A stretch of 64,000 nucleotides of DNA, taken from positions 310,001 to 374,000 of the forward strand of contig MTMD02000002.1 of assembly GCA_002010065.2 (NCBI GenBank), given 5' to 3'. Below the pieces are notes generated by a model, which was not told the DNA's origin, searched no databases, and saw only the letters and a list, made by a program, of their open reading frames with translations. Source of the DNA: Candidatus Pyrohabitans jungbluthii (lineage in GTDB: Archaea > Hydrothermarchaeota > Hydrothermarchaeia > Hydrothermarchaeales > BMS3B). A program made the position numbers and the translations under genes. Positions 1 to 64,000 of this stretch are shown piece after piece; the stretch's first letter is position 1, and each line of letters begins with the position of its first letter.

Positions 1-1263
1 GCGCTTGAATATCTGCGCAGCAAAGGCGGCGAGGCTGAAATTTCCGCTCTGAGTGAGGTGCTGGATAAGGGCGAGGTGAATATCGCCTTAGGCTGGCTAA
101 GGAGGAAGAACTTAGCGAATATCGCCAAGGGAAAGCTGGTGCTCACTGAGAAGGGGAAAAAAGGCGATAAAAGCGAGGATGAAAAGCTTCTGGAGAGGCT
201 TACCCAGGGCGAGTTTATGCTGAGCCAGCTCTCACAGGATGAACGCCGCGCTCTGGAGCTTCTGAAGGGCAGGCAACGCGTGGTTAAGGTCGAGGAGAAG
301 AGCTTAAAGGAGGCGAAGCTCACCCCTCGTGGAGAGGAGCTTGTTTCCAGGGGTATAGAGCTTGAGGAGGAGATATCCCAGCTCACCCACGACATTATAA
401 AGAGGGGAGCCTGGAAGGGCAAAAAACTGCGCCGCTACGACGTTACCCTGCCCGCGCCCGAACTCTTGCCCGCGAAGCTTCACCCCCTCAGGATAATAAT
501 CGAAGAGATCCGCTCCATCTTCCTGCAGATGGGTTTCAAGGAAATAGCAGGTCCATTGGTGGAGTCGAGCTTCTGGAACTTCGACGCTCTCTTCGTGCCT
601 CAGGATCACCCCGCTCGCGAAATGCAGGACACCTTCTACCTGGAGGAGCCTTCGCGGGCAAGGTTGCCCGGGAAAGAGACGGTGGAGGCGGTTAAGCTTG
701 CCCATGAGAACGGCGCTAATACCGGCTCAACCGGATGGCGCTACGCTTGGAGCGAAGAGGTTGCGCGCACCGCCCTGCTGAGAACTCATACCACGGCAAC
801 CACGATACGCCACTTAGCGGCGACACGGGAGCCGCCCATAAAGGTGTTCTGTGTGGATCGCGTATTTCGCAAGGAGCGCATCACTTTCAAGCACCTGCCG
901 GAGTTCCACCAGGTTGAAGGCATCGTTGTGGGCGATGTGAGCTTCTCAGACCTTCTTGGCCTGCTCCGTGAGTTTTACCACAAGATGGGCTTCGAGAAGG
1001 TGAGGTTCCGTCCGGGTTACTTCCCGTACACAGAGCCGAGCCTGGAGATTGAGGTGTTCTTCCCCGACAAGGGCAAGTGGCTTGAGCTTGGCGGAGCTGG
1101 CATATTCCGCCCGGAGGTTACTGAGCCTCTCGGGATTCGCCATCCCGTTTTAGCGTGGGGTCTCGGCATAGAGCGCCTTGCAATGCTCCGTCTTGGGTTG
1201 GAGGACATCCGCGAGCTGTACATGAGCGACATCTCCTGGCTTCGCAGAGCAAAGGTGAGGTAG
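1..1263 (+). CDS. pheS: Phenylalanyl-tRNA synthetase alpha subunit, 5' end cut by window
   Basis: Catalytic subunit of class II phenylalanyl-tRNA synthetase, which charges tRNA-Phe as an alpha2-beta2 complex in the cytoplasm. The frame is open from base 1 without a start, so about 60-80 N-terminal residues probably lie upstream; 420 residues are visible, against roughly 490-500 in archaeal PheS. The visible N-terminus resembles the winged-helix tRNA-binding region. Class II motif 2 is seen in FRKERITFKHLPEFHQVEG, and motif 3 in GLGIERLAMLRLG. The GTG at 58 is internal, because the homologous reading continues upstream of it. pheT follows with no gap. Identity is firm. Confidence 0.96.
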   Translation, partial: ALEYLRSKGGEAEISALSEVLDKGEVNIALGWLRRKNLANIAKGKLVLTEKGKKGDKSEDEKLLERLTQGEFMLSQLSQDERRALELLKGRQRVVKVEEKSLKEAKLTPRGEELVSRGIELEEEISQLTHDIIKRGAWKGKKLRRYDVTLPAPELLPAKLHPLRIIIEEIRSIFLQMGFKEIAGPLVESSFWNFDALFVPQDHPAREMQDTFYLEEPSRARLPGKETVEAVKLAHENGANTGSTGWRYAWSEEVARTALLRTHTTATTIRHLAATREPPIKVFCVDRVFRKERITFKHLPEFHQVEGIVVGDVSFSDLLGLLREFYHKMGFEKVRFRPGYFPYTEPSLEIEVFFPDKGKWLELGGAGIFRPEVTEPLGIRHPVLAWGLGIERLAMLRLGLEDIRELYMSDISWLRRAKVR

Positions 1264-2916
1264 ATGCCGGTTATAAAAGTTGACTACGCTGAGCTTAAGC
1301 GCATGCTCAACGCAGAGATGAGCGACGAGGAGCTAATGGAGAAACTCCCCCTCCTGGGCTGCGACATCGAGGGCTTCGACGGTCGCTACCTGTACATAGA
1401 GTACTTCCCCAACCGCCCTGATCTGTACTCCGTCGAAGGTATAGCTCGCGCGTACCGCGCCTTCTTTGGGATAGAGCCCGGGCTCAAGGAGTACAAAGCA
1501 GAGGAGGCAGAGAACTACCTCCTCGTGGATAAGAGCGTCGCCGGGGTGCGCGATTATGTTGTAGCGTGTGAGGTTAAGAATGTGAAGCTCAGCGACGAGC
1601 TAATCGCCGAGCTCATGGAGCTTCAGGAGGACCTCCACTGGGCTCTGGGCAGAGACAGAAAGAAGGTCTCAATAGGTGTGCATGACTCCTCTCGCGTAGC
1701 CCCACCGTACCGCTACACCACTGTGAAGCCTGAGGAGATACGCTTCGTGCCCTTGGGTTATGAGCAGGAGATGACACCAAAGCAGATACTCGAGGAGCAT
1801 CCCAAGGGCGTGGAGTATTCCCACATAATCTCTCGCTACGACCGCTACCCCATAATCTTTGACGCCAACAACAATGTGCTCAGCATGCCGCCGATAATAA
1901 ATGGCGAGCTAACGCGGGTAACCGAGAGCACGAGAGAATTTTTCATCGACGTAACGGGCACAGATTTAAAGCTTATCTCGCAGGCGCTCAACATCCTCGC
2001 CACCGCCTTGGCAGAGCGCGGGTTTACCGTTCGAAAGGTGGAGGTGAGGTATCCTGATAGGACGATTACTACGCCCGACTTTTCCCCTGCGGTTAAAAAA
2101 CTGAGGAGGAGCTATGCAAACCGCATGCTCGGGCTAAACCTCAGCAACGAGGAGATAAAGTCGTGCCTGGAGAGGATGGGCTACGGAGTTAGGGCTGAGG
2201 ACGAGGAGGAGCTTGAAGTTCTTGTCCCGTGCTACAGGTGCGACATCTTCCATGAGATAGACCTGGTGGAGGACGTGGCAATAGGCTACGGCTATGGGAA
2301 CTTCCCTCCCACTTTGCCAGAGGTGCTCACCACCGGAGAAAAGCTGCCCGTGGAGGAGCTTGGAGAGAAGCTGCGCATGCTCATGCTGGGCTACGGCATA
2401 ACTGAGGTCATGAGTTTGATGCTCACCAACGAAAGGGAGAACTTCTTCCATCTTCGTCGCAAAGGCGAGGCGGTGAGGATAAAGAACCCTATAAGCGAGG
2501 AGCACACCATAGTGAGAACCTCGCTTTTGCCCAGCTTGCTGGGCGTGCTGAGGCTGAATAAGCATCGAGAACTTCCGCAGCGCATATTCGAGCTTGGAGA
2601 TGTCGTTCTGCTCGATCCCAGCGCTGAGACGGGCGCCGCAAGAAAGCGCAGGCTCGGTGTGGCGATAATCCATGCGAAGGCGAACTTCACAGAGGTAAGG
2701 GCATTGCTTCAGGGCATCCTCAGAGACCTAGGCATTGAGAGCTACCGGGTTGAGGCGAAGGAAGACCCAGCATTTATCCCGGGCAGGTGCGCCTCTGTGG
2801 TGCTCGGCGGAAAGGAGGTGGCGATTCTCGGGGAGATTCACCCCGAGGTGCTCACAAACTTTGAGCTTGAATATCCTGTTGCAGCTCTTGAGCTGGACGT
2901 TGAGGCTCTCCTTTAG
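1264..2916 (+). CDS. pheT: Phenylalanyl-tRNA synthetase beta subunit
   Basis: Structural and tRNA-binding partner of PheS. The 550 residues match the shorter archaeal/eukaryal type of beta subunit, which lacks the N-terminal EMAP-like tRNA-binding extension of bacterial PheT. The N-terminal sequence MPVIKVDYAELKRML and the segment EYFPNRPDLYSVEGIARA are typical of the family; B3/B4 and B5-like regions and a catalytic-like C-terminal fold follow. The ATG sits directly after the pheS TAG stop, so the two are co-transcribed and probably translationally coupled. The end overlaps the converging response regulator gene by 4 bp. Confidence 0.96.
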   Translation: MPVIKVDYAELKRMLNAEMSDEELMEKLPLLGCDIEGFDGRYLYIEYFPNRPDLYSVEGIARAYRAFFGIEPGLKEYKAEEAENYLLVDKSVAGVRDYVVACEVKNVKLSDELIAELMELQEDLHWALGRDRKKVSIGVHDSSRVAPPYRYTTVKPEEIRFVPLGYEQEMTPKQILEEHPKGVEYSHIISRYDRYPIIFDANNNVLSMPPIINGELTRVTESTREFFIDVTGTDLKLISQALNILATALAERGFTVRKVEVRYPDRTITTPDFSPAVKKLRRSYANRMLGLNLSNEEIKSCLERMGYGVRAEDEEELEVLVPCYRCDIFHEIDLVEDVAIGYGYGNFPPTLPEVLTTGEKLPVEELGEKLRMLMLGYGITEVMSLMLTNERENFFHLRRKGEAVRIKNPISEEHTIVRTSLLPSLLGVLRLNKHRELPQRIFELGDVVLLDPSAETGAARKRRLGVAIIHAKANFTEVRALLQGILRDLGIESYRVEAKEDPAFIPGRCASVVLGGKEVAILGEIHPEVLTNFELEYPVAALELDVEALL

Positions 2917-3911
2917 GGAAAACGACTGTTAAGGACGCCGAGGTTTCTCAGGTCGAAGATGAGCAGGAGATAGCTTAAGATAACCTTGGCATCACCTATG
3001 TGGAAAACGAGCTTGTGGGCAAAATAATATTGCTTCTTTCTGCCGGTGCGAAGCTCAAGGAAAGAGACGAAGTTTCCTGATACGAAGTCCACAAAGCTGG
3101 CAGGGGTTATTTTCACCTCCATGCCAGCGAGAGCGCTGAGCTTTTTTGTGTGCTCCTCAGAGAGGATACTTCCTACCTCCTTGAGAACCTCTTTGTCATC
3201 GCTGTTGGGGAAGTCCGCGTAATCCACCTTCTTGTCAGAGAGTATTTCCACAAAGCGGATGGCATCTTCGATGGGGAATAGCAGGGTGGCGCTTCCGGAA
3301 AGTTCGCCATATAGGCTCGCGTAGGAGCCTACCATAGGTATTCCCTCGCCCGCCACAAGACTCGGAAAGTTTTCTATCTCCTCTATGATGGGTCCCTCTA
3401 TGCTTATCCTTGTGTCTATCCCTGTTATCTTCGTAACAGCATCCGCAAGCTTTGCCACGCTCTCATAGCATATCTTTCTGAAGCTATCTGAAACACTCTG
3501 CCTCACCACAATAGCCCTACCTTTCTCCTTGGATTTGGCTTCCTCTTCCAGGGTTTCAACAGCCTTCTTTACAGCTTCAAGAATCTCCTTGTTTTCGTAT
3601 GGTTTCTGAATGAAGTCACCAGCGCCGTGCTTTAGGCTTGCGATGGCACGTTCCAAGCTGGCGTAGGCAGTCATCATTATGACGTATATGCCCCTGTCCT
3701 GCTCTTTTATCTTCTTTAGAAGCTCTATTCCGTCCATATCAGGCATCATTATGTCCGTTATCACAATCTGGTATCCATTGGCTTTAATTTTTTCAAGGGC
3801 TTCTGCAGCGGAGCTGGCGACGTCCACTCTGTAACCATGTTTTTCCAGAAGCTTATTGAGGCTTAATCTTATGAGCTCTTCGTCGTCCACAACGAGTATC
3901 TTGGGTTCCAT
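2913..3911 (-). CDS. Response regulator with CheC/CheX-like C-terminal domain
   Basis: 332 residues. Residues 1-120 form a receiver domain with the acidic pocket (VVDDEE), phosphoacceptor Asp53 (ITDIMMPD), the switch Thr (MMTAYAS) and Lys in IQKPYE. A linker rich in Lys and Glu leads to residues about 140-320, which look like a CheC/CheX/FliY fold: two related helices (near CYESVAKLADA and LKEVGSILSEE) followed by beta strands. In CheC-type phosphatases each active helix carries Glu-x2-Asn; here the matching positions read E-S-V-A and E-V-G-S, so the catalytic Asn is absent in both. It may be a CheY-P binding or sensing domain without phosphatase activity. No kinase is adjacent. Domain call moderate, receiver call firm. 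Confidence 0.8.
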   Translation of the reverse strand: MEPKILVVDDEELIRLSLNKLLEKHGYRVDVASSAAEALEKIKANGYQIVITDIMMPDMDGIELLKKIKEQDRGIYVIMMTAYASLERAIASLKHGAGDFIQKPYENKEILEAVKKAVETLEEEAKSKEKGRAIVVRQSVSDSFRKICYESVAKLADAVTKITGIDTRISIEGPIIEEIENFPSLVAGEGIPMVGSYASLYGELSGSATLLFPIEDAIRFVEILSDKKVDYADFPNSDDKEVLKEVGSILSEEHTKKLSALAGMEVKITPASFVDFVSGNFVSFLELRTGRKKQYYFAHKLVFHIGDAKVILSYLLLIFDLRNLGVLNSRFP

Positions 3912-4387
3912 TAATTTTGGCCTCCACCCTACAGTGCTTAATGAGTAGTTTTAGGATTATGAATATTATAGCGTTAACCACATATATTAAGGTTAAGTTA
4001 AAAAAGTTTTTAAACTCCTGATAAGGCTATTTTTCTCAAGTAAGCGGCGATTGGTATCTTGCTGATGCTTCCCGGCGCGGTTTGGTGTGTGAAGTTCCAG
4101 GAGATACGCGATGCTTCACCGTGGCATTGCAGAAGAGGAACTGTAGAGGCAGATAGAGCTGGAAATCTTCGATATATTGGAGATAAGGCTTCCCCTTCTG
4201 AAGCAGAGAAAGGTGAAGGAAAGCACAGTGCTGGTGGGCGACGAATACGTGGGCGAGGCAAAGCAGGCGATACCTGCGGGTGTGGCATGCGTGCACTGTA
4301 TCTGGCATAGCTACGCAAAAGAAGACTGCCTGTCCCGAGGATTCTAACCTTTTCAACGGTAGCTTACTTTTTAACTCTGGTGCTCCT
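3912..4387. other. Gene-poor interval between response regulator and moaE
   Basis: 476 bases with no intact gene. The left 110 bases are AT-rich and hold TATA-like stretches (for example atatatta near 3982) that could serve the leftward response regulator. From about 4060 the composition rises to coding-like levels, and an interrupted reading frame (described separately at 4111-4347) occupies most of the rest. A short T-rich stretch, ttactttttaac near 4364, could be the moaE promoter. Confidence 0.5.
4111..4347 (+). pseudogene. Interrupted 78-codon reading frame with in-frame amber codon
   Basis: An ATG at 4111 preceded by AGGAG (4099-4103) opens a frame that meets TAG at codon 12 (4144-4146) and then stays open for 66 codons to TAA at 4345. 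The part after the stop has native-looking codon use and reads as a plausible soluble protein: a charged helix (RQIELEIFDILEIRLPLLKQ), then KESTVLVGDEYVGEAK, then a Cys-x2-Cys region (ACVHC). I do not recognise the family. Most likely it is a decayed small gene. TAG ends several normal genes here (pheS, pheT), so routine amber decoding is unlikely. Confidence 0.4.
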
Positions 4388-4816
4388 ATGGCAAGCGAAT
4401 GGGTACGTGTGCAGCGCGAGGATTTTTCCATAGCCGAGGAGATAGCCCGTGTTAAGGCGGTGTCCAAGCGAATTGGTGGAGTGGTGACCTTCTTGGGTAC
4501 TGTGCGCGACTTTTCACGAGGCAAGGAGGTTACAAAGCTGGAGTTTGAGTACTACGAGGGGATGGCGGAGAAGAAGCTGGAGGAGATTCGCCAGCTTGCG
4601 AAGGAGAAGTTCGATGTGATAGAGATAAGCGTGGTGCACCGCTACGGTGAGCTTAACATAGGCGACAATATAGTGCTAGTTATTGCGGCAGCTGAGCACC
4701 GCAGGCAAGCCTTTGACGCCTGCCGCTATGTTATAGATGAGCTTAAGAAGCACGTGCCCATCTGGAAGAAGGAGCACACAAGTGAGGGCGAGGTTTGGAT
4801 TGAAGAGCACCCATGA
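4388..4816 (+). CDS. moaE: Molybdopterin synthase large subunit MoaE
   Basis: 142 residues. MoaE binds precursor Z (cPMP) and, with the thiocarboxylated small subunit MoaD, inserts the dithiolene sulfurs to make molybdopterin. Family landmarks are visible: GGVVTFLGTVRDFSRG near the N-terminus, LEFEYYEGMAEKKLEEI in the middle, HRYGELNIGDNIVLV, and the C-terminal VPIWKKEHTSEGEVWIE with the active-site lysines. An upstream in-frame ATG exists (4280), but the family alignment starts at the ATG at 4388, just downstream of a TATA-like stretch. No moaD is seen in the window. It is the first of a group of molybdenum genes running to 10.8 kb. Confidence 0.93.
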   Translation: MASEWVRVQREDFSIAEEIARVKAVSKRIGGVVTFLGTVRDFSRGKEVTKLEFEYYEGMAEKKLEEIRQLAKEKFDVIEISVVHRYGELNIGDNIVLVIAAAEHRRQAFDACRYVIDELKKHVPIWKKEHTSEGEVWIEEHP

Positions 4817-4826
4817 GGTGGCGTCA

Positions 4827-4836
4827 AGTATAAATA
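4827..4836 (+). promoter_or_regulatory. TATA-like box upstream of the ferredoxin gene
   Basis: The sequence agtataaata lies about 40 bases before the ferredoxin ATG and fits an archaeal TATA box. It would give a short leader containing the strong ribosome binding site GGAGGAGG. This is inference from sequence only. Confidence 0.5.
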
Positions 4837-4872
4837 ACTGAAAAGGGGAAAATTAACGGAGGAGGCAGTGCA

Positions 4873-5085
4873 ATGGCAGATATAAGGGAGTTTAAGGCTG
4901 ATGTTACAATAAAGATAGACTACGACAAATGCAAGGGACACGGCGAGTGCGTTGATGTGTGTCCTGCTGAGGTTTATGAACTCGTGGATGGCAAGTCCAC
5001 CGCTCCTCGCGTGGCTGACTGCATAGAGTGCTGCGCATGCGTTGAGGCGTGCCCTGAGGGAGCAATAGAGCACAGCTCGTGCTGA
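4873..5085 (+). CDS. Small 4Fe-4S ferredoxin with one incomplete cluster site
   Basis: 70-residue cytoplasmic electron carrier of the bacterial-type 2[4Fe-4S] fold, preceded by GGAGGAGG. The second cluster motif is complete (CIECCACVEACP). The first reads CKGHGECVDVCP, where the second Cys of the usual Cx2Cx2Cx3CP is a His. That cluster may be [3Fe-4S] or may use another ligand, which would change its potential. The final residues SSC add an unpaired Cys. It lies 9 bases upstream of an amidotransferase gene, so the two may share a transcript. Physiological partner unknown. Confidence 0.88.
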   Translation: MADIREFKADVTIKIDYDKCKGHGECVDVCPAEVYELVDGKSTAPRVADCIECCACVEACPEGAIEHSSC

Positions 5086-5094
5086 GGTCTCTGC

Positions 5095-5769
5095 GTGAGG
5101 CTTCTCGCCCTGGAGAATGCGGAGGGGGAGCACTTAGGTTGTTTTGAGCAGCTTGCAGAAGCTCGAGGCATAAGCGTTGAGTACCGTCGCCTCTGGCGGG
5201 GCGATGATTTAGAGGACGCCCTTGACTACGACCTAATTGTGATTCTCGGCGGACCCATGAGTGTCAACGATGAGAAGAGCTACCCCTACCTGGCTGAAGA
5301 GAAGGCAATGATAAGGCGCGCTTTAGCTGAGAATAAGCCCCTTCTGGGCATTTGTCTGGGAGCGCAGCTTATTGCTAACGCGCTTGGGGTGAGGGTTTAT
5401 CCTGGCGAGGAGAAGGAGCTTGGCTGGTATCAACTGCAGCTAACCCAGGAAGGCAAGCAAGACGAGGTGTTCTCTGCCTTTCTTTCGCGCCTTGAGGTCT
5501 TTCAGTGGCATGGCGAGACCTTCGACCTTCCCACCGGAGCCACGCTGCTGGCTAGCTCAGAGCTTTACCCGCACCAGGCCTTTCGCGTTGGCAGAAGCTA
5601 CGCTTTGCAGTTTCACTTTGAGGTTACATCGCAGATGGTGCGGGAATGGTCAAGAGAGGTGCCGGATAAGCGAGACGAAATACTCCTTAACCTAGAAGAA
5701 AGAGTGGCAAAGCTAAACCACTGGGCAGAGGTGTTCTTTGACCGCTGGTTACATGTCGCGGGTTTTTAA
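5095..5769 (+). CDS. Class I glutamine amidotransferase domain protein
   Basis: 224 residues with the triad-glutaminase fold of GMP-synthase-like amidotransferases. The nucleophile Cys is in LLGICLGAQLIANALG, the catalytic His-x-Glu in LQFHFEVT, and an oxyanion-type loop in VILGGPMSV. Such stand-alone proteins release ammonia from glutamine or act as gamma-glutamyl hydrolases; the acceptor cannot be told from sequence. The start is GTG, 9 bases after the ferredoxin stop. It is not the GuaA glutaminase subunit by context, as no synthetase subunit is nearby. Confidence 0.85.
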   Translation: MRLLALENAEGEHLGCFEQLAEARGISVEYRRLWRGDDLEDALDYDLIVILGGPMSVNDEKSYPYLAEEKAMIRRALAENKPLLGICLGAQLIANALGVRVYPGEEKELGWYQLQLTQEGKQDEVFSAFLSRLEVFQWHGETFDLPTGATLLASSELYPHQAFRVGRSYALQFHFEVTSQMVREWSREVPDKRDEILLNLEERVAKLNHWAEVFFDRWLHVAGF

Positions 5770-5805
5770 CCATCTTTATTTAACTCATCTCTTGATTTTC
5801 GCAAC

Positions 5806-5815
5806 TTTTATATTA
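5806..5815 (+). promoter_or_regulatory. TATA-like box upstream of mobB
   Basis: ttttatatta lies about 26-35 bases before the mobB ATG at 5841, the spacing expected for a leaderless or nearly leaderless archaeal transcript. No ribosome binding site is evident in the AT-rich gap, which agrees with a leaderless start. Confidence 0.5.
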
Positions 5816-5840
5816 TAATTAAAATTAAAATATTTAATTC

Positions 5841-6374
5841 ATGATTCCCATAATCTCTGTGATAGGCAGAAAGAAGGCTGGCAAAACCACAATACTTGAG
5901 CGCCTGATCGCTGCGCTGAAGGCAAAGGGGTATCGCGTCGCCACTGTAAAGCACCACATTCACTACGGCTTCAGCATTGATTCTCCTGGAAAGGACACGT
6001 GGAGGCACGCTGCGGCAGGCGCAGACGTGGTGGCGATTTCTTCACCTGACCGCCTCGTGCTCATGCGCAACACCCCCAAGGAACTCTTTCTCAGGGAGAT
6101 CGTGGAGAGGTACATGAGCGACGTTGACGTGGTGCTCACCGAGGGCTACGCTAGAGCAGAGACGCCAAAGATACTCGTGGCAACCTGTGAAGACGACTTG
6201 AGGCTGTTTACCAGCGCCGCAGGCGGAGAGATAGTAGCGGTGGTGAGCGATTCAGAGGTTAAGGCGAGCTGTGAGGTTTTCGGATTCGACGATGTGGAGA
6301 AACTGGCAAGCTTCATAGAGGAGAGGTTTTTGAGCCATGACCCGCGAGACGGTGCTTACGAAGCGCCAGATTGA
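5841..6374 (+). CDS. mobB: Molybdopterin-guanine dinucleotide biosynthesis protein MobB
   Basis: 177-residue P-loop protein that assists nucleotide attachment to molybdopterin (bis-MGD formation). The N-terminus IISVIGRKKAGKTTILERLI carries the Walker A motif, followed by VATVKHHIHYGFSIDSPGKD and DTWRHAAAGADVVAI, all family landmarks; DVVLTEGYA is the Walker-B-like segment. bis-MGD is what both DMSO-reductase-family enzymes in this window require. Its 3' end overlaps the tfx gene by 38 bases in another frame, so the two are co-expressed. MobA is not visible here. Confidence 0.93.
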   Translation: MIPIISVIGRKKAGKTTILERLIAALKAKGYRVATVKHHIHYGFSIDSPGKDTWRHAAAGADVVAISSPDRLVLMRNTPKELFLREIVERYMSDVDVVLTEGYARAETPKILVATCEDDLRLFTSAAGGEIVAVVSDSEVKASCEVFGFDDVEKLASFIEERFLSHDPRDGAYEAPD

Positions 6375-6744
6375 GGTGCTAAAGCTCAAGGCACAGGGGC
6401 TCAGCACCTCTGAGATTGCAAGGCGCTTGGGCACCACCGTAGCAAATGTCTCCGCAACTGAGAGGAAGGCGAGGGAGAACATCCAGCGCGCCAAGAATAC
6501 GCTGCAACTGGTGAGGATGCTTGAAGCACCTCTGAGTGTTGTCATCGCCCCAGAAAGCGACCTCAACGATGCTGTTCGCGAGATATACCGCCGAGCTGAC
6601 GAAGCCGGAATCTGGATTTCCCACAGCTTTCCTTCCCTGGCGGCGCTCATCCAGCAGGCGGCTGGGGAGAAGATTCGCGGAAGGCGCGTGCTCTCTGAGA
6701 TAGAGGTGGCGATTACCCGCGAAGGTGAAGTAATGGTGATGTAG
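6337..6744 (+). CDS. tfx: Tfx-family DNA-binding regulator
   Basis: 135 residues. The N-terminal 55 residues form a LuxR-like helix-turn-helix (LTKRQIEVLKLKAQGLSTSE, then ARRLGTTVANVSATERKARE) that defines Tfx. In Methanothermobacter, Tfx binds upstream of the molybdenum formylmethanofuran dehydrogenase operon, so a role in molybdate-responsive regulation is a reasonable inference here. The C-terminal 75 residues form an alpha/beta domain of unknown ligand. The ATG at 6337 lies inside mobB and fits the family N-terminus. Converges with modC, 3 bases away. Confidence 0.88.
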   Translation: MTRETVLTKRQIEVLKLKAQGLSTSEIARRLGTTVANVSATERKARENIQRAKNTLQLVRMLEAPLSVVIAPESDLNDAVREIYRRADEAGIWISHSFPSLAALIQQAAGEKIRGRRVLSEIEVAITREGEVMVM

Positions 6745-6747
6745 GTG

Positions 6748-7449
6748 CTAGCTCAAGCTGTACATCATCCCAAGAAGCGCAGGCATAGCCGCAGAGGGGG
6801 AGTCCGAGCTTTTAACCCTGCCGTTGCTTAGCACACAAACCCTGTCTGCAAGGATGGCAGCATCTTCATAGTCGTGGGTTACAATTATCGCTGGCACCTG
6901 GAAAGTTTCCAGAATGTTTCTAACCTCCTCTCTAACCTCCTGCTTTGTGCGCTGGTCAAGTGCTGAGAAGGGTTCATCCATAAGCAGGAGCTTAGGTTTC
7001 ACCACCAGCGCTCTGGCAAGAGCAACGCGTTGTTTTTGCCCACCTGAAAGCTCACTAGGCATGTGAGAGCGTAACTCTGCTAAGCCCAGAGTGTGCATCA
7101 TGGCCTCTACCTCTTCGTTCACCTTCGCCTTGCTATAACCCCTCACCTTTAAACCAAAGGCGATGTTCTCGTACACATTGAGGTGAGGGAAAAGCGCCAG
7201 CTCCTGAAAAACAAAGCCAACACTGCGCCTCTGGGGTGGGAGGTTTATTCCGAGTTCTGAGTGAAAAGCTAATGTGTTGCCTATGCGTATGTAGCCCTCG
7301 TCAGGAGTAACAAGCCCGGCGATGGCTTTTAACGCTGTTGTCTTTCCTGAGCCGTTCTCACCAAGAAGAGCGAGAACCTCCCTGCCAAGCTTAAGCTGCA
7401 CATTCAGTTCAAAGCGGGGAAATCTCTTGGTTATGCTGAGGTCAAGCAT
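6748..7449 (-). CDS. modC: Molybdate/tungstate ABC transporter ATPase
   Basis: Cytoplasmic ATPase driving molybdate (or tungstate) import. Walker A (LLGENGSGKTTALKAIAG), Q-loop (VFQELALFPHLNVYENI), signature SELSGGQKQRVALARAL, Walker B (LLLMDEPFSALD) and switch His (IIVTHDYEDA) are all present. I place the start at the third possible ATG (7449): AAGGAGGT sits 4-7 bases before it, giving 233 residues, whereas an ATG at 7485 would overlap modB more deeply. There is no C-terminal TOBE/Mop domain, so feedback by bound molybdate through ModC is not expected. Last gene of the leftward moeA-fmdE-modABC run. Confidence 0.93.
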   Translation of the reverse strand: MLDLSITKRFPRFELNVQLKLGREVLALLGENGSGKTTALKAIAGLVTPDEGYIRIGNTLAFHSELGINLPPQRRSVGFVFQELALFPHLNVYENIAFGLKVRGYSKAKVNEEVEAMMHTLGLAELRSHMPSELSGGQKQRVALARALVVKPKLLLMDEPFSALDQRTKQEVREEVRNILETFQVPAIIVTHDYEDAAILADRVCVLSNGRVKSSDSPSAAMPALLGMMYSLS

Positions 7450-8224
7450 CCGCATACCTCCTTTTTGGAATTGCCTCAAACGCAAAGAGGATAAGGAAGG
7501 AGATAAGGATGAGCAGGGCAGCGATCACCAGAGCCTTTTCCACGCTCACCTGCAGCGCTGAATACACAGCTAGGGGCATGGTCTGCGTCCTGCCAACGAA
7601 GTTGCCTGCGAACATTATGGTTGCGCCAAACTCGCCCATTGCCCGCGCCCAGCTCATAATAACACCTGCCAGAATAGCGCTCCGCGCTAAGGGCAGAGAG
7701 ACCTTAAGAAAGGTGGTGAACTCACTCGCGCCCAAGGTGTATGACGCTCCCTCAAAAGTTCTGCTAACGCTGGCGAAGCCCGCTCTTGCGGAGCGCACAT
7801 AGAGGGGTAAGGCAACGAAGGTTTGAGCAATTACAACGGCTGCGGTGGTGAAGGGCAAAGCTATGCCTATGCTGGCGAGGTACTTACCTAGGATACCCTC
7901 TCTGCCAAAGGCAGCGAGCAGCGCGATGCCTGCGACGGCTGGCGGTAGAACCATGGGCAGGTTCAGAGCCACCTCCAGAAAGCGGCGCAGCGCAGAGTCG
8001 CTCCTCGCCAAGTGGTAAGCCACGGGTGTGCCGATAATCACAATGAGCAGCGTAGAGAGCGTCGCCGTAAGAAGGCTGAGCTTTACTGCTGCAAGCACCT
8101 CATAGCTGAGCAGCACCTCTGGCGAGGCGTTGCCAGCACTTATGAGCACCGAGGCTACTGGGAGAAGAATGAAGGCAGCCACACCAATGCCTGTGAGGGC
8201 GCGCGTGAGCGCAAAGGCGTTCAT
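7442..8224 (-). CDS. modB: Molybdate/tungstate ABC transporter permease
   Basis: 260-residue inner membrane permease with about six hydrophobic helices (for example GIGVAAFILLPVASVLISAG and ALVIAALLILISFLILFAFE) and the EAA loop that contacts the ATPase: EGASYTLGASEFTTFLKVSLP. The ATG overlaps the end of modA by 4 bases (translational coupling), and its end overlaps modC by 8 bases. Family includes ModB, WtpB and sulfate permeases; neighbours make molybdate or tungstate the likely substrate. Confidence 0.93.
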   Translation of the reverse strand: MNAFALTRALTGIGVAAFILLPVASVLISAGNASPEVLLSYEVLAAVKLSLLTATLSTLLIVIIGTPVAYHLARSDSALRRFLEVALNLPMVLPPAVAGIALLAAFGREGILGKYLASIGIALPFTTAAVVIAQTFVALPLYVRSARAGFASVSRTFEGASYTLGASEFTTFLKVSLPLARSAILAGVIMSWARAMGEFGATIMFAGNFVGRTQTMPLAVYSALQVSVEKALVIAALLILISFLILFAFEAIPKRRYADA

Positions 8225-8976
8225 TGCCCCACCTCGAAACCATGTTTTTGCAGAATTTCTCTACCTCTGGAGGAGAGGAGGAAGTTGATAAACTCCTGGG
8301 CTAGCTCTTTATTCTTGGAGTGGGAGAGCACGCCCACGTAGTAGCGCGGAGATACGTTCGCCTCCGGTGGAAGTTCTATTACCCTAACCTTGCCTCTTGC
8401 AGCAAGCGCGTCTGTGGCGTAGACGAAGCCGGCGTCTGCCTCGCCCAGGGCTACCTTAGATAGCACACCTTTAACGCTGTCCTCCTGAGACACAACACGG
8501 GAGAGCACCTCTTCAGCGAAGCCAGCACCGTAGAGCGCTTCTAAATTAAAGAGCGCCTCTATTGCGTATTTACCAGCTGGCACTGCTTCGTTGGCGATGA
8601 CTAACTTTACATCACCGCGAAGGTCTTCCACGTTTTTTATGTTAGCCGGGTTGCTTTCGGGCACAACTATCACAAGCCTGTTTTTTGCAAAGGCGATGCT
8701 CTCATCGACGTAGCCCTGGCGGAGTAGGGCGCACATGTGCTCTTCGTTGGCAGAGGCGAAGATATCCGCATAGGCGCCCTGCTCTATCTGGACGCGGAGC
8801 GTATTTGAGCCCGCAAAGTTGAGCTCCACTTTAATGCCATGCTGTGCTTCAAACTCCTGGGCAAGCTCCTGAAAGGCTTCAGTCAAGCTTGCGGCGGCGA
8901 AGACGGTGATGCCATCTCCGCCAGAGGTGCAGCCCGCTGTGAGGGCTACGAGGAGGAGCACACTAAGAAAGCGCAT
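8221..8976 (-). CDS. modA: Molybdate/tungstate-binding lipoprotein
   Basis: 251-residue extracytoplasmic binding protein for the ModBC importer. The N-terminus MRFLSVLLLVALTAGC is a lipoprotein signal with the lipobox Cys at residue 16. The mature domain begins ITVFAAASLTEAFQEL, a ModA hallmark, with FAGSNTLRVQIEQGA and FASANEEHM further on. It resembles bacterial-type ModA more than the longer archaeal WtpA, but oxyanion choice cannot be settled by eye. Its start overlaps the upstream FmdE-like gene by 14 bases. Confidence 0.92.
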   Translation of the reverse strand: MRFLSVLLLVALTAGCTSGGDGITVFAAASLTEAFQELAQEFEAQHGIKVELNFAGSNTLRVQIEQGAYADIFASANEEHMCALLRQGYVDESIAFAKNRLVIVVPESNPANIKNVEDLRGDVKLVIANEAVPAGKYAIEALFNLEALYGAGFAEEVLSRVVSQEDSVKGVLSKVALGEADAGFVYATDALAARGKVRVIELPPEANVSPRYYVGVLSHSKNKELAQEFINFLLSSRGREILQKHGFEVGQ

Positions 8977-9559
8977 GCTGAGCTATGCGGTAATAGCCAA
9001 CGCCTGCACAGCTTCTGCACACTCGCGTACCGTTCTCGCCAACGCTCAGCGACTCGGGCACAAGCTCACCGCACCGGGAGCAGCGCACTATGGAAGAGTT
9101 CTCAAAGAGGCTGGTAAGCTCAATCTTCACAGGTATAATTTCCAGATACTCCTCGCTGAGCTCTAGAAGCGCACGGGCGAGCTCCTTCTCCTCTTCCCTT
9201 GTGAGCCTTCCTTCGCGGAGCATCCACTTTTTCATGAGCGCTGAGTGCTTCCACGCGTCGCGGCGCAATGCAACGCGGTAGCCCTGCATAGTATCTACCC
9301 TGCCCACTGTCAGCGCCAGCTTGCCATAGTTTTCGATAAAGGCATTGCCATGTCCCAACGTCGCACCCGTCGCCGCCTGCATCCCGTCGGCGAGGCATCG
9401 CGCGGTTTCGCTTATGGCGATAAGCTTCTTGCTCCCTCGCTTAGTATTGAGCTTCTGCAGCGCCAGCGTTGCCATGCGTATTCCCAGCGCTATGCCTGGA
9501 GCAAGGTGACCATGCAGTTTCTCAGCCAGCTCCACCACTTCTTCTTCCCTCAACTCCAT
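8963..9559 (-). CDS. FmdE-family protein with C-terminal zinc ribbon
   Basis: 198 residues. The N-terminal two thirds match the FmdE domain first named from formylmethanofuran dehydrogenase subunit E: HGHLAPGIALGIRMA, then a Cys (ETARCLADGMQAATG) and GATLGHGNAFIENYGKLAL. The C-terminus holds a treble-clef or ribbon (CSRCGELV ... CRSCAG). Its biochemical role is unsettled; FmdE proteins recur beside molybdenum and tungsten genes and may bind metal or cofactor. Here it sits between moeA (9 bases upstream) and modA (14-base overlap), so it is part of the molybdate uptake and insertion operon. A paralogue lies at 15557-16141. Confidence 0.85.
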   Translation of the reverse strand: MELREEEVVELAEKLHGHLAPGIALGIRMATLALQKLNTKRGSKKLIAISETARCLADGMQAATGATLGHGNAFIENYGKLALTVGRVDTMQGYRVALRRDAWKHSALMKKWMLREGRLTREEEKELARALLELSEEYLEIIPVKIELTSLFENSSIVRCSRCGELVPESLSVGENGTRVCRSCAGVGYYRIAQHALS

Positions 9560-9568
9560 ATCACCACC

Positions 9569-10792
9569 TCATGTAAAGAGATGCACCTTTATCTCCTCTC
9601 CTCGCTTAGTGTCCCGCTCTATTATCGCGTAGCCATCCACCAGAGCACTTCGCAGGTTTGAGGCTATGGCAGAGACGTTGTACTTCTCGCCGCTCTTCAT
9701 CAGGGGCATCTCACTGCCCTCGAAGCCAATCGGCTTGGCATAGCCGTTCTCTAGGTATACAAACACCAGGTTGGCGATGTCTGCGGCGTCGGTGTCCTTG
9801 GTTGAGAGCAGTATATCCTCGGTTATCCTCGCATAGAGGAAGGGCTCCTCACTCTTACCCAGGAAGTACCTGCGCAGGTGAAGCTGCGCCGCAACTAGCG
9901 CACCTGTGGGCTTGCCAGGCAGAGCGAACACGGGCGTATTCTCGACTATGCCCACTGCTATAGGCTTCCCGGGGCGCGTCTTGACCTTGTACAGCACCAC
10001 CTCGCCCAGCTCCTCTATAGCGCGCAACACGTAGTCGCGCCTGCCTACGCTCACACCGCCGCTGGTGACAACGCAGTCGTAGCGCTTCGCTGCGCTGGCA
10101 AGCGCTTGCTTTGTGGCTTCGTAGTCATCCTCAATTGCGCCGAGATAGCTCGTCTCGCATCCCCACTGCTCCAGCAGAGCCATTACCACGAAGGAGTTTA
10201 TGTCGCGGAGCAAGCCCCTGGCAATTTCATTGCCCGTTGCGAGCACAGCTACTCGAGGCTTGCGATACACTTCCACCTCTTCGATGCCCTGGCCTTTTAG
10301 AATTCCAAACTCCTGTGCTCTTATCCTTGTTTTCGCTCTTAGGATAACCTCCCCCTTGCGGTAGTTGCTTCCCTGAGGCACCACCTTGGTCCCCTTCTCA
10401 ATGGGGATACCGTACAGCAATTCGCCCTCAAGGCGGGCATCCTCTAAGCGGAGTACGCAATCTGCACCCGGAGGTAGGAACGCTCCCGTTGCGATGTACA
10501 TCGCCTCGCCTTCGCGAAGCTCAGGTAGAGACTCATAAGCATCGCCAGCGTAGATGCTCCCTACCACGCGCAGAGGATAACGTTCAGCATCTTCGCTACG
10601 CATTGCGTAGCCATCGTAGCTGGCTATGTCGTGGGGTGGTGAGTCCTCTGTGGCGAGGATATCCTTAGCCAGCTCCCGTCCGAGGAGCGAGAGCTCCACC
10701 CTCGCAACTTCCGTCTCGCGATTGAAGTAAAACCCCTCTCTTAGCGTGTGGATAATCTCCCGCGCTCTGCTCAGAGGAACCAGCGTTTCCAC
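9569..10792 (-). CDS. moeA: Molybdopterin molybdenumtransferase MoeA
   Basis: 407 residues. MoeA inserts molybdate into adenylated molybdopterin in the cytoplasm. Seen in order: N-terminal linker and domain II, ATEDSPPHDIASYDGYAMR (substrate-contacting loop), GDAYESLPELREGEAMYIAT, the MPT-binding core with VAVLATGNEIA and VVTSGGVSVGRRDYV, KTRPGKPIAVGIVENTPVF, FALPGKPTGALVAAQL, and a C-terminal domain IV. Length is normal. First gene of the leftward operon that continues into fmdE-like and modABC. Its upstream region is shared with the divergent reductase operon. Confidence 0.94.
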   Translation of the reverse strand: METLVPLSRAREIIHTLREGFYFNRETEVARVELSLLGRELAKDILATEDSPPHDIASYDGYAMRSEDAERYPLRVVGSIYAGDAYESLPELREGEAMYIATGAFLPPGADCVLRLEDARLEGELLYGIPIEKGTKVVPQGSNYRKGEVILRAKTRIRAQEFGILKGQGIEEVEVYRKPRVAVLATGNEIARGLLRDINSFVVMALLEQWGCETSYLGAIEDDYEATKQALASAAKRYDCVVTSGGVSVGRRDYVLRAIEELGEVVLYKVKTRPGKPIAVGIVENTPVFALPGKPTGALVAAQLHLRRYFLGKSEEPFLYARITEDILLSTKDTDAADIANLVFVYLENGYAKPIGFEGSEMPLMKSGEKYNVSAIASNLRSALVDGYAIIERDTKRGEEIKVHLFT

Positions 10793-10849
10793 CCCTCATC
10801 ACCTAAACGTTTCTATTTAAATTTCTCTAATATTTAAACAAATACAAAT

Positions 10850-10867
10850 ATAAAAACCTTTTTAGAA
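10850..10867 (+). repeat. Left arm of 18-bp perfect inverted repeat
   Basis: ATAAAAACCTTTTTAGAA. Its exact reverse complement is at 11027-11044. The arm ends 58 bases before the moeA start, and the other arm lies 60 bases before the reductase start, so each has the same orientation relative to its own gene. A shared operator for the two operons is the simplest reading. Confidence 0.6.
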
Positions 10868-11026
10868 AAAAAATTTTATAATTTAAACCGAAGCAATTTT
10901 AATTTTATAAAAGCTTTATATTAGTAGATTCAATTATTTACTGGTTCAGATATTTTATTATATTTTATATACCGCTTTAGTATATAAGAATGAAAAATCT
11001 TAATTTCTACAATTATTGAAAAATAA

Positions 11027-11044
11027 TTCTAAAAAGGTTTTTAT
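11027..11044 (-). repeat. Right arm of 18-bp perfect inverted repeat
   Basis: TTCTAAAAAGGTTTTTAT, exact reverse complement of 10850-10867. It lies 60 bases upstream of the reductase ATG. Because the AT-rich setting makes short matches common, the presence of the internal CC/GG and full 18-base identity is what makes it notable. Confidence 0.6.
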
Positions 11045-11104
11045 TTTACCACCACACTAAAAAATTAAAATGTATTTTTAATTTAAAATGGGGGGAATGA
11101 TAGA

Positions 11105-13741
11105 ATGAAGATATCTAGGAGGGAATTCTTGAAGAAGTCGAGCCTTATAGCAGGAATGGCTGCTCTTGGCTCGCAGGTGGTTTCGCTGAGCAGTGTAGCC
11201 GCAGAGGCGAGCAAAGCTCAGGGAAAAGTTAAGCAGGTTGCAGCCACAGTAAGCGAAGATGTTCTCATACCCAGCACGGACATAATGTGTGTGAACTTCT
11301 GCGGAATAAGGGTGAGGAGGGTAAACGGCGTAATCCGTGCGATCTACGGCAATCCGGCGAGCCCCTACAACGTTGGACACCTATGTCCCAAGGGGCAGAG
11401 TGGTATTTTTGATGTGTACAATCCATACAGGGTAAAGGCTCCGCTCAAGCGCACAAATCCCAACAAGGACCCGAGGGAGGATCCAAAGTGGAAGGAGATA
11501 AGCTGGGAGGAGGCATTAAACGAGGTTGCAGCAAAACTCAAGGAAGTTAGAGCAAAAGACCCGAGGGGTTTGACATTCTTCTGGGGTCACGGTAAATATC
11601 TGGTGCAGGACAAGTACCTGAAAGCCTTCTGCAAAGCCTTTGGCACGCCAAACAATGTTCACCGCACCACCGTATGCGAAGCTGCTCGCCACGTTGCGGA
11701 TGAGCTCACCTGGGGTGGACATGGATTTCTCCCGGATCTGGAGTACACCCGCTACTACGTGAACATGGGGGCGAACTTCACAGAGGGGGAGCAGTGGGCT
11801 CGCTGGCTGGACAGAACATGCATGGATGCCATAGTTAACAGGGGACTCAAGCTCGTTGTGGTTGAGCCCAGGCTGAGCAATCTCGCAGCGAAAGCTCACG
11901 AATGGATACCAATAAAGCCTGGTACAGACGTGGTATTCCTCTTAGCCATGGCGAAAGAGCTCATACTCAACGGCTACGTGGATAAGGAGTTTCTGATAGA
12001 GTACACAGATGCACCCTTCTTAGTTGGCGAGGATAAGAAGTTCCTGAGAGATGAGAACGGCAATGCTCTAGTGTGGGACAAGAAAGCAAGCCAGGCGGTA
12101 CCCTATGATGATGCCGAAGAGATAGCTCTTGATGCAAAGGTTACAGTAGATGGCAAGGAGTACAGAACCGCCTTCAGGGTGTTCAAGGACTATGTGCTCA
12201 GCCTAAGCCTGAGTGAGGCAGAAGAGATAACAGGCGTGCCCGCAGAGACCATAAGGAAGGTCGCCAAGGAGTTTGGGGAGAACGCCCACATCGGCGCCAC
12301 GGTGGTAATGGACGGCAAGGTGCTGCGCTATCGCCCCGTTGCCATACATACCTTCAGGGGAATGAGCGCAAAGGAGTATGGAAGCCAGCAGTGGAGGGCA
12401 GCCTGGATTGTGCAAATGCTTGTGGGCAACTTAGATGCTGTGGGAGGAATTCGACTATACCATGCAAACCCGGACTACAAGAACATGAAGCCCTCCACGT
12501 GCGAATACCCGCCCAGCAGGGTAGACCTTGCAGGAAGCGTATTCTTCCCACATGCCACGCACAATGTGGCGCAGCAGCCTGCCCTTACGTTTGCGGAGCC
12601 TGAGAAGTACGGCTTGCCCTATAAGCCGGAGATGGCGCTGGTGTATGCCACCAACAGGCTCATCTCCACCTCTGAGGTGGAGAAGCAGATAGAGGGCTTC
12701 AAGAAGGTATACATGGTAAACATAAACCTCGTGCTGGACGAGATTGCCCAGATGTCTGACATAGTACTGCCAAACAAGAGCTACCTCGAGTGCTGGCACT
12801 TCAGCCCAACAAGGTGGACTCCTGACTCGAGCCACAGCGCAATCCGCCAGCCGATTGTAAATGCCTACAACCTGCCCTACCAGGACTTCGACATCCTCTG
12901 GGAACTGGCGAAGAGGGCTGGCTTCTTGGATGAGTACGTGGATGCCATAAACAAGAACTGGAATCTCAAGGACGACAAGAAGTTCGAGAAGGGCAGGGAC
13001 TACGACGCCAAGGAATCGGTGAAGATTATATGGGAGGCAAAGACAGGCAAGCCCCTCGAGTATGCCATAAAACACGGTCTTGTGGCGAAGAAGGTGAGCG
13101 TGGAGGAAAGGTACCTGCATGATGCTGAGAAGTTCAGAGGCAAGGGCAAACCAAAGATGCACTTCTATGCAGAGCAGCTTGTTCATACAAAGGAGAAAGT
13201 CCTCGAAATCGCAAAGAAGGAGCCAAAGGTCAGGAAGGTGTTTGAGGAGTGGTACGGAGAGACCGATCTTGAGAAGCTCCTTGACATAAAGCTTTCGCCA
13301 ATACCCCTGAAGGAGCACGCCTTCCCGGTGCCGCACAAGCAAGCAAAGGACTACCCGCTGTATCTCATAACCTACAAGAGAATGTACAGAAACCAGGCAA
13401 ATCCAGATGCCTTAAACCCGGTTCTCAACGAGGTTGCCCACGACTCCAGCTACAATTACATGCTGATTAACACCGTCAAGGCCAAGGAGCTCGGGATAAA
13501 GGATGGCGACGAAGTATGGATAGAGTCCAGAGTTGGAAAGGTCAAGGCAATAGCAAAGCTTACTGAGGGAATTCGCCCGGACACGGTGGCTGTGAGCTAC
13601 CACTATGGAAGGTTCTCTTCAGCCTTCCCGGAGTATGCCAAGAAGGGCACTGCAATAAACTTCGTTCTGGAACTCCATCCAGACATGATCTCAGGGCACA
13701 ACTCCTTCCTAGACACCAAGGTTAAGGTGTACAAGGCGTGA
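11105..13741 (+). CDS. Tat-exported molybdopterin reductase, arsenate/polysulfide/tetrathionate reductase group
   Basis: 878-residue catalytic subunit of the DMSO-reductase superfamily. The N-terminus SRREFLKKSSLIAGMAALG is a twin-arginine signal, so it works outside the membrane. The [4Fe-4S] region reads D-I-M-C-V-N-F-C and CPKG 27 residues on: the first of the four usual Cys is an Asp. HRTTVCEAARH supplies a Cys as likely Mo ligand, as in Arr, Psr, Phs and Ttr. PLKRTNPNKDPREDPKW and AKAHEWIPIKPGTD resemble ArrA. Substrate is not proven; the PhnD-like sensor and Acr3 relic nearby favour arsenate. Partners follow at once: Fe-S subunit, cytochrome, chaperone. No NrfD-type membrane anchor is seen. 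Confidence 0.85.
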   Translation: MKISRREFLKKSSLIAGMAALGSQVVSLSSVAAEASKAQGKVKQVAATVSEDVLIPSTDIMCVNFCGIRVRRVNGVIRAIYGNPASPYNVGHLCPKGQSGIFDVYNPYRVKAPLKRTNPNKDPREDPKWKEISWEEALNEVAAKLKEVRAKDPRGLTFFWGHGKYLVQDKYLKAFCKAFGTPNNVHRTTVCEAARHVADELTWGGHGFLPDLEYTRYYVNMGANFTEGEQWARWLDRTCMDAIVNRGLKLVVVEPRLSNLAAKAHEWIPIKPGTDVVFLLAMAKELILNGYVDKEFLIEYTDAPFLVGEDKKFLRDENGNALVWDKKASQAVPYDDAEEIALDAKVTVDGKEYRTAFRVFKDYVLSLSLSEAEEITGVPAETIRKVAKEFGENAHIGATVVMDGKVLRYRPVAIHTFRGMSAKEYGSQQWRAAWIVQMLVGNLDAVGGIRLYHANPDYKNMKPSTCEYPPSRVDLAGSVFFPHATHNVAQQPALTFAEPEKYGLPYKPEMALVYATNRLISTSEVEKQIEGFKKVYMVNINLVLDEIAQMSDIVLPNKSYLECWHFSPTRWTPDSSHSAIRQPIVNAYNLPYQDFDILWELAKRAGFLDEYVDAINKNWNLKDDKKFEKGRDYDAKESVKIIWEAKTGKPLEYAIKHGLVAKKVSVEERYLHDAEKFRGKGKPKMHFYAEQLVHTKEKVLEIAKKEPKVRKVFEEWYGETDLEKLLDIKLSPIPLKEHAFPVPHKQAKDYPLYLITYKRMYRNQANPDALNPVLNEVAHDSSYNYMLINTVKAKELGIKDGDEVWIESRVGKVKAIAKLTEGIRPDTVAVSYHYGRFSSAFPEYAKKGTAINFVLELHPDMISGHNSFLDTKVKVYKA

Positions 13742-13755
13742 GGGGGTGAGGGAAG

Positions 13756-14427
13756 ATGGTTAAATATGGTCTTGTCATCGACCTGAAAAAGTGTATAGGC
13801 TGCAGGAGCTGTGTCGCTGCGTGCAAGATCGAGAATATGGTTCAGCCTGGTAATTACTGGAACTTTGTCCTCGAGTACGAGCAGGGCAAGTATCCGAATG
13901 TTCGCAGAGTCTTCGTTCCCATAAATTGCCAGCACTGCGAGAATCCGCCCTGTGTTAAGGCATGCCCGGCAAAGGCGATAAGCAAGAACGAGTATGGCGT
14001 TGTGCTGATAGACTACGACAAGTGCAAGGGCTACAGGTACTGCATCGCCGCATGCCCCTACGGAGTAATCCACTTCATTGACAAGATAAGGTACCTCTAT
14101 CCAGAAGACAATCCCGATAAAGCTCCCACACCGTATGAGCAGATTCCCGCCGAAGCGAGACATCCACTGCACAGAAAGAAGCCTGGCATTGCTGAGAAGT
14201 GTACCCTGTGCTGGCACCGCATTGAGAAGGCCCTGAAAGAAGGGAAGGAGCCGGGAAGCGATTACGACACATCGCCAGCGTGCGTTCCCGTTTGCCCAGC
14301 AGGTGCGAGATATTTCGGCGACCTCGATGATCCGAACAGCGTGGTTTCAAAGCTCATCGCTGCGAGGCGGGCGATCCAGCTCAAGAAGGAGTACGGCACA
14401 AGACCGCAGGTTTACTACCTGGTGTGA
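13756..14427 (+). CDS. Four-cluster Fe-S electron transfer subunit (DmsB/PsrB type)
   Basis: 223 residues. Passes electrons to the molybdenum subunit, starting 14 bases after it. Cys groups in order: CIGCRSCVAACKIEN, CQHCENPPCVKACP, CKGYRYCIAACPYG and CTLCWHRIE ... CVPVCPAGA. The third group lacks one expected Cys: the family has C-x2-C-x2-C, here the middle Cys is Tyr (TAC, one base from TGC). There is no signal peptide, so it would be exported bound to the Tat-dependent catalytic subunit. Close relatives are ArrB, PsrB, TtrB and DmsB. Confidence 0.92.
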   Translation: MVKYGLVIDLKKCIGCRSCVAACKIENMVQPGNYWNFVLEYEQGKYPNVRRVFVPINCQHCENPPCVKACPAKAISKNEYGVVLIDYDKCKGYRYCIAACPYGVIHFIDKIRYLYPEDNPDKAPTPYEQIPAEARHPLHRKKPGIAEKCTLCWHRIEKALKEGKEPGSDYDTSPACVPVCPAGARYFGDLDDPNSVVSKLIAARRAIQLKKEYGTRPQVYYLV

Positions 14428-14431
14428 GGTG

Positions 14432-14833
14432 ATGAAGATGAAGTTTAAGTTTCTGGTGTTCGCTTCCCTTGCTCTTCTCTTCCTCTTTGCAGCGTGCGCC
14501 CAGAAGCCAGAGGTCGAGGAGAAGGTGATTGAGAAAGAAGTGCCTATGAACCTCCCTGATACAGCGAAGAAGATAGCGGCTGGCGAAATTGAAGTTGGTG
14601 AGGAGTTTGGCATGGAGATTGGGCAGCGCTACCATACAATACACGCAGATACCCTCGGCTTAGCCTGCACCACCTGTCACGTTAAGAGCTATGCTGATGA
14701 CTACATCTACCAGAGGAAGTACAAGGTTCCTGTGAGAGGCGCCCCCGGACCTGTGGACAGAGGCGTCTGCCTGGGCTGTCACAAGGAGAATGGACCGGCG
14801 GCGACATCGCTCTATGGCACAGCCAGTGACTGA
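14432..14833 (+). CDS. Diheme c-type cytochrome lipoprotein
   Basis: 133 residues from the ATG at 14432 (an earlier in-frame ATG lies inside the previous gene and has no signal). The signal KFLVFASLALLFLFAAC ends at a lipobox Cys, so the mature protein is probably membrane-tethered on the outside. Two heme c motifs are present, CTTCH and CLGCH, with extra His residues (RYHTIHADTL) as possible distal ligands. It probably feeds electrons to the Fe-S subunit of the reductase, standing in for the missing NrfD-type quinol-oxidising anchor. It starts 4 bases after the previous stop. Confidence 0.88.
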   Translation: MKMKFKFLVFASLALLFLFAACAQKPEVEEKVIEKEVPMNLPDTAKKIAAGEIEVGEEFGMEIGQRYHTIHADTLGLACTTCHVKSYADDYIYQRKYKVPVRGAPGPVDRGVCLGCHKENGPAATSLYGTASD

Positions 14834-14854
14834 CCTCTCTTTTCTTTCTTTTTG
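14834..14854 (+). terminator. Pyrimidine-rich stretch after cytochrome gene
   Basis: CCTCTCTTTTCTTTCTTTTTG directly follows the TGA stop. Archaeal termination often occurs at T-rich stretches, so some transcripts may end here, separating structural genes from the chaperone gene. No hairpin is evident. Confidence 0.35.
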
Positions 14855-14864
14855 AGGTGCTAAT

Positions 14865-15560
14865 ATGGAGCAGCTTAATAAGCTTGCGGAGAACAGGAGC
14901 AGGATTTACGGCTTTCTCTGCGAGTTTTATAACGGGGTGCCCAGAGAGGAGTTCGTGAAGAAGCTTCTTAGTGAGGACTTCCTTAGGGAGTTGAAGAATC
15001 TAGCAACCCTCGCGGAGGGTGAACTCAGAGAGGGTGCAGAACTTTTAGAGCAATTCCTCAGGCTTAACTCTGAAAGAAACATAGAGGAGCTGACAGAGCA
15101 GCTTGCGGTTGAATTCACAAGGCTTTTCAGAGGCATAAAGCCAAAGTACAGTCCCCCACCACCGTATGAGTCTGTGTACAGAGACGAAGGCAGGGTGATG
15201 GGCGCTTCTACGCTTCAAGTGATGAACACTTACCTCGATGCTGGTTTTGCCCTGAACGAGGAATACGGAGGACCCCCGGATTATATAGGCACAGAGCTCA
15301 AGTTTCTTGCGCTTGCGAGCTACCGCGAGGCAGAGAGCTGGGGAAAGGGCGATAGAAGGGAAGCGGAGAGATTGCTTAGGGTACAGCAGCGCTTTATTGA
15401 AGAGCATGCTCTGGCATGGATTCCAAGGTTCTGCGATGTAATACTGCAGGAGGCTGAGAGCGAGTTTTATAAAGGTGTGGCGAAGCTTACTCGCGGGTTT
15501 CTGAGACTGGATGCAGAGCAGATAGCAGAGACCCTAAAGCTTGTGGAGGAAGAAGGATGA
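14865..15560 (+). CDS. TorD/NarJ-family molybdoenzyme chaperone
   Basis: 231 residues, almost all alpha-helical. Such proteins bind the Tat signal of the cognate reductase, guide cofactor insertion and delay export. Family landmarks are ENRSRIYGFLCEFYNGVP near the start, the FTRLFRGIKPKYSPPPPYES segment, YLDAGFALNEEYGGPPDYIG, and ELKFLALASYREAE. The likely client is the reductase at 11105. GAGGTG precedes the ATG. Its end overlaps the next gene by 4 bases. Confidence 0.9.
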   Translation: MEQLNKLAENRSRIYGFLCEFYNGVPREEFVKKLLSEDFLRELKNLATLAEGELREGAELLEQFLRLNSERNIEELTEQLAVEFTRLFRGIKPKYSPPPPYESVYRDEGRVMGASTLQVMNTYLDAGFALNEEYGGPPDYIGTELKFLALASYREAESWGKGDRREAERLLRVQQRFIEEHALAWIPRFCDVILQEAESEFYKGVAKLTRGFLRLDAEQIAETLKLVEEEG

Positions 15561-16141
15561 AGGAGCTCGATTTCGCAATTGCTATTCACGGGCATAAGGC
15601 TCCGGGAATAGTGCTTGGCGTGAGGATGGCAAAGCTTGCGTATGAGCTTCTTGGCAAGCCCAAGCGAGGCAGGGGCTTAACAGGCATCGTGGAAACAAAA
15701 GTCTGTCTTCCCGATGCTCTGATGGCAGTCGCAGGCACGACGCCGGGCAATGGAAACCTCATAATCTATGACCTGGGCAAGCTTGCCCTCTCTCTCACCA
15801 AATATCCCTCAGGAGAGGGATATAGAGTTGCGCTCAGAAGCGAGGCAGCAGGCTTAGACGAAGCACTTGAAAAGTTCATGTACCGCAAGGGTAAGCTCAC
15901 CCACGAGGAAAGAGACAGGGTGGCGGACATATTTTACAGCATGGATGAGAAGTACTTTAAGGTAGAGAAGGTCAAGCTCACCCTGCCTTTAACACCAACA
16001 CGCACACCCATAGCCAAGTGCTCTTCTTGCGGCGAGCTTCAGCCTCAGGGATTTATGCTTAATGGAAGCTGCAGGGTATGCGCGGGCGAGAGCTATTTTG
16101 AAAAGCTGGAGGAGGTGATAACGTATGTTAGGACAGAGTGA
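15557..16141 (+). CDS. FmdE-family protein with C-terminal zinc ribbon
   Basis: 194 residues, paralogue of 8963-9559. Landmarks match: [53 protein letters not shown] and the ribbon CSSCGELQ ... CRVCAG. It overlaps the chaperone gene by 4 bases and the following tatA by 17 bases, so it belongs to the reductase operon. A role in delivering or checking the metal or cofactor for the reductase is inference from position; biochemistry of the family is poorly known. Confidence 0.85.
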
Positions 16142-16271
16142 GCTTCTTATAATCTTGGGCATTGTTGTTCTGCTTTTCGGCGCAAATAAGCTGCCTGAGC
16201 TGGCACGCTCACTTGGCAGAGCCAAGGTGGAGTTTAAGCGTGGCATGGAGGATGAGGGTAGCGAGAAATGA
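16125..16271 (+). CDS. tatA: Short TatA-family protein
   Basis: 48 residues: one membrane helix ([20 protein letters not shown]) followed by a short amphipathic helix ([14 protein letters not shown]), the TatA/E design. It is shorter than usual, lacking most of the C-terminal tail. ATG lies inside the preceding FmdE-like gene; its TGA overlaps the ATG of the next tatA (ATGA). It would form part of the pore for the twin-arginine reductases encoded here. A near-identical copy lies inverted at 21281-21430. tatC is not in the window. Confidence 0.85.
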
Positions 16272-16350
16272 TCGGCTCTGGAGAAGTGGTCGTCATAACT
16301 CTTCTCGCCCTCCTCTTCTTTGGCCCTGAAAAGCTTCCTGAGCTGGCAAG
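16176..16350 (+). repeat. Left copy of inverted tatA duplication
   Basis: About 175 bases covering the end of the short tatA and the start of the longer one match, in reverse complement, 21202-21378. A 55-base core (16218-16272 against 21280-21334) is identical by eye, including third codon positions, while flanks diverge. That pattern suggests recent duplication or ongoing gene conversion. Confidence 0.8.
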
Positions 16351-16486
16351 AAGTCTTGGAAAGGCGTATGCCGAGTTTAAAAATGCCCAAGAGGAAGTTG
16401 AAAGGCAGATAAATAGGGAAATGCTGGAAGAGAAAAATATAGATATAAAAAAAGATATTGAATTGATAAATGAGGAAGCAGATTAG
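16268..16486 (+). CDS. tatA: TatA/TatB-family protein
   Basis: 72 residues: membrane helix [20 protein letters not shown] with the FGPxKLPEL hinge, amphipathic helix, then a charged tail. Starts within the stop of the short tatA (ATGA overlap). Together they form a two-gene Tat unit attached to the reductase operon. A paralogous pair at 21012-21430 has the same order and overlap but the opposite strand. Confidence 0.87.
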
Positions 16487-16532
16487 CTATGCTTCTCAAA
16501 AAATTTATAACTATGGCAATAAATGTAAAATT

Positions 16533-17438
16533 ATGCGTTTCCTTATTTTACTAATCCTGCTGCTCTTCTCTGCCTGCACCGCAGAGGAGCAGGCTATCGA
16601 GGTGAACTTCAGCGATGTGGTTGAGATTAGAAATCCGGGAGAAGAAGATAGCGCTGTGGTAATTGGGGTTTCCAACATTCTCTCACCTGTGGAGACGGTA
16701 ACCTACTATGAAGACCTCTTTGACTACCTTTCAAAAAAGCTTGGAAAGAAGGTAAAACTTGTACAGCGCAGCAACTATGCCGAGATGAATGAACTTTTGA
16801 GGCTGGGGAGAGTTGACCTCGCCTTTGTGTGCTCTCGAGCTTATATAGCCGGAGCCATGCAGTTTGGGCTGAAACTCCTCGTGGTGCCTGTGGTTTACGA
16901 TGAAGGACCTGTTTACTACTCCTACATAATAGTGAATAAAGACAGCAACATAAACAGCTTCGTAGAGCTTCGTGGGAAAAGCTTTGCCTTCGCAGACCCT
17001 CTCTCAAACTCAGGGGAGCTTTACCCCAGGTATCTGCTTGCGAAGATGAACGAAACCCCGGACACCTTCTTCTCCCACTACTTCTACACCTACAGCCACG
17101 ACAAGAGCATCGAAGCTGTAGCCTCTGGCATAGTTGACGGCGCTGCAGTGGACAGTCTGATATGGGACTATAAAAATATGACTGAGCCATGGGTAACCTC
17201 CCGCACGAGGATAATCAAGGTTTCTCCACCCTTTGGCATTCCACCTGTCGTGGCAAGTCCATACAGCGATAAGGAACTGGTTGAAGAGATAAGGAACATA
17301 CTCCTGAGTATGCATGAGGATGAGGATGGCAGAAAGATACTAAGGAAGCTCCACATAAAGCGCTTCATACTCCCTGAAAATGCTTCCTACGCCTCCATAG
17401 AAGAGATGCTGCACGTGGTTGAAGGAAATGTTACCTGA
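16533..17438 (+). CDS. PhnD-like periplasmic sensor lipoprotein (ArrX/AioX-like)
   Basis: 301 residues from the ATG at 16533, which follows a TATA-like tttataact by about 25 bases; an ATG at 16470 inside tatA lacks a signal. MRFLILLILLLFSAC is a lipoprotein signal. The body is a phosphonate/oxyanion-binding fold (VVIGVSNILSPVETVTYYED, LRLGRVDLAFVCSRAYIAG, LRGKSFAFADPLSNSG). Its gene overlaps a histidine kinase gene, as with AioX/ArrX, PhnD-type proteins that sense arsenite or arsenate for AioSR/ArrSR. The Cys in AFVCSRAY is a candidate As(III) contact. Binding as part of a transporter is unlikely, since no permease is adjacent. Confidence 0.78.
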   Translation: MRFLILLILLLFSACTAEEQAIEVNFSDVVEIRNPGEEDSAVVIGVSNILSPVETVTYYEDLFDYLSKKLGKKVKLVQRSNYAEMNELLRLGRVDLAFVCSRAYIAGAMQFGLKLLVVPVVYDEGPVYYSYIIVNKDSNINSFVELRGKSFAFADPLSNSGELYPRYLLAKMNETPDTFFSHYFYTYSHDKSIEAVASGIVDGAAVDSLIWDYKNMTEPWVTSRTRIIKVSPPFGIPPVVASPYSDKELVEEIRNILLSMHEDEDGRKILRKLHIKRFILPENASYASIEEMLHVVEGNVT

Positions 17439-19446
17439 GGTAAAGTTTGGCGTCAGGGCAAAGTTCGTCCTTTCAATAATACTCGCTCTTTTAATTCTTG
17501 GCGCCCTTTCAGCAGTTATAATGCAGACTGTCTTAAAGTCGGTGCTCCTACAGGGGCTCACCAGAGACGGCTTTACCCTTGGTGAAAACCTCGCCACGGC
17601 TATAACAGAGCCCCTTCTGACAGAGGATGTGGTCTCCCTGCATCGCATGCTGAAGGAGTTTAAGTCCAGCCGGGAGGATGTTGCTTACTTATACGTGCTC
17701 AATCAGAATGGCGAAGTTGTGGCGAGCACTTTTGAGGGGGGCTTCCCGAGGGGGCTGCTAAACCTTCGCGGAGCTGGAGTAACGACCATAAAGAATGAAA
17801 GGGGAGAGCACATCCGCGACCTTGCCATACCGGTGCTTGAAGGCAAGGCTGGAGAGCTCCACCTTGGGCTCACAGAAGAGCTTGTCAGAGCAAGAGTTTC
17901 TGAAGCTACGCGAAAGCTGATGCTCGGCATAACTTTGCTTTTGCCAATAGCTGTGCTTGTTGGCTATGCCTTTGGAAACCTTATCACCACGCCTATAAAA
18001 GAGCTGGAGGTAGGAGCGAGAGCCCTGGAGAGGGGAGAGCTTGATTACAGGATAAAGCTTCGAAGCAGAGACGAGTTTTCTGTGCTTGCAGAAGCCTTCA
18101 ACAGCATGGCTTCTGAACTTGAAAAGAACATCCAAGAAATAAAGAGATACTCATGCTCTCTAGAAAAGCTGGTGGAGGAGCGCACCAAGGAGCTTCTCCT
18201 TCTCCAGAGGATTAACAACCTTTTAAATACCGGTGCAAGCCTTGAGGAGATTCTCGATGAGATTACCAAGGGGATAGTGAAGGTCTTCGGCTACGACGCC
18301 TGTGCTGTGCACCTGCTCAAAGGCGAAGATACGCTGGTGTGCAGAAGCTACTACATGGATTCAGCGCTGATAAAAAAGCTTGAAGAACTCACGGGCAAGA
18401 GGACAGACGGGTATGAGATGAAGCTCACGGAGGACAACCCCATAAGCAGGATAGTTTTTGAAAGGGAGCCGTTTTTAACTGACGATGTGGAGAATCTGAT
18501 AAAATACCATACTCAAGATAGAAAGATAAGAGTATTGGCGAAGGTTATAACTAAGCTTGTGCCTGCACGCTTTGGTTTGGGGATCCCCCTGATATCCAGG
18601 GAGAGGGTTGTGGGAGTTATCGGAATAGGGAGCAGAAAACCCCTGGAAGATAGCGATGTGACTAGGCTTATGAACTTCGCCTCCCAGGCGGGCATCGCTG
18701 TGGAGAAGGCTATACTCGAGGAGAGGCTACTTGAATACTCTCGAGAGCTTGAGCGTAAGGTAGAGGAGCGCACAAAACAGCTTCTCCACGCAGAGCGCTT
18801 AGCTACAATAGGTACCCTTGCCTCAGGAGTAGCGCATGAGATAAACAACCCCATAACAAGTATAATGCTTGATGCTGAAAGGATCAGGGACGAGATGCTC
18901 GATGAGAAGGAGGTAAAGGAGATAGCAAAGGGGATAGTAAAACAGGTGGAGAGGATTCAGAGGATAACCCGAAGCCTGCTCATGTTTTCAAGGCATGCGG
19001 AGATGGAGGCAAGGGAGGTTGACCTCAACCAGATTGTGGAGGAGTCTCTGAATGTGCTGAAGCCGAAGCTTAAAAGAGTGACGGTGGAGAAGAGGCTGGA
19101 AAAGCTACCCCACGTGTGGGGCGACCCGGCTCAGCTTCAGCAGGTCTTTGTCAACCTTATTCTCAATGCTGTGCAGGCAATGCCTGATGGCGGCAGGCTA
19201 ACAGTAATAACAAGAAGGGAAGGTAGGGAGGTGGTGGCGGAGGTTAGCGACACAGGTGTGGGCATACCTGAGGAGCACTTAAGCAAGATATTTGACCCCT
19301 TCTTTACGACAAAGAAGGTAGGGGAGGGCACGGGATTAGGGCTGAGTATCTGCTTAGGCATAGTTGAGCGCCACAATGGCAGAATAGAAGTAAAGAGTAA
19401 AGTAGGAGAAGGAACAACATTTACTGTGTGCCTGCCTCTGAGGTGA
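17428..19446 (+). CDS. Membrane histidine kinase with sensor, HAMP, GAF and kinase domains
   Basis: 672 residues from the ATG at 17428 (a TTG 9 bases earlier is possible). Order: TM1 (FVLSIILALLILGALSAVIM), extracytoplasmic sensor about 35-165, TM2 (LMLGITLLLPIAVLVGYAFG), HAMP (ITTPIKELEVGARALERGEL), coiled coil, GAF about 270-435, HisKA with SGVAHEINNPITS, then HATPase with the N box NLILNAVQAM and [18 protein letters not shown]. It overlaps the PhnD-like gene by 11 bases, so the lipoprotein probably signals through its outer domain. Partner regulator follows 4 bases on. Confidence 0.92.
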   Translation: MLPEVKFGVRAKFVLSIILALLILGALSAVIMQTVLKSVLLQGLTRDGFTLGENLATAITEPLLTEDVVSLHRMLKEFKSSREDVAYLYVLNQNGEVVASTFEGGFPRGLLNLRGAGVTTIKNERGEHIRDLAIPVLEGKAGELHLGLTEELVRARVSEATRKLMLGITLLLPIAVLVGYAFGNLITTPIKELEVGARALERGELDYRIKLRSRDEFSVLAEAFNSMASELEKNIQEIKRYSCSLEKLVEERTKELLLLQRINNLLNTGASLEEILDEITKGIVKVFGYDACAVHLLKGEDTLVCRSYYMDSALIKKLEELTGKRTDGYEMKLTEDNPISRIVFEREPFLTDDVENLIKYHTQDRKIRVLAKVITKLVPARFGLGIPLISRERVVGVIGIGSRKPLEDSDVTRLMNFASQAGIAVEKAILEERLLEYSRELERKVEERTKQLLHAERLATIGTLASGVAHEINNPITSIMLDAERIRDEMLDEKEVKEIAKGIVKQVERIQRITRSLLMFSRHAEMEAREVDLNQIVEESLNVLKPKLKRVTVEKRLEKLPHVWGDPAQLQQVFVNLILNAVQAMPDGGRLTVITRREGREVVAEVSDTGVGIPEEHLSKIFDPFFTTKKVGEGTGLGLSICLGIVERHNGRIEVKSKVGEGTTFTVCLPLR

Positions 19447-19450
19447 GAGC

Positions 19451-20107
19451 GTGGCGAGAGTTCTTGTGGTTGACGACGACGAAGCTGTGTGTAGAAGTTT
19501 GAAACAGACGCTAACCTCAAACGGCTTCAGTGTGGATGCCACAACTTCACCACAGGAGGCTATTGAACTTCTGCGCGATAACAGCTATGACATTGCAATC
19601 TACGACCTTGTAATGCCCGACATTGACGGCATTGAGCTTCTCAGAGAGACAAAAAAGATAAACTCTGCCCTGCCTGTGGTTATGATAACAGCTTTTGCAA
19701 CAATTGAGAGCGCCGTCGAAGCGATGAAGCGGGGTGCAAGTGACTATATAGAGAAGCCTTTCACCAAGAAGGATATTCTCACAATTGTGAGGCGTGCTTT
19801 AGAAGAGGCCAAGTTCAGAAAGAGCATTTTAGAGCTCTCCACCAGTAGAGAGGTTGAAGAGGTTATAAGCTCCCTCAACTCCCCGCTGAGGAGATTGATA
19901 CTCAGCTACCTTGAGGAGAGGGGGGAGAAGCTCAGCTTCACCCAGCTCCAGCGAGGCGTAGGCGAGCGCGATGCCACAAAGTTCAACTTCCACCTGAGAA
20001 AGCTGAAGGAAGCAGGTCTGGTGGAGCAGGACGAAGATAAGCGATACACACTTACACAGAAGGGCAGGAAGGCTTTGGAGGTAATAAGCAGCCTTGCTGA
20101 GGTGTAG
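19451..20107 (+). CDS. Response regulator with winged-helix DNA-binding domain
   Basis: 218 residues, GTG start. Receiver domain 1-120 with VLVVDDDEA, phosphoacceptor Asp52 (AIYDLVMPD) and KPFTKKD. The C-terminal region 130-218 is an ArsR-like winged helix: LNSPLRRLILSYLEERG, DATKFNFHLRKLKEAGLVEQ, YTLTQKGRKAL. So it is a DNA-binding output, rather uncommon among archaeal regulators. It is the evident partner of the kinase at 17428. Likely targets are the divergent moeA/reductase promoter region and its 18-bp repeats; that is inference. Confidence 0.9.
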   Translation: MARVLVVDDDEAVCRSLKQTLTSNGFSVDATTSPQEAIELLRDNSYDIAIYDLVMPDIDGIELLRETKKINSALPVVMITAFATIESAVEAMKRGASDYIEKPFTKKDILTIVRRALEEAKFRKSILELSTSREVEEVISSLNSPLRRLILSYLEERGEKLSFTQLQRGVGERDATKFNFHLRKLKEAGLVEQDEDKRYTLTQKGRKALEVISSLAEV

Positions 20108-20251
20108 CTAGCAGGCAGATTTTTATCTCTCCATGCTTTTGAATGGACCCTGATTATGATGTTCAGCCTGAAGGGATACCTTATTGTACAGACCCCGCTG
20201 GATGTCATCCACATCGCCATTCCCCTCCTGTTCTACTTCGTAATTAAATAG
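20108..20251 (+). pseudogene. Relic of an Acr3-type arsenite efflux permease
   Basis: In the frame ending at TAG 20249 the conceptual peptide contains MMFSLKGYLIVQTPLDV followed by IHIAIPLLFYFVIK. From memory this closely resembles the conserved segment of Acr3/ArsB (bile-acid symporter fold) proteins where FSLKGEYIV is followed by PLDV and IAIPLLIYF. Only about 45 residues of a roughly 350-residue protein remain, with no start signal and a stop where the helix should continue. I read it as a decayed gene fragment. It supports an arsenic-related history for this locus. Confidence 0.5.
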
Positions 20252-20265
20252 GAGCTGACTATTCG

Positions 20266-20283
20266 AAGACAGTGCCCTGTCTT
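20266..20283. terminator. Hairpin between converging genes
   Basis: AAGACAG-TGCC-CTGTCTT, a perfect 7-bp stem with a 4-base loop, sits in the 257-base gap between two converging response regulator genes. It could slow transcription from either side. No strong T-run follows directly on either strand. Confidence 0.3.
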
Positions 20284-20364
20284 TCACCACAGCCAGCAAT
20301 AAGAGTGTTAAGAAAGGTATTCTACAATCAATTTTTAAAATATTCCATAAGTATCAAAAAAATT

Positions 20365-21015
20365 TTATAATCTCTCCGTCTCCAGTCTCAACAACAGTCT
20401 TTCCACTATTGCCACACCTTCGCTGGTTAGCTGATACTGTCCTGCCCTGTTTTTACTCACTATTCCCGCCTCGCTGAGAACGCGAAGATGAAAGCTCAGT
20501 TTTGATGGGTCGTCCATCTCTATGCTCCTGGCAACCTCAGAAAACCTCCTCGCGCCTGCGTGAAGGAGGTAGAGAGCTATCTTCTTGCGTATCGGGTTTG
20601 AAAGCGCCTTGATTACAGCATCATTAAGCCTCGCCTCAACTTTGCGCTCTAACCTCGCCTCTTCTAAGGTTTTCTTGACGATACTCACCAGCTCGCCTAC
20701 ATTGAAGGGCTTTACAAGAAAGTCACTCGCTCCGAGCTTCATCGCCTCCACCACGTCAGCTATAGAGGGAAAGGCGCTGATTATTATCACCTTGGTCTCC
20801 GGTGAAATCCTCTTTATCTCATCCAGTGCTTCTAGGCCACGGATATCTGGAAGCACCAGGTCGAGGAGCACCAGGTCAGGTTGATTTTCCGTCAGCCTGG
20901 CAATCCCATCGGCGGCGCTCTCCGCGGTCAACACCTCAAAGCCATACCTGCGCAGTGCCTTTTCCAGCACGCTTGTAGTGTGCCTATCGTCATCCACAAT
21001 AAGTATGGTGCTCAT
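20365..21015 (-). CDS. Response regulator with winged-helix DNA-binding domain
   Basis: 216 residues, same architecture as 19451-20107. Receiver with ILIVDDDRH, Asp52 (VLLDLVLPD), KPFNVGE; then LSNPIRKKIALYLLHAG, DPSKLSFHLRVLSEAGIVSK and YQLTSEG of an ArsR-like winged helix. It overlaps the start-proximal end of the second tatA by 4 bases (its ATG lies in that gene's last codons), so it is co-expressed with tatA rather than with a kinase. No kinase is adjacent on its strand; it may take phosphate from either kinase in the region. Confidence 0.9.
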   Translation of the reverse strand: MSTILIVDDDRHTTSVLEKALRRYGFEVLTAESAADGIARLTENQPDLVLLDLVLPDIRGLEALDEIKRISPETKVIIISAFPSIADVVEAMKLGASDFLVKPFNVGELVSIVKKTLEEARLERKVEARLNDAVIKALSNPIRKKIALYLLHAGARRFSEVARSIEMDDPSKLSFHLRVLSEAGIVSKNRAGQYQLTSEGVAIVERLLLRLETERL

Positions 21016-21284
21016 ATCCCCTTTCCAGTCTTTTCCTTTATTTCATCCAGAATCTGGGCGATTGATTTATTCTCTGTGGATATGCCCAGATTTTCCGCGA
21101 TTTCCGTAAACTCCCTCTTATACACGCTCAGCTCTCCTGTCAGATCCCTCTCCAGCTCTTCCGCTGCTCTTCGATACTCTGCCACTGCCTTGCCCATACT
21201 CCTTGCCAGGTCTGGAAGCTTCTCAGGCCCAAAGAAGAGGAGGGCGAGAAGCGCTATGACAGCCACTTCTCCAGAGCCAATCAT
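21012..21284 (-). CDS. tatA: TatA/TatB-family protein, second copy
   Basis: 90 residues: helix [20 protein letters not shown], amphipathic helix, and a longer charged tail than the copy at 16268. The first 25 residues are nearly the same as that copy, and the DNA there is nearly identical, whereas the tails are unrelated. ATG overlaps the stop of the short tatA upstream. Confidence 0.87.
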
Positions 21285-21378
21285 TTCTCGCTACCCTCAT
21301 CCTCCATGCCACGCTTAAACTCCACCTTGGCTCTACCAAGGCTGCGGGCAAGCTCAGGCAGCTTATTTGCGCCGAAGA
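21202..21378 (-). repeat. Right copy of inverted tatA duplication
   Basis: Reverse complement of 16176-16350 with a 55-base identical core (21280-21334). The two copies face each other across the PhnD-like sensor, kinase, regulators and Acr3 relic, about 5 kb apart, so recombination between them would invert that module. Confidence 0.8.
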
Positions 21379-21430
21379 GAAGCACAACTAAAGCAAGCAC
21401 CACCAGAAGTTCTGTGTTCCCTACCAGCAT
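21281..21430 (-). CDS. tatA: Short TatA-family protein, second copy
   Basis: 49 residues: helix [20 protein letters not shown] then [14 protein letters not shown] and MEDEGSEK, the C-terminal 30 residues being identical to those of the short protein at 16125-16271. Too short for standard gene callers. Its TGA overlaps the next ATG exactly as in the other pair. First gene of a leftward tatA-tatA-response regulator transcript. Confidence 0.83.
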
Positions 21431-21581
21431 ACTATCACCTGGTATTTACTTTTGAATCACCTATCCTTAAAACTTTATTTTAAAAGAAATTTTATATAAA
21501 GGAGATTTTATATTAAAAAATAAAAAGTAAAATTTTACTAAAGTTAACAAAGCTTGATACTATAGCATCCAAGAAAGAAAA
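21431..21581. promoter_or_regulatory. AT-rich divergent promoter region
   Basis: 150 bases between the leftward tatA pair and a rightward beta-propeller gene. tttatataaa (21491-21500) and ttttatatta (21506-21515) are TATA-like and could serve either direction. No clear palindrome was found. Confidence 0.4.
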
Positions 21582-22574
21582 ATGAGCGGAAGGAAAACAT
21601 TGAGATGGGTGGCAATACTTCTGCTGGTTCTCCTCGCAGCATACGTCTCAGGCAAAAATAGCGGGGACATGCCTGAAGTTGAGTTAGAGAAGTCTCATTA
21701 CTACTATGATGTGCTAGTGCATGGGGGTTACCTGTACGCCACCTCCCCCTGGGGCTTGGAGGTGTTCTCTATTGACGGGGGAAAAATTTCCCTCACAGGT
21801 GGTTATGAAACCAAGGGTGAGGCTCAGACGCTTGCTCTCTCCAAGGAAAGACTCTACCTCAGCGATGCCACAGGCAGGCTATATGTGTTCGATGTAAGCA
21901 CGCCCGCACGACCGCGTTTGATAGCTGAGCTAGAGCTGGACAAAATCGCCCAGAGGATTGTAATTTCTGGAGATAGGGCATATCTAGCGTGTGTCTCTTC
22001 TGGGCTGGTAATTCTGGACCTTCAGAACCTTGAAGAGGTTGGATTCTACAAGCCCAAAAACTACAGCTATCCTAAGGGAATATGCCTCCAAGATGGAAAG
22101 CTGTACATCGCAGACTTCACCATGAGGCTTTACGTCGCAGACGTGGTGGACGACTCCCTAATTTTTCTGGCCTCCCACCCAACCAGCAGCGTGGCCCACG
22201 ACGTTCTCGCTTGGGAGAGCTTTGTCTACGTTGCAAGCTCCGACGGGGGCGTGGACGTATTTAAGGTCTCTGGAAAAGAGCTGGAATTGGTACAGAACCA
22301 TCCTCTCCCCGGCTTTGCTCTTCGCCTGGCCAGGTATGGAAATTACCTCCTGGTTACCCTCGCCGATGAAGGTGTGGCTTTGCTCGAGATACAGAAGGAC
22401 GGCAGGCTTGAGCTTGTTGCACAATACGACACCCCTGGCAACGCGTACGGCATAGCTCTTGCCAATGGCTACGCATATGTGGCGGACTATGACGGAGGCA
22501 TAGTGGTGTTTGACCTCTCGCAGCTTCCGGAGCTTGTGCCAGTGGATTTCGCTAGGCCAGAGGTGAGCCCATGA
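21582..22574 (+). CDS. Exported LVIVD-repeat beta-propeller protein
   Basis: 330 residues. N-terminal hydrophobic helix (WVAILLLVLLAAYVSG) acts as signal or anchor. The rest consists of about six or seven repeats of roughly 40 residues with the pattern Y-L/VxxxxG-L-xVxDV (for example RAYLACVSSGLVILDLQN, FVYVASSDGGVDVFKVSG, YAYVADYDGGIVVFDLSQ), the LVIVD type of surface beta-propeller. No enzyme residues are evident. It overlaps the downstream sensor kinase by 4 bases, so it may help that kinase sense an extracellular signal. Confidence 0.8.
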   Translation: MSGRKTLRWVAILLLVLLAAYVSGKNSGDMPEVELEKSHYYYDVLVHGGYLYATSPWGLEVFSIDGGKISLTGGYETKGEAQTLALSKERLYLSDATGRLYVFDVSTPARPRLIAELELDKIAQRIVISGDRAYLACVSSGLVILDLQNLEEVGFYKPKNYSYPKGICLQDGKLYIADFTMRLYVADVVDDSLIFLASHPTSSVAHDVLAWESFVYVASSDGGVDVFKVSGKELELVQNHPLPGFALRLARYGNYLLVTLADEGVALLEIQKDGRLELVAQYDTPGNAYGIALANGYAYVADYDGGIVVFDLSQLPELVPVDFARPEVSP

Positions 22575-24028
22575 AAGCAAGCGTTAGCACCAAGATGATG
22601 CTCGCCATAGGCTTAATCGTATTTCTCTCCGTAGAGGGCATCTTCTACTACATGAGCGAAAGCCACGAGAGGAGCATGATGGAGCAGCTCCGCCAGCAGG
22701 CGAAGAGCATCGCTGATCAAATACTCCTGATAAGGCTTTGGGCGGCGGAGCATAGAGAGCGCGTTGCGCCTGTGCCCGCGGAGCTCACCTACGAGCTCTC
22801 AGAACTTTCAAATGAACTGTACGACTACAAGATTCAGCTTGTAACCCTAAGACCCAGAGACCCCGAAAACTATCCCTCTGATAATTTTGAGAGAAGGGTG
22901 ATTCAGGAGTTTATACAGGGAAAGAGCAAGGAAGAGTATGCGATAAATGGCGAGTTTTACGAGTATGCTGTACCTCTCTATGTAGAAGAACCCTGCCTTA
23001 AATGCCACATTGACCAGGGCTATCGCGTGGGCGACCTGCGCGGCGCACTGGTGGTAGAGATACCAGTTAGCGAGGTGATGGCATCTCTCGCAAAAACCAG
23101 GAAGGAACTTATTGTCTATGGATTTGTGATTTCTCTCGGCATTATGCTGGCGATTCTGGGTATTATGAGGATAGTGGTCATAAAGCCTTTGAACAAGGTT
23201 AAGGAAGCCGCGATGAAGCTAGCGAAGCGCGACTATTCTGCTCGCGTTGAGGTGAGCAACGACGATGAATTGGGCGAATTAGCGAGGGTTTTCAACAGCA
23301 TGGTGGAGGAGCTCAAGAACAAAGAGGCGCAGGTGATTCAAAGCGAGAAGATGGCGACCGTTGGTAAGCTCGCCGCTGGAATAGCGCATCAGATAAACAA
23401 CCCCCTCGCCAATATAATACTCTACTCCCAGATTCACCGTGAAGAGGTGGACGATGAGGAGACAAAAAAGGTGCTGGAGATAATTGAAGAGGAAGCTTCT
23501 CTCGCCTCAAAGGTTGTACAAGGCCTTCTGGACTTCTCCAGGTATCGGGAATTCAAGCGCGAGGCTGTGCAGATTAACGAGGTTATAAGAAAAATGTTAA
23601 ATATACTTAAACCTCAACTACAGTACAAGAACATTAAGCTGGAACTAAACCTCGACGAGAACTTGCCGGAGATTCAGGGCGATTCAGCAAAACTTCTCGA
23701 CGCCTTCATAAACATTGCCACAAATGCGATAGATGCCATGAAGGAAGGTGGAAGGCTGAGTATACGCACAGGTAAAAGCGATGGAAAAGTGGTGGTGGAA
23801 ATCGCCGACACCGGCATGGGCATACCTGAGGAGCATCTCAGCAAGATATTTGACCCCTTCTTCACCACCAAGGAGGTGGGCAAGGGCACGGGCCTAGGAC
23901 TTTATATTACTTATAGTATAATTAATAAGCATGGTGGCGAGATAGAGGTGGAGAGCAAGGTCGGAAAGGGTACAAAATTTACTATATATCTACCAGGTGA
24001 GGTGAATGCAGGAAATACTTATAGTTGA
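22571..24028 (+). CDS. Sensor histidine kinase with heme-c-type (DUF3365-like) sensor domain
   Basis: 485 residues. TM1 ([20 protein letters not shown]), extracytoplasmic domain about 35-175 containing a heme c motif CLKCH in [19 protein letters not shown], typical of DUF3365/Tll0287-like sensors, TM2 ([20 protein letters not shown]), HAMP, HisKA and HATPase ([37 protein letters not shown]). The H box reads [10 protein letters not shown]: the residue after the phosphorylated His is Gln where the family normally has Glu or Asp. Redox or nitrogen-oxide sensing through heme is plausible given the nap cluster downstream. Partner regulator overlaps by 23 bases. Confidence 0.9.
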
Positions 24029-24659
24029 GGACGACCCCAAACTTAGAGAGGGGCTTAGAATACTCCTGGAAAAGAAGGGGTACTCGCCCAAGATCGCCGA
24101 GGATGGGGTAAAGGCAATAAATATGATTAAAAAGCAGAAATTTGACCTGGTAATCACTGATCTCGTGATGCCAGGCGCTGATGGCATGGAAGTGCTGAGG
24201 AATGTTAAGAAGTACTCCCCCCTCACCAAGGTGATAATAATCACCGCCTTTGGTACCGTCGATAGTGCCGTGCGCGCGATGAAGATGGGGGCGAGCGACT
24301 ATATACTAAAACCCTTTAAGGTGGAAGAGATAAGAAACAAGATTCTGCGTCTGCTGGAAGAGACCCGCATAGAGGAGGAAAGCAGGGAGAAGATGGAGAC
24401 GCAGGAAACCGGCAAGGACGTGCTCAAGTCTCTCTCAAACCCCATAAGGCGCAGGATAATGGAGTACCTCCATGCCAAGGGTAAGGCGAGGTTCACGGAT
24501 ATAATGAACTACCTTGGTATAGATGAGCCAGCTAAACTCGGCTTTCACCTGCGGGTGCTGAAGCAGGCCGGGCTAATAGCGCAGGATGAAAACCGCCACT
24601 ACTATATCTCCGAGGCTGGAAAGCGCGCTTTCATGACACTGCTTTCCCTGGAAGGGTAG
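24006..24659 (+). CDS. Response regulator with winged-helix DNA-binding domain
   Basis: 217 residues. Receiver: ILIVEDDPK, Asp52 (VITDLVMPG), KPFKVEE. Output: LSNPIRRRIMEYLHAKG, EPAKLGFHLRVLKQAGLIAQ, YYISEAGKRAF, an ArsR-like winged helix shared with the two other regulators at 19451 and 20365. It overlaps the heme-type kinase gene by 23 bases, so they are a cognate pair. It is the best candidate regulator of napA, which starts 170 bases downstream. Confidence 0.9.
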   Translation: MQEILIVEDDPKLREGLRILLEKKGYSPKIAEDGVKAINMIKKQKFDLVITDLVMPGADGMEVLRNVKKYSPLTKVIIITAFGTVDSAVRAMKMGASDYILKPFKVEEIRNKILRLLEETRIEEESREKMETQETGKDVLKSLSNPIRRRIMEYLHAKGKARFTDIMNYLGIDEPAKLGFHLRVLKQAGLIAQDENRHYYISEAGKRAFMTLLSLEG

Positions 24660-24831
24660 CATTTAAATAAAATCGTTGAATTCGGATAGAAGGTTAAATT
24701 GATATATTTGAAAGGAGGGGGGCGACTAAAAATTTAGTTTAACTATATGCAGTGATATAAACTAATTTTTAAAAAAAAGATTTTATCATTTTAAAATTTA
24801 GTGAATATCAATGCGAAGCGGAGGTGAAAAT
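24660..24831 (+). promoter_or_regulatory. napA upstream region with inverted repeat
   Basis: AT-rich. TTAGTTT (24734-24740) and AAACTAA (24759-24765) form an inverted repeat with AT-rich flanks that extend the pairing; it could be the operator for the adjacent winged-helix regulator. A TATA-like ttttatca lies near 24780. GGAGGTGAAAATATG (24820-24834) fixes the napA start. A short purine run (GGAGGGGGGC) at 24714 has no assigned role. Confidence 0.45.
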
Positions 24832-27291
24832 ATGGAAATAAGCATGAGCAGGCGCGAGTTTATAAAAGCCTCAGCAGCAACTGCGGCGATGCTTGCCGCT
24901 GGGATGAGTGCCCCAGCGATGGCAGCGCAGGGTGATGGCGAGATAAAGTTTGGCCGCGCTCAGTGTAGATTCTGCGGTACAGGGTGCACAGTACTCGTGG
25001 GCGTGCGCAACGGTAAAGTGGTTGCCGTCAAGGGTGATGCCAACTCGCCCATAAACTTCGGCAGGCTGTGCATGAAGGGCTACTCCCTGCCTCACATAAT
25101 GTACGGAGGCGGCGGCAAAGAGCGCCTGACCAAGCCAATGATCAGACAGCCCGACGGTAGCTTCAAGGAGGTAAGCTGGGACGAAGCTCTGGAGCTGATC
25201 GCAGATACCTTTGCGAAGTACATCAAGGAGTACGGCCCAGACAGCGTTGCCTGGTACGGCTCAGGGCAGAACAACACTCAAGAAGCGTACGCTGCCAACA
25301 AGCTGTTTAAGGGCATAATTGGCACGGCTAACGTTGAAGGTAACCCCAGGCTGTGTATGGCTTCTGCGGTAGGAGGGTACCTCAACACCTTTGGCGCAGA
25401 TGAGCCCGCTGGGAGCTATGACGACATAGACTATGCGGACACCTTCTTCATAATAGGCTCAAACATGGCGGAGCAGCATCCAATGCTCTTCCGCAGGGTT
25501 ATAGACAGGAAGAGCGCCTACCCGGACAGGGTGCGCGTCATTGTAGCAGACCCGCGCACAACACCTACTGCGAGGTACGCTGACCTTCACCTCAAATTCA
25601 AGCCGGGTACAGACATGTACCTGCTCAACGCAATGGCTTATGTTATAATAGAGGAGGACTTAGTTGACTATGAGCACCTGAAGTACTGCACCTTTGCCAA
25701 GGGGCTGGGCAAGGGCGAGGCTCTCGATTTTGATGCCTTCAGGGAGTTTCTGAAGGATTACGCGCCGGAGAAAGTGGAGGAGATAACCGGTGTTCCCGCG
25801 GAGGACATACGCTTAGCTGCGAAGTGGTTCGGGCGCAGAGGTTACTCAACCCTCAGTCTGTGGACCATGGGCTTGAACCAGCGCACTCAGGGCGTGGAGC
25901 TCAACTGCCAGGTGCACAACCTGCATCTGCTTACAGGTAAGATAGGCAAGCCCGGATGCGATTCTCTGAGCTTAACAGGGCAGCCCAACGCCTGCGGTGG
26001 CACTCGAGAGCAGGGCGGCTTAACTCACATCCTGCCGGGTCACCGTAAGGTTGCGAACGAGCAGCACCGCAAGGAGGTTGCTGAGGTCTGGGGCGTGCCC
26101 GTTGAGCAGATGCCCACGAAGCCCACTGGGCCAGCGGTCAACATGTTCATGCGCCTGGAGAAGGGGGAGATCAAGGCGATATGGATAAACACCACAAACC
26201 CGGCGCAGAGTTTGCCCAACGCAGACCGTTACCGTGAGGCAATGCGCAAGGCGTTTACTGTGGTGAGCGACATCTATCCCACGCGAACCACAGAAGTGGC
26301 GACGGTGATTCTGCCCAGCGCCATGTGGGTAGAGAAAGAAGGCATAATGGGTCAAACCGATAGAAGAAGCCAGTTCACGCCCAAGCTGGTTGACCCGCCA
26401 GGCGAGGCAAAGCCCGACTTCTGGCAGATTAACGAGGTCGCCAGACGCATCGCTGAAAAGCTTGGCAGAAAGACGAAGTTTAAAGTGAGAGACAGGAAGG
26501 AGCCAGTTAATGTCATCAAAGAAATAGAGGTCTATGGTCTGGGCTTCTACGATGACCCCAGGGTCCAGGAAGGAGAGATGACACCAGAGGAAGCTGCCTG
26601 GAACGAGTACAGAGTGCTCACAAAGGGTCGGGATGTTGACCTCTATGGCGCAACCTACGAGAAGCTCAAAGCCCACGCTGGCGGCGTACAGTGGCCATGC
26701 CCGAGCACAGAGTTTGACAACCGCGGCAGCAACAAGCGCTACATCTCCCGCGAGTATGCTATAAAGGTCTTCGGAACAGACAAGAAGAGGTATGCCACCG
26801 GCTACGTTACGCTCTACGACCAGCACCTGGAGGAGGAAGGCTACCCAGGACCAATAAACTACTACGGCAAGAAGGGCAAGGCGGTGATTCGCGCTCTAAT
26901 GCCAACTGTCGACTACGAGATGCCCGACAGCAGCTATCCCTTCGTGCTCAACACCGGCAGAGTTATCGAGCACTGGCACACTGGCACGATGACCATGCGT
27001 GTGCGCCTACTGCGTGAGCTTAATCCAGCGGCCTACGTGGAGATTCACCCAAGCGATGCTGAGAAGCTGGGCGTAAAGAGCGGTGAGAATGTGATGCTTA
27101 TCTCACCGCGCGGCAGCATTATACTCCCCGCCTGGGTAACAGAGCGCGCTCAGCCTGGCATGGTGTTCGTGCCCTGGTTCGACGAGACTAAGCTTATCAA
27201 CGACCTCACCGTGGACGTGCCCGAGAGCTGGTCAAAAGCGGCTGAGCCTGACTACAAGGTGTGCAAGATTAAGGTGGTCAAGGCCACCTAA
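24832..27291 (+). CDS. napA: Periplasmic-type nitrate reductase catalytic subunit NapA
   Basis: 819 residues. Reduces nitrate to nitrite outside the membrane with bis-MGD and one [4Fe-4S] cluster. Tat signal: SRREFIKASAATAAMLAAGM. Cluster ligands in CRFCGTGCTVLVG and RLCMKGY; Mo-ligand Cys in NPRLCMASAVGGYLNTFG; further NapA landmarks GSNMAEQHPMLFRR, LLTGKIGKPGCDSLSLTGQP and NTGRVIEHWHTGTMT. Length equals bacterial NapA. An earlier in-frame ATG at 24811 is rejected, because GGAGGTGA sits just before 24832. An assimilatory or formate dehydrogenase role is less likely, since napG, napH and napD follow. Confidence 0.93.
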   Translation: MEISMSRREFIKASAATAAMLAAGMSAPAMAAQGDGEIKFGRAQCRFCGTGCTVLVGVRNGKVVAVKGDANSPINFGRLCMKGYSLPHIMYGGGGKERLTKPMIRQPDGSFKEVSWDEALELIADTFAKYIKEYGPDSVAWYGSGQNNTQEAYAANKLFKGIIGTANVEGNPRLCMASAVGGYLNTFGADEPAGSYDDIDYADTFFIIGSNMAEQHPMLFRRVIDRKSAYPDRVRVIVADPRTTPTARYADLHLKFKPGTDMYLLNAMAYVIIEEDLVDYEHLKYCTFAKGLGKGEALDFDAFREFLKDYAPEKVEEITGVPAEDIRLAAKWFGRRGYSTLSLWTMGLNQRTQGVELNCQVHNLHLLTGKIGKPGCDSLSLTGQPNACGGTREQGGLTHILPGHRKVANEQHRKEVAEVWGVPVEQMPTKPTGPAVNMFMRLEKGEIKAIWINTTNPAQSLPNADRYREAMRKAFTVVSDIYPTRTTEVATVILPSAMWVEKEGIMGQTDRRSQFTPKLVDPPGEAKPDFWQINEVARRIAEKLGRKTKFKVRDRKEPVNVIKEIEVYGLGFYDDPRVQEGEMTPEEAAWNEYRVLTKGRDVDLYGATYEKLKAHAGGVQWPCPSTEFDNRGSNKRYISREYAIKVFGTDKKRYATGYVTLYDQHLEEEGYPGPINYYGKKGKAVIRALMPTVDYEMPDSSYPFVLNTGRVIEHWHTGTMTMRVRLLRELNPAAYVEIHPSDAEKLGVKSGENVMLISPRGSIILPAWVTERAQPGMVFVPWFDETKLINDLTVDVPESWSKAAEPDYKVCKIKVVKAT

Positions 27292-27395
27292 AACCTTTTT
27301 TATTTTTAAAGCAGGTTTTGCTAAATTTTATTTTATAATTAGATTTATAAATTATTGGAGGGTTATACTTAAAATAAAAGTTTTTGGTGTTATAT

Positions 27396-27845
27396 ATGCG
27401 GCTTGCAGTAGTGCTTTTCCTGATAATGCTCATACTCGCAGGGTGTGTTGAGAAGGAAGAGGCAGTTGTAGCTACAGAGAAGAAACCTGCACCGCCGCTG
27501 GTTGAGGAAGCTCCCGAAGCCCCTGAAACCCAACTTCAGAAAGAAAAAGTTGAAAAAAAAGCTGGACTGACAATAGCCGATATTCTAAATAACCCAGCGG
27601 CATACGAAGGCAAGGAGGTAACACTGCGCGGCAGAGCTACGCCTGGCTTAGCCTTTGAATTTGTGGATGAGCAGCCCTATTTGCTGAGCGATGGTACGGG
27701 GGAGATATGGGTGATTACCCGGGCTATGATGCCTATGCAGGGGGCTGAAGTAACGGTGAGAGGCGAGGTGGTGGTACCCTACCAGATTAAGGGCCGCCAC
27801 TACGAGGTTGCGATCATTGAGATTGATAGGGAGGAAGAGTATTGA
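27396..27845 (+). CDS. Lipoprotein with OB-fold-like domain
   Basis: 149 residues. Lipoprotein signal MRLAVVLFLIMLILAGC, then a Pro/Glu/Lys-rich tether, then a small beta domain: ADILNNPAAYEGKEVTLRG, LLSDGTGEIWVIT, GAEVTVRGEVVVPYQ, which follows the OB-fold plan of exported proteins that usually bind no nucleic acid. It lies between napA and napG and overlaps napG by 4 bases, so it may be a structural or electron-transfer accessory of the Nap system. I know no fixed function. Start ATG chosen over upstream TTG/GTG because the signal begins there. Confidence 0.75.
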   Translation: MRLAVVLFLIMLILAGCVEKEEAVVATEKKPAPPLVEEAPEAPETQLQKEKVEKKAGLTIADILNNPAAYEGKEVTLRGRATPGLAFEFVDEQPYLLSDGTGEIWVITRAMMPMQGAEVTVRGEVVVPYQIKGRHYEVAIIEIDREEEY

Positions 27846-28585
27846 GGCTGAGCAGGAGGAGCTTTATAAGGAGCTCTGCGCTGCTGTGGCTTGGCTTTTT
27901 CGGGTTTAAGATGAGAAGAGAGGTGCCTGTCATCCGTCCTCCAGGCGCGACGAGTGATTTTCTTGCACGCTGCATACGCTGCGGTAAGTGCGGCGAAGCC
28001 TGCCCCTATGACTCCATAAAGTTTTTCGACATAAGCGCGGGCGCAAACGTGGCAACGCCCTACATAGACCCCCTTGAGACGCCGTGCTATCTCTGCCTTA
28101 AGCGCACCAGCGAGGGCAAGGACGAGCCCCTCAGCGACTACCTTCTGTGTGGCGAAGCCTGTCCCACGGGCGCACTGAAGAAGATTAAGAACGACAGGGA
28201 TACGCTGCTTTCACTTCCCGATGAGCTGAAGATGGGCATTTCTGTGCTAAACCGCGATATTTGCCTAGCCTGGCAATACGATTCCTGCGGGGAGTGCTAC
28301 TACAACTGCCCTCTACGCGACGACGCCATGCTGGATTACCCGCCAAACGAGGTTATCACAGGTGCAGTAGGGATTCGCCCCTATGTTAATGAGAAGCACT
28401 GCGTGGGCTGCGGAATGTGCAACTACGTGTGCCCCGTGAATGAAAAGATAGCAAAGGCTACGGTAGAGCCTGGAAGGAAGCTTACATACTTCGAGGAGCG
28501 CTACGCTGCCATGGTGAGAAATGTTATAGGCAAAGCAGGACGCGAAGTAAAGCTCCCAGCGGTGCGTGTGGTTAAGAGGGTGTAG
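27842..28585 (+). CDS. napG: NapG-type exported ferredoxin
   Basis: 247 residues, TTG start overlapping the previous stop. RLSRRSFIRSSALLWLGFFG is a twin-arginine signal. Four cluster motifs: CIRCGKCGEACP, CYLCLKRTSEG ... CGEACPTGA, CGECYYNCP and CVGCGMCNYVCP. NapG passes electrons from the NapH membrane protein towards NapA (directly here, since no NapB or NapC is present). Position directly before napH supports the call; MauM is the close alternative family. Confidence 0.88.
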   Translation: MRLSRRSFIRSSALLWLGFFGFKMRREVPVIRPPGATSDFLARCIRCGKCGEACPYDSIKFFDISAGANVATPYIDPLETPCYLCLKRTSEGKDEPLSDYLLCGEACPTGALKKIKNDRDTLLSLPDELKMGISVLNRDICLAWQYDSCGECYYNCPLRDDAMLDYPPNEVITGAVGIRPYVNEKHCVGCGMCNYVCPVNEKIAKATVEPGRKLTYFEERYAAMVRNVIGKAGREVKLPAVRVVKRV

Positions 28586-28586
28586 C

Positions 28587-29432
28587 ATGAAGGTAAAGGT
28601 GATAAGGCGGGTGTTTCAGCTTGCTGTGCTTGCCGTGCTCATCGCTGTGCCTATTTACACCCAGAACCCCATAGAGTGGGCGCCCTCGCGCATAGCTCTG
28701 GGAGAGCTTCCTCCCCCCAGGGTTTCTCAGGTGTGGGGTGACACCTGGAGCTTCAGCTTTTACGGCATAAACATAACCCATCCCCTCGCCGCTCTAGAAG
28801 CGATTCTCGCTGCAAAGGTGGTTTACCTCCCCCTTCTAATGGCAACGCTTCTCCCCCTGGCAATAACGCTGCTTCTGGGCAGGGTATTCTGCTCCTGGCT
28901 GTGCCCTGTTGGCTTTCTGCTGGAGCTGAATCAGAGGCTCAGGGGTTTCCTCAGGGAAAAAGGCATCGCAAAGGATGTAAAGCTGCGCGATTACCGATAC
29001 CACTTACTCGGCTTTACCTTAGCGCTTACCTTCTTCTTTGCCACGCCTGTGGTTTCCGCATTTGACCCGCCTCATGTGTTTGGAAGGGAGCTTTTCTATC
29101 TGTTCACTTACCATAGCGTAAGTTTAGGAGGCATAGCCCTGCTAATTGGAATCTTTGCATTCGAAACTCTCGCCTCTGAGCGCGCTTGGTGCCGCTCGTT
29201 CTGCCCAGCGGGAGGCCTTCTTTCTCTTCTCGGAGCGAAAAGGCTTATTAAAATACAGAAAAAAAAGGAGCGCTGCGTGCTCTGCGGGGAATGCAACATT
29301 GCATGCCCCTACAATCTGCGTCCGGTTGAGCTGGGCATAGATAAGGATTTTAATGATAAAACTTGCGATAACTGTGGGCTGTGCAGGGATGCATGCCCTG
29401 CTGGGGCCCTGTACTATACTATAAGGAGGTGA
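28587..29432 (+). CDS. napH: NapH-type membrane ferredoxin
   Basis: 281 residues from the ATG at 28587. Four membrane helices (around FQLAVLAVLIAVPIY, LLMATLLPLAITLLLG, HLLGFTLALTFFFAT and VSLGGIALLIGIFAF) with the two cytoplasmic motifs CSWLCPVGF and CRSFCPAGG, followed by two C-terminal clusters CVLCGECNIACP and CDNCGLCRDACP. With NapG it forms a quinol dehydrogenase for Nap. The N-terminus starts right after the napG stop. Confidence 0.9.
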   Translation: MKVKVIRRVFQLAVLAVLIAVPIYTQNPIEWAPSRIALGELPPPRVSQVWGDTWSFSFYGINITHPLAALEAILAAKVVYLPLLMATLLPLAITLLLGRVFCSWLCPVGFLLELNQRLRGFLREKGIAKDVKLRDYRYHLLGFTLALTFFFATPVVSAFDPPHVFGRELFYLFTYHSVSLGGIALLIGIFAFETLASERAWCRSFCPAGGLLSLLGAKRLIKIQKKKERCVLCGECNIACPYNLRPVELGIDKDFNDKTCDNCGLCRDACPAGALYYTIRR

Positions 29433-29437
29433 AAGAG

Positions 29438-29674
29438 TTGCCAGTATCTGGAGCTGTTGTTGTGCCTGTGCCGGGCAAAGAGAAAGAGGTAGAGAAGAGT
29501 CTCAGAGCTCTGCCCGGCGTGGAGGTTAAAGGCAGGGGAAGCAAAGGTATCGCCGTTGTAATGGAGGGCGAGTCAACAAAGGAGCTGAAGAAGCTATCAG
29601 AGAAGATAGAGAAGTGGGACGACGTTGTGGACTTCCAGCTTGTGTACCTTAACGTGGAGGACGAGGTGGAGTGA
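29438..29674 (+). CDS. napD: NapD-type chaperone for the NapA signal peptide
   Basis: 78 residues, TTG start fixed by AAGGAGGTGAAAGAG immediately upstream; earlier in-frame starts lie within napH. The sequence PVSGAVVVPVPGKEKEVEKS, LRALPGVEVKGRGSKGIAVV, then WDDVVDFQLVYLNVEDE shows the ferredoxin-like fold of NapD. NapD binds the Tat signal of NapA in the cytoplasm and holds it until cofactor loading is done. The stop overlaps the GTG of the next gene. Confidence 0.82.
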   Translation: MPVSGAVVVPVPGKEKEVEKSLRALPGVEVKGRGSKGIAVVMEGESTKELKKLSEKIEKWDDVVDFQLVYLNVEDEVE

Positions 29675-30783
29675 GCAAGCTAGGCTTTGTGGGTACGCCG
29701 TGTCAGATTCAGGGACTGAGAAAGGCCCAGGCTTTGGGTGACCAGCTTAAGCAGAACTGGGCAAATAGGGTAGGCTTTACTGTAGGTCTTTTCTGCATGG
29801 GCAACTGGAGCTACCCCTGTATCAAGGGTTACCTGGAGAAGCACGGGATTGAGCTTGAAAAGGTGAGGAAGGTCGAGATCTCTGGCTACGAGGTTGAGGT
29901 TTCGCTTAATGGCAGCAAGCTTGTGATACCCCTCGCTGGTTTGAGAAAGTACGTCAAGCTTGCGTGTAAACTCTGCTTGGATTTTGCCTCTGAGCTTGCC
30001 GACATAAGCGTGGGCAGTATTGGCTCACCCCGTGGGTGGAGCACAGTAATTGTGCGCTCTAAGCTGGGGGAGGAAGTGGTTACCCGAGCGGAGGCGGCGG
30101 GAGAGATTGAGACTCGCGAAGTTGATGAGGAACAGCTCGCGAAGCTCGCAGAGGTTGCCGGAAAGAAGATTGAAAGGAACACCAGGAGAATTCTAGGCAG
30201 GGCAAGACAGGGCATGTCCATACCCCACTTCAATACGAGGCTTGGCACAAGCCTTGAGGAACTCCTGCCCCTCGCCCAGGGCAAGGGCTTTACTGAGCTC
30301 TGGAATGAGATAGTAGCCACTGGGTTATGCGACGCCTGCGGCGCATGCAGCGCTGCGTGCGAGTATATAGAGATGAGAAACGGCCTGCCGAGACTTAAAA
30401 AGCGCTGCCCACAGGATTGCAACAGGTGCTACCTCGCGTGCACTCGCACCGCACTGCCTGTTAGAGCGCTGGAAAAGAATCTCGACCTTGGAGATACTTA
30501 CAGGCAGTACCTGGGCAAGTACTGGCGCGTGTTGGCGGTGCGCGCCACCAGCGAGGAGCTACTCGCCCGCGCACAGAACGGCGGCGCTGTTACAGCACTG
30601 CTTAAATTTTCTTTAACTAGAGGTTTCATAGATGGGGTGGTGCTCACCTGCAGAGGCGAAGCGTGGGAACCTCGTGCAGTTCTCGCAAGAAGCGGGGCTG
30701 ATATTTCCAACTGTGCCGGTACAGTATACGCTGCCTCAACACCTCTTCCGCTGTTTAGGCGTATTAAACTTATATCAACCTAA
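29671..30783 (+). CDS. Circularly permuted F420-hydrogenase-beta-like (FrhB/FdhB) protein
   Basis: 370 residues, GTG start overlapping the napD stop. Domain order is reversed from the family norm. Residues 1-205 are the usual C-terminal half (KLGFVGTPCQIQGLRKAQ, VGLFCMGNWSYPCIKGYL, CKLCLDFASELADISVGSIG). Residues 218-270 are the usual N-terminal ferredoxin region (CDACGACSAACEY, CPQDCNRCYLACTR). Residues 280-370 are the usual middle segment (AQNGGAVTALLKFSLTRGFI, STPLPLFRRI), which ends exactly where the first part begins. The family uses FAD, Fe-S clusters and often F420. It may bring F420H2 or ferredoxin electrons into the Nap/HAO pathway. Confidence 0.82.
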   Translation: MSKLGFVGTPCQIQGLRKAQALGDQLKQNWANRVGFTVGLFCMGNWSYPCIKGYLEKHGIELEKVRKVEISGYEVEVSLNGSKLVIPLAGLRKYVKLACKLCLDFASELADISVGSIGSPRGWSTVIVRSKLGEEVVTRAEAAGEIETREVDEEQLAKLAEVAGKKIERNTRRILGRARQGMSIPHFNTRLGTSLEELLPLAQGKGFTELWNEIVATGLCDACGACSAACEYIEMRNGLPRLKKRCPQDCNRCYLACTRTALPVRALEKNLDLGDTYRQYLGKYWRVLAVRATSEELLARAQNGGAVTALLKFSLTRGFIDGVVLTCRGEAWEPRAVLARSGADISNCAGTVYAASTPLPLFRRIKLIST

Positions 30784-30872
30784 ACTAAATTTTAATTTTA
30801 AAATCTCTTTTAAACCACTTTTTAAAAAAACCTATTTAACATATGAGGGGAAGGTGATTACCGGGTGAGAAT

Positions 30873-32357
30873 ATGAGAGCAAAATATCTCTTAATTTTCG
30901 CAATAGCTGCAGCAATGGTGCTCAGCACAGTTAATGCACAGGGATTTAAAGAACCTGGTGCACCATGCCTGAGCTGCCACGATACAGTGACTCCTGGCAT
31001 AGTGAAGCAGTGGGAGGAGAGCAAGCACAGCAAAGTCGGGATAAAGTGCTACGTGTGCCACCTCGCTAAAGAGGACGACCCCTCTGGCTTTGAACACATG
31101 GGGTATAGAGTTACCGCCGTTGTGTCGCCACGCTACTGCGAGAGCTGCCATCCCAAGCAGGTAGCCGAGTTTTCAAAGAGCAAGCACGCATGGACAGCGT
31201 TCATAGGACCACTGAAGCCCTGGTACAAAGAGATGGTCAAGCAGGGCAAGGACCCACTGAAAGTGGAGACCGCTTTGGAAGTCAACCCCAGGGACTTCAT
31301 AAGAGACAAGCTCACGCCGCTCTATCCAGACAGCGGTGCCCTGAAGCGCGCGGGCTTGCTGGACTCAAAGGACTACAACCACGAGAACCAGGTGCTGGGC
31401 TGCCTTGAGTGTCACGGCTCCTACATAATAGCCAAGGACGGCAAGATCCTGGATGGCTGGCCCAACAACGGTATAGGCAGGGTTAACCCAGATGGTAGCC
31501 TTGGCTCCTGCACCGCCTGCCACACGAGGCACAGGTTCAGCATAGCAGAGGCGCGCAAACCCGAGACCTGCGGTCAGTGCCACCTCGGCCCAGACCACCC
31601 ACAGATAGAGATATACGAGGAGAGCAAGCACGGCAACATCTATGCGAGCAGCGGTGAGGAGTGGAACTGGGATGTTCCTCCAGGACAGTGGGGTCCGGAG
31701 GATATAGCTGCGCCCACCTGTGCAACCTGCCACATGTCTGGCTTTGGCGGCGTGGTTGAGAGCACCCACGACGTAGGTGCGAGGCTCTACTGGGAGCTCC
31801 AGCCCAAGAAGTCAGTGCCCCAGTGGGACGACCCGAGCTTAGTGCCTCTGGGCAAGCAGAAGCCTGACGAGGAGCAGGCGAAGAAGGGCAGAGCAGAGAT
31901 GAAGAAGGTTTGCAGGGTGTGCCACGCCAGCGACTGGGTTGACGGCTACTTCGAGAGCTTCGACAAGGTAGTCAACGACTACAACAAGGTCTATGACTAC
32001 ACCAAGAAGCTTCTTGACACAGCCTACGAGGAGGGCTTGATAGACAAGTCCAACCCCATCGACGAGATTCCAGAGATAATGTACTACTACATCTGGCACC
32101 ACGACGGTCGCAGGTGGAGGATGGGCGCCAGCATGATGGCACCCGACTGGACCCATTGGAACGGTGCAGTGGACGCGCTACTGGACAAGCTCAACATGAT
32201 GGAAGAATGGATAAAGATGCAGCGAGAGAAGAAGCAGCTCGAGGAGCGCGTTGCTGCACTTGAGCAGAAGAAGGGCGTGTGCGGTCCCACAGCGATTGCT
32301 GCGCTTGCACTGGTGCCAATCGCCGGCTATGCAGTGCTGAGGAGAAGGAAGCTCTAA
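30873..32357 (+). CDS. Octaheme cytochrome c of the hydroxylamine oxidoreductase (HAO) family
   Basis: 494 residues. Signal peptide YLLIFAIAAAMVLSTVNAQG. Eight CxxCH motifs in order: CLSCH, CYVCH, CESCH, CLECH, CTACH, CGQCH, CATCH, CRVCH, followed by the family's C-terminal helix region (IWHHDGRRWRMGASMMAPDW, THWNG), a Glu/Lys coiled coil and a C-terminal helix with RRRKL that would anchor it. The Tyr that cross-links heme P460 in oxidising HAO is not evident, and Trp stands in the APDW position. Such HAO relatives are thought to reduce nitrite in Epsilonproteobacteria with Nap but no NrfA, so nitrite reduction towards hydroxylamine or ammonia is likely here. Confidence 0.88.
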   Translation: MRAKYLLIFAIAAAMVLSTVNAQGFKEPGAPCLSCHDTVTPGIVKQWEESKHSKVGIKCYVCHLAKEDDPSGFEHMGYRVTAVVSPRYCESCHPKQVAEFSKSKHAWTAFIGPLKPWYKEMVKQGKDPLKVETALEVNPRDFIRDKLTPLYPDSGALKRAGLLDSKDYNHENQVLGCLECHGSYIIAKDGKILDGWPNNGIGRVNPDGSLGSCTACHTRHRFSIAEARKPETCGQCHLGPDHPQIEIYEESKHGNIYASSGEEWNWDVPPGQWGPEDIAAPTCATCHMSGFGGVVESTHDVGARLYWELQPKKSVPQWDDPSLVPLGKQKPDEEQAKKGRAEMKKVCRVCHASDWVDGYFESFDKVVNDYNKVYDYTKKLLDTAYEEGLIDKSNPIDEIPEIMYYYIWHHDGRRWRMGASMMAPDWTHWNGAVDALLDKLNMMEEWIKMQREKKQLEERVAALEQKKGVCGPTAIAALALVPIAGYAVLRRRKL

Positions 32358-32362
32358 GCTTC

Positions 32363-32383
32363 CTGTTCTTTTTCCTTTTTTTG
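32363..32383 (+). terminator. T-rich stretch after the octaheme cytochrome gene
   Basis: TTCTTTTTCCTTTTTTT-type run a few bases after the TAA stop. Archaeal polymerase commonly stops at such runs, and a new TATA-like box follows at about 32400, which agrees with a transcript boundary. Confidence 0.45.
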
Positions 32384-32396
32384 AACATGTTCGCAC

Positions 32397-32410
32397 AAAA
32401 TTATTTTATA
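32397..32410 (+). promoter_or_regulatory. TATA-like box before the zinc-ribbon microprotein
   Basis: aaaattattttata lies about 25-35 bases before the ATG at 32433, the usual archaeal spacing. No clear ribosome binding site precedes the ATG, so a leaderless transcript is likely. Confidence 0.45.
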
Positions 32411-32432
32411 AGTTTGGGGGTTATTTATTACT

Positions 32433-32552
32433 ATGAAGAAGTGTGAAAACTGTCAGCGGAGCGAGGAGGAAGTCCCTGTCCTCAAGTACTATCATAAGGG
32501 CGATAAGCACTACATTTGCTCGCGCTGCCTGCCAATGCTCATTCATGGTTAG
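32433..32552 (+). CDS. 39-residue zinc-ribbon microprotein
   Basis: Reads MKKCENCQRSEEEVP, then VLKYYHKGDKHYICSRC and LPMLIHG. Two Cys-x2-Cys pairs 25 residues apart make a minimal zinc or Fe ribbon. It is too short for most gene callers, but codon use is native and it starts a transcript that continues, after 5 bases, into the membrane protein gene. It may be a small accessory of that protein. Function unknown. Confidence 0.7.
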   Translation: MKKCENCQRSEEEVPVLKYYHKGDKHYICSRCLPMLIHG

Positions 32553-32557
32553 GTACT

Positions 32558-33748
32558 ATGATAACACTGATACTGCGCTTTCTTGCAGCGGCGCTTGTGT
32601 ATTTTATTGTAGCGCTACTTCTGGGTATAGCTCAGCTTTTTAATCTTTCTTTCCTTACCCCTGCTCACGTCCACCTTGCCTTTGTGGGCTTTGTTTGCGG
32701 TGTTATCATCGCTACAATGTACCAGCAGGTGCCCACGCTGACCGGAGCGGAGCTTCACAGTAAGCGAGCAGCGCGGGCGAGCTTCTGGTTTTTCAACGCT
32801 GGCATAGTGGTCTTCTCCGTGAGCTACCCAAAGTTCAGACTCCTCGCATCTGCAGGCGCTTTGCTATTGCTCATCGCCTTCTATCTTTTCACCTACAACG
32901 TCATAGCAACTATTTCCAACAGGAAGGGCGAGAGCTACGTATTCAAGTTCTACTCCGCCTCGAGCATTTTCCTGAGCATCGCCTCAACGCTGGGATTTCT
33001 GTTTACAGTCAACCCCTCACTAATAAGCTATCGCCCCACCCATGTTCACCTCGCTTTAGTGGGCGGAGTGGCGCTCATTATCGTGGGCGCAATGTCCTGG
33101 ATGCTCCCCATGGTTGTGGTTAAGGAGATTTACAGCAAACGCTGGATGGACTACGTGTTCTATGCTATTGTGGTCGCATCTCTCGGCTTAGCTTTTGGTC
33201 TCGCACTTTCCAAAACTCTTGCCCTGCTTTCTGGCTTCATTTTGCTGGCTGCTGTCCTGCTCTTCATCTGTGACATGGTGAAGAGCTACACCGCTCCGAC
33301 CAAAACGGCGTTCAAATCCACGCCTGTGGAGGCCAAGTTCTTCTTAGCTGCCCTAGCCTACCTTGCGCTTACACTGCTGCTTGGCTTAGCTCTGGTGCTG
33401 TTCCCCCTAGGCAGAGGCTTTGTGATTGCCCATGCCCATCTCGCCGCCCTTGGTTTTGTGGTTCAGACGGTAATTGGCGGGCTTTACCATGTGATACCTA
33501 CACTTGCATGGACGAAGCTCATAGCCAGCGAGAAGGAACGAGCGCCCTCCTCATTTAAAGAGCTTTTCTCAGCCGAGCGCTCGCGATGGGTTTTCATAGC
33601 TTTTAACGTGGGCACCCTCCTCCTCGCCTCTGGCTTTGCTTTCGCAATCAAAGGCGTAACCTTTTTTGGCGCACTTCTTGTTGCCTTCGCATGCATCGCC
33701 TTCGCAGCTGAGATGCTGGGTGTAATAAGGAGAGCTGGCGCTATTTGA
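32558..33748 (+). CDS. Polytopic membrane protein, heme-copper oxidase subunit I/NnrS-like
   Basis: 396 residues with about 12 hydrophobic helices. Three helices begin with paired His: AHVHLAFVGF, THVHLALVGG and HAHLAALGF, plus HVIPTLAW near the last. Such regularly spaced His in a 12-helix frame is seen in NnrS and in heme-copper oxidase subunit I relatives, which bind heme and copper and handle nitric oxide or oxygen. Directly after the Nap-HAO cluster, a role in coping with nitric oxide is reasonable but unproven. ATG at 32558 chosen; an earlier one lies within the microprotein gene. Confidence 0.72.
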   Translation: MITLILRFLAAALVYFIVALLLGIAQLFNLSFLTPAHVHLAFVGFVCGVIIATMYQQVPTLTGAELHSKRAARASFWFFNAGIVVFSVSYPKFRLLASAGALLLLIAFYLFTYNVIATISNRKGESYVFKFYSASSIFLSIASTLGFLFTVNPSLISYRPTHVHLALVGGVALIIVGAMSWMLPMVVVKEIYSKRWMDYVFYAIVVASLGLAFGLALSKTLALLSGFILLAAVLLFICDMVKSYTAPTKTAFKSTPVEAKFFLAALAYLALTLLLGLALVLFPLGRGFVIAHAHLAALGFVVQTVIGGLYHVIPTLAWTKLIASEKERAPSSFKELFSAERSRWVFIAFNVGTLLLASGFAFAIKGVTFFGALLVAFACIAFAAEMLGVIRRAGAI

Positions 33749-33791
33749 GCCCGCGGAAGCTAAACAATTTTGGTGAGGATGGTTGATAACC

Positions 33792-33815
33792 GCCACTTGG
33801 CTGCTGCCAAGCGGC
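33792..33815. other. 10-bp stem, 4-base loop hairpin in GC-rich gap
   Basis: GCCACTTGGC-TGCT-GCCAAGCGGC pairs at 9 of 10 positions. It lies in a 173-base gap that is GC-rich up to about 33880, unlike other gaps here, and is followed by G-rich sequence rather than a T-run. It could be a small structured RNA or a processing element. TATA-like tttcttatacc follows at about 33889 for the next gene. Confidence 0.3.
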
Positions 33816-33921
33816 TGGGTGGGTGCAGCGCCCTTATCTGGTACGGAGGGGGTAATAGGGGCGGGGAAGGCGCACCTATATCTCAACTTTCTTATACCAT
33901 GAGTCACCATAGAAGTAGGGT

Positions 33922-34392
33922 ATGAAAATTAAAAAACCTGCCACAGAGAATGAACGCGTTCTCGCAACCTTTTTGCTTGTGTTCATAGTTTATTTTGGGC
34001 TGGACTCTCTCGCGTCGCTTGTATTTACAGAGGAGAGCCTTTCCTTTCTAAGATATCGCCTCACCCTCTCCTTCATTATAGGGATAATCGCAGGCGCGCT
34101 CTTCTACCTGTGGGCAAAGCCCGAGGAGGAAGAAAAGCCTGAGGAAAAGCCAAAGGTGCTGGACAAGAGCTATGCCATACTTGAGCGCGCCCTGAGCGAG
34201 GACGAAGCTTTGCTTCTCGAGATAATCAGAGAGAATGAGGGCATAACTCAGGACTCGCTTCGCTTTCGCACAGGTTTTTCCAAATCAAAGGTAAGCGCGC
34301 TCCTGCTCAACCTGGAGAAGAAGGGGATAATCACCAGGGAGAGGCTGGGAAGAACGTACAAGGTTTTTATTGCAGACTGGATTAAGAAGTGA
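33922..34392 (+). CDS. Membrane-anchored winged-helix protein
   Basis: 156 residues. Two N-terminal membrane helices (VLATFLLVFIVYFGLDSLAS and LSFIIGIIAGALFYLWA) joined by an acidic linker (EEEEKPEEKPK) to a MarR/IclR-like winged helix: ALLLEIIRENEGITQDSLRF, FSKSKVSALLLNLEKKGIIT, RERLGRTYKVFIADW. A DNA-binding domain tethered to the membrane is a recurrent archaeal design. Targets unknown. It ends 2 bases from the converging permease gene. Confidence 0.8.
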   Translation: MKIKKPATENERVLATFLLVFIVYFGLDSLASLVFTEESLSFLRYRLTLSFIIGIIAGALFYLWAKPEEEEKPEEKPKVLDKSYAILERALSEDEALLLEIIRENEGITQDSLRFRTGFSKSKVSALLLNLEKKGIITRERLGRTYKVFIADWIKK

Positions 34393-34394
34393 TG

Positions 34395-35618
34395 CTATTC
34401 TGAAATTGCACTCCTGTGTCTTACTTTTGCCCGATTTATGGCGAGTATCAATCCTCCTGCCATCAACCAGGCGAGGACCAGGCTCAACGCGTCCAGTCTT
34501 ACGCCTGCGAGGGAGAGGACCGGCAAGAACAGACATGCGGCGAAGACGGTCTGCGACAAGCTCTGGGGTTTAAACATCTTTATGTAAGCCATATTCGTGC
34601 TTATCAACATAAGAACGAAGAAGAAGCTGGATATCTGAGCAAGCATCCCCACGCTCGGAAAGCCGAACATAATACCAGCTAAGAGCACGCTCGCTAAGGT
34701 GGTGCTGATCTTGAAGTCAACTAGGGACATCGGCAGAATACCGTCGCCTGCCATGGCACTCATTATGCGCGAGATTACCAGTATCTGTGCATTGATTACC
34801 GACATTGAGCCCAACAGAACCCCAGCAGCAACGATATAGCTGCCCTTTAAACCCAGCAGGTATTGCGCCACCTCCGCCAGAGGAATTAAACTGCCCGCCA
34901 GCTCAGCTGGCTTTTGCGTTGCAAGGGCAACAGTGGTTACAGCAGTGTATACAAAAATCGCAATGAGCAGTGTGGCAAGCATCGCCATGGGTAAAGTTCG
35001 TTTTGGATTTCTAACCTCCCCCGCCATACTACCAACAACCTCAAAGCCGGCGAAAAGGGTAAACGTCAACAGCGAACCTTGGAGCAGCATCTTTGGGGGA
35101 GGAAGCTCTACCTGCTGAGGCAGTACTTTCCCCTGCAGAAATCCGCTCAGAATGACTAGCGACACTATCGATAAGGTCGCGGCGGTGAACACCTTCTGCA
35201 CAAAAACAACCGAACGTATGCCTATTAGGTTAAGTAGGAGGTAGAAACAGATCACCGCTAAGCCTGCCCATAAACGTGAGGTGGGGATGAAAATCCCAAG
35301 ATAGTCCGCAAAGCCTAAGGCGACAAAGGCTCCCGCAGCCGCCGCTGAGAGGCAAAAACTCCAGCCTATGAAGAAGCCTCCTGCAGTGCCGAAGGCACGC
35401 TTGACAAACACATATAGTCCGCCGGTGCTGGGGAAAGTGCTCGCTAGCCTTGCGTGGGCGAGCACCGAAAATAAAAGGCTAAACCCGGTGAAAATGAACG
35501 CCAGAGGGGCGAGAGAGCCAGCAGTCCCTGCCAGCGGCGCGATTACGGTGAAGATTCCAGGACCTATGGTTGCACCTACCCCAATGGCAAGCGCATCGCG
35601 CAGCGTTAGAACCCGCAT
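34395..35618 (-). CDS. APC-family amino acid permease
   Basis: 407 residues with about 12 membrane helices. The N-terminal GVGATIGPGIFTVIAPLAG holds the substrate-carboxylate-binding G-x-G-I-F motif, and FTLFAGFEVVGSMAGEVRNP is the conserved helix 6 to loop region of the amino acid-polyamine-organocation family. Substrate cannot be fixed. A small putative DNA-binding gene lies 23 bases upstream and probably shares its transcript. Confidence 0.88.
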   Translation of the reverse strand: MRVLTLRDALAIGVGATIGPGIFTVIAPLAGTAGSLAPLAFIFTGFSLLFSVLAHARLASTFPSTGGLYVFVKRAFGTAGGFFIGWSFCLSAAAAGAFVALGFADYLGIFIPTSRLWAGLAVICFYLLLNLIGIRSVVFVQKVFTAATLSIVSLVILSGFLQGKVLPQQVELPPPKMLLQGSLLTFTLFAGFEVVGSMAGEVRNPKRTLPMAMLATLLIAIFVYTAVTTVALATQKPAELAGSLIPLAEVAQYLLGLKGSYIVAAGVLLGSMSVINAQILVISRIMSAMAGDGILPMSLVDFKISTTLASVLLAGIMFGFPSVGMLAQISSFFFVLMLISTNMAYIKMFKPQSLSQTVFAACLFLPVLSLAGVRLDALSLVLAWLMAGGLILAINRAKVRHRSAISE

Positions 35619-35641
35619 GTACTCAGAAATGGCTATTCCTC

Positions 35642-35839
35642 CTATAACCTTTCAATTATCCCCGCCTTCTCCAATCTCTTTCTGTAGTATGCAGCAGAAT
35701 TTTCACTTCTAAACCCCAGGATTTCTTTCAGCTTAGAGTCTTTTAGCCTCCCATCCTTCATCAGAGCAAGAAGCGCCCTAACTTCTTTCTCATTCAGCCG
35801 GGGGCTGAGATCTTTAACAATTCTGTTATTTTGAGTCAA
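35642..35839 (-). CDS. Small helix-turn-helix-like protein
   Basis: 65 residues if it starts at TTG 35839; a longer reading from GTG 35914 (90 residues) would place a TATA-like tttatatta inside the gene. The sequence LNEKEVRALLALMKDGRLKD, SKLKEILGFRSENSAAYYR, RLEKAGIIERL is a compact winged-helix pattern. It probably regulates the downstream permease gene. Family not recognised. Confidence 0.5.
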   Translation of the reverse strand: MTQNNRIVKDLSPRLNEKEVRALLALMKDGRLKDSKLKEILGFRSENSAAYYRKRLEKAGIIERL

Positions 35840-35918
35840 TGACGCGCCCTCCCTCTTGAGGATTCTAACCCTACTTGCTAACTTTCCAGCCCCATAATAT
35901 AAATATTCCCTCACTCGA

Positions 35919-35938
35919 GGGATTATCGACTAAATCCC
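35919..35938. promoter_or_regulatory. Imperfect palindrome near leftward TATA box
   Basis: GGGATT (35919-35924) and AATCCC (35933-35938) with an 8-base spacer, flanked by further matching bases. It sits upstream of the TATA-like stretch (about 35896-35905) serving the small HTH gene, so it may be an operator for autoregulation. Confidence 0.35.
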
Positions 35939-35998
35939 CTAATATAGACATTTTTGCTTTTTTTCTCTTAGCTTGTGTCAGAGTTGTTACGGGAACTT

Positions 35999-36880
35999 TC
36001 ACCTCTCTGATTCTGCCAAATATACTCCTGCAACTATCAATGCGGCATTGCCTATCATAAACAAGGTTACTTCTTCTTTTAAGAAAAAATATGCGAATAT
36101 TACAGTGAATACAGGAATCAAAAAGATGAAAAAACTCGCTTTAGAAGCGTCCATCCTCTTAAGCGCTTCGAACCAGAACAGGAAGCCGATGACCGTCGGA
36201 ACCACCGCAAGGGCTAGGATGATGCCCCACATATAACTGCTGAGATTTATCAGCGCGTTAATCGGTTCCACGAAGGGTGTGAAGATGAGCAAAAATATGG
36301 AGCCGATAGCAGTGCTCAGGCTGACTATGATGAGCGGCTCTCCATCTCTCAGGCCGATTTTCGAGAGGATTATGTAGAAGGCATAGCATATTGCCGAGAG
36401 AAGCATCAGGAAGTTTCCATACACGTAATCTGTGATTTCCATTAGAGAGGATAAATCGCCGTTAGTGGCGATCATCGCCGCTCCGGTTAAGGCGAGGGCT
36501 ACTCCGCCTGCCTTTCTCATACCCAGACTTTCCTTCAGAAATAATGCAGCCAGTGCTGCTGTGAACACAGGACTAGTGGTTTGTAGGACGCTGGATGCTG
36601 AGGCAGTGGTGTACTGCATCCCCACGTTTTGGAAGATATTCGGCAGAAAAATGCCCACCAGTCCTAAAGCCGAGAGCATCTTCAGATTCTTCCTGAGGTA
36701 AGCGGACACCTCACCTGGTCTATATCTCGAGTAAAGGATCGCCAAGAAGATAATGGAACCTATGAAGAAGCGCAATGCCGCCATGGTTACAGGGGGAATC
36801 TCTTTTAGTCCAACTTTTACAAGGATAAAAGATGAAGCCCAGGCAACTACTGCTGTGAGTATTAAAAGAATTGGCGACAT
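35999..36880 (-). CDS. EamA/DMT-family transporter
   Basis: 293 residues with ten predicted membrane helices as two EamA repeats: AWASSFILVKVGLKEIPPV opens the first and CYAFYIILSKIGLRDGEPLI the second; FFLKEEVTLFMIGNAALIVA closes it. Such transporters export or import metabolites such as amino acids; the substrate cannot be told. Monocistronic by layout, with AT-rich sequence on both sides. Confidence 0.88.
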   Translation of the reverse strand: MSPILLILTAVVAWASSFILVKVGLKEIPPVTMAALRFFIGSIIFLAILYSRYRPGEVSAYLRKNLKMLSALGLVGIFLPNIFQNVGMQYTTASASSVLQTTSPVFTAALAALFLKESLGMRKAGGVALALTGAAMIATNGDLSSLMEITDYVYGNFLMLLSAICYAFYIILSKIGLRDGEPLIIVSLSTAIGSIFLLIFTPFVEPINALINLSSYMWGIILALAVVPTVIGFLFWFEALKRMDASKASFFIFLIPVFTVIFAYFFLKEEVTLFMIGNAALIVAGVYLAESER

Positions 36881-37235
36881 TATTAAGACCCTTATAAGGA
36901 TATTACTTAAGATAGCTCATAACACACCATCTACTGCTTCCCTTACCTGCTAAATTTTACACTATATAAATATTACCTCAAAATAACTCTGACTAAGAAT
37001 TCGCATCCTTACTGCTGTTTTTGCAAAAATACATATTTTTAGTAATAAAATATTTAGATTTTGATTTTATTTTTTTATTATAAAATTACATGCCAAAAAA
37101 TGCATCGTTTTTAAATCATGGACGGTTTTGGACAATTATGTACCCTTCTGTGTAGTTTGTTGTTTTATCTCCTGCATGGTTGTCTCGGCAAATTATACTC
37201 GCCTCTGCGGAAAGGTATATGCCGAGGTGATTGAA
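36881..37235. other. AT-rich intergenic region
   Basis: 355 bases between a leftward transporter gene and a rightward exported-protein gene. I see TATA-like stretches (tatataaatatt at 36963; tttattataaaatt near 37074) but no gene, repeat or RNA. From about 37130 composition becomes less AT-rich; a weak open frame there lacks a start signal and joins the next gene, and I treat it as leader. GAGGTGATTGAAATG sets the downstream start. Confidence 0.5.
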
Positions 37236-37637
37236 ATGAAAAAGAGCGCAAAAATTGCAATCGCTGGTTTGGCGGTGCTTCTGCTGGTGGGAGGCGTCGC
37301 CTACGCCCACTGGGGCTTCCCTGGCGGTGGGTACGCAGCCCCAGGGTGGGGCTATGGAATGGGCATGATGGGCCCTGGAATGATGGGGTATGGAGGCTAC
37401 CCTGCCTGGGGCTACGGCTATGGCTTCGGAAAGGAACTAACCGATGAGCAGCGGGCAGAGATACAGGAGAAGATTCAGGAACTTCAGGAGAAAGGAGCCT
37501 ACCCGTGGGAGATTCGCACAGAGGTATTCAAGCTGTTACAGAAGTTCGGCGTGATAGACAATGAGACAACCCCAGTGCCAGGCTATGGATTTGCCCCAGG
37601 CTTCTATGGCTGCCCGATGTGGGGGTACGGCTGGTAA
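37236..37637 (+). CDS. Exported Gly/Met/Tyr-rich small protein
   Basis: 133 residues. Signal KIAIAGLAVLLLVGGVAYAH, then a low-complexity stretch of Gly, Trp, Tyr and Met (MGMMGPGMMGYGG), a helical segment KELTDEQRAEIQEKIQELQE with the look of Spy/CpxP or zinc-resistance helices, and a second Gly/Tyr-rich tail. Met- and His-containing stretches may bind copper or silver. Start at ATG 37236 after GAGGTGA. It may pair with the SHOCT membrane protein that follows. Function not known. Confidence 0.7.
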   Translation: MKKSAKIAIAGLAVLLLVGGVAYAHWGFPGGGYAAPGWGYGMGMMGPGMMGYGGYPAWGYGYGFGKELTDEQRAEIQEKIQELQEKGAYPWEIRTEVFKLLQKFGVIDNETTPVPGYGFAPGFYGCPMWGYGW

Positions 37638-37707
37638 CCCCCCACATTTTTCTTATTTAGGAAAGAGTATTAAGTAGGTAGGAGAATATTAGTATGGTGA
37701 CAGGGTG

Positions 37708-38055
37708 ATGAAGAAGTACCTCAGCTATATAGCCTTTGCAATTCTAGGACTCCTGTTACTCCTGACAATTCTATATGAGACTGGCTCCCCGTGGGGCGTG
37801 TGCCAGGCGTGGGGCAGCATCATAGCTCCCGGCAGCATGGCGGAGATGCACCGCAGGCACATGTTCGGCTACGGTTTCCGTGGATTTGGGCTCCTATTCT
37901 GGGTGCTCGTCTTCGCATTTATATACCTGCTGATAGCTGGGGACAGAAAGGAAGAGGAGAGCGCTATAGATATACTGAACAAGCGCCTCGCCAGGGGAGA
38001 GATCACAAAGGAAGAGTACATGGAGATGAAGAGGGAGATTCTGGGCAAGGACTAG
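37708..38055 (+). CDS. Two-helix membrane protein with SHOCT domain
   Basis: 115 residues. Two membrane helices (IAFAILGLLLLLTILYE and GLLFWVLVFAFIYLLIAG) separated by a His/Met-containing loop (MAEMHRRHMFGYGF), and a C-terminal SHOCT motif AIDILNKRLARGEITKEEYM. SHOCT tails often sit on membrane or surface proteins and may promote oligomerisation. GTG lies one codon before the chosen ATG. It ends overlapping the converging hydrolase gene by 4 bases. Confidence 0.78.
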   Translation: MKKYLSYIAFAILGLLLLLTILYETGSPWGVCQAWGSIIAPGSMAEMHRRHMFGYGFRGFGLLFWVLVFAFIYLLIAGDRKEEESAIDILNKRLARGEITKEEYMEMKREILGKD

Positions 38056-38693
38056 GGCTCAAGTATGCGAACTTCTATGCTCTCATCCTTTTCTGCAACC
38101 AGCTTGCGGAAAAGCTCAGGGTCTGCGCTGGTCTGGGGGATATAGTTGTAATGCATGGGTATGACCACGCTTGGTTTTATAGCCAGCGCTGCTTCTGCAG
38201 CCTCACGCACATCCATGGTGTAGTGCCCACCCGCAGGTAGCAAAGCCACGTCCGCCTTTACGTTGCTCATCTCAGGTATAAAGTCGGTATCGCCCGCATG
38301 GTAAATACGCACGTCATTTATGCTCACCACCACACCTACACCTAAGCCGCGGGGGTGGAAGGGTTTTGCTTTGTTGTACGCCTCCACCGCCTCAACCTTA
38401 ATCTCGCCAATCTCGACGCTGTCTCCAGCCTTAATCACCCTCACATCACCAGAGCAGCGCCTTGCACAGCCCTGCGTTGTGATTATAACCGTCGATGTCT
38501 TCATTATCTTGCCTGCGTTCTCCACGGCGCAGTGGTCGAAGTGCTCGTGAGTCATAACTATTACATCCGCAGCTTCGGCACTGTCTGGTATAACGTATGG
38601 GTCTATGTAGACAATGCCTGCGTTGCCCTTCAGCTTGAAGCTTGCATGCCCGAACCAGGTTATCTCCACCCCTTTAAACTTGGTGGTGTTCAT
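38052..38693 (-). CDS. UlaG-like metallo-beta-lactamase-fold hydrolase (UPF0173 type)
   Basis: 213 residues. Metal ligands are seen in THEHFDHC (HxHxDH), RIYHAGDTDF and IPMHYNY, and the N-terminus ITWFGHASFKLKG is typical of the UlaG/UPF0173 branch. GGHYTMD is a family landmark. A di-zinc or di-manganese hydrolase in the cytoplasm; substrate unknown. Confidence 0.88.
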   Translation of the reverse strand: MNTTKFKGVEITWFGHASFKLKGNAGIVYIDPYVIPDSAEAADVIVMTHEHFDHCAVENAGKIMKTSTVIITTQGCARRCSGDVRVIKAGDSVEIGEIKVEAVEAYNKAKPFHPRGLGVGVVVSINDVRIYHAGDTDFIPEMSNVKADVALLPAGGHYTMDVREAAEAALAIKPSVVIPMHYNYIPQTSADPELFRKLVAEKDESIEVRILEP

Positions 38694-38774
38694 CCTATCA
38701 CCCCTTAATAAATACTCCGCTGGCGAAGGATAAGTAGTTTTTGTTATACCAGCCAGTGATTTCCAAACTTCAGC

Positions 38775-38782
38775 TTTATATA
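38775..38782 (+). promoter_or_regulatory. TATA-like box before the helical membrane-anchored protein
   Basis: tttatata lies 22-29 bases before the ATG at 38804, matching a leaderless archaeal start; no ribosome binding site is visible. Confidence 0.5.
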
Positions 38783-38803
38783 CATGAAAGCACTAATAAT
38801 ATT

Positions 38804-39352
38804 ATGGAGAGGAGATTAATCAAACTACTGGTCCTCCTAATACTCCCTTTTGGCATAACTTTTTCCTTCTTGATTTTAAACTATGGCGGAAATGTCAGTC
38901 TGGGCCTCGATTACTTTTCTACCTACACCCAGCCATACTACAACATGCGGTTTATGGCAGCCACCGCTGTGGCGATAAGCAATTCCAACGCTGCAATTGA
39001 GAGGCTCAACCTCGCGATTGAGTACATTGAGAAGGGCATGCTAAGCCAGGCTTCACAGGAGGTTGAGGAAGCCGGGGAGTTTATCTCAGCCTTCGAGGAG
39101 GCTCTGCTAAAGGTGGAAGAGGAGATTTACAGCGAGGAGAGCAGGCAGGCGTACAGTTCAATGAGGGTGATGCTTGACGCACAGAAGGAGTGCTACTTGT
39201 ACCTCAAACAGATCCTGAGGAAGGCTCGTACAGGCGAGGATTACTCGGAGGAGATGAGGAGGTACAACCGCGCAGCGATGCGCTACATGGCACATGCAAG
39301 TGTAGTGTTTGAGTTCCAGAAGCACGCCACAGGTGTGGTGGTGGCCAAGTAG
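38804..39352 (+). CDS. Membrane-anchored helical protein of unknown function
   Basis: 182 residues from the ATG at 38804, placed just after a TATA-like box; an upstream in-frame start at 38741 would precede that box. One N-terminal helix (LIKLLVLLILPFGITFSFLI) is followed by a long, mostly helical domain (SNAAIERLNLAIEYIEKGML, VEEAGEFISAFEEALLKVEE) with few Cys. The four-helix look resembles extracytoplasmic sensor domains, but no signalling domain follows. Family not recognised. Confidence 0.65.
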   Translation: MERRLIKLLVLLILPFGITFSFLILNYGGNVSLGLDYFSTYTQPYYNMRFMAATAVAISNSNAAIERLNLAIEYIEKGMLSQASQEVEEAGEFISAFEEALLKVEEEIYSEESRQAYSSMRVMLDAQKECYLYLKQILRKARTGEDYSEEMRRYNRAAMRYMAHASVVFEFQKHATGVVVAK

Positions 39353-39361
39353 ACACGGGGT

Positions 39362-40639
39362 CTAAACACCCGCCTTTGCAATAAAGTCCTCAAGCCTCGA
39401 CTGCCTTAAGATGGTGCTCCTCTTCAGGTACTCTCTGAGGGGGATTTTCAGCCTCGCCGCTAGGCTCTCAAGCGCCTCGCCCAGCGTGGTGAAGCGCTCG
39501 TAGGGGTTGCGAAACGCCTGCCTAACGTTTTCGCGCACCTCCCAGACGCCGACGGGCATTATGTAGCCCTCGTATATCTCACGGAAGACCACAACGCCCG
39601 CCTGACGCCGCATCTTTGCCAGAGCTTCGAGCACAGCAAAGCGCGCCGCGTAGTAGCCTCCACCCTCCTGCTCTGCATAGCTGCTGCGCCCGTGGTAGCC
39701 CTCGTGCTCTATATTAATCGCGGGCTTGTCAAGAGCTAGAGTCCAGAGCGTATTCGGCGCCCACGCTTCAAACTGCTCATACTCCCACCTTCTCGGCATT
39801 AGCAGAATCTCGAAGTGGTTGTCTAAGTATGTGTTGTGGTACACACGGTACTCGTTTATTACAGGATAGTTATGAATCTCCCTCATCAGTGCTTTGCCCA
39901 GAAGGTCGTCCACCGCGGTTATGCTCCAGCGCGTTGGCACCAGGCGGCGGCGCTCCTCGTAACCAAGAGCACCTGAGGACAGCACCCTCGTCAAGTAGTA
40001 CACATCATAACCCTCGCGGTAGAGCGTGGTTGCGGCGAAGCTTGCGCTCACCTCATCGCCTGCAAGGGCGTCGACCTTCTTTGGAATCTTCGGGTTCTCA
40101 GCCAGCGTCAGCTTCTTAAGGGGAGCCGTAGGGCCCAGAGGCTGAGTTAAAGGGGAGAAGCTTATCCCATAGCTGGGCCTGCGCTCAAATTGCACCTCTG
40201 TATCCGGGGCATTTACGGAGAGGGCAACCTCCTGGGCTTGTTCCACTATGCGCGAGCGCTCAGCTACGTGGTGCCTCACCTTTGAGCGCACCAGCAGGGA
40301 GCGCATCCTTATAATCTCGTCGAAGTCTAAGCCATACCACCTCGCCGGGTCATCGTATAGCTCGGGGCTCTCCTCGCTTACCGACGTGAGCGGACCCACG
40401 AAGACGTTGGGGTAACCCTTCCAGCCTACGAAGATGCTGGGCGAAGGGCCAAAGAGGCTTTCCTTCAGCTTCCTCTCAATTGGGCTCCTTATCTTAATCC
40501 GTGCCAGCAGCGGGCAGGAAGGGCGACCACACAGCAGCCTGCCCCCCTTGCAGGCTAAGCACAGCTCCCGCGACATTGGTCTAAGCTTGAGTATCGCCTT
40601 GACTATCTCGCAGCTGGGCTTCTTCTCCGCGAGGGGCAT
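39362..40639 (-). CDS. nreA: NreA-like archaeal DNA repair protein
   Basis: 425 residues. The Nre family is archaeal and implicated in DNA repair through PCNA. An N-terminal Cys cluster (CLACKGGRLLCGRPSCPLL) probably binds zinc; the long conserved core includes FVGWKGYPNVFVGPLTSV, GYHGRSSYAEQEGGGYYAAR and MPVGVWEVRENVRQAF. The last residues, QSRLEDFI, match a PCNA-interacting motif (Q-x2-L-x2-F-aliphatic). Neighbouring MGMT supports a repair setting. Confidence 0.88.
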   Translation of the reverse strand: MPLAEKKPSCEIVKAILKLRPMSRELCLACKGGRLLCGRPSCPLLARIKIRSPIERKLKESLFGPSPSIFVGWKGYPNVFVGPLTSVSEESPELYDDPARWYGLDFDEIIRMRSLLVRSKVRHHVAERSRIVEQAQEVALSVNAPDTEVQFERRPSYGISFSPLTQPLGPTAPLKKLTLAENPKIPKKVDALAGDEVSASFAATTLYREGYDVYYLTRVLSSGALGYEERRRLVPTRWSITAVDDLLGKALMREIHNYPVINEYRVYHNTYLDNHFEILLMPRRWEYEQFEAWAPNTLWTLALDKPAINIEHEGYHGRSSYAEQEGGGYYAARFAVLEALAKMRRQAGVVVFREIYEGYIMPVGVWEVRENVRQAFRNPYERFTTLGEALESLAARLKIPLREYLKRSTILRQSRLEDFIAKAGV

Positions 40640-40670
40640 GGTAATTATATGTGCGTCTAGGTTAAAGAAG

Positions 40671-41039
40671 CTAACTCAAACTTCGAAGCTTCTTCAGCGA
40701 CTCTATGCTCCCCGACTTTTTGTAATATTCCTTCGCCTTCTCGCGGTTGCCCTTTTTAACGTAGAGGTCGCCGAGAAGGTTGTAAACCACCTCGTTCCCA
40801 TAGATGCCCAAGCTTAAGGCGTAGTCAAGCATCTCCTCAGCCCTGCGCAGGTTTCCCTGTCTCATCGCCTCTTCAGCCTGGGTGCAGTAGCTCATCTTCT
40901 TGCCATACTTCTTCTTCAGCCCCTCAAGCTCCTCCCGCGAGGCATGCTTCTTCAATAACTGCGTAACCTCTTCAGCGCTGAGCTTCTCCAGATCTATGCC
41001 GTACTTCTTTAAAAGCTCCTTCTCCTGCTTGGGAGTCAT
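40671..41039 (-). CDS. Small TPR-like helical protein
   Basis: 122 residues, all helical. The N-terminal half is highly charged (KQEKELLKKYGIDLEKLSAE); the C-terminal half has a tetratricopeptide-like pair (AEEAMRQGNLRRAEEMLDYA and YNLLGDLYVKKGNREKAKEY). Likely a protein-binding adaptor. It lies between the nreA and MGMT genes on the same strand with gaps of 31 and 37 bases. Confidence 0.7.
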   Translation of the reverse strand: MTPKQEKELLKKYGIDLEKLSAEEVTQLLKKHASREELEGLKKKYGKKMSYCTQAEEAMRQGNLRRAEEMLDYALSLGIYGNEVVYNLLGDLYVKKGNREKAKEYYKKSGSIESLKKLRSLS

Positions 41040-41076
41040 GAGAATGCGTGGGCGGCAATGGGATATAAGGCTTGCG

Positions 41077-41508
41077 CTAAAAGTTCCAAAGGTAGGGCTT
41101 CTTCACCCGCTCGCCAGCAAAGGCCACGCCCTCCGCACGAAGCAGCCTTCGCTTGACTTCGCCGCCGTAGGCATAGCCTCCCACGCGAAAGTCGCTCCTC
41201 ACCACGCGGTGACAGGGCACAATGATGGGGAAGGGGTTCTTTGCCATCACATTGCCCACGGCGCGGGCAGCGCCCGGGTAGCCTGCCGCCTTTGCAAGCG
41301 TTGCGTAGGTCGCAACTTTGCCGGGAGGTATCTCCCTCGCCTTTTCCATTACCGCCCTTTCAAAGGGTGTAAAGCCGGAAAGGTCGAGCTTCATGCTTCG
41401 CGGCAGCGCAGGAAGCACTTCTCTTGCTTCTCCGAGGATGGTGATGCGTTTGACAACACCCTGTTCTTGCATTACCTTCACTTTAAAGCCAGCGTAGGAG
41501 TAGAGCAT
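41077..41508 (-). CDS. ogt: Methylated-DNA-protein cysteine methyltransferase
   Basis: 143 residues. Removes alkyl groups from O6-alkylguanine by one-shot transfer to its own Cys, in IIVPCHRVVRSDFRVGGYAY. The helix-turn-helix region is PPGKVATYATLAKAAGYPGA with the RAVGNVMAKNP segment. The N-terminal domain is short, as in thermophilic archaeal enzymes. A TATA-like atatataaa (on the minus strand, near 41525) lies about 20 bases upstream of the ATG. Confidence 0.93.
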   Translation of the reverse strand: MLYSYAGFKVKVMQEQGVVKRITILGEAREVLPALPRSMKLDLSGFTPFERAVMEKAREIPPGKVATYATLAKAAGYPGAARAVGNVMAKNPFPIIVPCHRVVRSDFRVGGYAYGGEVKRRLLRAEGVAFAGERVKKPYLWNF

Positions 41509-41602
41509 GCAACTGTCTCGCCTTTATATATTTTATTGCTTTCGTTTGCATTCTGAATGAAGGCATCTGTAGAGAATACTCGAGTAATACTGGAGGAATA
41601 CC

Positions 41603-41791
41603 ATGCCAAAGGTAACCGTTGATATACCCCAGGAGCTTTACGATGACATGATGGCGCATGTTGGCAGGGATAAGAAGTTTGTTAACGCGAGCGATGCAAT
41701 ACGCACGGCGATACGAAAAATGCTGGACCAGCTGGACGAAATAGACCGGCGGCGGGGCAGGCTGAAGGAGGTAAAAGAGTGCGAGGAGTAG
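41603..41791 (+). CDS. Ribbon-helix-helix DNA-binding protein
   Basis: 62 residues. MPKVTVDIPQELYDDMMAHV begins with the beta strand and first helix of CopG/MetJ-type proteins, and FVNASDAIRTAIRKML gives the second helix. It overlaps queC by 13 bases, so it heads the preQ0 operon and may regulate it. GGAGGA precedes the ATG. Confidence 0.82.
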   Translation: MPKVTVDIPQELYDDMMAHVGRDKKFVNASDAIRTAIRKMLDQLDEIDRRRGRLKEVKECEE

Positions 41792-42462
41792 CGCTGCTCA
41801 GCTCCGGCATGGATTCGGTGGTTGCCACGGCGCTGGCGGTGAGAGAGGGAGAGGTTACGCTTGCGCTAACCTTCGACTACGGGCAGCGCGCAGCAGAGCG
41901 GGAGAAGGAGTACGCCGCCAGGGTGTGCGAGGCTTTGAAGATAGAGCACAGGGTGATTGCCCTGCCATGGCTAAAAGAGATAACCTACACCGCACTTGTC
42001 GCTGAAAAAGAAGCCCTGCCGGAGCTTTCTCCAGAGGAGCTGGACTCGAGCAAGGCTGAGGAAAGCGCTCGGCGCGTGTGGGTGCCCAATCGCAACGGCG
42101 TGTTTATAAACATCGCTGCCAGCTTCGCCGAAGCTCTGGGTTGCGACACCATCGTAGTCGGCTTCGACGCCGAGGAAGCGGCGACCTTTCCCGACAACTC
42201 CCGCGAGTATGTAGAGGCCGCAAATAAGGCGCTGAGCTACTCCACCCTCTCGGGGGTTAAGATATACGCCCCGCTTATAGATAAAAACAAGAGCGAAATT
42301 GCAGAGCTGGGTTTGAAGATAGGCGCACCTCTCGAGTGGAGCTGGAGCTGCTACCGCGGCGAGGCTAAGCCGTGCCTGCGCTGCGAGTCGTGCCTGCGCC
42401 GCGCCAGAGCGTTTGAGAGCATAGCTAAGAAAGACCCCCTTCTGGAGAGGCTGGGGCTATGA
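41779..42462 (+). CDS. queC: 7-cyano-7-deazaguanine (preQ0) synthase QueC
   Basis: 227 residues, GTG start within the preceding gene. Converts carboxy-deazaguanine to preQ0 using ATP and ammonia. PP-loop: ALLSSGMDSVVATALA (the usual SGGxDS reads SGMDS). Zinc site near the C-terminus: CYRGEAKPCLRCESCLRR. VPNRNGVFINIAASFAEALG is a family landmark. In archaea preQ0 goes to archaeosine in tRNA. Followed by DUF366, queE and queD. Confidence 0.94.
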   Translation: MRGVALLSSGMDSVVATALAVREGEVTLALTFDYGQRAAEREKEYAARVCEALKIEHRVIALPWLKEITYTALVAEKEALPELSPEELDSSKAEESARRVWVPNRNGVFINIAASFAEALGCDTIVVGFDAEEAATFPDNSREYVEAANKALSYSTLSGVKIYAPLIDKNKSEIAELGLKIGAPLEWSWSCYRGEAKPCLRCESCLRRARAFESIAKKDPLLERLGL

Positions 42463-43016
42463 GGGTGATTTTTCCAGAGGAGAGAATAACCTATACAGGT
42501 GAGGAACTCGCCTCGCTCTGGGCGTACCACCGCTTTCGGGTGCAGGAAGACAGCATTGTCGCCTTCCGCGGTGGGTGCGAGGTTAAAGCAGAGCACATGA
42601 TAGATCTGGAGGATAGGCTTGGGGAGGCGGAGATTTACTCGCCTGACATGCTCCATTTCATTGTGGAGCACTTCGATTCCACGAGTCTAAAGCTGACCTA
42701 TGCGAGGCAGCGCCTTCTCGCAGCGATTGCATGCGAGGCGATTGCAAAGCTGGGATATGAGGTTGTTCGCAGAGGAGATGACCTCTATTACGAAGAAAAG
42801 AAGCTGAGCGTCAGCATAGCGAGTGTTTCCCCGGTCAGCGCGAAGATTCACTTCGGAATCAATGTGAAGAGCGACAAGTATATGAGTCTTGAGAGGATGG
42901 GGGTGAAGAACCCCATGAAGCTCCTCCGCAGAATAGCTAAGGCGTATGCGGATGAAATTTCAGATATAGAGCGCGACCTGCGCAAGGCTAAGCCCCTGGG
43001 GGTGTACCATGGTTAG
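42459..43016 (+). CDS. DUF366 family protein
   Basis: 185 residues. Matches the archaeal DUF366 family (AYHRFRVQEDSIVAFRGGCE, HFIVEHFDSTSLKLTYARQR, SIASVSPVSAKIHFGINVKS). It overlaps queC by 4 bases and queE by 8 bases, so it is translated with the preQ0 genes. No catalytic role is established to my knowledge; the tight coupling suggests a part in deazaguanine synthesis or delivery. Confidence 0.82.
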   Translation: MRVIFPEERITYTGEELASLWAYHRFRVQEDSIVAFRGGCEVKAEHMIDLEDRLGEAEIYSPDMLHFIVEHFDSTSLKLTYARQRLLAAIACEAIAKLGYEVVRRGDDLYYEEKKLSVSIASVSPVSAKIHFGINVKSDKYMSLERMGVKNPMKLLRRIAKAYADEISDIERDLRKAKPLGVYHG

Positions 43017-43728
43017 TGCTCCCCTGCTGGAGGTCTTCTGCTCTGTGCAGGGCGAGGGGCCTTTTCTGGGCGCGAGGCAGGTTTTTATACGCTTCGCTGG
43101 CTGCAACCTCGCCTGCGACTACTGCGACACTCCCACAGGAGAAACACCTCACTGCAAAGTGGAGCGCGTCCCGGGCTCTGGAGAATTTACGCTCGTCGCC
43201 AATCCCGTCTCGACTGAGCTTGCCTCAGAGCTTGCCAGGAGCTACGGTAAGGTGCATTCCCTCGCTCTCACCGGCGGCGAGCCCCTGCTGTACGCGGAGT
43301 TTATAAAAGCCCTTGATGCTGGCGTGCCCCTCTATCTGGAGTCCAACATGACGTTGCCAGAGAAGGCGAGAAAGGTAAAAAACGTTATTTCCATCGTTGC
43401 GGGCGACTTTAAGGTTAGAGAGGTGCTCCACGGCGTAAGGAAGAGCTATGAGGAGCTGAAGGAGGCTACGATCGCGTGCTTCAAGGTTTTGAGGAGTTCA
43501 CGCGAGAGGTACACCTTCTGCAAGATTGTGCTCCCCTCGCGCTTTGACGCCGAGGAGGTGCTCGCCAATGTGGAATCAGTAAAGGAGTACATAAGCATGG
43601 TGGTGCTTCAGCCCGTGTGGCAGGATGCGCCTCCGCAAGAAGAGATTCTATCCCTGCAGGAGAGGCTTTTGGATGTTGTGGAGACGAGGATAATTCCCCA
43701 GACGCATAAGATTCTTGGCATGCGATGA
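43009..43728 (+). CDS. queE: 7-carboxy-7-deazaguanine synthase QueE
   Basis: 239-residue radical SAM enzyme that ring-contracts carboxy-tetrahydropterin. EVFCSVQGEGPFLGARQVFI is the family start; the cluster motif is CNLACDYC (C-x4-C-x2-C, counted as in the text), followed by the TGGEPLLY SAM-binding loop. The middle region is longer than minimal QueE. Overlaps DUF366 by 8 bases; queD follows after 9 bases. Confidence 0.93.
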   Translation: MVSAPLLEVFCSVQGEGPFLGARQVFIRFAGCNLACDYCDTPTGETPHCKVERVPGSGEFTLVANPVSTELASELARSYGKVHSLALTGGEPLLYAEFIKALDAGVPLYLESNMTLPEKARKVKNVISIVAGDFKVREVLHGVRKSYEELKEATIACFKVLRSSRERYTFCKIVLPSRFDAEEVLANVESVKEYISMVVLQPVWQDAPPQEEILSLQERLLDVVETRIIPQTHKILGMR

Positions 43729-43737
43729 GGTGAGGCT

Positions 43738-44070
43738 ATGAGGTTAGGCATTGTAGAACATTTCGATGCCGCGCATTATTTACCAGAGCACAAAAGCTGT
43801 GGAATAATGCACGGTCACACGTATAAGGTTGAGGTAATCCTTGAGGGCGAGCCCAAGGATGGGATAATTATTGACTTCGCGGACGTTAAGGCAGCTCTTC
43901 GCGAGGTACTCGCTGAGTACGACCACCGCGTGCTCAACGAGCTTCTCCCTTACCCGAGTGCAGAGAACATCTGCATAAGCATTTATAAGAAGCTCAAGAC
44001 CAAGCTGAACTTCCCTCTCACTGTACGCCTGTGGGAGGGCGAAGGCAAGTGGGTGGAGATTGGAGACTGA
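43738..44070 (+). CDS. queD: 6-carboxytetrahydropterin synthase QueD
   Basis: 110 residues. FDAAHYLPEHKSCGIMHGHT contains the zinc His residues and catalytic Cys; GIIIDFADVKAALREVLAEY and DHRVLNELLPYPSAENICIS are family landmarks. It makes carboxytetrahydropterin for QueE. AGGTGAGGC precedes the ATG. It completes the set queC-DUF366-queE-queD. Confidence 0.94.
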   Translation: MRLGIVEHFDAAHYLPEHKSCGIMHGHTYKVEVILEGEPKDGIIIDFADVKAALREVLAEYDHRVLNELLPYPSAENICISIYKKLKTKLNFPLTVRLWEGEGKWVEIGD

Positions 44071-44071
44071 G

Positions 44072-44797
44072 GTGAGGACAACGCAGGCTGTGATCCTCGC
44101 CGGGGGTAAGGGGAAGAGGCTCCAGCCCTTTACCAGTGCTGTGCCAAAGGCGATACTCCCGGTAAGGGGCAAAGCCGTGATTCTCCACCAGCTCAAAGCG
44201 CTGGAGGAGGCAGGTATTGAGGAGGTGCTGGTGGTTAGGGGCGCGCAGGGAGAGAAAATAGAGCGCTTTCTAAGCTCTCAAGGAAAGAGGGTGAAGTTTA
44301 TCACGCAACCTAAGCCTCTTGGCTCCGCCCACGCTCTCAGTCTGGCGCTCCCCCATCTCCAGGGTGACTTCGTCGCCTTGGCGTGCGATTACGTCTTTCC
44401 GTCCGCGCACCTTAAAGAGCTTCTCCGCATGCACCATTCGGCGAAGGCTGCGGCTACGCTGAGCCTGAAGCGCATGGACAGGGATAAAATAAAAGAAGCC
44501 AGCACCGTTATGCTCAGGGAGGGCAGGGTGGTTAGGATAGTGGAAAAGCCCAGCGAAGAGGAGATACTCAGCGAGATTGCGGCGGCTCCGCTATATGTTT
44601 TCAGCCCGCAAGCCAAGCCCTTCATCGCCAGCGTTGAGGTCTCGCCTCGAGGAGAGTATGAGATTCCCAGCGCGATTCAGAACATGATAAACGCCGGTTT
44701 AGAGGTTCGCGGAGTGCTCACACAGGAGTGGGCACACCTCTCGCGCTGGCAGGACCTGCTCAGGCTGAACTTTCCCTATCTCGCAGACTACCTCTAA
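44072..44797 (+). CDS. Sugar-phosphate nucleotidyltransferase
   Basis: 241 residues from GTG 44072, with GGAG 6 bases upstream; a TTG at 44060 inside queD is the alternative. The glycosyltransferase-A-like fold shows VILAGGKGKRLQPFTSAVPK (nucleotide loop), the FVALACDYVFP metal site and RVVRIVEKPSEEE. Related to glucose-1-phosphate thymidylyl/uridylyltransferases but lacks a C-terminal hexapeptide domain. Sugar not determinable. Converges with the next gene, overlapping 4 bases. Confidence 0.85.
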   Translation: MRTTQAVILAGGKGKRLQPFTSAVPKAILPVRGKAVILHQLKALEEAGIEEVLVVRGAQGEKIERFLSSQGKRVKFITQPKPLGSAHALSLALPHLQGDFVALACDYVFPSAHLKELLRMHHSAKAAATLSLKRMDRDKIKEASTVMLREGRVVRIVEKPSEEEILSEIAAAPLYVFSPQAKPFIASVEVSPRGEYEIPSAIQNMINAGLEVRGVLTQEWAHLSRWQDLLRLNFPYLADYL

Positions 44798-45348
44798 TAC
44801 TCAAGCTTATCCAGCATCTCCCGCAATCGCGTGAGTCTCGCGGAGAAGCCCTCCCATTCCCCAAGCTCTATCGGCTTATCCAGCGCATCTGAGAAATTCA
44901 ACCTCAGAAAGTGGCTGTAGTGCTGGTGGTACTCCAGAGCAAGGTCGAAGTAGCGCATCTCAAGCTTCTTGGGCGGGTGGTACAGGAGCTTTATGTCTTC
45001 CTCAAGCTCAGCCGCCAGGGTTTTAATCTCAGCCAAAATGCGACCTGCCACCCTCTCCCAGGCAACCTCCTCAAAACCCCGCTTGGTTAAACCCTCCTCC
45101 AGTAGGGCCTTTTTAACCTCCACCTTTGAATCGCCCTCAAAATTAGGTCCATGCACAAAAGCCAAGCCACGAAGGGTGCTTTCCTCTGGCTCAAGTGCAA
45201 GAAGCACCTTATCTTTAGCGAGGTTCTCAAGGTTCCTGTTCAGCGTCTCGCGGTTAACCTCGCCCTTTATCCTTGAAATTACCTTTTCCGCCTCTTCTGG
45301 AGAAAAAAGAAATAGTTCGCTGGCGATGGCAAGGATGAGCTCTCTCAT
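44794..45348 (-). CDS. Helical protein of unknown function
   Basis: 184 residues, mostly charged helices. The N-terminus (LAIASELFLFSPEEAEKVIS, KGEVNRETLNRNLENLAKDK) resembles a small winged-helix or UBA-like unit; the C-terminal half (MRYFDLALEYHQHYSHFLRL) is a helical bundle. No catalytic motif recognised. It overlaps the UPF0147 gene by 4 bases, so the two are coupled. Confidence 0.65.
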   Translation of the reverse strand: MRELILAIASELFLFSPEEAEKVISRIKGEVNRETLNRNLENLAKDKVLLALEPEESTLRGLAFVHGPNFEGDSKVEVKKALLEEGLTKRGFEEVAWERVAGRILAEIKTLAAELEEDIKLLYHPPKKLEMRYFDLALEYHQHYSHFLRLNFSDALDKPIELGEWEGFSARLTRLREMLDKLEY

Positions 45349-45602
45349 GTCTTTATGGTCTCAAGTTCACTGGAAATGTTCCAGATTATTGTTCTTGCAT
45401 GCAGAGGCAGGTTCCTGTCGTTGCTTATCTCCTCCAAGATATAGATGGCAGAGCTTACCCTTACCCCTAAATCCTCCTTTTCGTTCATTAATGTGTTTTT
45501 CGCCTCCTCCGCGGCTCTGCGAATGTTGCGGGGAATGGATGTATCCTCAATCACCTGGTTCAGAACTTCGCAAATCTGTCTTACCTTTTCCTCGTGTTCC
45601 AT
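45345..45602 (-). CDS. UPF0147 family protein
   Basis: 85-residue helical archaeal protein with the family pattern ICEVLNQVIEDTSIPRNIRR, AAEEAKNTLMNEKEDLGVRV, SAIYILEEISNDRNLPLHAR. Function unknown. AGGTGATTAC precedes the ATG. The 88-base gap upstream holds TATA-like stretches for both directions (ttatatatttttt at about 45654; gttataaaaaatt at 45669). Confidence 0.88.
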   Translation of the reverse strand: MEHEEKVRQICEVLNQVIEDTSIPRNIRRAAEEAKNTLMNEKEDLGVRVSSAIYILEEISNDRNLPLHARTIIWNISSELETIKT

Positions 45603-45690
45603 GTAATCACCTCCAAAAAGGCGGAAAAGTAATTCGACGAGCAGGTCACTACCTTATATATTTTTTACGTTATAAAAAATTACTGGTAGT

Positions 45691-46053
45691 ATGGAAAAGG
45701 AGGCTACGATTAAGAAGATGGCTGAGCTGCTGCTGAGCAGGGCTACAATGCTCGCTTACCACTGCCCCAACTGCGGCGCGCCGCTATTCGAGAAGGAAGG
45801 TAAGGTGCTGTGCCCTACCTGCGGCGAGGTCAAGGTGATACGGGAGGGCGAAGAAGCGGAGGGGAAAGAGGAGAGCATCCCTCAGGCTAAGGCAGAGGTT
45901 GAGCCCCAGGAAGGGGATGAGATTCTCCTGGAGAAGAGGAAGGAATTGCTTCTGCGCCTGAAGGAGGAGAAGGATTTAAGGGTTATACTGGATATTCTGG
46001 ATGCGATAAAGCGGATAGATGAGATTATGAAGAGTAAAACTTCAGATAGGTAA
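45691..46053 (+). CDS. Sjogren/scleroderma autoantigen 1-type zinc-ribbon protein
   Basis: 120 residues. KKMAELLLSRATMLAYHCPN begins the archaeal autoantigen-p27 family, with a zinc ribbon CPNCGAP ... CPTCGEV, an acidic linker, and a C-terminal helix (VILDILDAIKRIDEIMKS). In archaea the role is unknown. A second stretch encoding a like C-terminal helix lies at about 46168-46235 (see findings). Confidence 0.85.
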   Translation: MEKEATIKKMAELLLSRATMLAYHCPNCGAPLFEKEGKVLCPTCGEVKVIREGEEAEGKEESIPQAKAEVEPQEGDEILLEKRKELLLRLKEEKDLRVILDILDAIKRIDEIMKSKTSDR

Positions 46054-46122
46054 TATTTAGTAAAATTTAGATTCCAGTAAAAAATAACAGAGGGGACCTG
46101 CTTTTAATAGAAAACTTCTGAA

Positions 46123-46704
46123 TTAGTTAATAAGATCACGCAATCTCTCTATTCTCCTATCTAAAGATTGATAGCTGTTATACTGAACATCCTCGAGGCT
46201 GTGAAGAGGATAGACGCGATTCTCAAGGGCGTCTCCGAATACAAGGTCGCAGAGCAGGGAAACCCTTTCATACCTTCTGCTGAGGAGATAAAAGGTATAG
46301 CCGAGGCAGCCACTTCTTCTCGGGTCATGGTCATGCCAGAAAAAGCCGCCTCCCATTAGAATTTGCTTTGGGGCAAAGCTATTAATAAAATTAAAGAACC
46401 TTCTCCAGCCGAAGAAGCCCACGGGTCTTGGGCTATCAGCAAAGGTTTCCACAAAATAAAACTCTCTCCAAGGAGCAAGTCTGCCGAAATGTTCTGCGCT
46501 TCTCTCAATCTTCCCCTTCTCCTCAAGCACAACAATAGGCCCATTAAACCGGCGCAGAAACTCCGCAAGGTTCCTGTAGTAGTCAGCGAGTAGAGGGCTC
46601 TTCTGAAGGAAGAGGGGGTGCACGAGAATTGCGATATTTTCTGCTCTGCTCGGTGGATAGCCTTTTAGTGAATATATTCCTTTATTGAGCTTAAATAGCC
46701 TCAT
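46123..46704 (-). CDS. Conserved-looking hypothetical protein
   Basis: 193 residues. Alpha/beta pattern: ENIAILVHPLFLQKSPLLAD, GPIVVLEEKG, QILMGGGFFWHDHDPRRSG, CLGYTFYLLSRRYERVSLLC. The GGGFFWHDHDP turn with His and Asp looks like a possible metal or active site, but I do not recognise a family. Codon use in the last 35 codons is unusual, and that stretch is antisense to a relic-like helix. GlyRS lies 10 bases upstream of its start on the same strand. Confidence 0.6.
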   Translation of the reverse strand: MRLFKLNKGIYSLKGYPPSRAENIAILVHPLFLQKSPLLADYYRNLAEFLRRFNGPIVVLEEKGKIERSAEHFGRLAPWREFYFVETFADSPRPVGFFGWRRFFNFINSFAPKQILMGGGFFWHDHDPRRSGCLGYTFYLLSRRYERVSLLCDLVFGDALENRVYPLHSLEDVQYNSYQSLDRRIERLRDLIN

Positions 46705-46714
46705 TACGCAGCAC

Positions 46715-48424
46715 CTAAGAGAGCAGCTCTGGGAAGCTCTTTTTCCCCTCTATCAAATCACATAAAATCTCCGCCACTTCGCCTCTTGGTACGCGCACCT
46801 GCTGCGCTGAGTCGCGCTCCCTTATCGTGACCGTCTCATCTTCAAGGGTGTCGAAATCTATGGTTACCGCGAAGGGCACGCCTATCTCGTCCACGCGAGC
46901 ATAGCGCCTGCCTATGGAGTCGCTGGCGTCGTAGAGCGCGAGAATGCCAGCACGTTTAACCTCATCGAATATCTCCCTCGCCACCTTTACAAGCTCCTCG
47001 CGGTTGAGCAGCGGGAACACCGCCGCCTTCACCGGCGCCAGCCTGGGGCTGAGCCTCAGCACGTTCTTGCCCTCTCGCTGGTAGTAGGCGTTTTCAAGCA
47101 CGCAGTAAAAGATGCGGTCAATCCCAAAGCTGGGCTCAATAACGTGGGGGATGAACTTCTCACCGGTTATCGTCTCCTCCACCTCTTTTACCTCAGCGTG
47201 CTCCCGCGTAATGGTCACCTTCTCTTCAGCGACGCTAATCTCAACGCTACCCTGCTCGGCGAAGCGCTCCACTTCGCTCTCGGGAAGCTCCTTCAGTGCC
47301 TCCGCAACCTTCCCCGCGAGGCGCTTAAACTCGGGCCCGAGCTTTGACATTTTCGGCTCTAGCACAAGGCGCCTGCGCTTGATTGGCTCGGGAAACTGAC
47401 GAAAGGCGCGCAGCTCAACGCCACTGTGCTTTTCGTGCGCCTTTAAGTCGTAATCTGTTCTGTCAGCTATACCCACTACCTCAATCCAGCCGAAACGTTG
47501 CGTTCGCACCTCAGCGTCCCAGCAGTCAGCGGCGTAGTGAGCCATCTCCTCGCGGAGGTGCTGCCTGAAGCGCAGCTTTTCGTAGGGTATCCCCAGCTCA
47601 AGCAAGAAGCGCTGGGTGTGCACTAGATAATAGCACAGAAACTCATGCTTCACAATGCCGCGCTCTACCGCCTCCCTCGCGGTGAGTTCCACCACATCCT
47701 CCTGTTCCTGAGGCAAGAGCCTGAGCTTCTCCTCGGCGTAGCGTGAGAAGTTGGGGTGCGTTTTGTCCTTGGGGTCTATGAATATCTCCACCTCAGCTTG
47801 GGTAAACTCACGCAGACGAATTAAGCCCTGCCTCGGCGAAATCTCGTTTCTGTAAGCTTTGCCTATCTGCGCAACGCCGAAGGGCAGCTTCTTGCGGTAG
47901 AAGGAGTAAAGCCTGGGGAAAAGAATGAACATGCCCTGCGCTGTCTCAGGGCGCAGGTAGCCCACCTTCTTCCTCCCCGGTCCAATGTAGGTCTTGAACA
48001 TAAGGTTATAGCTGTAAACCTCGCTGAGCTTGCCCCCGCAGTCTGGACATCGCAGCTTATGCTCGCGTATAAGCTTATCCAGCTCCTTGAAGCTCAGCCC
48101 GTCGGTTTTTATATCCAGGGCTGCGCTGATCAGATGGTCTGCGCGAAAAGCTGAGCCGCACTTCTCGCAGCTCACCAGAGGGTCGACGAAGTTGCTCACG
48201 TGCCCAGAGGCTATAAACACATCCTCAGGTGAAATCGTGGGAGAGGAAATTTCAAAGAAGCCCTCCTCCACGACGAAGTAGCGACGCCATATATCTTCCA
48301 AGTTCTTCTTCAGCGCCGCCCCGAGAGGCGCGTAGTCATAGAATCCACTAACCCCACCGTAGATCTCATAGCTCGGGTTTATGAAGCCCCTTCTCAGGGC
48401 TATCTCCATTACGTCGCCGCTCAT
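46715..48424 (-). CDS. glyS: Glycyl-tRNA synthetase, archaeal/eukaryal type
   Basis: 569-residue class II synthetase that works as a homodimer. ALRRGFINPSYEIYGGVSGF and DYAPLGAALKKNLEDIWRR open the catalytic domain; motif 2 is FRNEISPRQGLIRLREFTQA; a Cys pair set (CEKCGSAF, CPDCGGKL) marks an insertion that binds zinc; the C-terminal anticodon-binding domain runs from about 470 (LAPVKAAVFPLLNREELVKV). Length is normal. Confidence 0.95.
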   Translation of the reverse strand: MSGDVMEIALRRGFINPSYEIYGGVSGFYDYAPLGAALKKNLEDIWRRYFVVEEGFFEISSPTISPEDVFIASGHVSNFVDPLVSCEKCGSAFRADHLISAALDIKTDGLSFKELDKLIREHKLRCPDCGGKLSEVYSYNLMFKTYIGPGRKKVGYLRPETAQGMFILFPRLYSFYRKKLPFGVAQIGKAYRNEISPRQGLIRLREFTQAEVEIFIDPKDKTHPNFSRYAEEKLRLLPQEQEDVVELTAREAVERGIVKHEFLCYYLVHTQRFLLELGIPYEKLRFRQHLREEMAHYAADCWDAEVRTQRFGWIEVVGIADRTDYDLKAHEKHSGVELRAFRQFPEPIKRRRLVLEPKMSKLGPEFKRLAGKVAEALKELPESEVERFAEQGSVEISVAEEKVTITREHAEVKEVEETITGEKFIPHVIEPSFGIDRIFYCVLENAYYQREGKNVLRLSPRLAPVKAAVFPLLNREELVKVAREIFDEVKRAGILALYDASDSIGRRYARVDEIGVPFAVTIDFDTLEDETVTIRERDSAQQVRVPRGEVAEILCDLIEGKKSFPELLS

Positions 48425-48436
48425 GTCCCCAAAAAA

Positions 48437-49270
48437 TTAAAACATAGCCTTCAGAAGGCTTATGTCCTTGACCATGCCTATGAGGTCACCCTCCGCGTTA
48501 ATCACAGGAATCTGCTCTATGCGCTTCTTTGCCATACGCTTGGCACACTCGCTAACGCTTGTGCGCTTTGTCACCGTAACCACGTCCTTCACCATGACAT
48601 CCTTAACCCGCTTATCTGGCAGCTCTAAGCGCTTTTTGGTTATATATATAACGTTCTTTGAATCCCAGCCCCAGCGGTCGCCCTCTGTCCCGCCAGAAAG
48701 CTCTGATTTGTGGGTGCTCTCAGTTATTTCAAAAACCTTAAGCAGGTCGGTGTCGCCGATTATACCAGACATCTTGCCCTCGTTGTCAAGTACAGGCAGA
48801 GCGCGCTCCCCGCTGAGGCGCATTATCTCATACGCCACCTTAAGCGGAGTCTCTTCCCATACTGTGGTAATCTTCGACTCCATATACTTCTCCACGGGCT
48901 CTGAGATGTTCATCTTGGCAATAGCACGCCACACTATATCGCTAACAGTTACTATTCCCACGAGATGAGAGTCGGTAACCACCGGCATTCTCCTGAAATT
49001 CTTCTCCAGAAAAGCGCGAGCCACGTTTTTGATGTCCTCCTCAGGTGTGGTTGTGTGAACCTCTCGCGTCATGAGCAGCGCAAGCTGCCCCTCCTCAGGG
49101 TTCCGCGCAAAATCACTCCTGGTTACTATGCCCATTAATTCTTTAGTACCCCGCTTAACCACGGGTATGCCAGAGATGTTGTGCTTTAACAAAAGCTCCA
49201 GCGCTTCGGAGCTGTTCCCAGGTACTTCAGCATACACTACATTCTCTGTCATTATGTCCTTGACCTTCAC
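48437..49270 (-). CDS. Four-CBS-domain protein
   Basis: 277 residues made of two tandem Bateman modules: VKDIMTENVVYAEVPGNSSE, LLMTREVHTTTPEEDIKNVA, EKYMESKITTVWEETPLKVA and VKDVMVKDVVTVTKRTSVSE each start a CBS unit. Such proteins bind adenosyl nucleotides and act as energy or redox sensors; the partner is not evident. UspA lies 18 bases downstream in transcription-independent order (its start is upstream at 49717), so the two may form one transcript. Confidence 0.9.
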   Translation of the reverse strand: MKVKDIMTENVVYAEVPGNSSEALELLLKHNISGIPVVKRGTKELMGIVTRSDFARNPEEGQLALLMTREVHTTTPEEDIKNVARAFLEKNFRRMPVVTDSHLVGIVTVSDIVWRAIAKMNISEPVEKYMESKITTVWEETPLKVAYEIMRLSGERALPVLDNEGKMSGIIGDTDLLKVFEITESTHKSELSGGTEGDRWGWDSKNVIYITKKRLELPDKRVKDVMVKDVVTVTKRTSVSECAKRMAKKRIEQIPVINAEGDLIGMVKDISLLKAMF

Positions 49271-49288
49271 AGCAGGAGCCTCCTGAAG

Positions 49289-49717
49289 TTACTTATGGAC
49301 AACCATCACCGGGCAAGAAGAAGTTCTCACCACCTTCTCGGCAACACTACCGAGTAAAAACCTATCTAAACCTGTTCTTCCGGCGGTGCCCATAACTATT
49401 AGATCGGCATTTTTCTCCTTCGCGGTCTCTACAATCTCCTCCGCTGGTATGCCCTCTTTGATTATCGTCTCGTACTCCACTCCAAGCTCTTCCGCAAGCT
49501 TTTCCACAGTCTCAAGCGCTTTCTTTCCCTCTTCCTCGAGCAGGACGCGCATACTTTCCCACACAGCCTCGGTGGGTATACCTGCAAAGGCGGAGATATC
49601 TATAACGTACAGTCCGTAAACCTTGGCGTTGAGCGCCTTAGCGAGCTTCACCCCATGCTCCACCGCCTGTTCGGCGATTTCTGAACCATCTGTGGGTATG
49701 AGTATGTTCTTATACAA
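49289..49717 (-). CDS. Universal stress protein UspA family
   Basis: 142 residues. MYKNILIPTDGSEIAEQAVE and the ATP-binding signature GTAGRTGLDRFLLGSVAEKV are clear, so it is the nucleotide-binding subclass. Cytoplasmic dimer, role in stress or energy sensing. Its start overlaps the upstream amidohydrolase end by 8 bases, and a CBS protein follows, a frequent pairing. Confidence 0.93.
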   Translation of the reverse strand: MYKNILIPTDGSEIAEQAVEHGVKLAKALNAKVYGLYVIDISAFAGIPTEAVWESMRVLLEEEGKKALETVEKLAEELGVEYETIIKEGIPAEEIVETAKEKNADLIVMGTAGRTGLDRFLLGSVAEKVVRTSSCPVMVVHK

Positions 49718-50804
49718 TTCCGTTACCTCCCAGCAGAGCGTCGCCTTTTACTATGCCTTTAATGTCGCTTATTTCAAACCTATGTACTATTCCTAACACA
49801 GGGTCATATATATAATTATTGTTCCGAAAAATCACAAACGAGGCGGGGTTGCCCTCTTCGATGGCGTTGCTCTCCAGCTTTAACAGCTTCCTTGCGTTAA
49901 GCGTCGCCGCCTTTAGGATTTCCCTGGCGTCCAAGCCATAGTCTCTACTTAACCCGCGGGCAAGCTTAAAGGCGAACTCCATCTCGCGGAGCATGTTTAG
50001 CGAATTTGCCATTGCATTGTCTGTGCCCAGAGCTACGAGGGTACCCTCCAGCATCTCCCTTATCCTAGGCAATCCCACAGCGAAGCTTCCGTTGGCTCGA
50101 GGGCAGAGCACCACCGGCAAGCGCCTGCGCAGTACCTCTTCTATGCTCGCCTCGCTTGCGTTGGTTAAATGCACCACGAAGTCAGGATTAAGCTTCAACA
50201 CCTGCGCCACGTCGTCGCTCACCTCGGCGCAGTGCACTGCAAACAGCTTGCCCATGCGATTGGCAAGGCGGCGCAGCTTGGCGAGCTCCTCCATATTGTA
50301 ATCAGCGACGCTGCTTATGCCGATGCCGTCGCAGTGTTCCAGAAGCTTCTCGGGGGAGTCGCCATTCGGACGCCCGAGCACAACCGCCTCCACAGGCGAA
50401 GCTCTGGCGACGCTTCTCAGCAACTTTACACCTCTCGCTCCACCCTCACGAAAGTCCGCAAAGGTTAGCGTGCCCGAGGCGAGCATCTCCTTAAGCGCCG
50501 ACTTCATCCCCTGCTTAACCTTTTCCTCATCTTTGAGCAGCTCAAACTTCACCCCGCCTTTGCCCACTCGCTCGGAAATGCTTTTGTATGCCGCCACATC
50601 CTTAGCGTAGGCGTCGCCTATGTGGGTGTGCGCGTTGGTAAAGCTGGGACAGATAATCCCTCGCTTTAAGTCAACATAGCCCCTCTTACCAGGGTTGCCC
50701 TCACCCACCTCCGCGATTATCCCATCTTCCACCACAACATAGCCCCGCGTGGGCTCAAGTTCTTCTCCAGCTAAGACTACGGCGTTGCCAAAGATGCGCT
50801 TCAT
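49710..50804 (-). CDS. Amidohydrolase-superfamily deaminase/hydrolase
   Basis: 364 residues from ATG 50804 (GGGGA just upstream; a TTG at 50834 is less likely). Metal-binding landmarks: FTNAHTHIGDAYAKD (HxH), LFAVHCAEVSDD (His), VVHLTNASEASIEEV and VALGTDNAMANS (Asp). Closest in style to the cytosine deaminase/chlorohydrolase branch. Substrate not determinable. Starts divergently from the prepilin peptidase gene with a 40-base gap. Confidence 0.87.
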   Translation of the reverse strand: MKRIFGNAVVLAGEELEPTRGYVVVEDGIIAEVGEGNPGKRGYVDLKRGIICPSFTNAHTHIGDAYAKDVAAYKSISERVGKGGVKFELLKDEEKVKQGMKSALKEMLASGTLTFADFREGGARGVKLLRSVARASPVEAVVLGRPNGDSPEKLLEHCDGIGISSVADYNMEELAKLRRLANRMGKLFAVHCAEVSDDVAQVLKLNPDFVVHLTNASEASIEEVLRRRLPVVLCPRANGSFAVGLPRIREMLEGTLVALGTDNAMANSLNMLREMEFAFKLARGLSRDYGLDAREILKAATLNARKLLKLESNAIEEGNPASFVIFRNNNYIYDPVLGIVHRFEISDIKGIVKGDALLGGNGIV

Positions 50805-50844
50805 TCCCCAATAATCTTTTATTAACTCACGCAAAGTTTAATTC

Positions 50845-51924
50845 ATGCTGGAGTGGGTGATGCTGAGCTTGGCGCTGATTGGCGCGTTGGCTGCGAGCTA
50901 CACCGACTTGAAGCATGGGATTATCCCGAATAAGCTCACCTTTTCCCTCTTCTTCGCTGGCATCGCTGGCAACGTCGCAATAGCCCTTATCAGCGGCGAC
51001 CACAGCTTGATATTCGACCTCGGCAAGGCGATTCTCGCAACCTTCGCCTTAGGCTATGCGCTGTGGCTTCTGGGCGGCATGGCCGCGGGCGACGTAAAGG
51101 AGTTTCTTTTCCTCGCTGCGCTATTGCCCAGGTATCCCGAGGTTCTCAGGAATTACTTCTCCCCGAGCTTGGCGTGGTACCCCTTTCCGTTGAGTGTATT
51201 TATAAACACCTTCGTGGCGATTTTCCCTTTCCTCTTCATCTATGCCTTCGCCATATCCATAAAAAAGAAGGTGAAAATGCGAGAATTTTTAGAGCCCCTG
51301 CTTAAACCCGGGCAGAAGCTGAAAAATGTCTTCTACCTTGCTGGAGCATTTTCGGTTGGCATGCTTCTGGGCAAGGGCATAGCTGCGCTTGGTTTCATAG
51401 TGCTTATTTTCCTGTTAAAGAAGGAGGTATATAGGGTTGCTGCAACCTCCGTGGCACTGCTCCTGGCGATTGCCACCGGCAGCGCTGAACCCCTTGCCAT
51501 ACTCAGGTACTACCTTTTAATAGCGGGTGTGCTCCTCCTTTTTGCCCTCTTCTGGAACAGTCTCAAAATCCTAAGGGCTTCACTTAAGGAAGAGGTTAAA
51601 ATCTCCACCCTCGAAGAGGGCGTAATACCTGCGGAAGAGATTTATATCCGCAACGGCGAAATTATTAGAGAGGAAAAAAGCATCCTTGAAAAAATAAAGG
51701 AGTATGTGAACCCCGGAACCATGAAGAGGGGCACACTTATCGTCGGAACAGCGGCAGCCGGGCTTACAGAACAGCAGATAGCTACGCTCCGCAGGCTGGT
51801 GAGCGAAGGTAAACTCGAGGACAGGATAAAAATTAAAGCGAGGATGCCTTTCGCCCCGGCGATATTCCTTGGGTTGCTCTTAGCCTTGGTATTTGGGGAT
51901 TTAAGCAAAATGGTGAGCTTATGA
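50845..51924 (+). CDS. Archaeal prepilin peptidase (A24 family) with C-terminal extension
   Basis: 359 residues, about seven or eight membrane helices. The two catalytic Asp are in ASYTDLKHGIIPNKLTF and GGMAAGDVKEFLFLAALL (the usual GxGD reads AAGD). A soluble insert (EEVKISTLEEGVIPAEEIYI ... NPGTMKRGTLIVGT) separates late helices, more than in bacterial PilD or archaeal FlaK. It would cut the four class III signal peptides encoded directly downstream, like EppA. It overlaps the first pilin-like gene by 4 bases. Confidence 0.87.
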   Translation: MLEWVMLSLALIGALAASYTDLKHGIIPNKLTFSLFFAGIAGNVAIALISGDHSLIFDLGKAILATFALGYALWLLGGMAAGDVKEFLFLAALLPRYPEVLRNYFSPSLAWYPFPLSVFINTFVAIFPFLFIYAFAISIKKKVKMREFLEPLLKPGQKLKNVFYLAGAFSVGMLLGKGIAALGFIVLIFLLKKEVYRVAATSVALLLAIATGSAEPLAILRYYLLIAGVLLLFALFWNSLKILRASLKEEVKISTLEEGVIPAEEIYIRNGEIIREEKSILEKIKEYVNPGTMKRGTLIVGTAAAGLTEQQIATLRRLVSEGKLEDRIKIKARMPFAPAIFLGLLLALVFGDLSKMVSL

Positions 51925-52463
51925 GAAATAAAGCGCAGATAACCCTTGAGGCGATTCTAATCATAGCCTTTTTCGTTCTAGTGCTTGTAGCGGTCAGCTT
52001 CCCTATGAGCTTTAAGGTCTCTGAGGCAGGGAGAGATGTCTCGAGGGTGCTTGAGATTAGAAACAATCTGGAAAAGGTGGTCTCAGCTATTAAAGTTGTC
52101 CAAGCCCTTGGGCCAGGGGCGGTGCGCACCGTTACCATAACTTCAGATTCAAAGCGCTGGGCACTTGCAACCGGCGACCCAGTAACTGGGTCTTCAATCA
52201 GTTACTGGATAGCGTGGGAAGAAAAGAAGAGAATTCCTGCCGAGCTTGCTTATACCACCACCTTCGACGCATCTCGCCATTTCGGTGGAATGGGAAGGAA
52301 CATCTCGGGCATAAATGCAGATGCTTTTAATTATATCTATTTTGATGGCGATGGCAAAGGCTCCTTTGAGGTGAGGGTTGAAAATACCAACAGTGCAGGA
52401 GTAGAGTCTCGTATCCTCATTTCGAGGAGCGGCAGTACAATAAATATAACTCTTGCCCCGTGA
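51921..52463 (+). CDS. Pilin-like protein with class III signal peptide
   Basis: 180 residues. The start RNKAQITLEAILIIAFFVLV is a class III signal: a short positive leader, then Q-x-T/S-x-E and a hydrophobic helix that remains on the mature pilin. The rest is a beta-rich globular domain (VRTVTITSDSKRWALATGDP). Probable pilus or surface subunit processed by the peptidase upstream. Confidence 0.82.
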   Translation: MRNKAQITLEAILIIAFFVLVLVAVSFPMSFKVSEAGRDVSRVLEIRNNLEKVVSAIKVVQALGPGAVRTVTITSDSKRWALATGDPVTGSSISYWIAWEEKKRIPAELAYTTTFDASRHFGGMGRNISGINADAFNYIYFDGDGKGSFEVRVENTNSAGVESRILISRSGSTINITLAP

Positions 52464-52473
52464 GGATAGAGAG

Positions 52474-52992
52474 ATGAACAGAAGGGCGCAGATAACTGTT
52501 GAGGCGCTGATAATAATGGGCGCGATACTCCTCATTCTCCTCTCTGTTTCCGTTCCTCTTGCCATTTATTCAGGCCGCTCTGCAAGAGATGTGCAGCATG
52601 CAAGTGATGCGCGCTATGTTGTGGAGGAAATCGCAGCCGTCGCCAACAGCGTATCCAATGAGTACGAAAGGCGAACCTTAACGCTATACGTACCCGGCTA
52701 CACCTCCGCGGGTAAAGATGTGAACGGCTTGCCACTAATAGAAAAAACCACCAGGATAACCACATCCCAGGACGGAGACGCTCTCGTAGCCTATCTCACG
52801 CAGGTGAGGCGGCGTGAGGATGGTAGTGTTGTGCAGAACGACACCTACAACTTTACTGTGGAACTCTATGGAAAGGGCTGGATTATAATGGCAGCTAACG
52901 GCAGCGTCGCGGACATAGTTGAGTCCTCCGGGGCTTGGTACAGCATAAATATTACCCTTAAAAACATAACCTTCTCAAGGGAGGCGTCATGA
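52474..52992 (+). CDS. Pilin-like protein with class III signal peptide
   Basis: 172 residues from ATG 52474. NRRAQITVEALIIMGAILLI shows the same leader type; the domain has repeated Thr/Tyr-rich strands (RRTLTLYVPGYTSAGKDVNG). It begins 10 bases after the preceding stop and overlaps the next gene by 4 bases. Confidence 0.8.
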   Translation: MNRRAQITVEALIIMGAILLILLSVSVPLAIYSGRSARDVQHASDARYVVEEIAAVANSVSNEYERRTLTLYVPGYTSAGKDVNGLPLIEKTTRITTSQDGDALVAYLTQVRRREDGSVVQNDTYNFTVELYGKGWIIMAANGSVADIVESSGAWYSINITLKNITFSREAS

Positions 52993-53474
52993 AAGGACAG
53001 GTTTCCATTGAGGTTGCCCTGATGGCGGGCATGGCAATACTCGTGATTGTGAGCCTTGTCAACATTAACTTTGAAAGGCTCCACATGGCGAGAGAGCTAG
53101 GCGAGGCGGGCGAGGCGAAGATGATAGGCACCATCATCGCAGAGGCGATAAACAATGCCTATGCCAACGGCGAGGGCTTCCAGGTATACCTTTCTCCAGA
53201 GCAGCTGAACTTCACAAGGCTTGGGGAGGTGGAAAAAATGGGTGGTCTCGCAATAATGCTTCCAATAACCATAAACAACTCTGCCAGAGAGGTTGTAATA
53301 AAGAAAAATACGTCAAAGACAGGAGGCAAAGCCTGGAGCATGGCGGTTTCCTTTATACCCAACAATGTCATCCGCATGGACCCGAGTAACGATTATCCTG
53401 AGGTTACAGTGCGCAACAATGGCACAAACATTATTATTTATGCGGATGATACACATATCGATACCGTGAGCTGA
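52989..53474 (+). CDS. Pilin-like protein with class III signal peptide
   Basis: 161 residues. KGQVSIEVALMAGMAILVIV is a canonical class III signal with Gly before the Gln at the cleavage site. The mature domain carries several Asn-x-Ser/Thr sites (for example NNS, KNTS, NNGTN) that could be glycosylated. Third of four tandem pilin-like genes. Confidence 0.8.
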   Translation: MKGQVSIEVALMAGMAILVIVSLVNINFERLHMARELGEAGEAKMIGTIIAEAINNAYANGEGFQVYLSPEQLNFTRLGEVEKMGGLAIMLPITINNSAREVVIKKNTSKTGGKAWSMAVSFIPNNVIRMDPSNDYPEVTVRNNGTNIIIYADDTHIDTVS

Positions 53475-53479
53475 GGCGC

Positions 53480-53947
53480 ATGATGGCATTAAGGGATAGT
53501 AGGGGACAGGTCTCCCTTGAATTTATAATTCTGGTAGGGGCGATACTGGTAATGGTGGTTGCAGCCTTTCCCTACATAGCCCGTGCGAACGAGCTCAACA
53601 AGGCACTCGCCGCTGCCAGGGACGGCGCCACCTTCGCTGCGGGAATGAGGGGGCTGGGCTATAGGGGTGAGAACGTTGCGGAGATCCCACCCGGTGTTGT
53701 GAAGATAAAAAAGATTGAGATGGTAAATCAAGGAAATTATAGCAACCTTCAGTGGTACCGCTTTGAAATTCACATCTCGGCTCCGAGCTACATAACCAGC
53801 AACAGTACCTACAGGCAGAGTCTTTGCGGGACTGTTACAAATCAGGCGATGCGATATGTTTATTATGCATTTAACGGAGAATGGAAGGACTACTCGCGGG
53901 TAAACACTACATACTACTCCTTCACTGCAGGCTGTGAGTTTGAATGA
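53480..53947 (+). CDS. Pilin-like protein with class III signal peptide
   Basis: 155 residues. RGQVSLEFIILVGAILVMVV is the signal and helix; the domain includes two Cys (QSLCGTVTN and AGCEFE) that may form a disulfide, unlike the three other pilin-like proteins here. Fourth of the set, 5 bases after the third. Confidence 0.8.
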   Translation: MMALRDSRGQVSLEFIILVGAILVMVVAAFPYIARANELNKALAAARDGATFAAGMRGLGYRGENVAEIPPGVVKIKKIEMVNQGNYSNLQWYRFEIHISAPSYITSNSTYRQSLCGTVTNQAMRYVYYAFNGEWKDYSRVNTTYYSFTAGCEFE

Positions 53948-53958
53948 GGTAGGAAAGC

Positions 53959-54714
53959 ATGGACATTGCCGAAGAAATAGGTGAGCTCACTTTCAGAACT
54001 GCGAGCAAGGTCTACTACCATGCCCTGGGTTTTCTGATAAAGTTCATTCTCTGGCTTCGCAGGCTGCGCGCCTACCTCGGTGAGGTGGAGGTTCGCAGAG
54101 TATATCCCTTTTTTGAAAGAAGAGGTGTGGAATTCCAAGATTATGTCATACTTAAAGCGCAGCTATTCACCTTCCTCTTCTTCATAATTGCAGTGCTATT
54201 TATATTTAATTTTATTAGTTTCGGGACTGCTCTTCCCCTGCTTGTGCTTTCTGGCCTATCATCACTTTTCCAGGCCTTTGGTCAGGTGAAGAAATACTTC
54301 TCCCAGGATTATCCTCCCTACAGGGACTTTTTCCTTGCGTACTTTATAATTACCCTGCTCCTTCTCATATTCAAGGCGCTTATGCCTCGCGTATCGTGGC
54401 GCTACCCGTATATCCACTTCCTCCTGGTTTCGCTGATCGCTGTAGTCGCCTTCTCCGCCTACTTTAGGCATCGCTATGCCCGCGACTACACCTTCGGCAG
54501 GGTGGTAAAGGCAGGAAGCATCGCAAGGGTTAAGGTGAACTACGACATACGCTCTGGTATAAAGCCGGGGGTGCACCTCCTGCCAAATGACGTGAATGCA
54601 AGGGAGGGCGACATTGTAAAGCTCCGCGTGGAGAAAAGCTTTTTTAACCTGCGCGGCAATCGCGTGTCTGAGATCCTAGAGGTGCTGGGTAATGCGGGAT
54701 TACGAGGTGGTTAG
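53959..54714 (+). CDS. DUF2101-type membrane protein
   Basis: 251 residues. Cytoplasmic N-terminal helices, then about five membrane helices (LFTFLFFIIAVLFIFNFISF, FFLAYFIITLLLLIFKALM, FLLVSLIAVVAFSAYF) and a C-terminal small beta domain (GRVVKAGSIARVKVNYDIRS). DUF2101 proteins accompany archaeal prepilin peptidase genes, so a role in pilus assembly is plausible. Overlaps the next gene by 23 bases. Confidence 0.75.
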   Translation: MDIAEEIGELTFRTASKVYYHALGFLIKFILWLRRLRAYLGEVEVRRVYPFFERRGVEFQDYVILKAQLFTFLFFIIAVLFIFNFISFGTALPLLVLSGLSSLFQAFGQVKKYFSQDYPPYRDFFLAYFIITLLLLIFKALMPRVSWRYPYIHFLLVSLIAVVAFSAYFRHRYARDYTFGRVVKAGSIARVKVNYDIRSGIKPGVHLLPNDVNAREGDIVKLRVEKSFFNLRGNRVSEILEVLGNAGLRGG

Positions 54715-55069
54715 CCTCTCACTGGCGATATCGACTGTTGGCATACTCCTGCTTTTCTTTGCAGCCAGCATTGCTGAGCCCAGGGAGGTTAGCATAGGCG
54801 AGCTTAGCAGCGCTCACCTGGGCGCCAAAGTAAAGGTTGCTGGAGAGGTGGTGAGGGTTAGGAACCACGATGAGGGGCACGTTTTTCTGCGCGTGAGCGA
54901 CGGTAAAGGTGAGGTGGCAGTACCCCTATTTAAAAAAGTAGCTGAAGGCGTGGACAAGAGCTGCCTCAGAGAAGGCGCAAAAATTGAGCTTATTGGCAGA
55001 GTTGAAGAGTACCGCGGCGAGCTTGAGGTGATACCACGGGAGGGGGATGAGGTACGTTGCTTGACGTAG
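54692..55069 (+). CDS. Membrane-anchored OB-fold protein
   Basis: 125 residues. One N-terminal membrane helix (LSLAISTVGILLLFFAASIA) and an OB-fold: VSIGELSSAHLGAKVKVAGE, HVFLRVSDGKGEVAVPLF, GAKIELIGRVEEYRGELEVI. The fold resembles nucleic-acid-type anticodon-binding domains but sits outside the membrane by topology, so the ligand is unclear. Second such protein in the window after 27396-27845. Confidence 0.75.
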   Translation: MRDYEVVSLSLAISTVGILLLFFAASIAEPREVSIGELSSAHLGAKVKVAGEVVRVRNHDEGHVFLRVSDGKGEVAVPLFKKVAEGVDKSCLREGAKIELIGRVEEYRGELEVIPREGDEVRCLT

Positions 55070-56262
55070 TGGTGTTCACCCTGCTGGGCTGTGTTTGCGG
55101 TGTAATCACCGGCTTGGTGCCCGGGCTTCACGTGAACAACGTGGTGATAATCCTTGTTTCCCTATCTGCGCTGCTTATTGATAGCTTCGGTCTCTGGTCT
55201 CTGCTGGCTTTTATAGTTGCCCTGAGCGTGATGCACTCCTTCGTGGACTACGTGCCTGCAATTCTCGTGGGCGCACCTCAGGAAGATAACGTGCTTTCCA
55301 CGCTTCCTGGACAGCGTCTCCTCAGCCAAGGCAGGGGCTATGAGGCGATTCGCCTTACGGTGCTTGGTGGCCTGGGGGCGACGCTTTTTAGTGCCTTAAC
55401 CCTTCCCTTCCTCTACTTTGCTCTACCTCAGATTTACCCAGTGGTAAGGCAGCACATTCCGCTGCTCCTAGCTATGGTGCTCGCCTACATGGTTTACCTG
55501 GAGAAAGGGCTGAGGAAGAGGCTTTATGCAATGCTCGTGGTCTTCTATTCCGGAGCGCTGGGCTACATAATCTTAAACTACCCGGTGCTCTCACCGCAGT
55601 ACGCGCTCTTCCCGGCGCTTACCGGCTTCTTTGGGATAAGCACCATCTTAACGTCTCTCCGCCTGCGAAGCGCACCCCCGGCGCAGAGTTTGACTTACAG
55701 TGAAGGCTACTACTCCCGCGGCGTCGCCGCAGGTGCGATTGGCGGAATACTCGCCGGCCTGCTACCCGGTATAGGCTCTGCCCAGAGTGCGCTTCTGGTG
55801 CAGAGCTTTTTCAAACGTCGCGATGAGAAGGAGTTTCTCGTTGCCCATGGTGGTGTGAACACCGCAGCAGCGATTTTTGCGCTCCTTGCACTCTACTTAA
55901 TAGGCAACCCCCGCAGCGGCGCCAGCGTTGCGGCGGCTATGCTTATAGGCGAAGCGGAGCTGGCGGATTTCACATTCATGCTAGCTGTGGCAATGCTCAC
56001 CTCCTCCTTTGCCGCCTTAGCTACGCTTCTTATCGCCAGGGCAGCAATAAAGAGAATAGGAAGAATAAACTACACGACGCTTTCCCTCGCTGTGCTTGCC
56101 TTTCTAGGGCTGAGCATCCTTCTCTTTACGGGCTTCTATGGTGTGCTTGTAGCGATTACGAGCACCGCAATAGGCATGCTCGCCGCCTTCGCCGGAGTGA
56201 GAAGGTCCCACTGCATGGGGGTGCTTATTCTCCCCACTATAATTTACTTCCTTGGCATTTGA
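55057..56262 (+). CDS. TctA/DUF112-family membrane protein
   Basis: 401 residues, about ten to eleven membrane helices. CVCGVITGLVPGLHVNNVVI and AGAIGGILAGLLPGIGSAQS are the two inverted-topology G-x-x-PG-h motifs of the TctA family; VNTAAAIFALLALYLIGNPR is a further landmark. Bacterial TctA transports carboxylates with a binding protein; archaeal versions stand alone and their substrate is unknown. TTG start overlaps the OB-fold gene by 13 bases. Confidence 0.83.
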   Translation: MLDVVVFTLLGCVCGVITGLVPGLHVNNVVIILVSLSALLIDSFGLWSLLAFIVALSVMHSFVDYVPAILVGAPQEDNVLSTLPGQRLLSQGRGYEAIRLTVLGGLGATLFSALTLPFLYFALPQIYPVVRQHIPLLLAMVLAYMVYLEKGLRKRLYAMLVVFYSGALGYIILNYPVLSPQYALFPALTGFFGISTILTSLRLRSAPPAQSLTYSEGYYSRGVAAGAIGGILAGLLPGIGSAQSALLVQSFFKRRDEKEFLVAHGGVNTAAAIFALLALYLIGNPRSGASVAAAMLIGEAELADFTFMLAVAMLTSSFAALATLLIARAAIKRIGRINYTTLSLAVLAFLGLSILLFTGFYGVLVAITSTAIGMLAAFAGVRRSHCMGVLILPTIIYFLGI

Positions 56263-56291
56263 GCTTTGATGTTGGGATACAAATAGACAAA

Positions 56292-56300
56292 TTTTTTATA
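56292..56300 (+). promoter_or_regulatory. TATA-like box upstream of gyrA
   Basis: ttttttata about 32-40 bases before the gyrA ATG at 56332. The gap has no strong ribosome binding site, so a short leader or leaderless transcript is likely. Confidence 0.45.
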
Positions 56301-56331
56301 CCCTCACAGCGAATCTTAACCGGGACTTTAG

Positions 56332-58746
56332 ATGGCAGCAGCGAAGGAGAAAATCATACCAGTGGCGATAGAGGAGGAGATGAAGCGCTCCTACATAGAT
56401 TACGCGATGAGCGTAATCGTGGGTAGAGCTCTCCCAGACGTGCGCGACGGCTTGAAGCCAGTGCACCGCCGCATCCTATATGCGATGTACGAGCTTGGCT
56501 TGTTTCACAACCGCCCGTATAAGAAGAGTGCGCGCATCGTTGGTGAGGTGCTCGGTAAGTACCACCCTCATGGTGACGCCGCTGTATACGACGCCCTTGT
56601 TAGGATGGTTCAGGACTTCTCCTTGCGCTATCCCTTAATCGACGGGCAGGGAAACTTTGGAAGCGTAGACGGCGACGCCCCGGCGGCGATGCGCTACACC
56701 GAGGCGAGGCTTGCGAAGATAGCTGAGGAGATGCTGGCGGACATTGAGAAGGATACCGTTGACTTCGTCCCCAACTTCGATGAATCTTTGCAAGAGCCCA
56801 GCGTGCTACCCGCGAAGCTTCCCAACCTGCTGGTGAACGGCTCCTCTGGCATCGCCGTGGGAATGGCGACCAATATCCCGCCGCACAACCTCTGCGAGGT
56901 GTGCGACGCCATAGCCATGCTCATAGACAACCCCGACGCCACCCTTGAAGAGCTTATGGAGGTCATCCATGGGCCGGACTTCCCCACGGGCGCGTATATC
57001 TTGGGCAAGAAAGGGATAATTCAAGCCTACTCCACCGGGAGGGGCACAATCAGGCTTAGAGGGAGGACGCACATAGAGGAGGACAAGCGCAAGAAGCGGA
57101 TTATTATCACCGAGATCCCATACATGGTGAACAAGGCGAAGCTCATAGAGAGCATCGCCGAACTTGTGAGAAATAAGAAGATAGAGGGCATCACAGACAT
57201 ACGCGACGAGAGCGACCGCGAGGGTATGCGCGTTGTTATTGAGCTAAAACAGAGCGCTTCTCCTGAGGTGATTCTCAACCAGCTCTACAAGAACACACAG
57301 CTTGAGACCACCTTCGGGATTATTAATCTTGTTCTCGTCGACGGTGAACCTCGTGTTTTAAACCTGCGCGACACCATCTTGGAGTTTATAAAGCACCGCA
57401 AGCAGGTTGTAACCAGAAGGACGCGCTTTGAGTTGAGCAAAGCTGAGAAGCGCGCCCACATCTTAGAGGGGCTGCGCATAGCTTTGGAGAACATAGATGC
57501 AGTTATAAAGCTCATTCGTGGCTCGCCAAGCGTTGAGGAAGCCAAGGCTAAGCTTATGGAGCGCTTTTCGCTGACCGATACCCAAGCCCAGGCGATTCTG
57601 GACATGCGCCTCCAGAAGCTTACCGCTCTCGAAAGGGAGAAGATTGAGGAGGAGTACCGCAAGCTTCTCAAGGAGATAGATTACCTTCGCAGCCTATTAG
57701 CCAGTGAGAAGAAGATTCTTCAGGTGATTAAGAAGGAGACGCTGGAGATTAAGCAGAAGTACGGGGATGAGCGCAGGACTGAGATTGTCGCGGAGGCAGA
57801 GGAAATAAGCATCGAAGATTTAATCGCCAAGGAGGAAATGGTGGTTACTATCACACAAGGAGGCTATATAAAGCGCCTGCCCGTGAGCACCTATCGCCAG
57901 CAGCGCCGCGGTGGCAGAGGCATAGTGGGGGTTGAAGCAAAGGAGGACCAGGTGAAGGATATCTACGTGGCCTCAACCCACGACTATATGCTGTTCTTCT
58001 CAAACACCGGCAAGGTGTACTGGCGCAAGGTCTATGAGATCCCCACCGCCGGCAGGTATTCCAGGGGCAAAGCGATGGTCAACCTCCTTGAGGAGGCGGC
58101 CAACGAGAGGATCACAGCCACGCTGGCGGTGCGCGACTTCTCCGAGGAACGCTACGTGTTCTTCGCTACAAAGCAGGGTAAAGTTAAGAAGACACCGCTG
58201 AGCGCCTTCAGCAACCCCCGCAGAGGCGGAATACTTGCGATAAGCTTAGCAGAGGGCGATGAGCTGGTTGAGGTTGAACTGACCGACGGCAGGCAGGAGA
58301 TACTCCTAGCAACGCGCTACGGCAAGGCTATACGCTTCTCTGAGCAGGACGTCAGGGCGATGGGGCGCACTGCAATGGGGGTTACCGGAATAACACTGCG
58401 CAGGAAAGACGAGGTTGTTGGAGTAGAGGTTGTTAAGCCGGGCACCACCATACTTGCGGTTACTGAAAACGGCTATGGAAAGCGCACTCCCATTGAGGAG
58501 TACCCGCTTCAGAGGCGGGGAGGCAAGGGCGTGATTAACATTATACCGAGCGTGCGCAATGGTTTGGTGGTGGGCGTGCTCAGCGTTCTGGACAGCGATG
58601 AGGTGGTGCTCACAAGTGCGAAAGGTGTGGTTATCCGTCTCAAGGCGAAAGAGATATCTGTGATGGGGAGGAATACCCAGGGCGTAAGGCTGATGAAGCT
58701 GGAGGAGGGGGATCGAGTCGTTGCGCTTGCGAAGGTGAGGGAGTAG
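56332..58746 (+). CDS. gyrA: DNA gyrase subunit A
   Basis: 804 residues, bacterial-type. Cleaves and rejoins DNA with Tyr122 ([18 protein letters not shown]). N-terminal landmarks [40 protein letters not shown] and [20 protein letters not shown]. The C-terminal beta-pinwheel has the GyrA box QRRGGKG near residue 727 and a related QRRGGRG earlier, so it can wrap DNA and supercoil negatively, unlike ParC. gyrB is not in the window. Gyrase in archaea stems from bacterial transfer and is fixed in several euryarchaeal groups; composition here matches the host. Confidence 0.96.
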
Positions 58747-58816
58747 TTCCGTCACCCTATCGTGCTCCGCACGAGACGGGTAACTCCGTCACCCGCAAGC
58801 GAAGCTTCCGGGTAAC
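58747..58816. repeat. Two tandem imperfect palindromes after gyrA
   Basis: Unit 1 (58747-58784) and unit 2 (58785-58816) each begin TCCGTCACCC and end CGGGTAAC, so each can fold on itself (GTcACCC pairing with GGGTaAC). Unit 1 has an inner stem CGTGC/GCACG, unit 2 an inner palindrome GAAGCTTC. The units share ends but not cores, like mobile palindromic elements. They may also act in 3'-end formation. Confidence 0.55.
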
Positions 58817-58923
58817 CGTTAATAATCCTAAGCGCTGCTTGTGGAGGCAGCACCCTCTTGCTCAACTTATGTTAATTTTACTTACTTTTTGCAATATCTA
58901 TATTAAAATACCAAATCAAAATG

Positions 58924-58931
58924 TTTATATA
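58924..58931 (+). promoter_or_regulatory. TATA-like box upstream of nrdD
   Basis: tttatata, 72-79 bases before the nrdD ATG. It predicts a leader of about 45-50 bases that would contain the palindrome at 58964-58979. Confidence 0.45.
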
Positions 58932-58963
58932 GTATGAAGATTATTAATAATGCTAACAAGTAA

Positions 58964-58979
58964 TCCGAATTTGTTCGGA
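58964..58979. promoter_or_regulatory. Perfect palindrome in the nrdD leader
   Basis: TCCGAA-TTTG-TTCGGA. It lies about 35 bases after the TATA-like box and 24 before the ATG, so it could be an operator just past the start of transcription or a small RNA hairpin limiting translation. It does not match the bacterial NrdR box. Confidence 0.5.
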
Positions 58980-59002
58980 AGTTCAAACTCGGGGGAAGAG
59001 AT

Positions 59003-60949
59003 ATGGGACAAAAAGTGCAAATGCAGCAGGATTCGACTGACATTGCTCTCTTCGTTAAGGTCAGTGAGGGCGATGTGATAACCTGGGATAAAAGCAGGAT
59101 TGTGAAGTCACTGCTCAAGGAAACCACGATAGATGAGGCTACCGCACACCTAATCGCCGACAGGGTTGAGAGGATTATCCGCGACTCTGGTATTGAGTTC
59201 ATCACAGGTCCGCTAATCCGCGAGATCGTTAACGCTGAACTCATAAAGCTCAAGCTTGAGGAGCAGCGCAAGCAGTACACCCGCCTTGGTATGCCAATCT
59301 ACGACGTTGAACAGCTCATAACAAAGCAGAACAAGGAAAATGCCAACGTGCCTCATGGGCCAGAAGCGACCAACCTGAGCTTAGCCGAGAGTATAAAGAA
59401 GCAGTACGCTCTGCTAAAGGTGTTCTCACCCGACGTGGCACTCGCCCATGAGCGGGGCGATATTCACCTGCACGACTTAGGGTTTATAGACCGCCCTTAC
59501 TGCTCAGGTAATAGCATCGAGTACGTGAAGAAGTTCGGTCTCAACCTGCCCAACGCTCTTTCAATTTCAAAGCCAGCGAAGCATCCCGAGGTGCTGGTTC
59601 TCCACCTCATAAAGTTCTCAGCCGCCCTGCAGGGCGTGTTCGCGGGTGCAATAGGCTGGGATGCGGTGAACCTCTTCATGGCACCCTACTTCGTGGGGAA
59701 GTCGGACGAGGAGCTGGAGCAGGTCGCGCAGATGCTGGTCTTTGAGTTCGCCCAGCAGGCGGTTGCCAGAGGGGGACAGAGCATATTCAGCGATCTCAAC
59801 CTCTACTGGGAGGTGCCAAAGCACTTCGCCGACGTCGAAGCTATTGGCCCTGAGGGCAAGTACACGGGCAACACCTATGAGGATTACCTGCCCGAGGCGC
59901 AGCGCTTCGCGAGGGCTTTGATAAAGGTGTACATGCAGGGCGACGGCATGGGCAGGCCCTTCTTCTTCCCAAAGCCCCAGCTCCACATAACTGAACGCCT
60001 CTTCCGCACCGAGGGCTACGAGGAGTTTCTGTACGAGATAGCCCAGCTCTCCTCTGAGCGGGGCAACAGCTATTACGTGTTCGACCGCGGCGAAACCGCG
60101 AAGATTAGTGAGTGCTGCCGCCTTGCGTTCAAGCTGGATGAGAATGACCTGCGCGATGCCAAGACGCCCTGGAAGATGCGCTATTCTGCAATGCAGAATG
60201 TGACAATAAACCTGCCTCGCATTGCCTACGAGGCGAATGGCAACGACGACCTGCTGTTTGAGATTCTCTCGCAGAGAATGAAGCTCGCAGCCGAGGCGCA
60301 CGTTGCCAAGCGTGGCTTCATAACCAGGCTTCTTAACCTAGGGCTTCGCGGACCCCTCGGTTTGCTTGCCATGGATAAAGACGGCGAGCCCTACTACCGC
60401 CTGCACCGCGCCACCTTCCTCATGGGAATGCTGGGCTTGAATGAGCTGGTGCAGTACCACCTGGGCGAGGAGATGCACGAGAGCAATTATGCCCTTCGCT
60501 TTGGCTTGAAGGTCATAGCCCACATGAACAAGGAAAGTGAGCGCCTGAGCGAGGAGTACGATATGCGCTTCGTGCTGGAGCAGACTCCAGCGGAGAGCAC
60601 CGCTTACCGCATGGCAAAGCTCGACTTGGAGCACTATCCCAGCGAGACGCGAGAGGTGGTGAAGGGTAGCATAGAGCGCGGCGAGGTCTACTATACCAAC
60701 TCCACCTACCTGAACATCTCCGCACCAATATCGCCAATAGAGCGGGTTAAGAAGGAAGGGATGTTCCATCCCATGATTCACGCTGGCAGCCTCACCCACA
60801 TCTGGCTGGGCGAGGCGAAGCCTGACCCTGAAGCAATAGCCAAGTTCGTAGTGCGCACCTTCAAGCACACCACCAACGATCAGATAGCCTTCTCCCCCGA
60901 GTTCTCCTCATGTTTAGACTGTGGGCGGGTAGATCGCGGGCTGTGGTAG
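59003..60949 (+). CDS. nrdD: Anaerobic (class III) ribonucleotide reductase, catalytic chain lacking the glycyl-radical domain
   Basis: 648 residues. Reduces ribonucleoside triphosphates with a thiyl radical. An ATP-cone regulatory domain occupies about residues 10-95 (VITWDKSRIVKSLLKETTID), then the ten-stranded barrel (LAHERGDIHLHDLGFIDRPY, FPKPQLHITERLFRTEGYEE, KISECCRLAFKLDENDLRDA, EQTPAESTAYRMAKLD). The chain stops after SSCLDCGRVDRGLW. In known NrdD the same polypeptide continues with a second Cys pair and the RVxG radical loop; here those are encoded by the next gene. So it is a split enzyme. A GGGGGA element precedes the ATG. Confidence 0.93.
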   Translation: MGQKVQMQQDSTDIALFVKVSEGDVITWDKSRIVKSLLKETTIDEATAHLIADRVERIIRDSGIEFITGPLIREIVNAELIKLKLEEQRKQYTRLGMPIYDVEQLITKQNKENANVPHGPEATNLSLAESIKKQYALLKVFSPDVALAHERGDIHLHDLGFIDRPYCSGNSIEYVKKFGLNLPNALSISKPAKHPEVLVLHLIKFSAALQGVFAGAIGWDAVNLFMAPYFVGKSDEELEQVAQMLVFEFAQQAVARGGQSIFSDLNLYWEVPKHFADVEAIGPEGKYTGNTYEDYLPEAQRFARALIKVYMQGDGMGRPFFFPKPQLHITERLFRTEGYEEFLYEIAQLSSERGNSYYVFDRGETAKISECCRLAFKLDENDLRDAKTPWKMRYSAMQNVTINLPRIAYEANGNDDLLFEILSQRMKLAAEAHVAKRGFITRLLNLGLRGPLGLLAMDKDGEPYYRLHRATFLMGMLGLNELVQYHLGEEMHESNYALRFGLKVIAHMNKESERLSEEYDMRFVLEQTPAESTAYRMAKLDLEHYPSETREVVKGSIERGEVYYTNSTYLNISAPISPIERVKKEGMFHPMIHAGSLTHIWLGEAKPDPEAIAKFVVRTFKHTTNDQIAFSPEFSSCLDCGRVDRGLW

Positions 60950-60966
60950 AACAGGAGGTGAAAGAA

Positions 60967-61437
60967 ATGGAAGAAGACATAATAAGCAACACGTGCCCCC
61001 ACTGTGGAAGCCACAACGTGGAGTACATAACCCGCGTAACTGGCTTCTTCTCTAAGGTGGGGAGCTGGAATAAGGGCAAGATAGCCGAACTCCGTGACAG
61101 GAGGCAGGCTATAGAGTGGAACAAGCGAAGCTTTCTGGGCAACGCTGGAAGCGTGCCTACCACGGCGACGCAGCGCAGGATAAAGCTCTTCTGGAAGCAG
61201 AACTGCCCGCGCTGCCCTGCTGCCAAGGAGCTTGCTGCAAAGCTGGAGGCGAAGGGTATTAAGGTGGAGTACTACGACGTGGAGAGCGTCGAGGGTATGG
61301 CAGAGGCAGGAATGCACTCTGTATTAGCGACGCCGAGCATCGTCGTGGTTGACGGCGAGGATGAAGAGATCGCCGCGTGGCGTGGCTCCGTGCCCAGCGA
61401 GCAGGAGCTTGCCGCGGCGGTGATGGGTGCAAACTAA
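60967..61437 (+). CDS. Glycyl-radical subunit of split NrdD fused to a redoxin domain
   Basis: 156 residues, ATG with strong AGGAGGTGAAAG upstream, in a different frame from nrdD, 17 bases after its stop. Residues 8-45 equal the missing NrdD C-terminus: TCPHCGSHNVEYITRVTGFF with the likely radical Gly26, then SWNKGKIAELRDR. Residues about 70-156 form a glutaredoxin/thioredoxin-like domain with C80-P-R-C83 (LFWKQNCPRCPAAKELA) and the cis-Pro loop ATPSIVVVDG. The Cys pair C10/C13 should complete the zinc ribbon with C637/C640 of the large chain. The fused redoxin suggests NrdD2-like, redoxin-driven reduction. Confidence 0.9.
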   Translation: MEEDIISNTCPHCGSHNVEYITRVTGFFSKVGSWNKGKIAELRDRRQAIEWNKRSFLGNAGSVPTTATQRRIKLFWKQNCPRCPAAKELAAKLEAKGIKVEYYDVESVEGMAEAGMHSVLATPSIVVVDGEDEEIAAWRGSVPSEQELAAAVMGAN

Positions 61438-61444
61438 CCCACCC

Positions 61445-61456
61445 CTTTTTATTTTT
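61445..61456 (+). terminator. T-rich stretch after the radical subunit gene
   Basis: CTTTTTATTTTT follows the TAA stop by a few bases. It may end a share of the nrdD transcripts before the AT-rich gene. GGAGG follows at once for the next start, so read-through is also likely. Confidence 0.4.
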
Positions 61457-61470
61457 GGAGGCGATAAAAA

Positions 61471-61908
61471 GTGGGATATGGAGCAATAAAAGTTGAGGAC
61501 ATAGAAATAATTAAAAAAATACTCCTACGCGAGGGGTTTTATGAGCCTATATTACAAACATGGAAAGATGGTCAAGTATTTGGCTTAGTTAAACCTTTAA
61601 ATGAACTGTTTGAAGTACATATACGAGCTTATGAAGATAACACCCTTGATGCAGAAGTGGAGTTATCTAGAGAATATTTAGAACATATTTTTAATGAAAG
61701 TAGGCCATATTATGGATTTTTAATTGAAATACTAAGAGATTATAAGGTACCATACAGAGTTATAAAATCGATCCCTCCAGATCCAAAGCTCATCTCAGTA
61801 CCAGAGATATTAATCAAATGGAAGCCACTAATGGCACTAGCTGTGATATTCGTTGGAATTGCTTTAATTGGAACATCAAATAAGCAAAATAATGGCATAT
61901 CTGTTTAA
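61471..61908 (+). CDS. AT-rich hypothetical protein with C-terminal membrane helix
   Basis: 145 residues, GTG start with TTTGGAGG 8 bases upstream. Codons such as aaa, tta, att and aga dominate, unlike the GC-richer neighbours on both sides. The soluble part is alpha/beta (LREGFYEPILQTWKDGQVFG, LFEVHIRAYEDNTLDAEVEL, YYGFLIEILRDYKVPYRVIK), and the end has a membrane helix (LMALAVIFVGIALIGTS). The family is not recognised. It sits between the reductase genes and their activase, which suggests a recent insertion. Confidence 0.65.
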   Translation: MGYGAIKVEDIEIIKKILLREGFYEPILQTWKDGQVFGLVKPLNELFEVHIRAYEDNTLDAEVELSREYLEHIFNESRPYYGFLIEILRDYKVPYRVIKSIPPDPKLISVPEILIKWKPLMALAVIFVGIALIGTSNKQNNGISV

Positions 61909-61927
61909 ATTAAAAAGAGGCATAAAA

Positions 61928-62635
61928 ATGCAAATCAAAGGCGTGCTCGAGACGAGCTTTGTAGACTGGGACGGGAAGATAGTCTCCACCATCTTCCTCC
62001 CCAGCTGCAACTTCCGCTGTGGCTTCTGCCATAACCACAAGCTGGTACTCAGCCCTGAGAGCTTTGAGGATGTGCCCTTAGACTATCTCCTTCGCTTCTG
62101 GCGGCGCAACCGCGATTTCCTCGACGGGGTGTGCATAACCGGTGGCGAGCCTACGCTGCACAAGGATTTACCCCAGCTATGTGCCACGATTAAGGAGCTT
62201 GGGTTGGAGGTGAAGCTGGATACGAACGGCTCCAACCCGGAGATGCTGCGCTCGCTTATCAAAGAAAAGCTTGTTGACTACATCGCCATGGATGTTAAGG
62301 CACCTCTGCGCGCCAAGGATTATTCCCGCGTGGCTGGCGTGGATATAAATGGCGAGCTTCGCCGCATAGAAAAGAGCATCGACATTATAATAACCTCCCG
62401 CATCGACCACGAGTTCCGCACCACTGTGATTAAGGGTGTGCACGGCGAGGATGAGGTCGAAGCTATAGCGCGCTCTTTGCAGGGTGCGAAGCGCTACGTG
62501 CTCCAGAAGTTTGTGCCTCACCTGGCGATGAGCGAAGAGCTTCGCAGGCTGGCGATGTTCAGCGATGAGGAGATGGATGCCCTGGTAGAGGCGGCGAGAC
62601 GGTATGTTCCTAATGTGAAGTGGAGGGGGAAGTGA
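61928..62635 (+). CDS. nrdG: Anaerobic ribonucleotide reductase activase (NrdG-like radical SAM)
   Basis: 235 residues from ATG 61928. The radical SAM motif CNFRCGFCHNHKLVL (C-x3-C-x2-C) and the VCITGGEPTLHKDL loop mark the activase; LDTNGSNPEMLRSLI and YIAMDVKAPLRAKDYSRVAG are shared with NrdG2/pyruvate-formate-lyase-activase relatives. It would abstract the hydrogen from Gly26 of the radical subunit. Composition is host-like, in contrast to the AT-rich gene before it. Confidence 0.88.
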   Translation: MQIKGVLETSFVDWDGKIVSTIFLPSCNFRCGFCHNHKLVLSPESFEDVPLDYLLRFWRRNRDFLDGVCITGGEPTLHKDLPQLCATIKELGLEVKLDTNGSNPEMLRSLIKEKLVDYIAMDVKAPLRAKDYSRVAGVDINGELRRIEKSIDIIITSRIDHEFRTTVIKGVHGEDEVEAIARSLQGAKRYVLQKFVPHLAMSEELRRLAMFSDEEMDALVEAARRYVPNVKWRGK

Positions 62636-62741
62636 TAGAAGAAGGATTGAGAAATGGGCCAATTTAGAATAGGAGAGGCGCATCATAAAAAATCGCATTT
62701 CATTATTGTAATTTTAGCAGTTGTGTAAAGTTTCAAGGGAT
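62636..62741. other. Short AT-rich gap
   Basis: Begins the change from host-like to AT-rich composition. A TATA-like run is not clear, and no ribosome binding site of note precedes the next ATG apart from AAGGGA (62735-62740). Confidence 0.35.
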
Positions 62742-64000
62742 ATGGAAACTAAAAAAATCCAAAATAAGAATAAAAATAAGAAAATTAAGAGGAACATAGT
62801 TGAATATCTAAAAAATTTTTGTAATAGGCACAATAAGTTAGTAACCGGAGCTATTGGTTTTGTATTAGGTATCGTACTAACTTCGTATTTATCTCCAATA
62901 TTAGCACATATTTTCCCTTCTATTGATAAAGAACCACCAACAATTATTGAGGTTACTCCATTACCAAATTCAAACCTTTTCAATCTATCAGATATAAGAG
63001 TCAAAATTGAGGATAGTGGAGGATCTGGTTTAGACTTAGAGAGTTCTTTCATAAAGTTAACTGGAGCATATTCGGGAGAGATTAATGGTACCAAAATAAG
63101 CAAAGATAAGGTCTTAATTTTTATACCAAGCGAAAAATTAAAACCTGATATGTATACTGCTGAGTTTTTTATTAGAGATAGAGCTGGTAATCTAAAAAAA
63201 GATTTTTCAAGATTTACATTGTTTGAAAAACCAAAACTCAGATTTGACTTTTACGAAATGCCTCACTTATATTCTGAGAATGACGATGTCCATGGAATTA
63301 AATGGAAAGACAGATATATTGCATACAGTTTCGCTATAATAAATGAGGGCGATACAGTATCTTTAGAAGATATTGAAGTGACTTTTGATTTTCCAGGAGT
63401 AATACTAAACTATATTGTTATGGCAAAGACAAGCTGTGTAAATTGTAATATTATAGAAGCTCAATCAACTCCTTCAATAGTTTATGGAGGAAAAACAGAA
63501 ACAAACTTTTCTACATGTCAATTGATTATTGATATTGAAAAACTACCTCCTGGTGGTATCTTTGCGGGCATGATATTCATAGACCCTCAATATACGCCAA
63601 AATCTAATGAAGTAATCACATTTTGTGAATTTGGAAGTAGATATTATGGACATTATTTTTATAAGCAATTAGGGTGGACTCATCAAGGCAGTATTGAAGG
63701 AGAAATAAAGATGAGTCGGGATGCCTGGATAAATAAGGGAATTTTTTTGAGAAATATGGGAATAAAATATAATTTTCCAGAATATGTCAAAAATTCCTTA
63801 AATGCTTTTGATAATGCTATTAAAATCGATAAGAATAGTAGTGTCGCCTGGAATGAAAAAGGCATTTCACTTGCATATTTAGGGAATTTTTCAGGCGCAA
63901 TTCAAGCGTTTAATAAATCTATAAACATAAGTCCTAATTTTGAAAAACCATATTACAACATTGGCCTGATTTATTTTAAACTCAAAAATTGCGATATTGC
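62742..64000 (+). CDS. AT-rich membrane protein with Ig-like and TPR regions, 3' end cut by window
   Basis: Open from ATG 62742 to the window end, at least 419 residues without a stop. Lys/Asn-rich cytoplasmic start, one membrane helix (TGAIGFVLGIVLTSYLSPIL), an Ig-like or cadherin-like beta region (SDIRVKIEDSGGSGLDLESS ... MYTAEFFIRDRAGNLKKDF), a second beta region to about residue 320, then tetratricopeptide repeats (AWINKGIFLRNMGIKYNF, NSSVAWNEKGISLAYLGNFS, KPYYNIGLIYFKLKN). Family not recognised. Codon use is strongly A/T-biased, so recent transfer is likely. It may start an accessory region continuing past the window. Confidence 0.75.
   Translation, partial: METKKIQNKNKNKKIKRNIVEYLKNFCNRHNKLVTGAIGFVLGIVLTSYLSPILAHIFPSIDKEPPTIIEVTPLPNSNLFNLSDIRVKIEDSGGSGLDLESSFIKLTGAYSGEINGTKISKDKVLIFIPSEKLKPDMYTAEFFIRDRAGNLKKDFSRFTLFEKPKLRFDFYEMPHLYSENDDVHGIKWKDRYIAYSFAIINEGDTVSLEDIEVTFDFPGVILNYIVMAKTSCVNCNIIEAQSTPSIVYGGKTETNFSTCQLIIDIEKLPPGGIFAGMIFIDPQYTPKSNEVITFCEFGSRYYGHYFYKQLGWTHQGSIEGEIKMSRDAWINKGIFLRNMGIKYNFPEYVKNSLNAFDNAIKIDKNSSVAWNEKGISLAYLGNFSGAIQAFNKSINISPNFEKPYYNIGLIYFKLKNCDI

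Follow-up and report, generated by a model that had tools for sequence, protein, structure and literature searches.

Can an anaerobic ribonucleotide reductase (RNR), the oxygen-sensitive enzyme that makes DNA building blocks, be assembled from two separately encoded chains, with the radical-bearing glycine on a small protein of its own? This question is raised by a locus of the deep-sea archaeon Candidatus Pyrohabitans jungbluthii (assembly GCA_002010065.2), located on a stretch of 64,000 nucleotides (contig MTMD02000002.1, positions 310,001 to 374,000, hereafter the window; all features of the locus lie on its forward strand) within a genome of 1.99 Mb. The class III RNR gene nrdD (59003–60949) encodes a barrel chain of 648 amino acids without a glycyl radical domain, which is 98% identical to NrdD of Candidatus Pyrohabitans sp. 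JdFR-17. It ends in SSCLDCGRVDRGLW, with its last residues SCLDCGRVDRGLW followed by a TAG stop codon (60947–60949). Seventeen bases on, and 5 bases after the Shine-Dalgarno sequence GGAGGTGA (60954–60961), an ATG at 60967 opens a protein of 156 amino acids (60967–61437), which consists of a glycyl radical domain (about residues 8–47), a linker of about 20 residues and a thioredoxin/glutaredoxin-fold domain (about residues 70–150). As the frame of the radical protein is open back to 60832, the assignment of its start to 60967 rests on the Shine-Dalgarno sequence and on conservation. The stop codon falls between the two Cys pairs of one zinc ribbon: the codons for CLDC (Cys637 and Cys640; 60911–60922) belong to the first chain and those for CPHC (Cys10 and Cys13; 60994–61005) to the second, which also encodes the predicted radical glycine Gly26 in the loop RVTGFF (GGC codon, 61042–61044) and the predicted redox-active cysteines CPRC of the redoxin (residues 80–83; 61204–61215). 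Downstream lie a 145-amino-acid protein of unknown function with a hydrophobic C-terminus and no family match (61471–61908), and nrdG (61925–62635; start uncertain, as the frame is open from 61868), which encodes the radical SAM activase with the CxxxCxxC-type cluster motif CNFRCGFC.

Profile searches divide cleanly between the two chains. The barrel matches the Pfam family NRDD (PF13597, E 9e-125) from position 1 to 517 of 562 and exceeds the cut-off of TIGR02487 (371.9 over 326.35 bits), whereas the small protein matches NRDD positions 522–560, followed by Thioredoxin_3 (E 5.5e-10) and Glutaredoxin, in agreement with NCBIfam. NrdG is assigned to the NrdG2 type by TIGR02495 (205.9 bits over a cut-off of 131.15). 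A PDB search aligned residues 8–47 of the small protein to the C-terminus of Prevotella copri NrdD (8p23), with RVTG placed on RITG. The initial annotation, which had described this arrangement from the sequence alone, is therefore confirmed.

A one-base insertion or deletion near 60940–60960 would join the two frames, so that a sequencing or assembly error in an ordinary fused NrdD–redoxin gene had to be considered. However, this explanation is practically excluded, since all nine congeners and family members, independently assembled and 60–96% identical in the small protein, keep the split with different spacings and frames. In four loci of the window type (L032, L036, L040 and L172) the two open reading frames (ORFs) are in the same frame with an in-frame stop, and in loci L041 and L043 the start lies 226 and 125 bases beyond the stop, with small extra ORFs of unknown function in between (about 40 amino acids in L043). 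Across 36 split loci, comprising the window type and others, every radical ORF is preceded by a Shine-Dalgarno sequence of at least five matching bases, the frame relative to the barrel is scattered (0/+1/+2 in 12/10/14 cases), and the distance from stop to start ranges from -26 to +226 bases. The short gap in the window and the existence of fused relatives might also point to programmed frameshifting or stop readthrough yielding one fused protein, but the same data make this very unlikely. In addition, in genome G318, a single contig of 2.0 Mb, the barrel (profile positions 1–510, spread over a 1704-amino-acid frame that probably holds inteins) and the only radical domain are about 90 kb apart, and in genomes G135 and G096 the two genes are located on different contigs.

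Both chains appear to be functional. Between the window and its relatives, dN/dS is 0.03–0.07 for the barrel, 0.02–0.11 for the radical domain and 0.05–0.25 for the redoxin, indicating purifying selection. The expected catalytic residues, which are inferred from alignment, are all kept: the strand-A Cys167 (RPYC), the finger loop Glu370-Cys371-Cys372-Arg373 and Glu526, which aligns with Glu495 of Thermotoga maritima; the strand-A and finger-loop cysteines are over 90% conserved in an alignment of 79 rows. A finger loop without Met in combination with this Glu is the signature tied to thioredoxin-only enzymes (PMC9669993). The CPRC motif of the redoxin is conserved, with CSRC in one relative. 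An alternative is that NrdD is decaying and inactive and that a class II RNR does the work, as the genome also encodes a class II RNR-like protein (contig C15, 38867–40258; PF02867, 725-amino-acid frame; several relatives have much longer frames with broken matches, suggesting inteins). We consider this unlikely in view of the selection data, the complete set of residues, the retention of nrdG next door and the maintenance of the split across families and beyond; moreover, one relative (G018, 90% complete) has the split enzyme but no class I/II match. The window's genome provides a contrast in a second, degenerate NrdD-like protein (contig C5, 46003–47505), which has lost both the finger-loop Cys pair and the radical domain. 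Such paralogues occur across Hydrothermarchaeota, in one of which (L132) the zinc ribbon remains but the loop reads NKIGYSS, and are possibly nucleotide-sensing pseudoenzymes.

Based on these findings, we propose with good confidence, although without biochemical evidence, that the locus encodes a two-chain class III RNR of the thioredoxin-dependent type, in which (i) NrdG installs the radical on Gly26 of the second chain; (ii) the two chains meet by sharing one zinc ion, bound by two Cys from each; (iii) the radical loop inserts into the barrel, where it generates the thiyl radical on Cys371 or Cys372; (iv) the disulfide formed between Cys167 and the finger loop on each turnover is reduced by the attached redoxin, which the detachable radical domain can carry in as it swings out. 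Known structures require the whole C-terminal domain to move for activation (PMC4493059), and we infer that a redoxin on this moving piece would be well placed. A detachable radical subunit would also be replaceable after oxygen cleaves it at the glycine. A composite of the relative L036, read through its stop codon, was modelled with a pLDDT of 84 (80–90 in the radical domain) and a pTM of 0.84, and its best PDB matches in a Foldseek search are class III RNRs, followed by thioredoxins. Since this model was made on a single chain, from an alignment dominated by fused homologues, it shows compatibility rather than binding; an earlier model based on 38 rows instead of 79 left the radical domain at a pLDDT of 45–68 and was not used for that domain.

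That the redoxin is the electron donor remains an inference. It could instead sense the redox state, protect the glycyl radical or dock the second chain while electrons come from elsewhere, given that many NrdD enzymes with double-Cys finger loops use formate or free redoxins and that the linker is only about 20 residues long. We regard this as possible but doubtful, as the finger loop lacks the Met linked to formate use, the Glu linked to thioredoxin use is present, and the redoxin is the operon's own redoxin in fused relatives. Redoxin fusions to RNR subunits, NrdD included, have been published, such as Grx-NrdB of Facklamia ignava, in which the redoxin fused to a class I RNR radical subunit was shown to be the reductant, and grx::nrdD in Lachnospiraceae TWA4 (PMC6187632). 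In these cases the fusion is N-terminal to a whole subunit, whereas here it is located on a detached radical domain.

The evolutionary history of the arrangement can be partly reconstructed. Fused single-chain relatives (Thermoplasmata, Methanomassiliicoccales, Deltaproteobacteria and others) read SCLDCGKTxRGLxxxCPYC...RVTGFF in one frame, and many possess the operon nrdD-redoxin-nrdG. Other Hydrothermarchaeota and a few archaea nearby (loci L040–L044, L046 and L172) have a barrel, a standalone radical peptide of about 45–60 amino acids and a separate redoxin. In the genomes searched, only the window's family has the radical peptide and the redoxin in one protein, and this family is one clade in the barrel tree (SH-aLRT 99). 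Thus, an ancestrally fused enzyme was split, and the radical domain was subsequently joined to the neighbouring redoxin, an old gene of the nrdD-nrdG operon. One fused sequence (L045, 3968–6088) lies inside the split group, with a longer linker between the Cys pairs (CGKREDSLQAVHRGLLDRCP), and may be a re-fusion, although the tree does not settle this. ORFs similar to the 145-amino-acid protein upstream of nrdG are found in L036–L038, but not in L032. The initial annotation had inferred an obligate two-chain enzyme with a built-in electron donor that looked like a new form of RNR, and had named relatives with a single fused NrdD and no redoxin domain as evidence that would refute it. Its core inference of two chains, a shared zinc ribbon and a redoxin on the radical chain withstood all our analyses. 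Fused single-chain relatives do exist, but they are more distant and do not undo the split in this clade; in addition, the split is not unique, and in view of the class II RNR-like gene, "obligate" applies to the enzyme and is not shown for the cell.

Reviews describe the class III storage radical as a glycine within the enzyme chain (PMC4390871). The thioredoxin-dependent NrdD enzymes of Neisseria bacilliformis and T. maritima share with the window's enzyme the barrel family, the double-Cys finger loop without Met, the Glu at T. maritima position 495, the zinc ribbon and radical loop motifs and the NrdG activase, but known enzymes carry the zinc ribbon and the radical glycine on the same chain. 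Spare radical domains have been validated only for pyruvate formate-lyase (PFL), for which YfiD/GrcA and T4 Y06I are small separate proteins that replace a damaged part of an intact enzyme; predicted wider use among other glycyl radical enzymes has been called tempting speculation (PMC8683613). By analogy, the radical–redoxin protein could chiefly be a repair part used after oxygen damage, as NrdD-type radical domains elsewhere stand alone beside an intact NrdD. For the window's family, whose domain is of the NrdD and not the PFL type, this is unlikely, since the barrel always lacks its own radical loop, a profile search found a single radical domain in the window's genome, and no intact NrdD exists for it to repair; replaceability after damage could be a second role. 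In the split class II RNR NrdJa/NrdJb of Pseudomonas aeruginosa (PMC9669993; Crona 2015), the barrel and its zinc-finger C-terminal part are also on separate chains, but this enzyme uses adenosylcobalamin, has neither glycyl radical nor redoxin, and its break does not run through the zinc site. The nrdD genes of Jug phages are interrupted by introns and rejoined by RNA splicing (PMC12363816), whereas here there is no insert and each part has its own start. A table of nanoarchaeal split genes lists no NrdD (PMC3655853). To our knowledge, based on a literature search that did not cover most subscription papers, a class III RNR with its radical domain in trans has not been reported. Annotation pipelines have no family for the detached domain and consequently miss half of the enzyme.

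The detached radical domain is a wider, recurrent pattern. A profile of the radical domain detected it in 210 of 394 archaeal genomes, and in at least 32 of the 394 a barrel lacking the domain could be paired with a detached one; short radical-domain frames at contig ends (six loci) were set aside as uninformative. The break points differ: between the two Cys pairs (the window type and, separately, L177, L179, L180 and L195), between the third and fourth zinc-ligand positions (L183, L185, L191, L194, L196, L198 and L202, with barrels ending ...HGY..G.H..CP), just after the ribbon (L193, L200, L318 and L319) or before it (L317 and the viral L297). Six genomes of the Desulfobacterota sample (L323–L328) show the third-to-fourth-ligand type. 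A single clade for all split rows is rejected (AU p 7e-97), but one for the window-type rows is not (p 0.13), so that we claim several origins overall, though not within that group.

Detached NrdD-type domains also occur beside an intact NrdD (genomes G116, G209, G220, G254 and G337). One family (f55) shows both states, as G116 has an intact NrdD plus a spare domain, whereas G135 and G096 have a barrel cut right after the zinc ribbon plus the same type of spare, which suggests how a spare part becomes a subunit. We hypothesise, and consider somewhat more likely than not, that class III RNRs have repeatedly become multi-subunit enzymes, in which NrdD-type radical domains acted in trans first as spare parts beside intact NrdD, also carried by viruses, and then as obligate subunits, and that in Pyrohabitans-like archaea the radical subunit has become a combined radical-and-electron-delivery cartridge. 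In five loci (L186, L187, L190, L193 and L200) the radical domain is fused behind a small Cys-rich domain (CxxC...CSxxC, TRASH-like by eye), being a spare beside intact NrdD in some genomes and the only copy beside a shortened NrdD in others. Finally, 24 viral contigs carry a detached NrdD-type domain, many with a different N-terminal domain of about 70 amino acids, and 22 of them have no barrel match on the same, possibly partial, contig; a tblastn search of a viral-type detached domain against the phage collection found nothing. These are possible viral repair parts for the host class III RNR, parallel to T4 Y06I for PFL.
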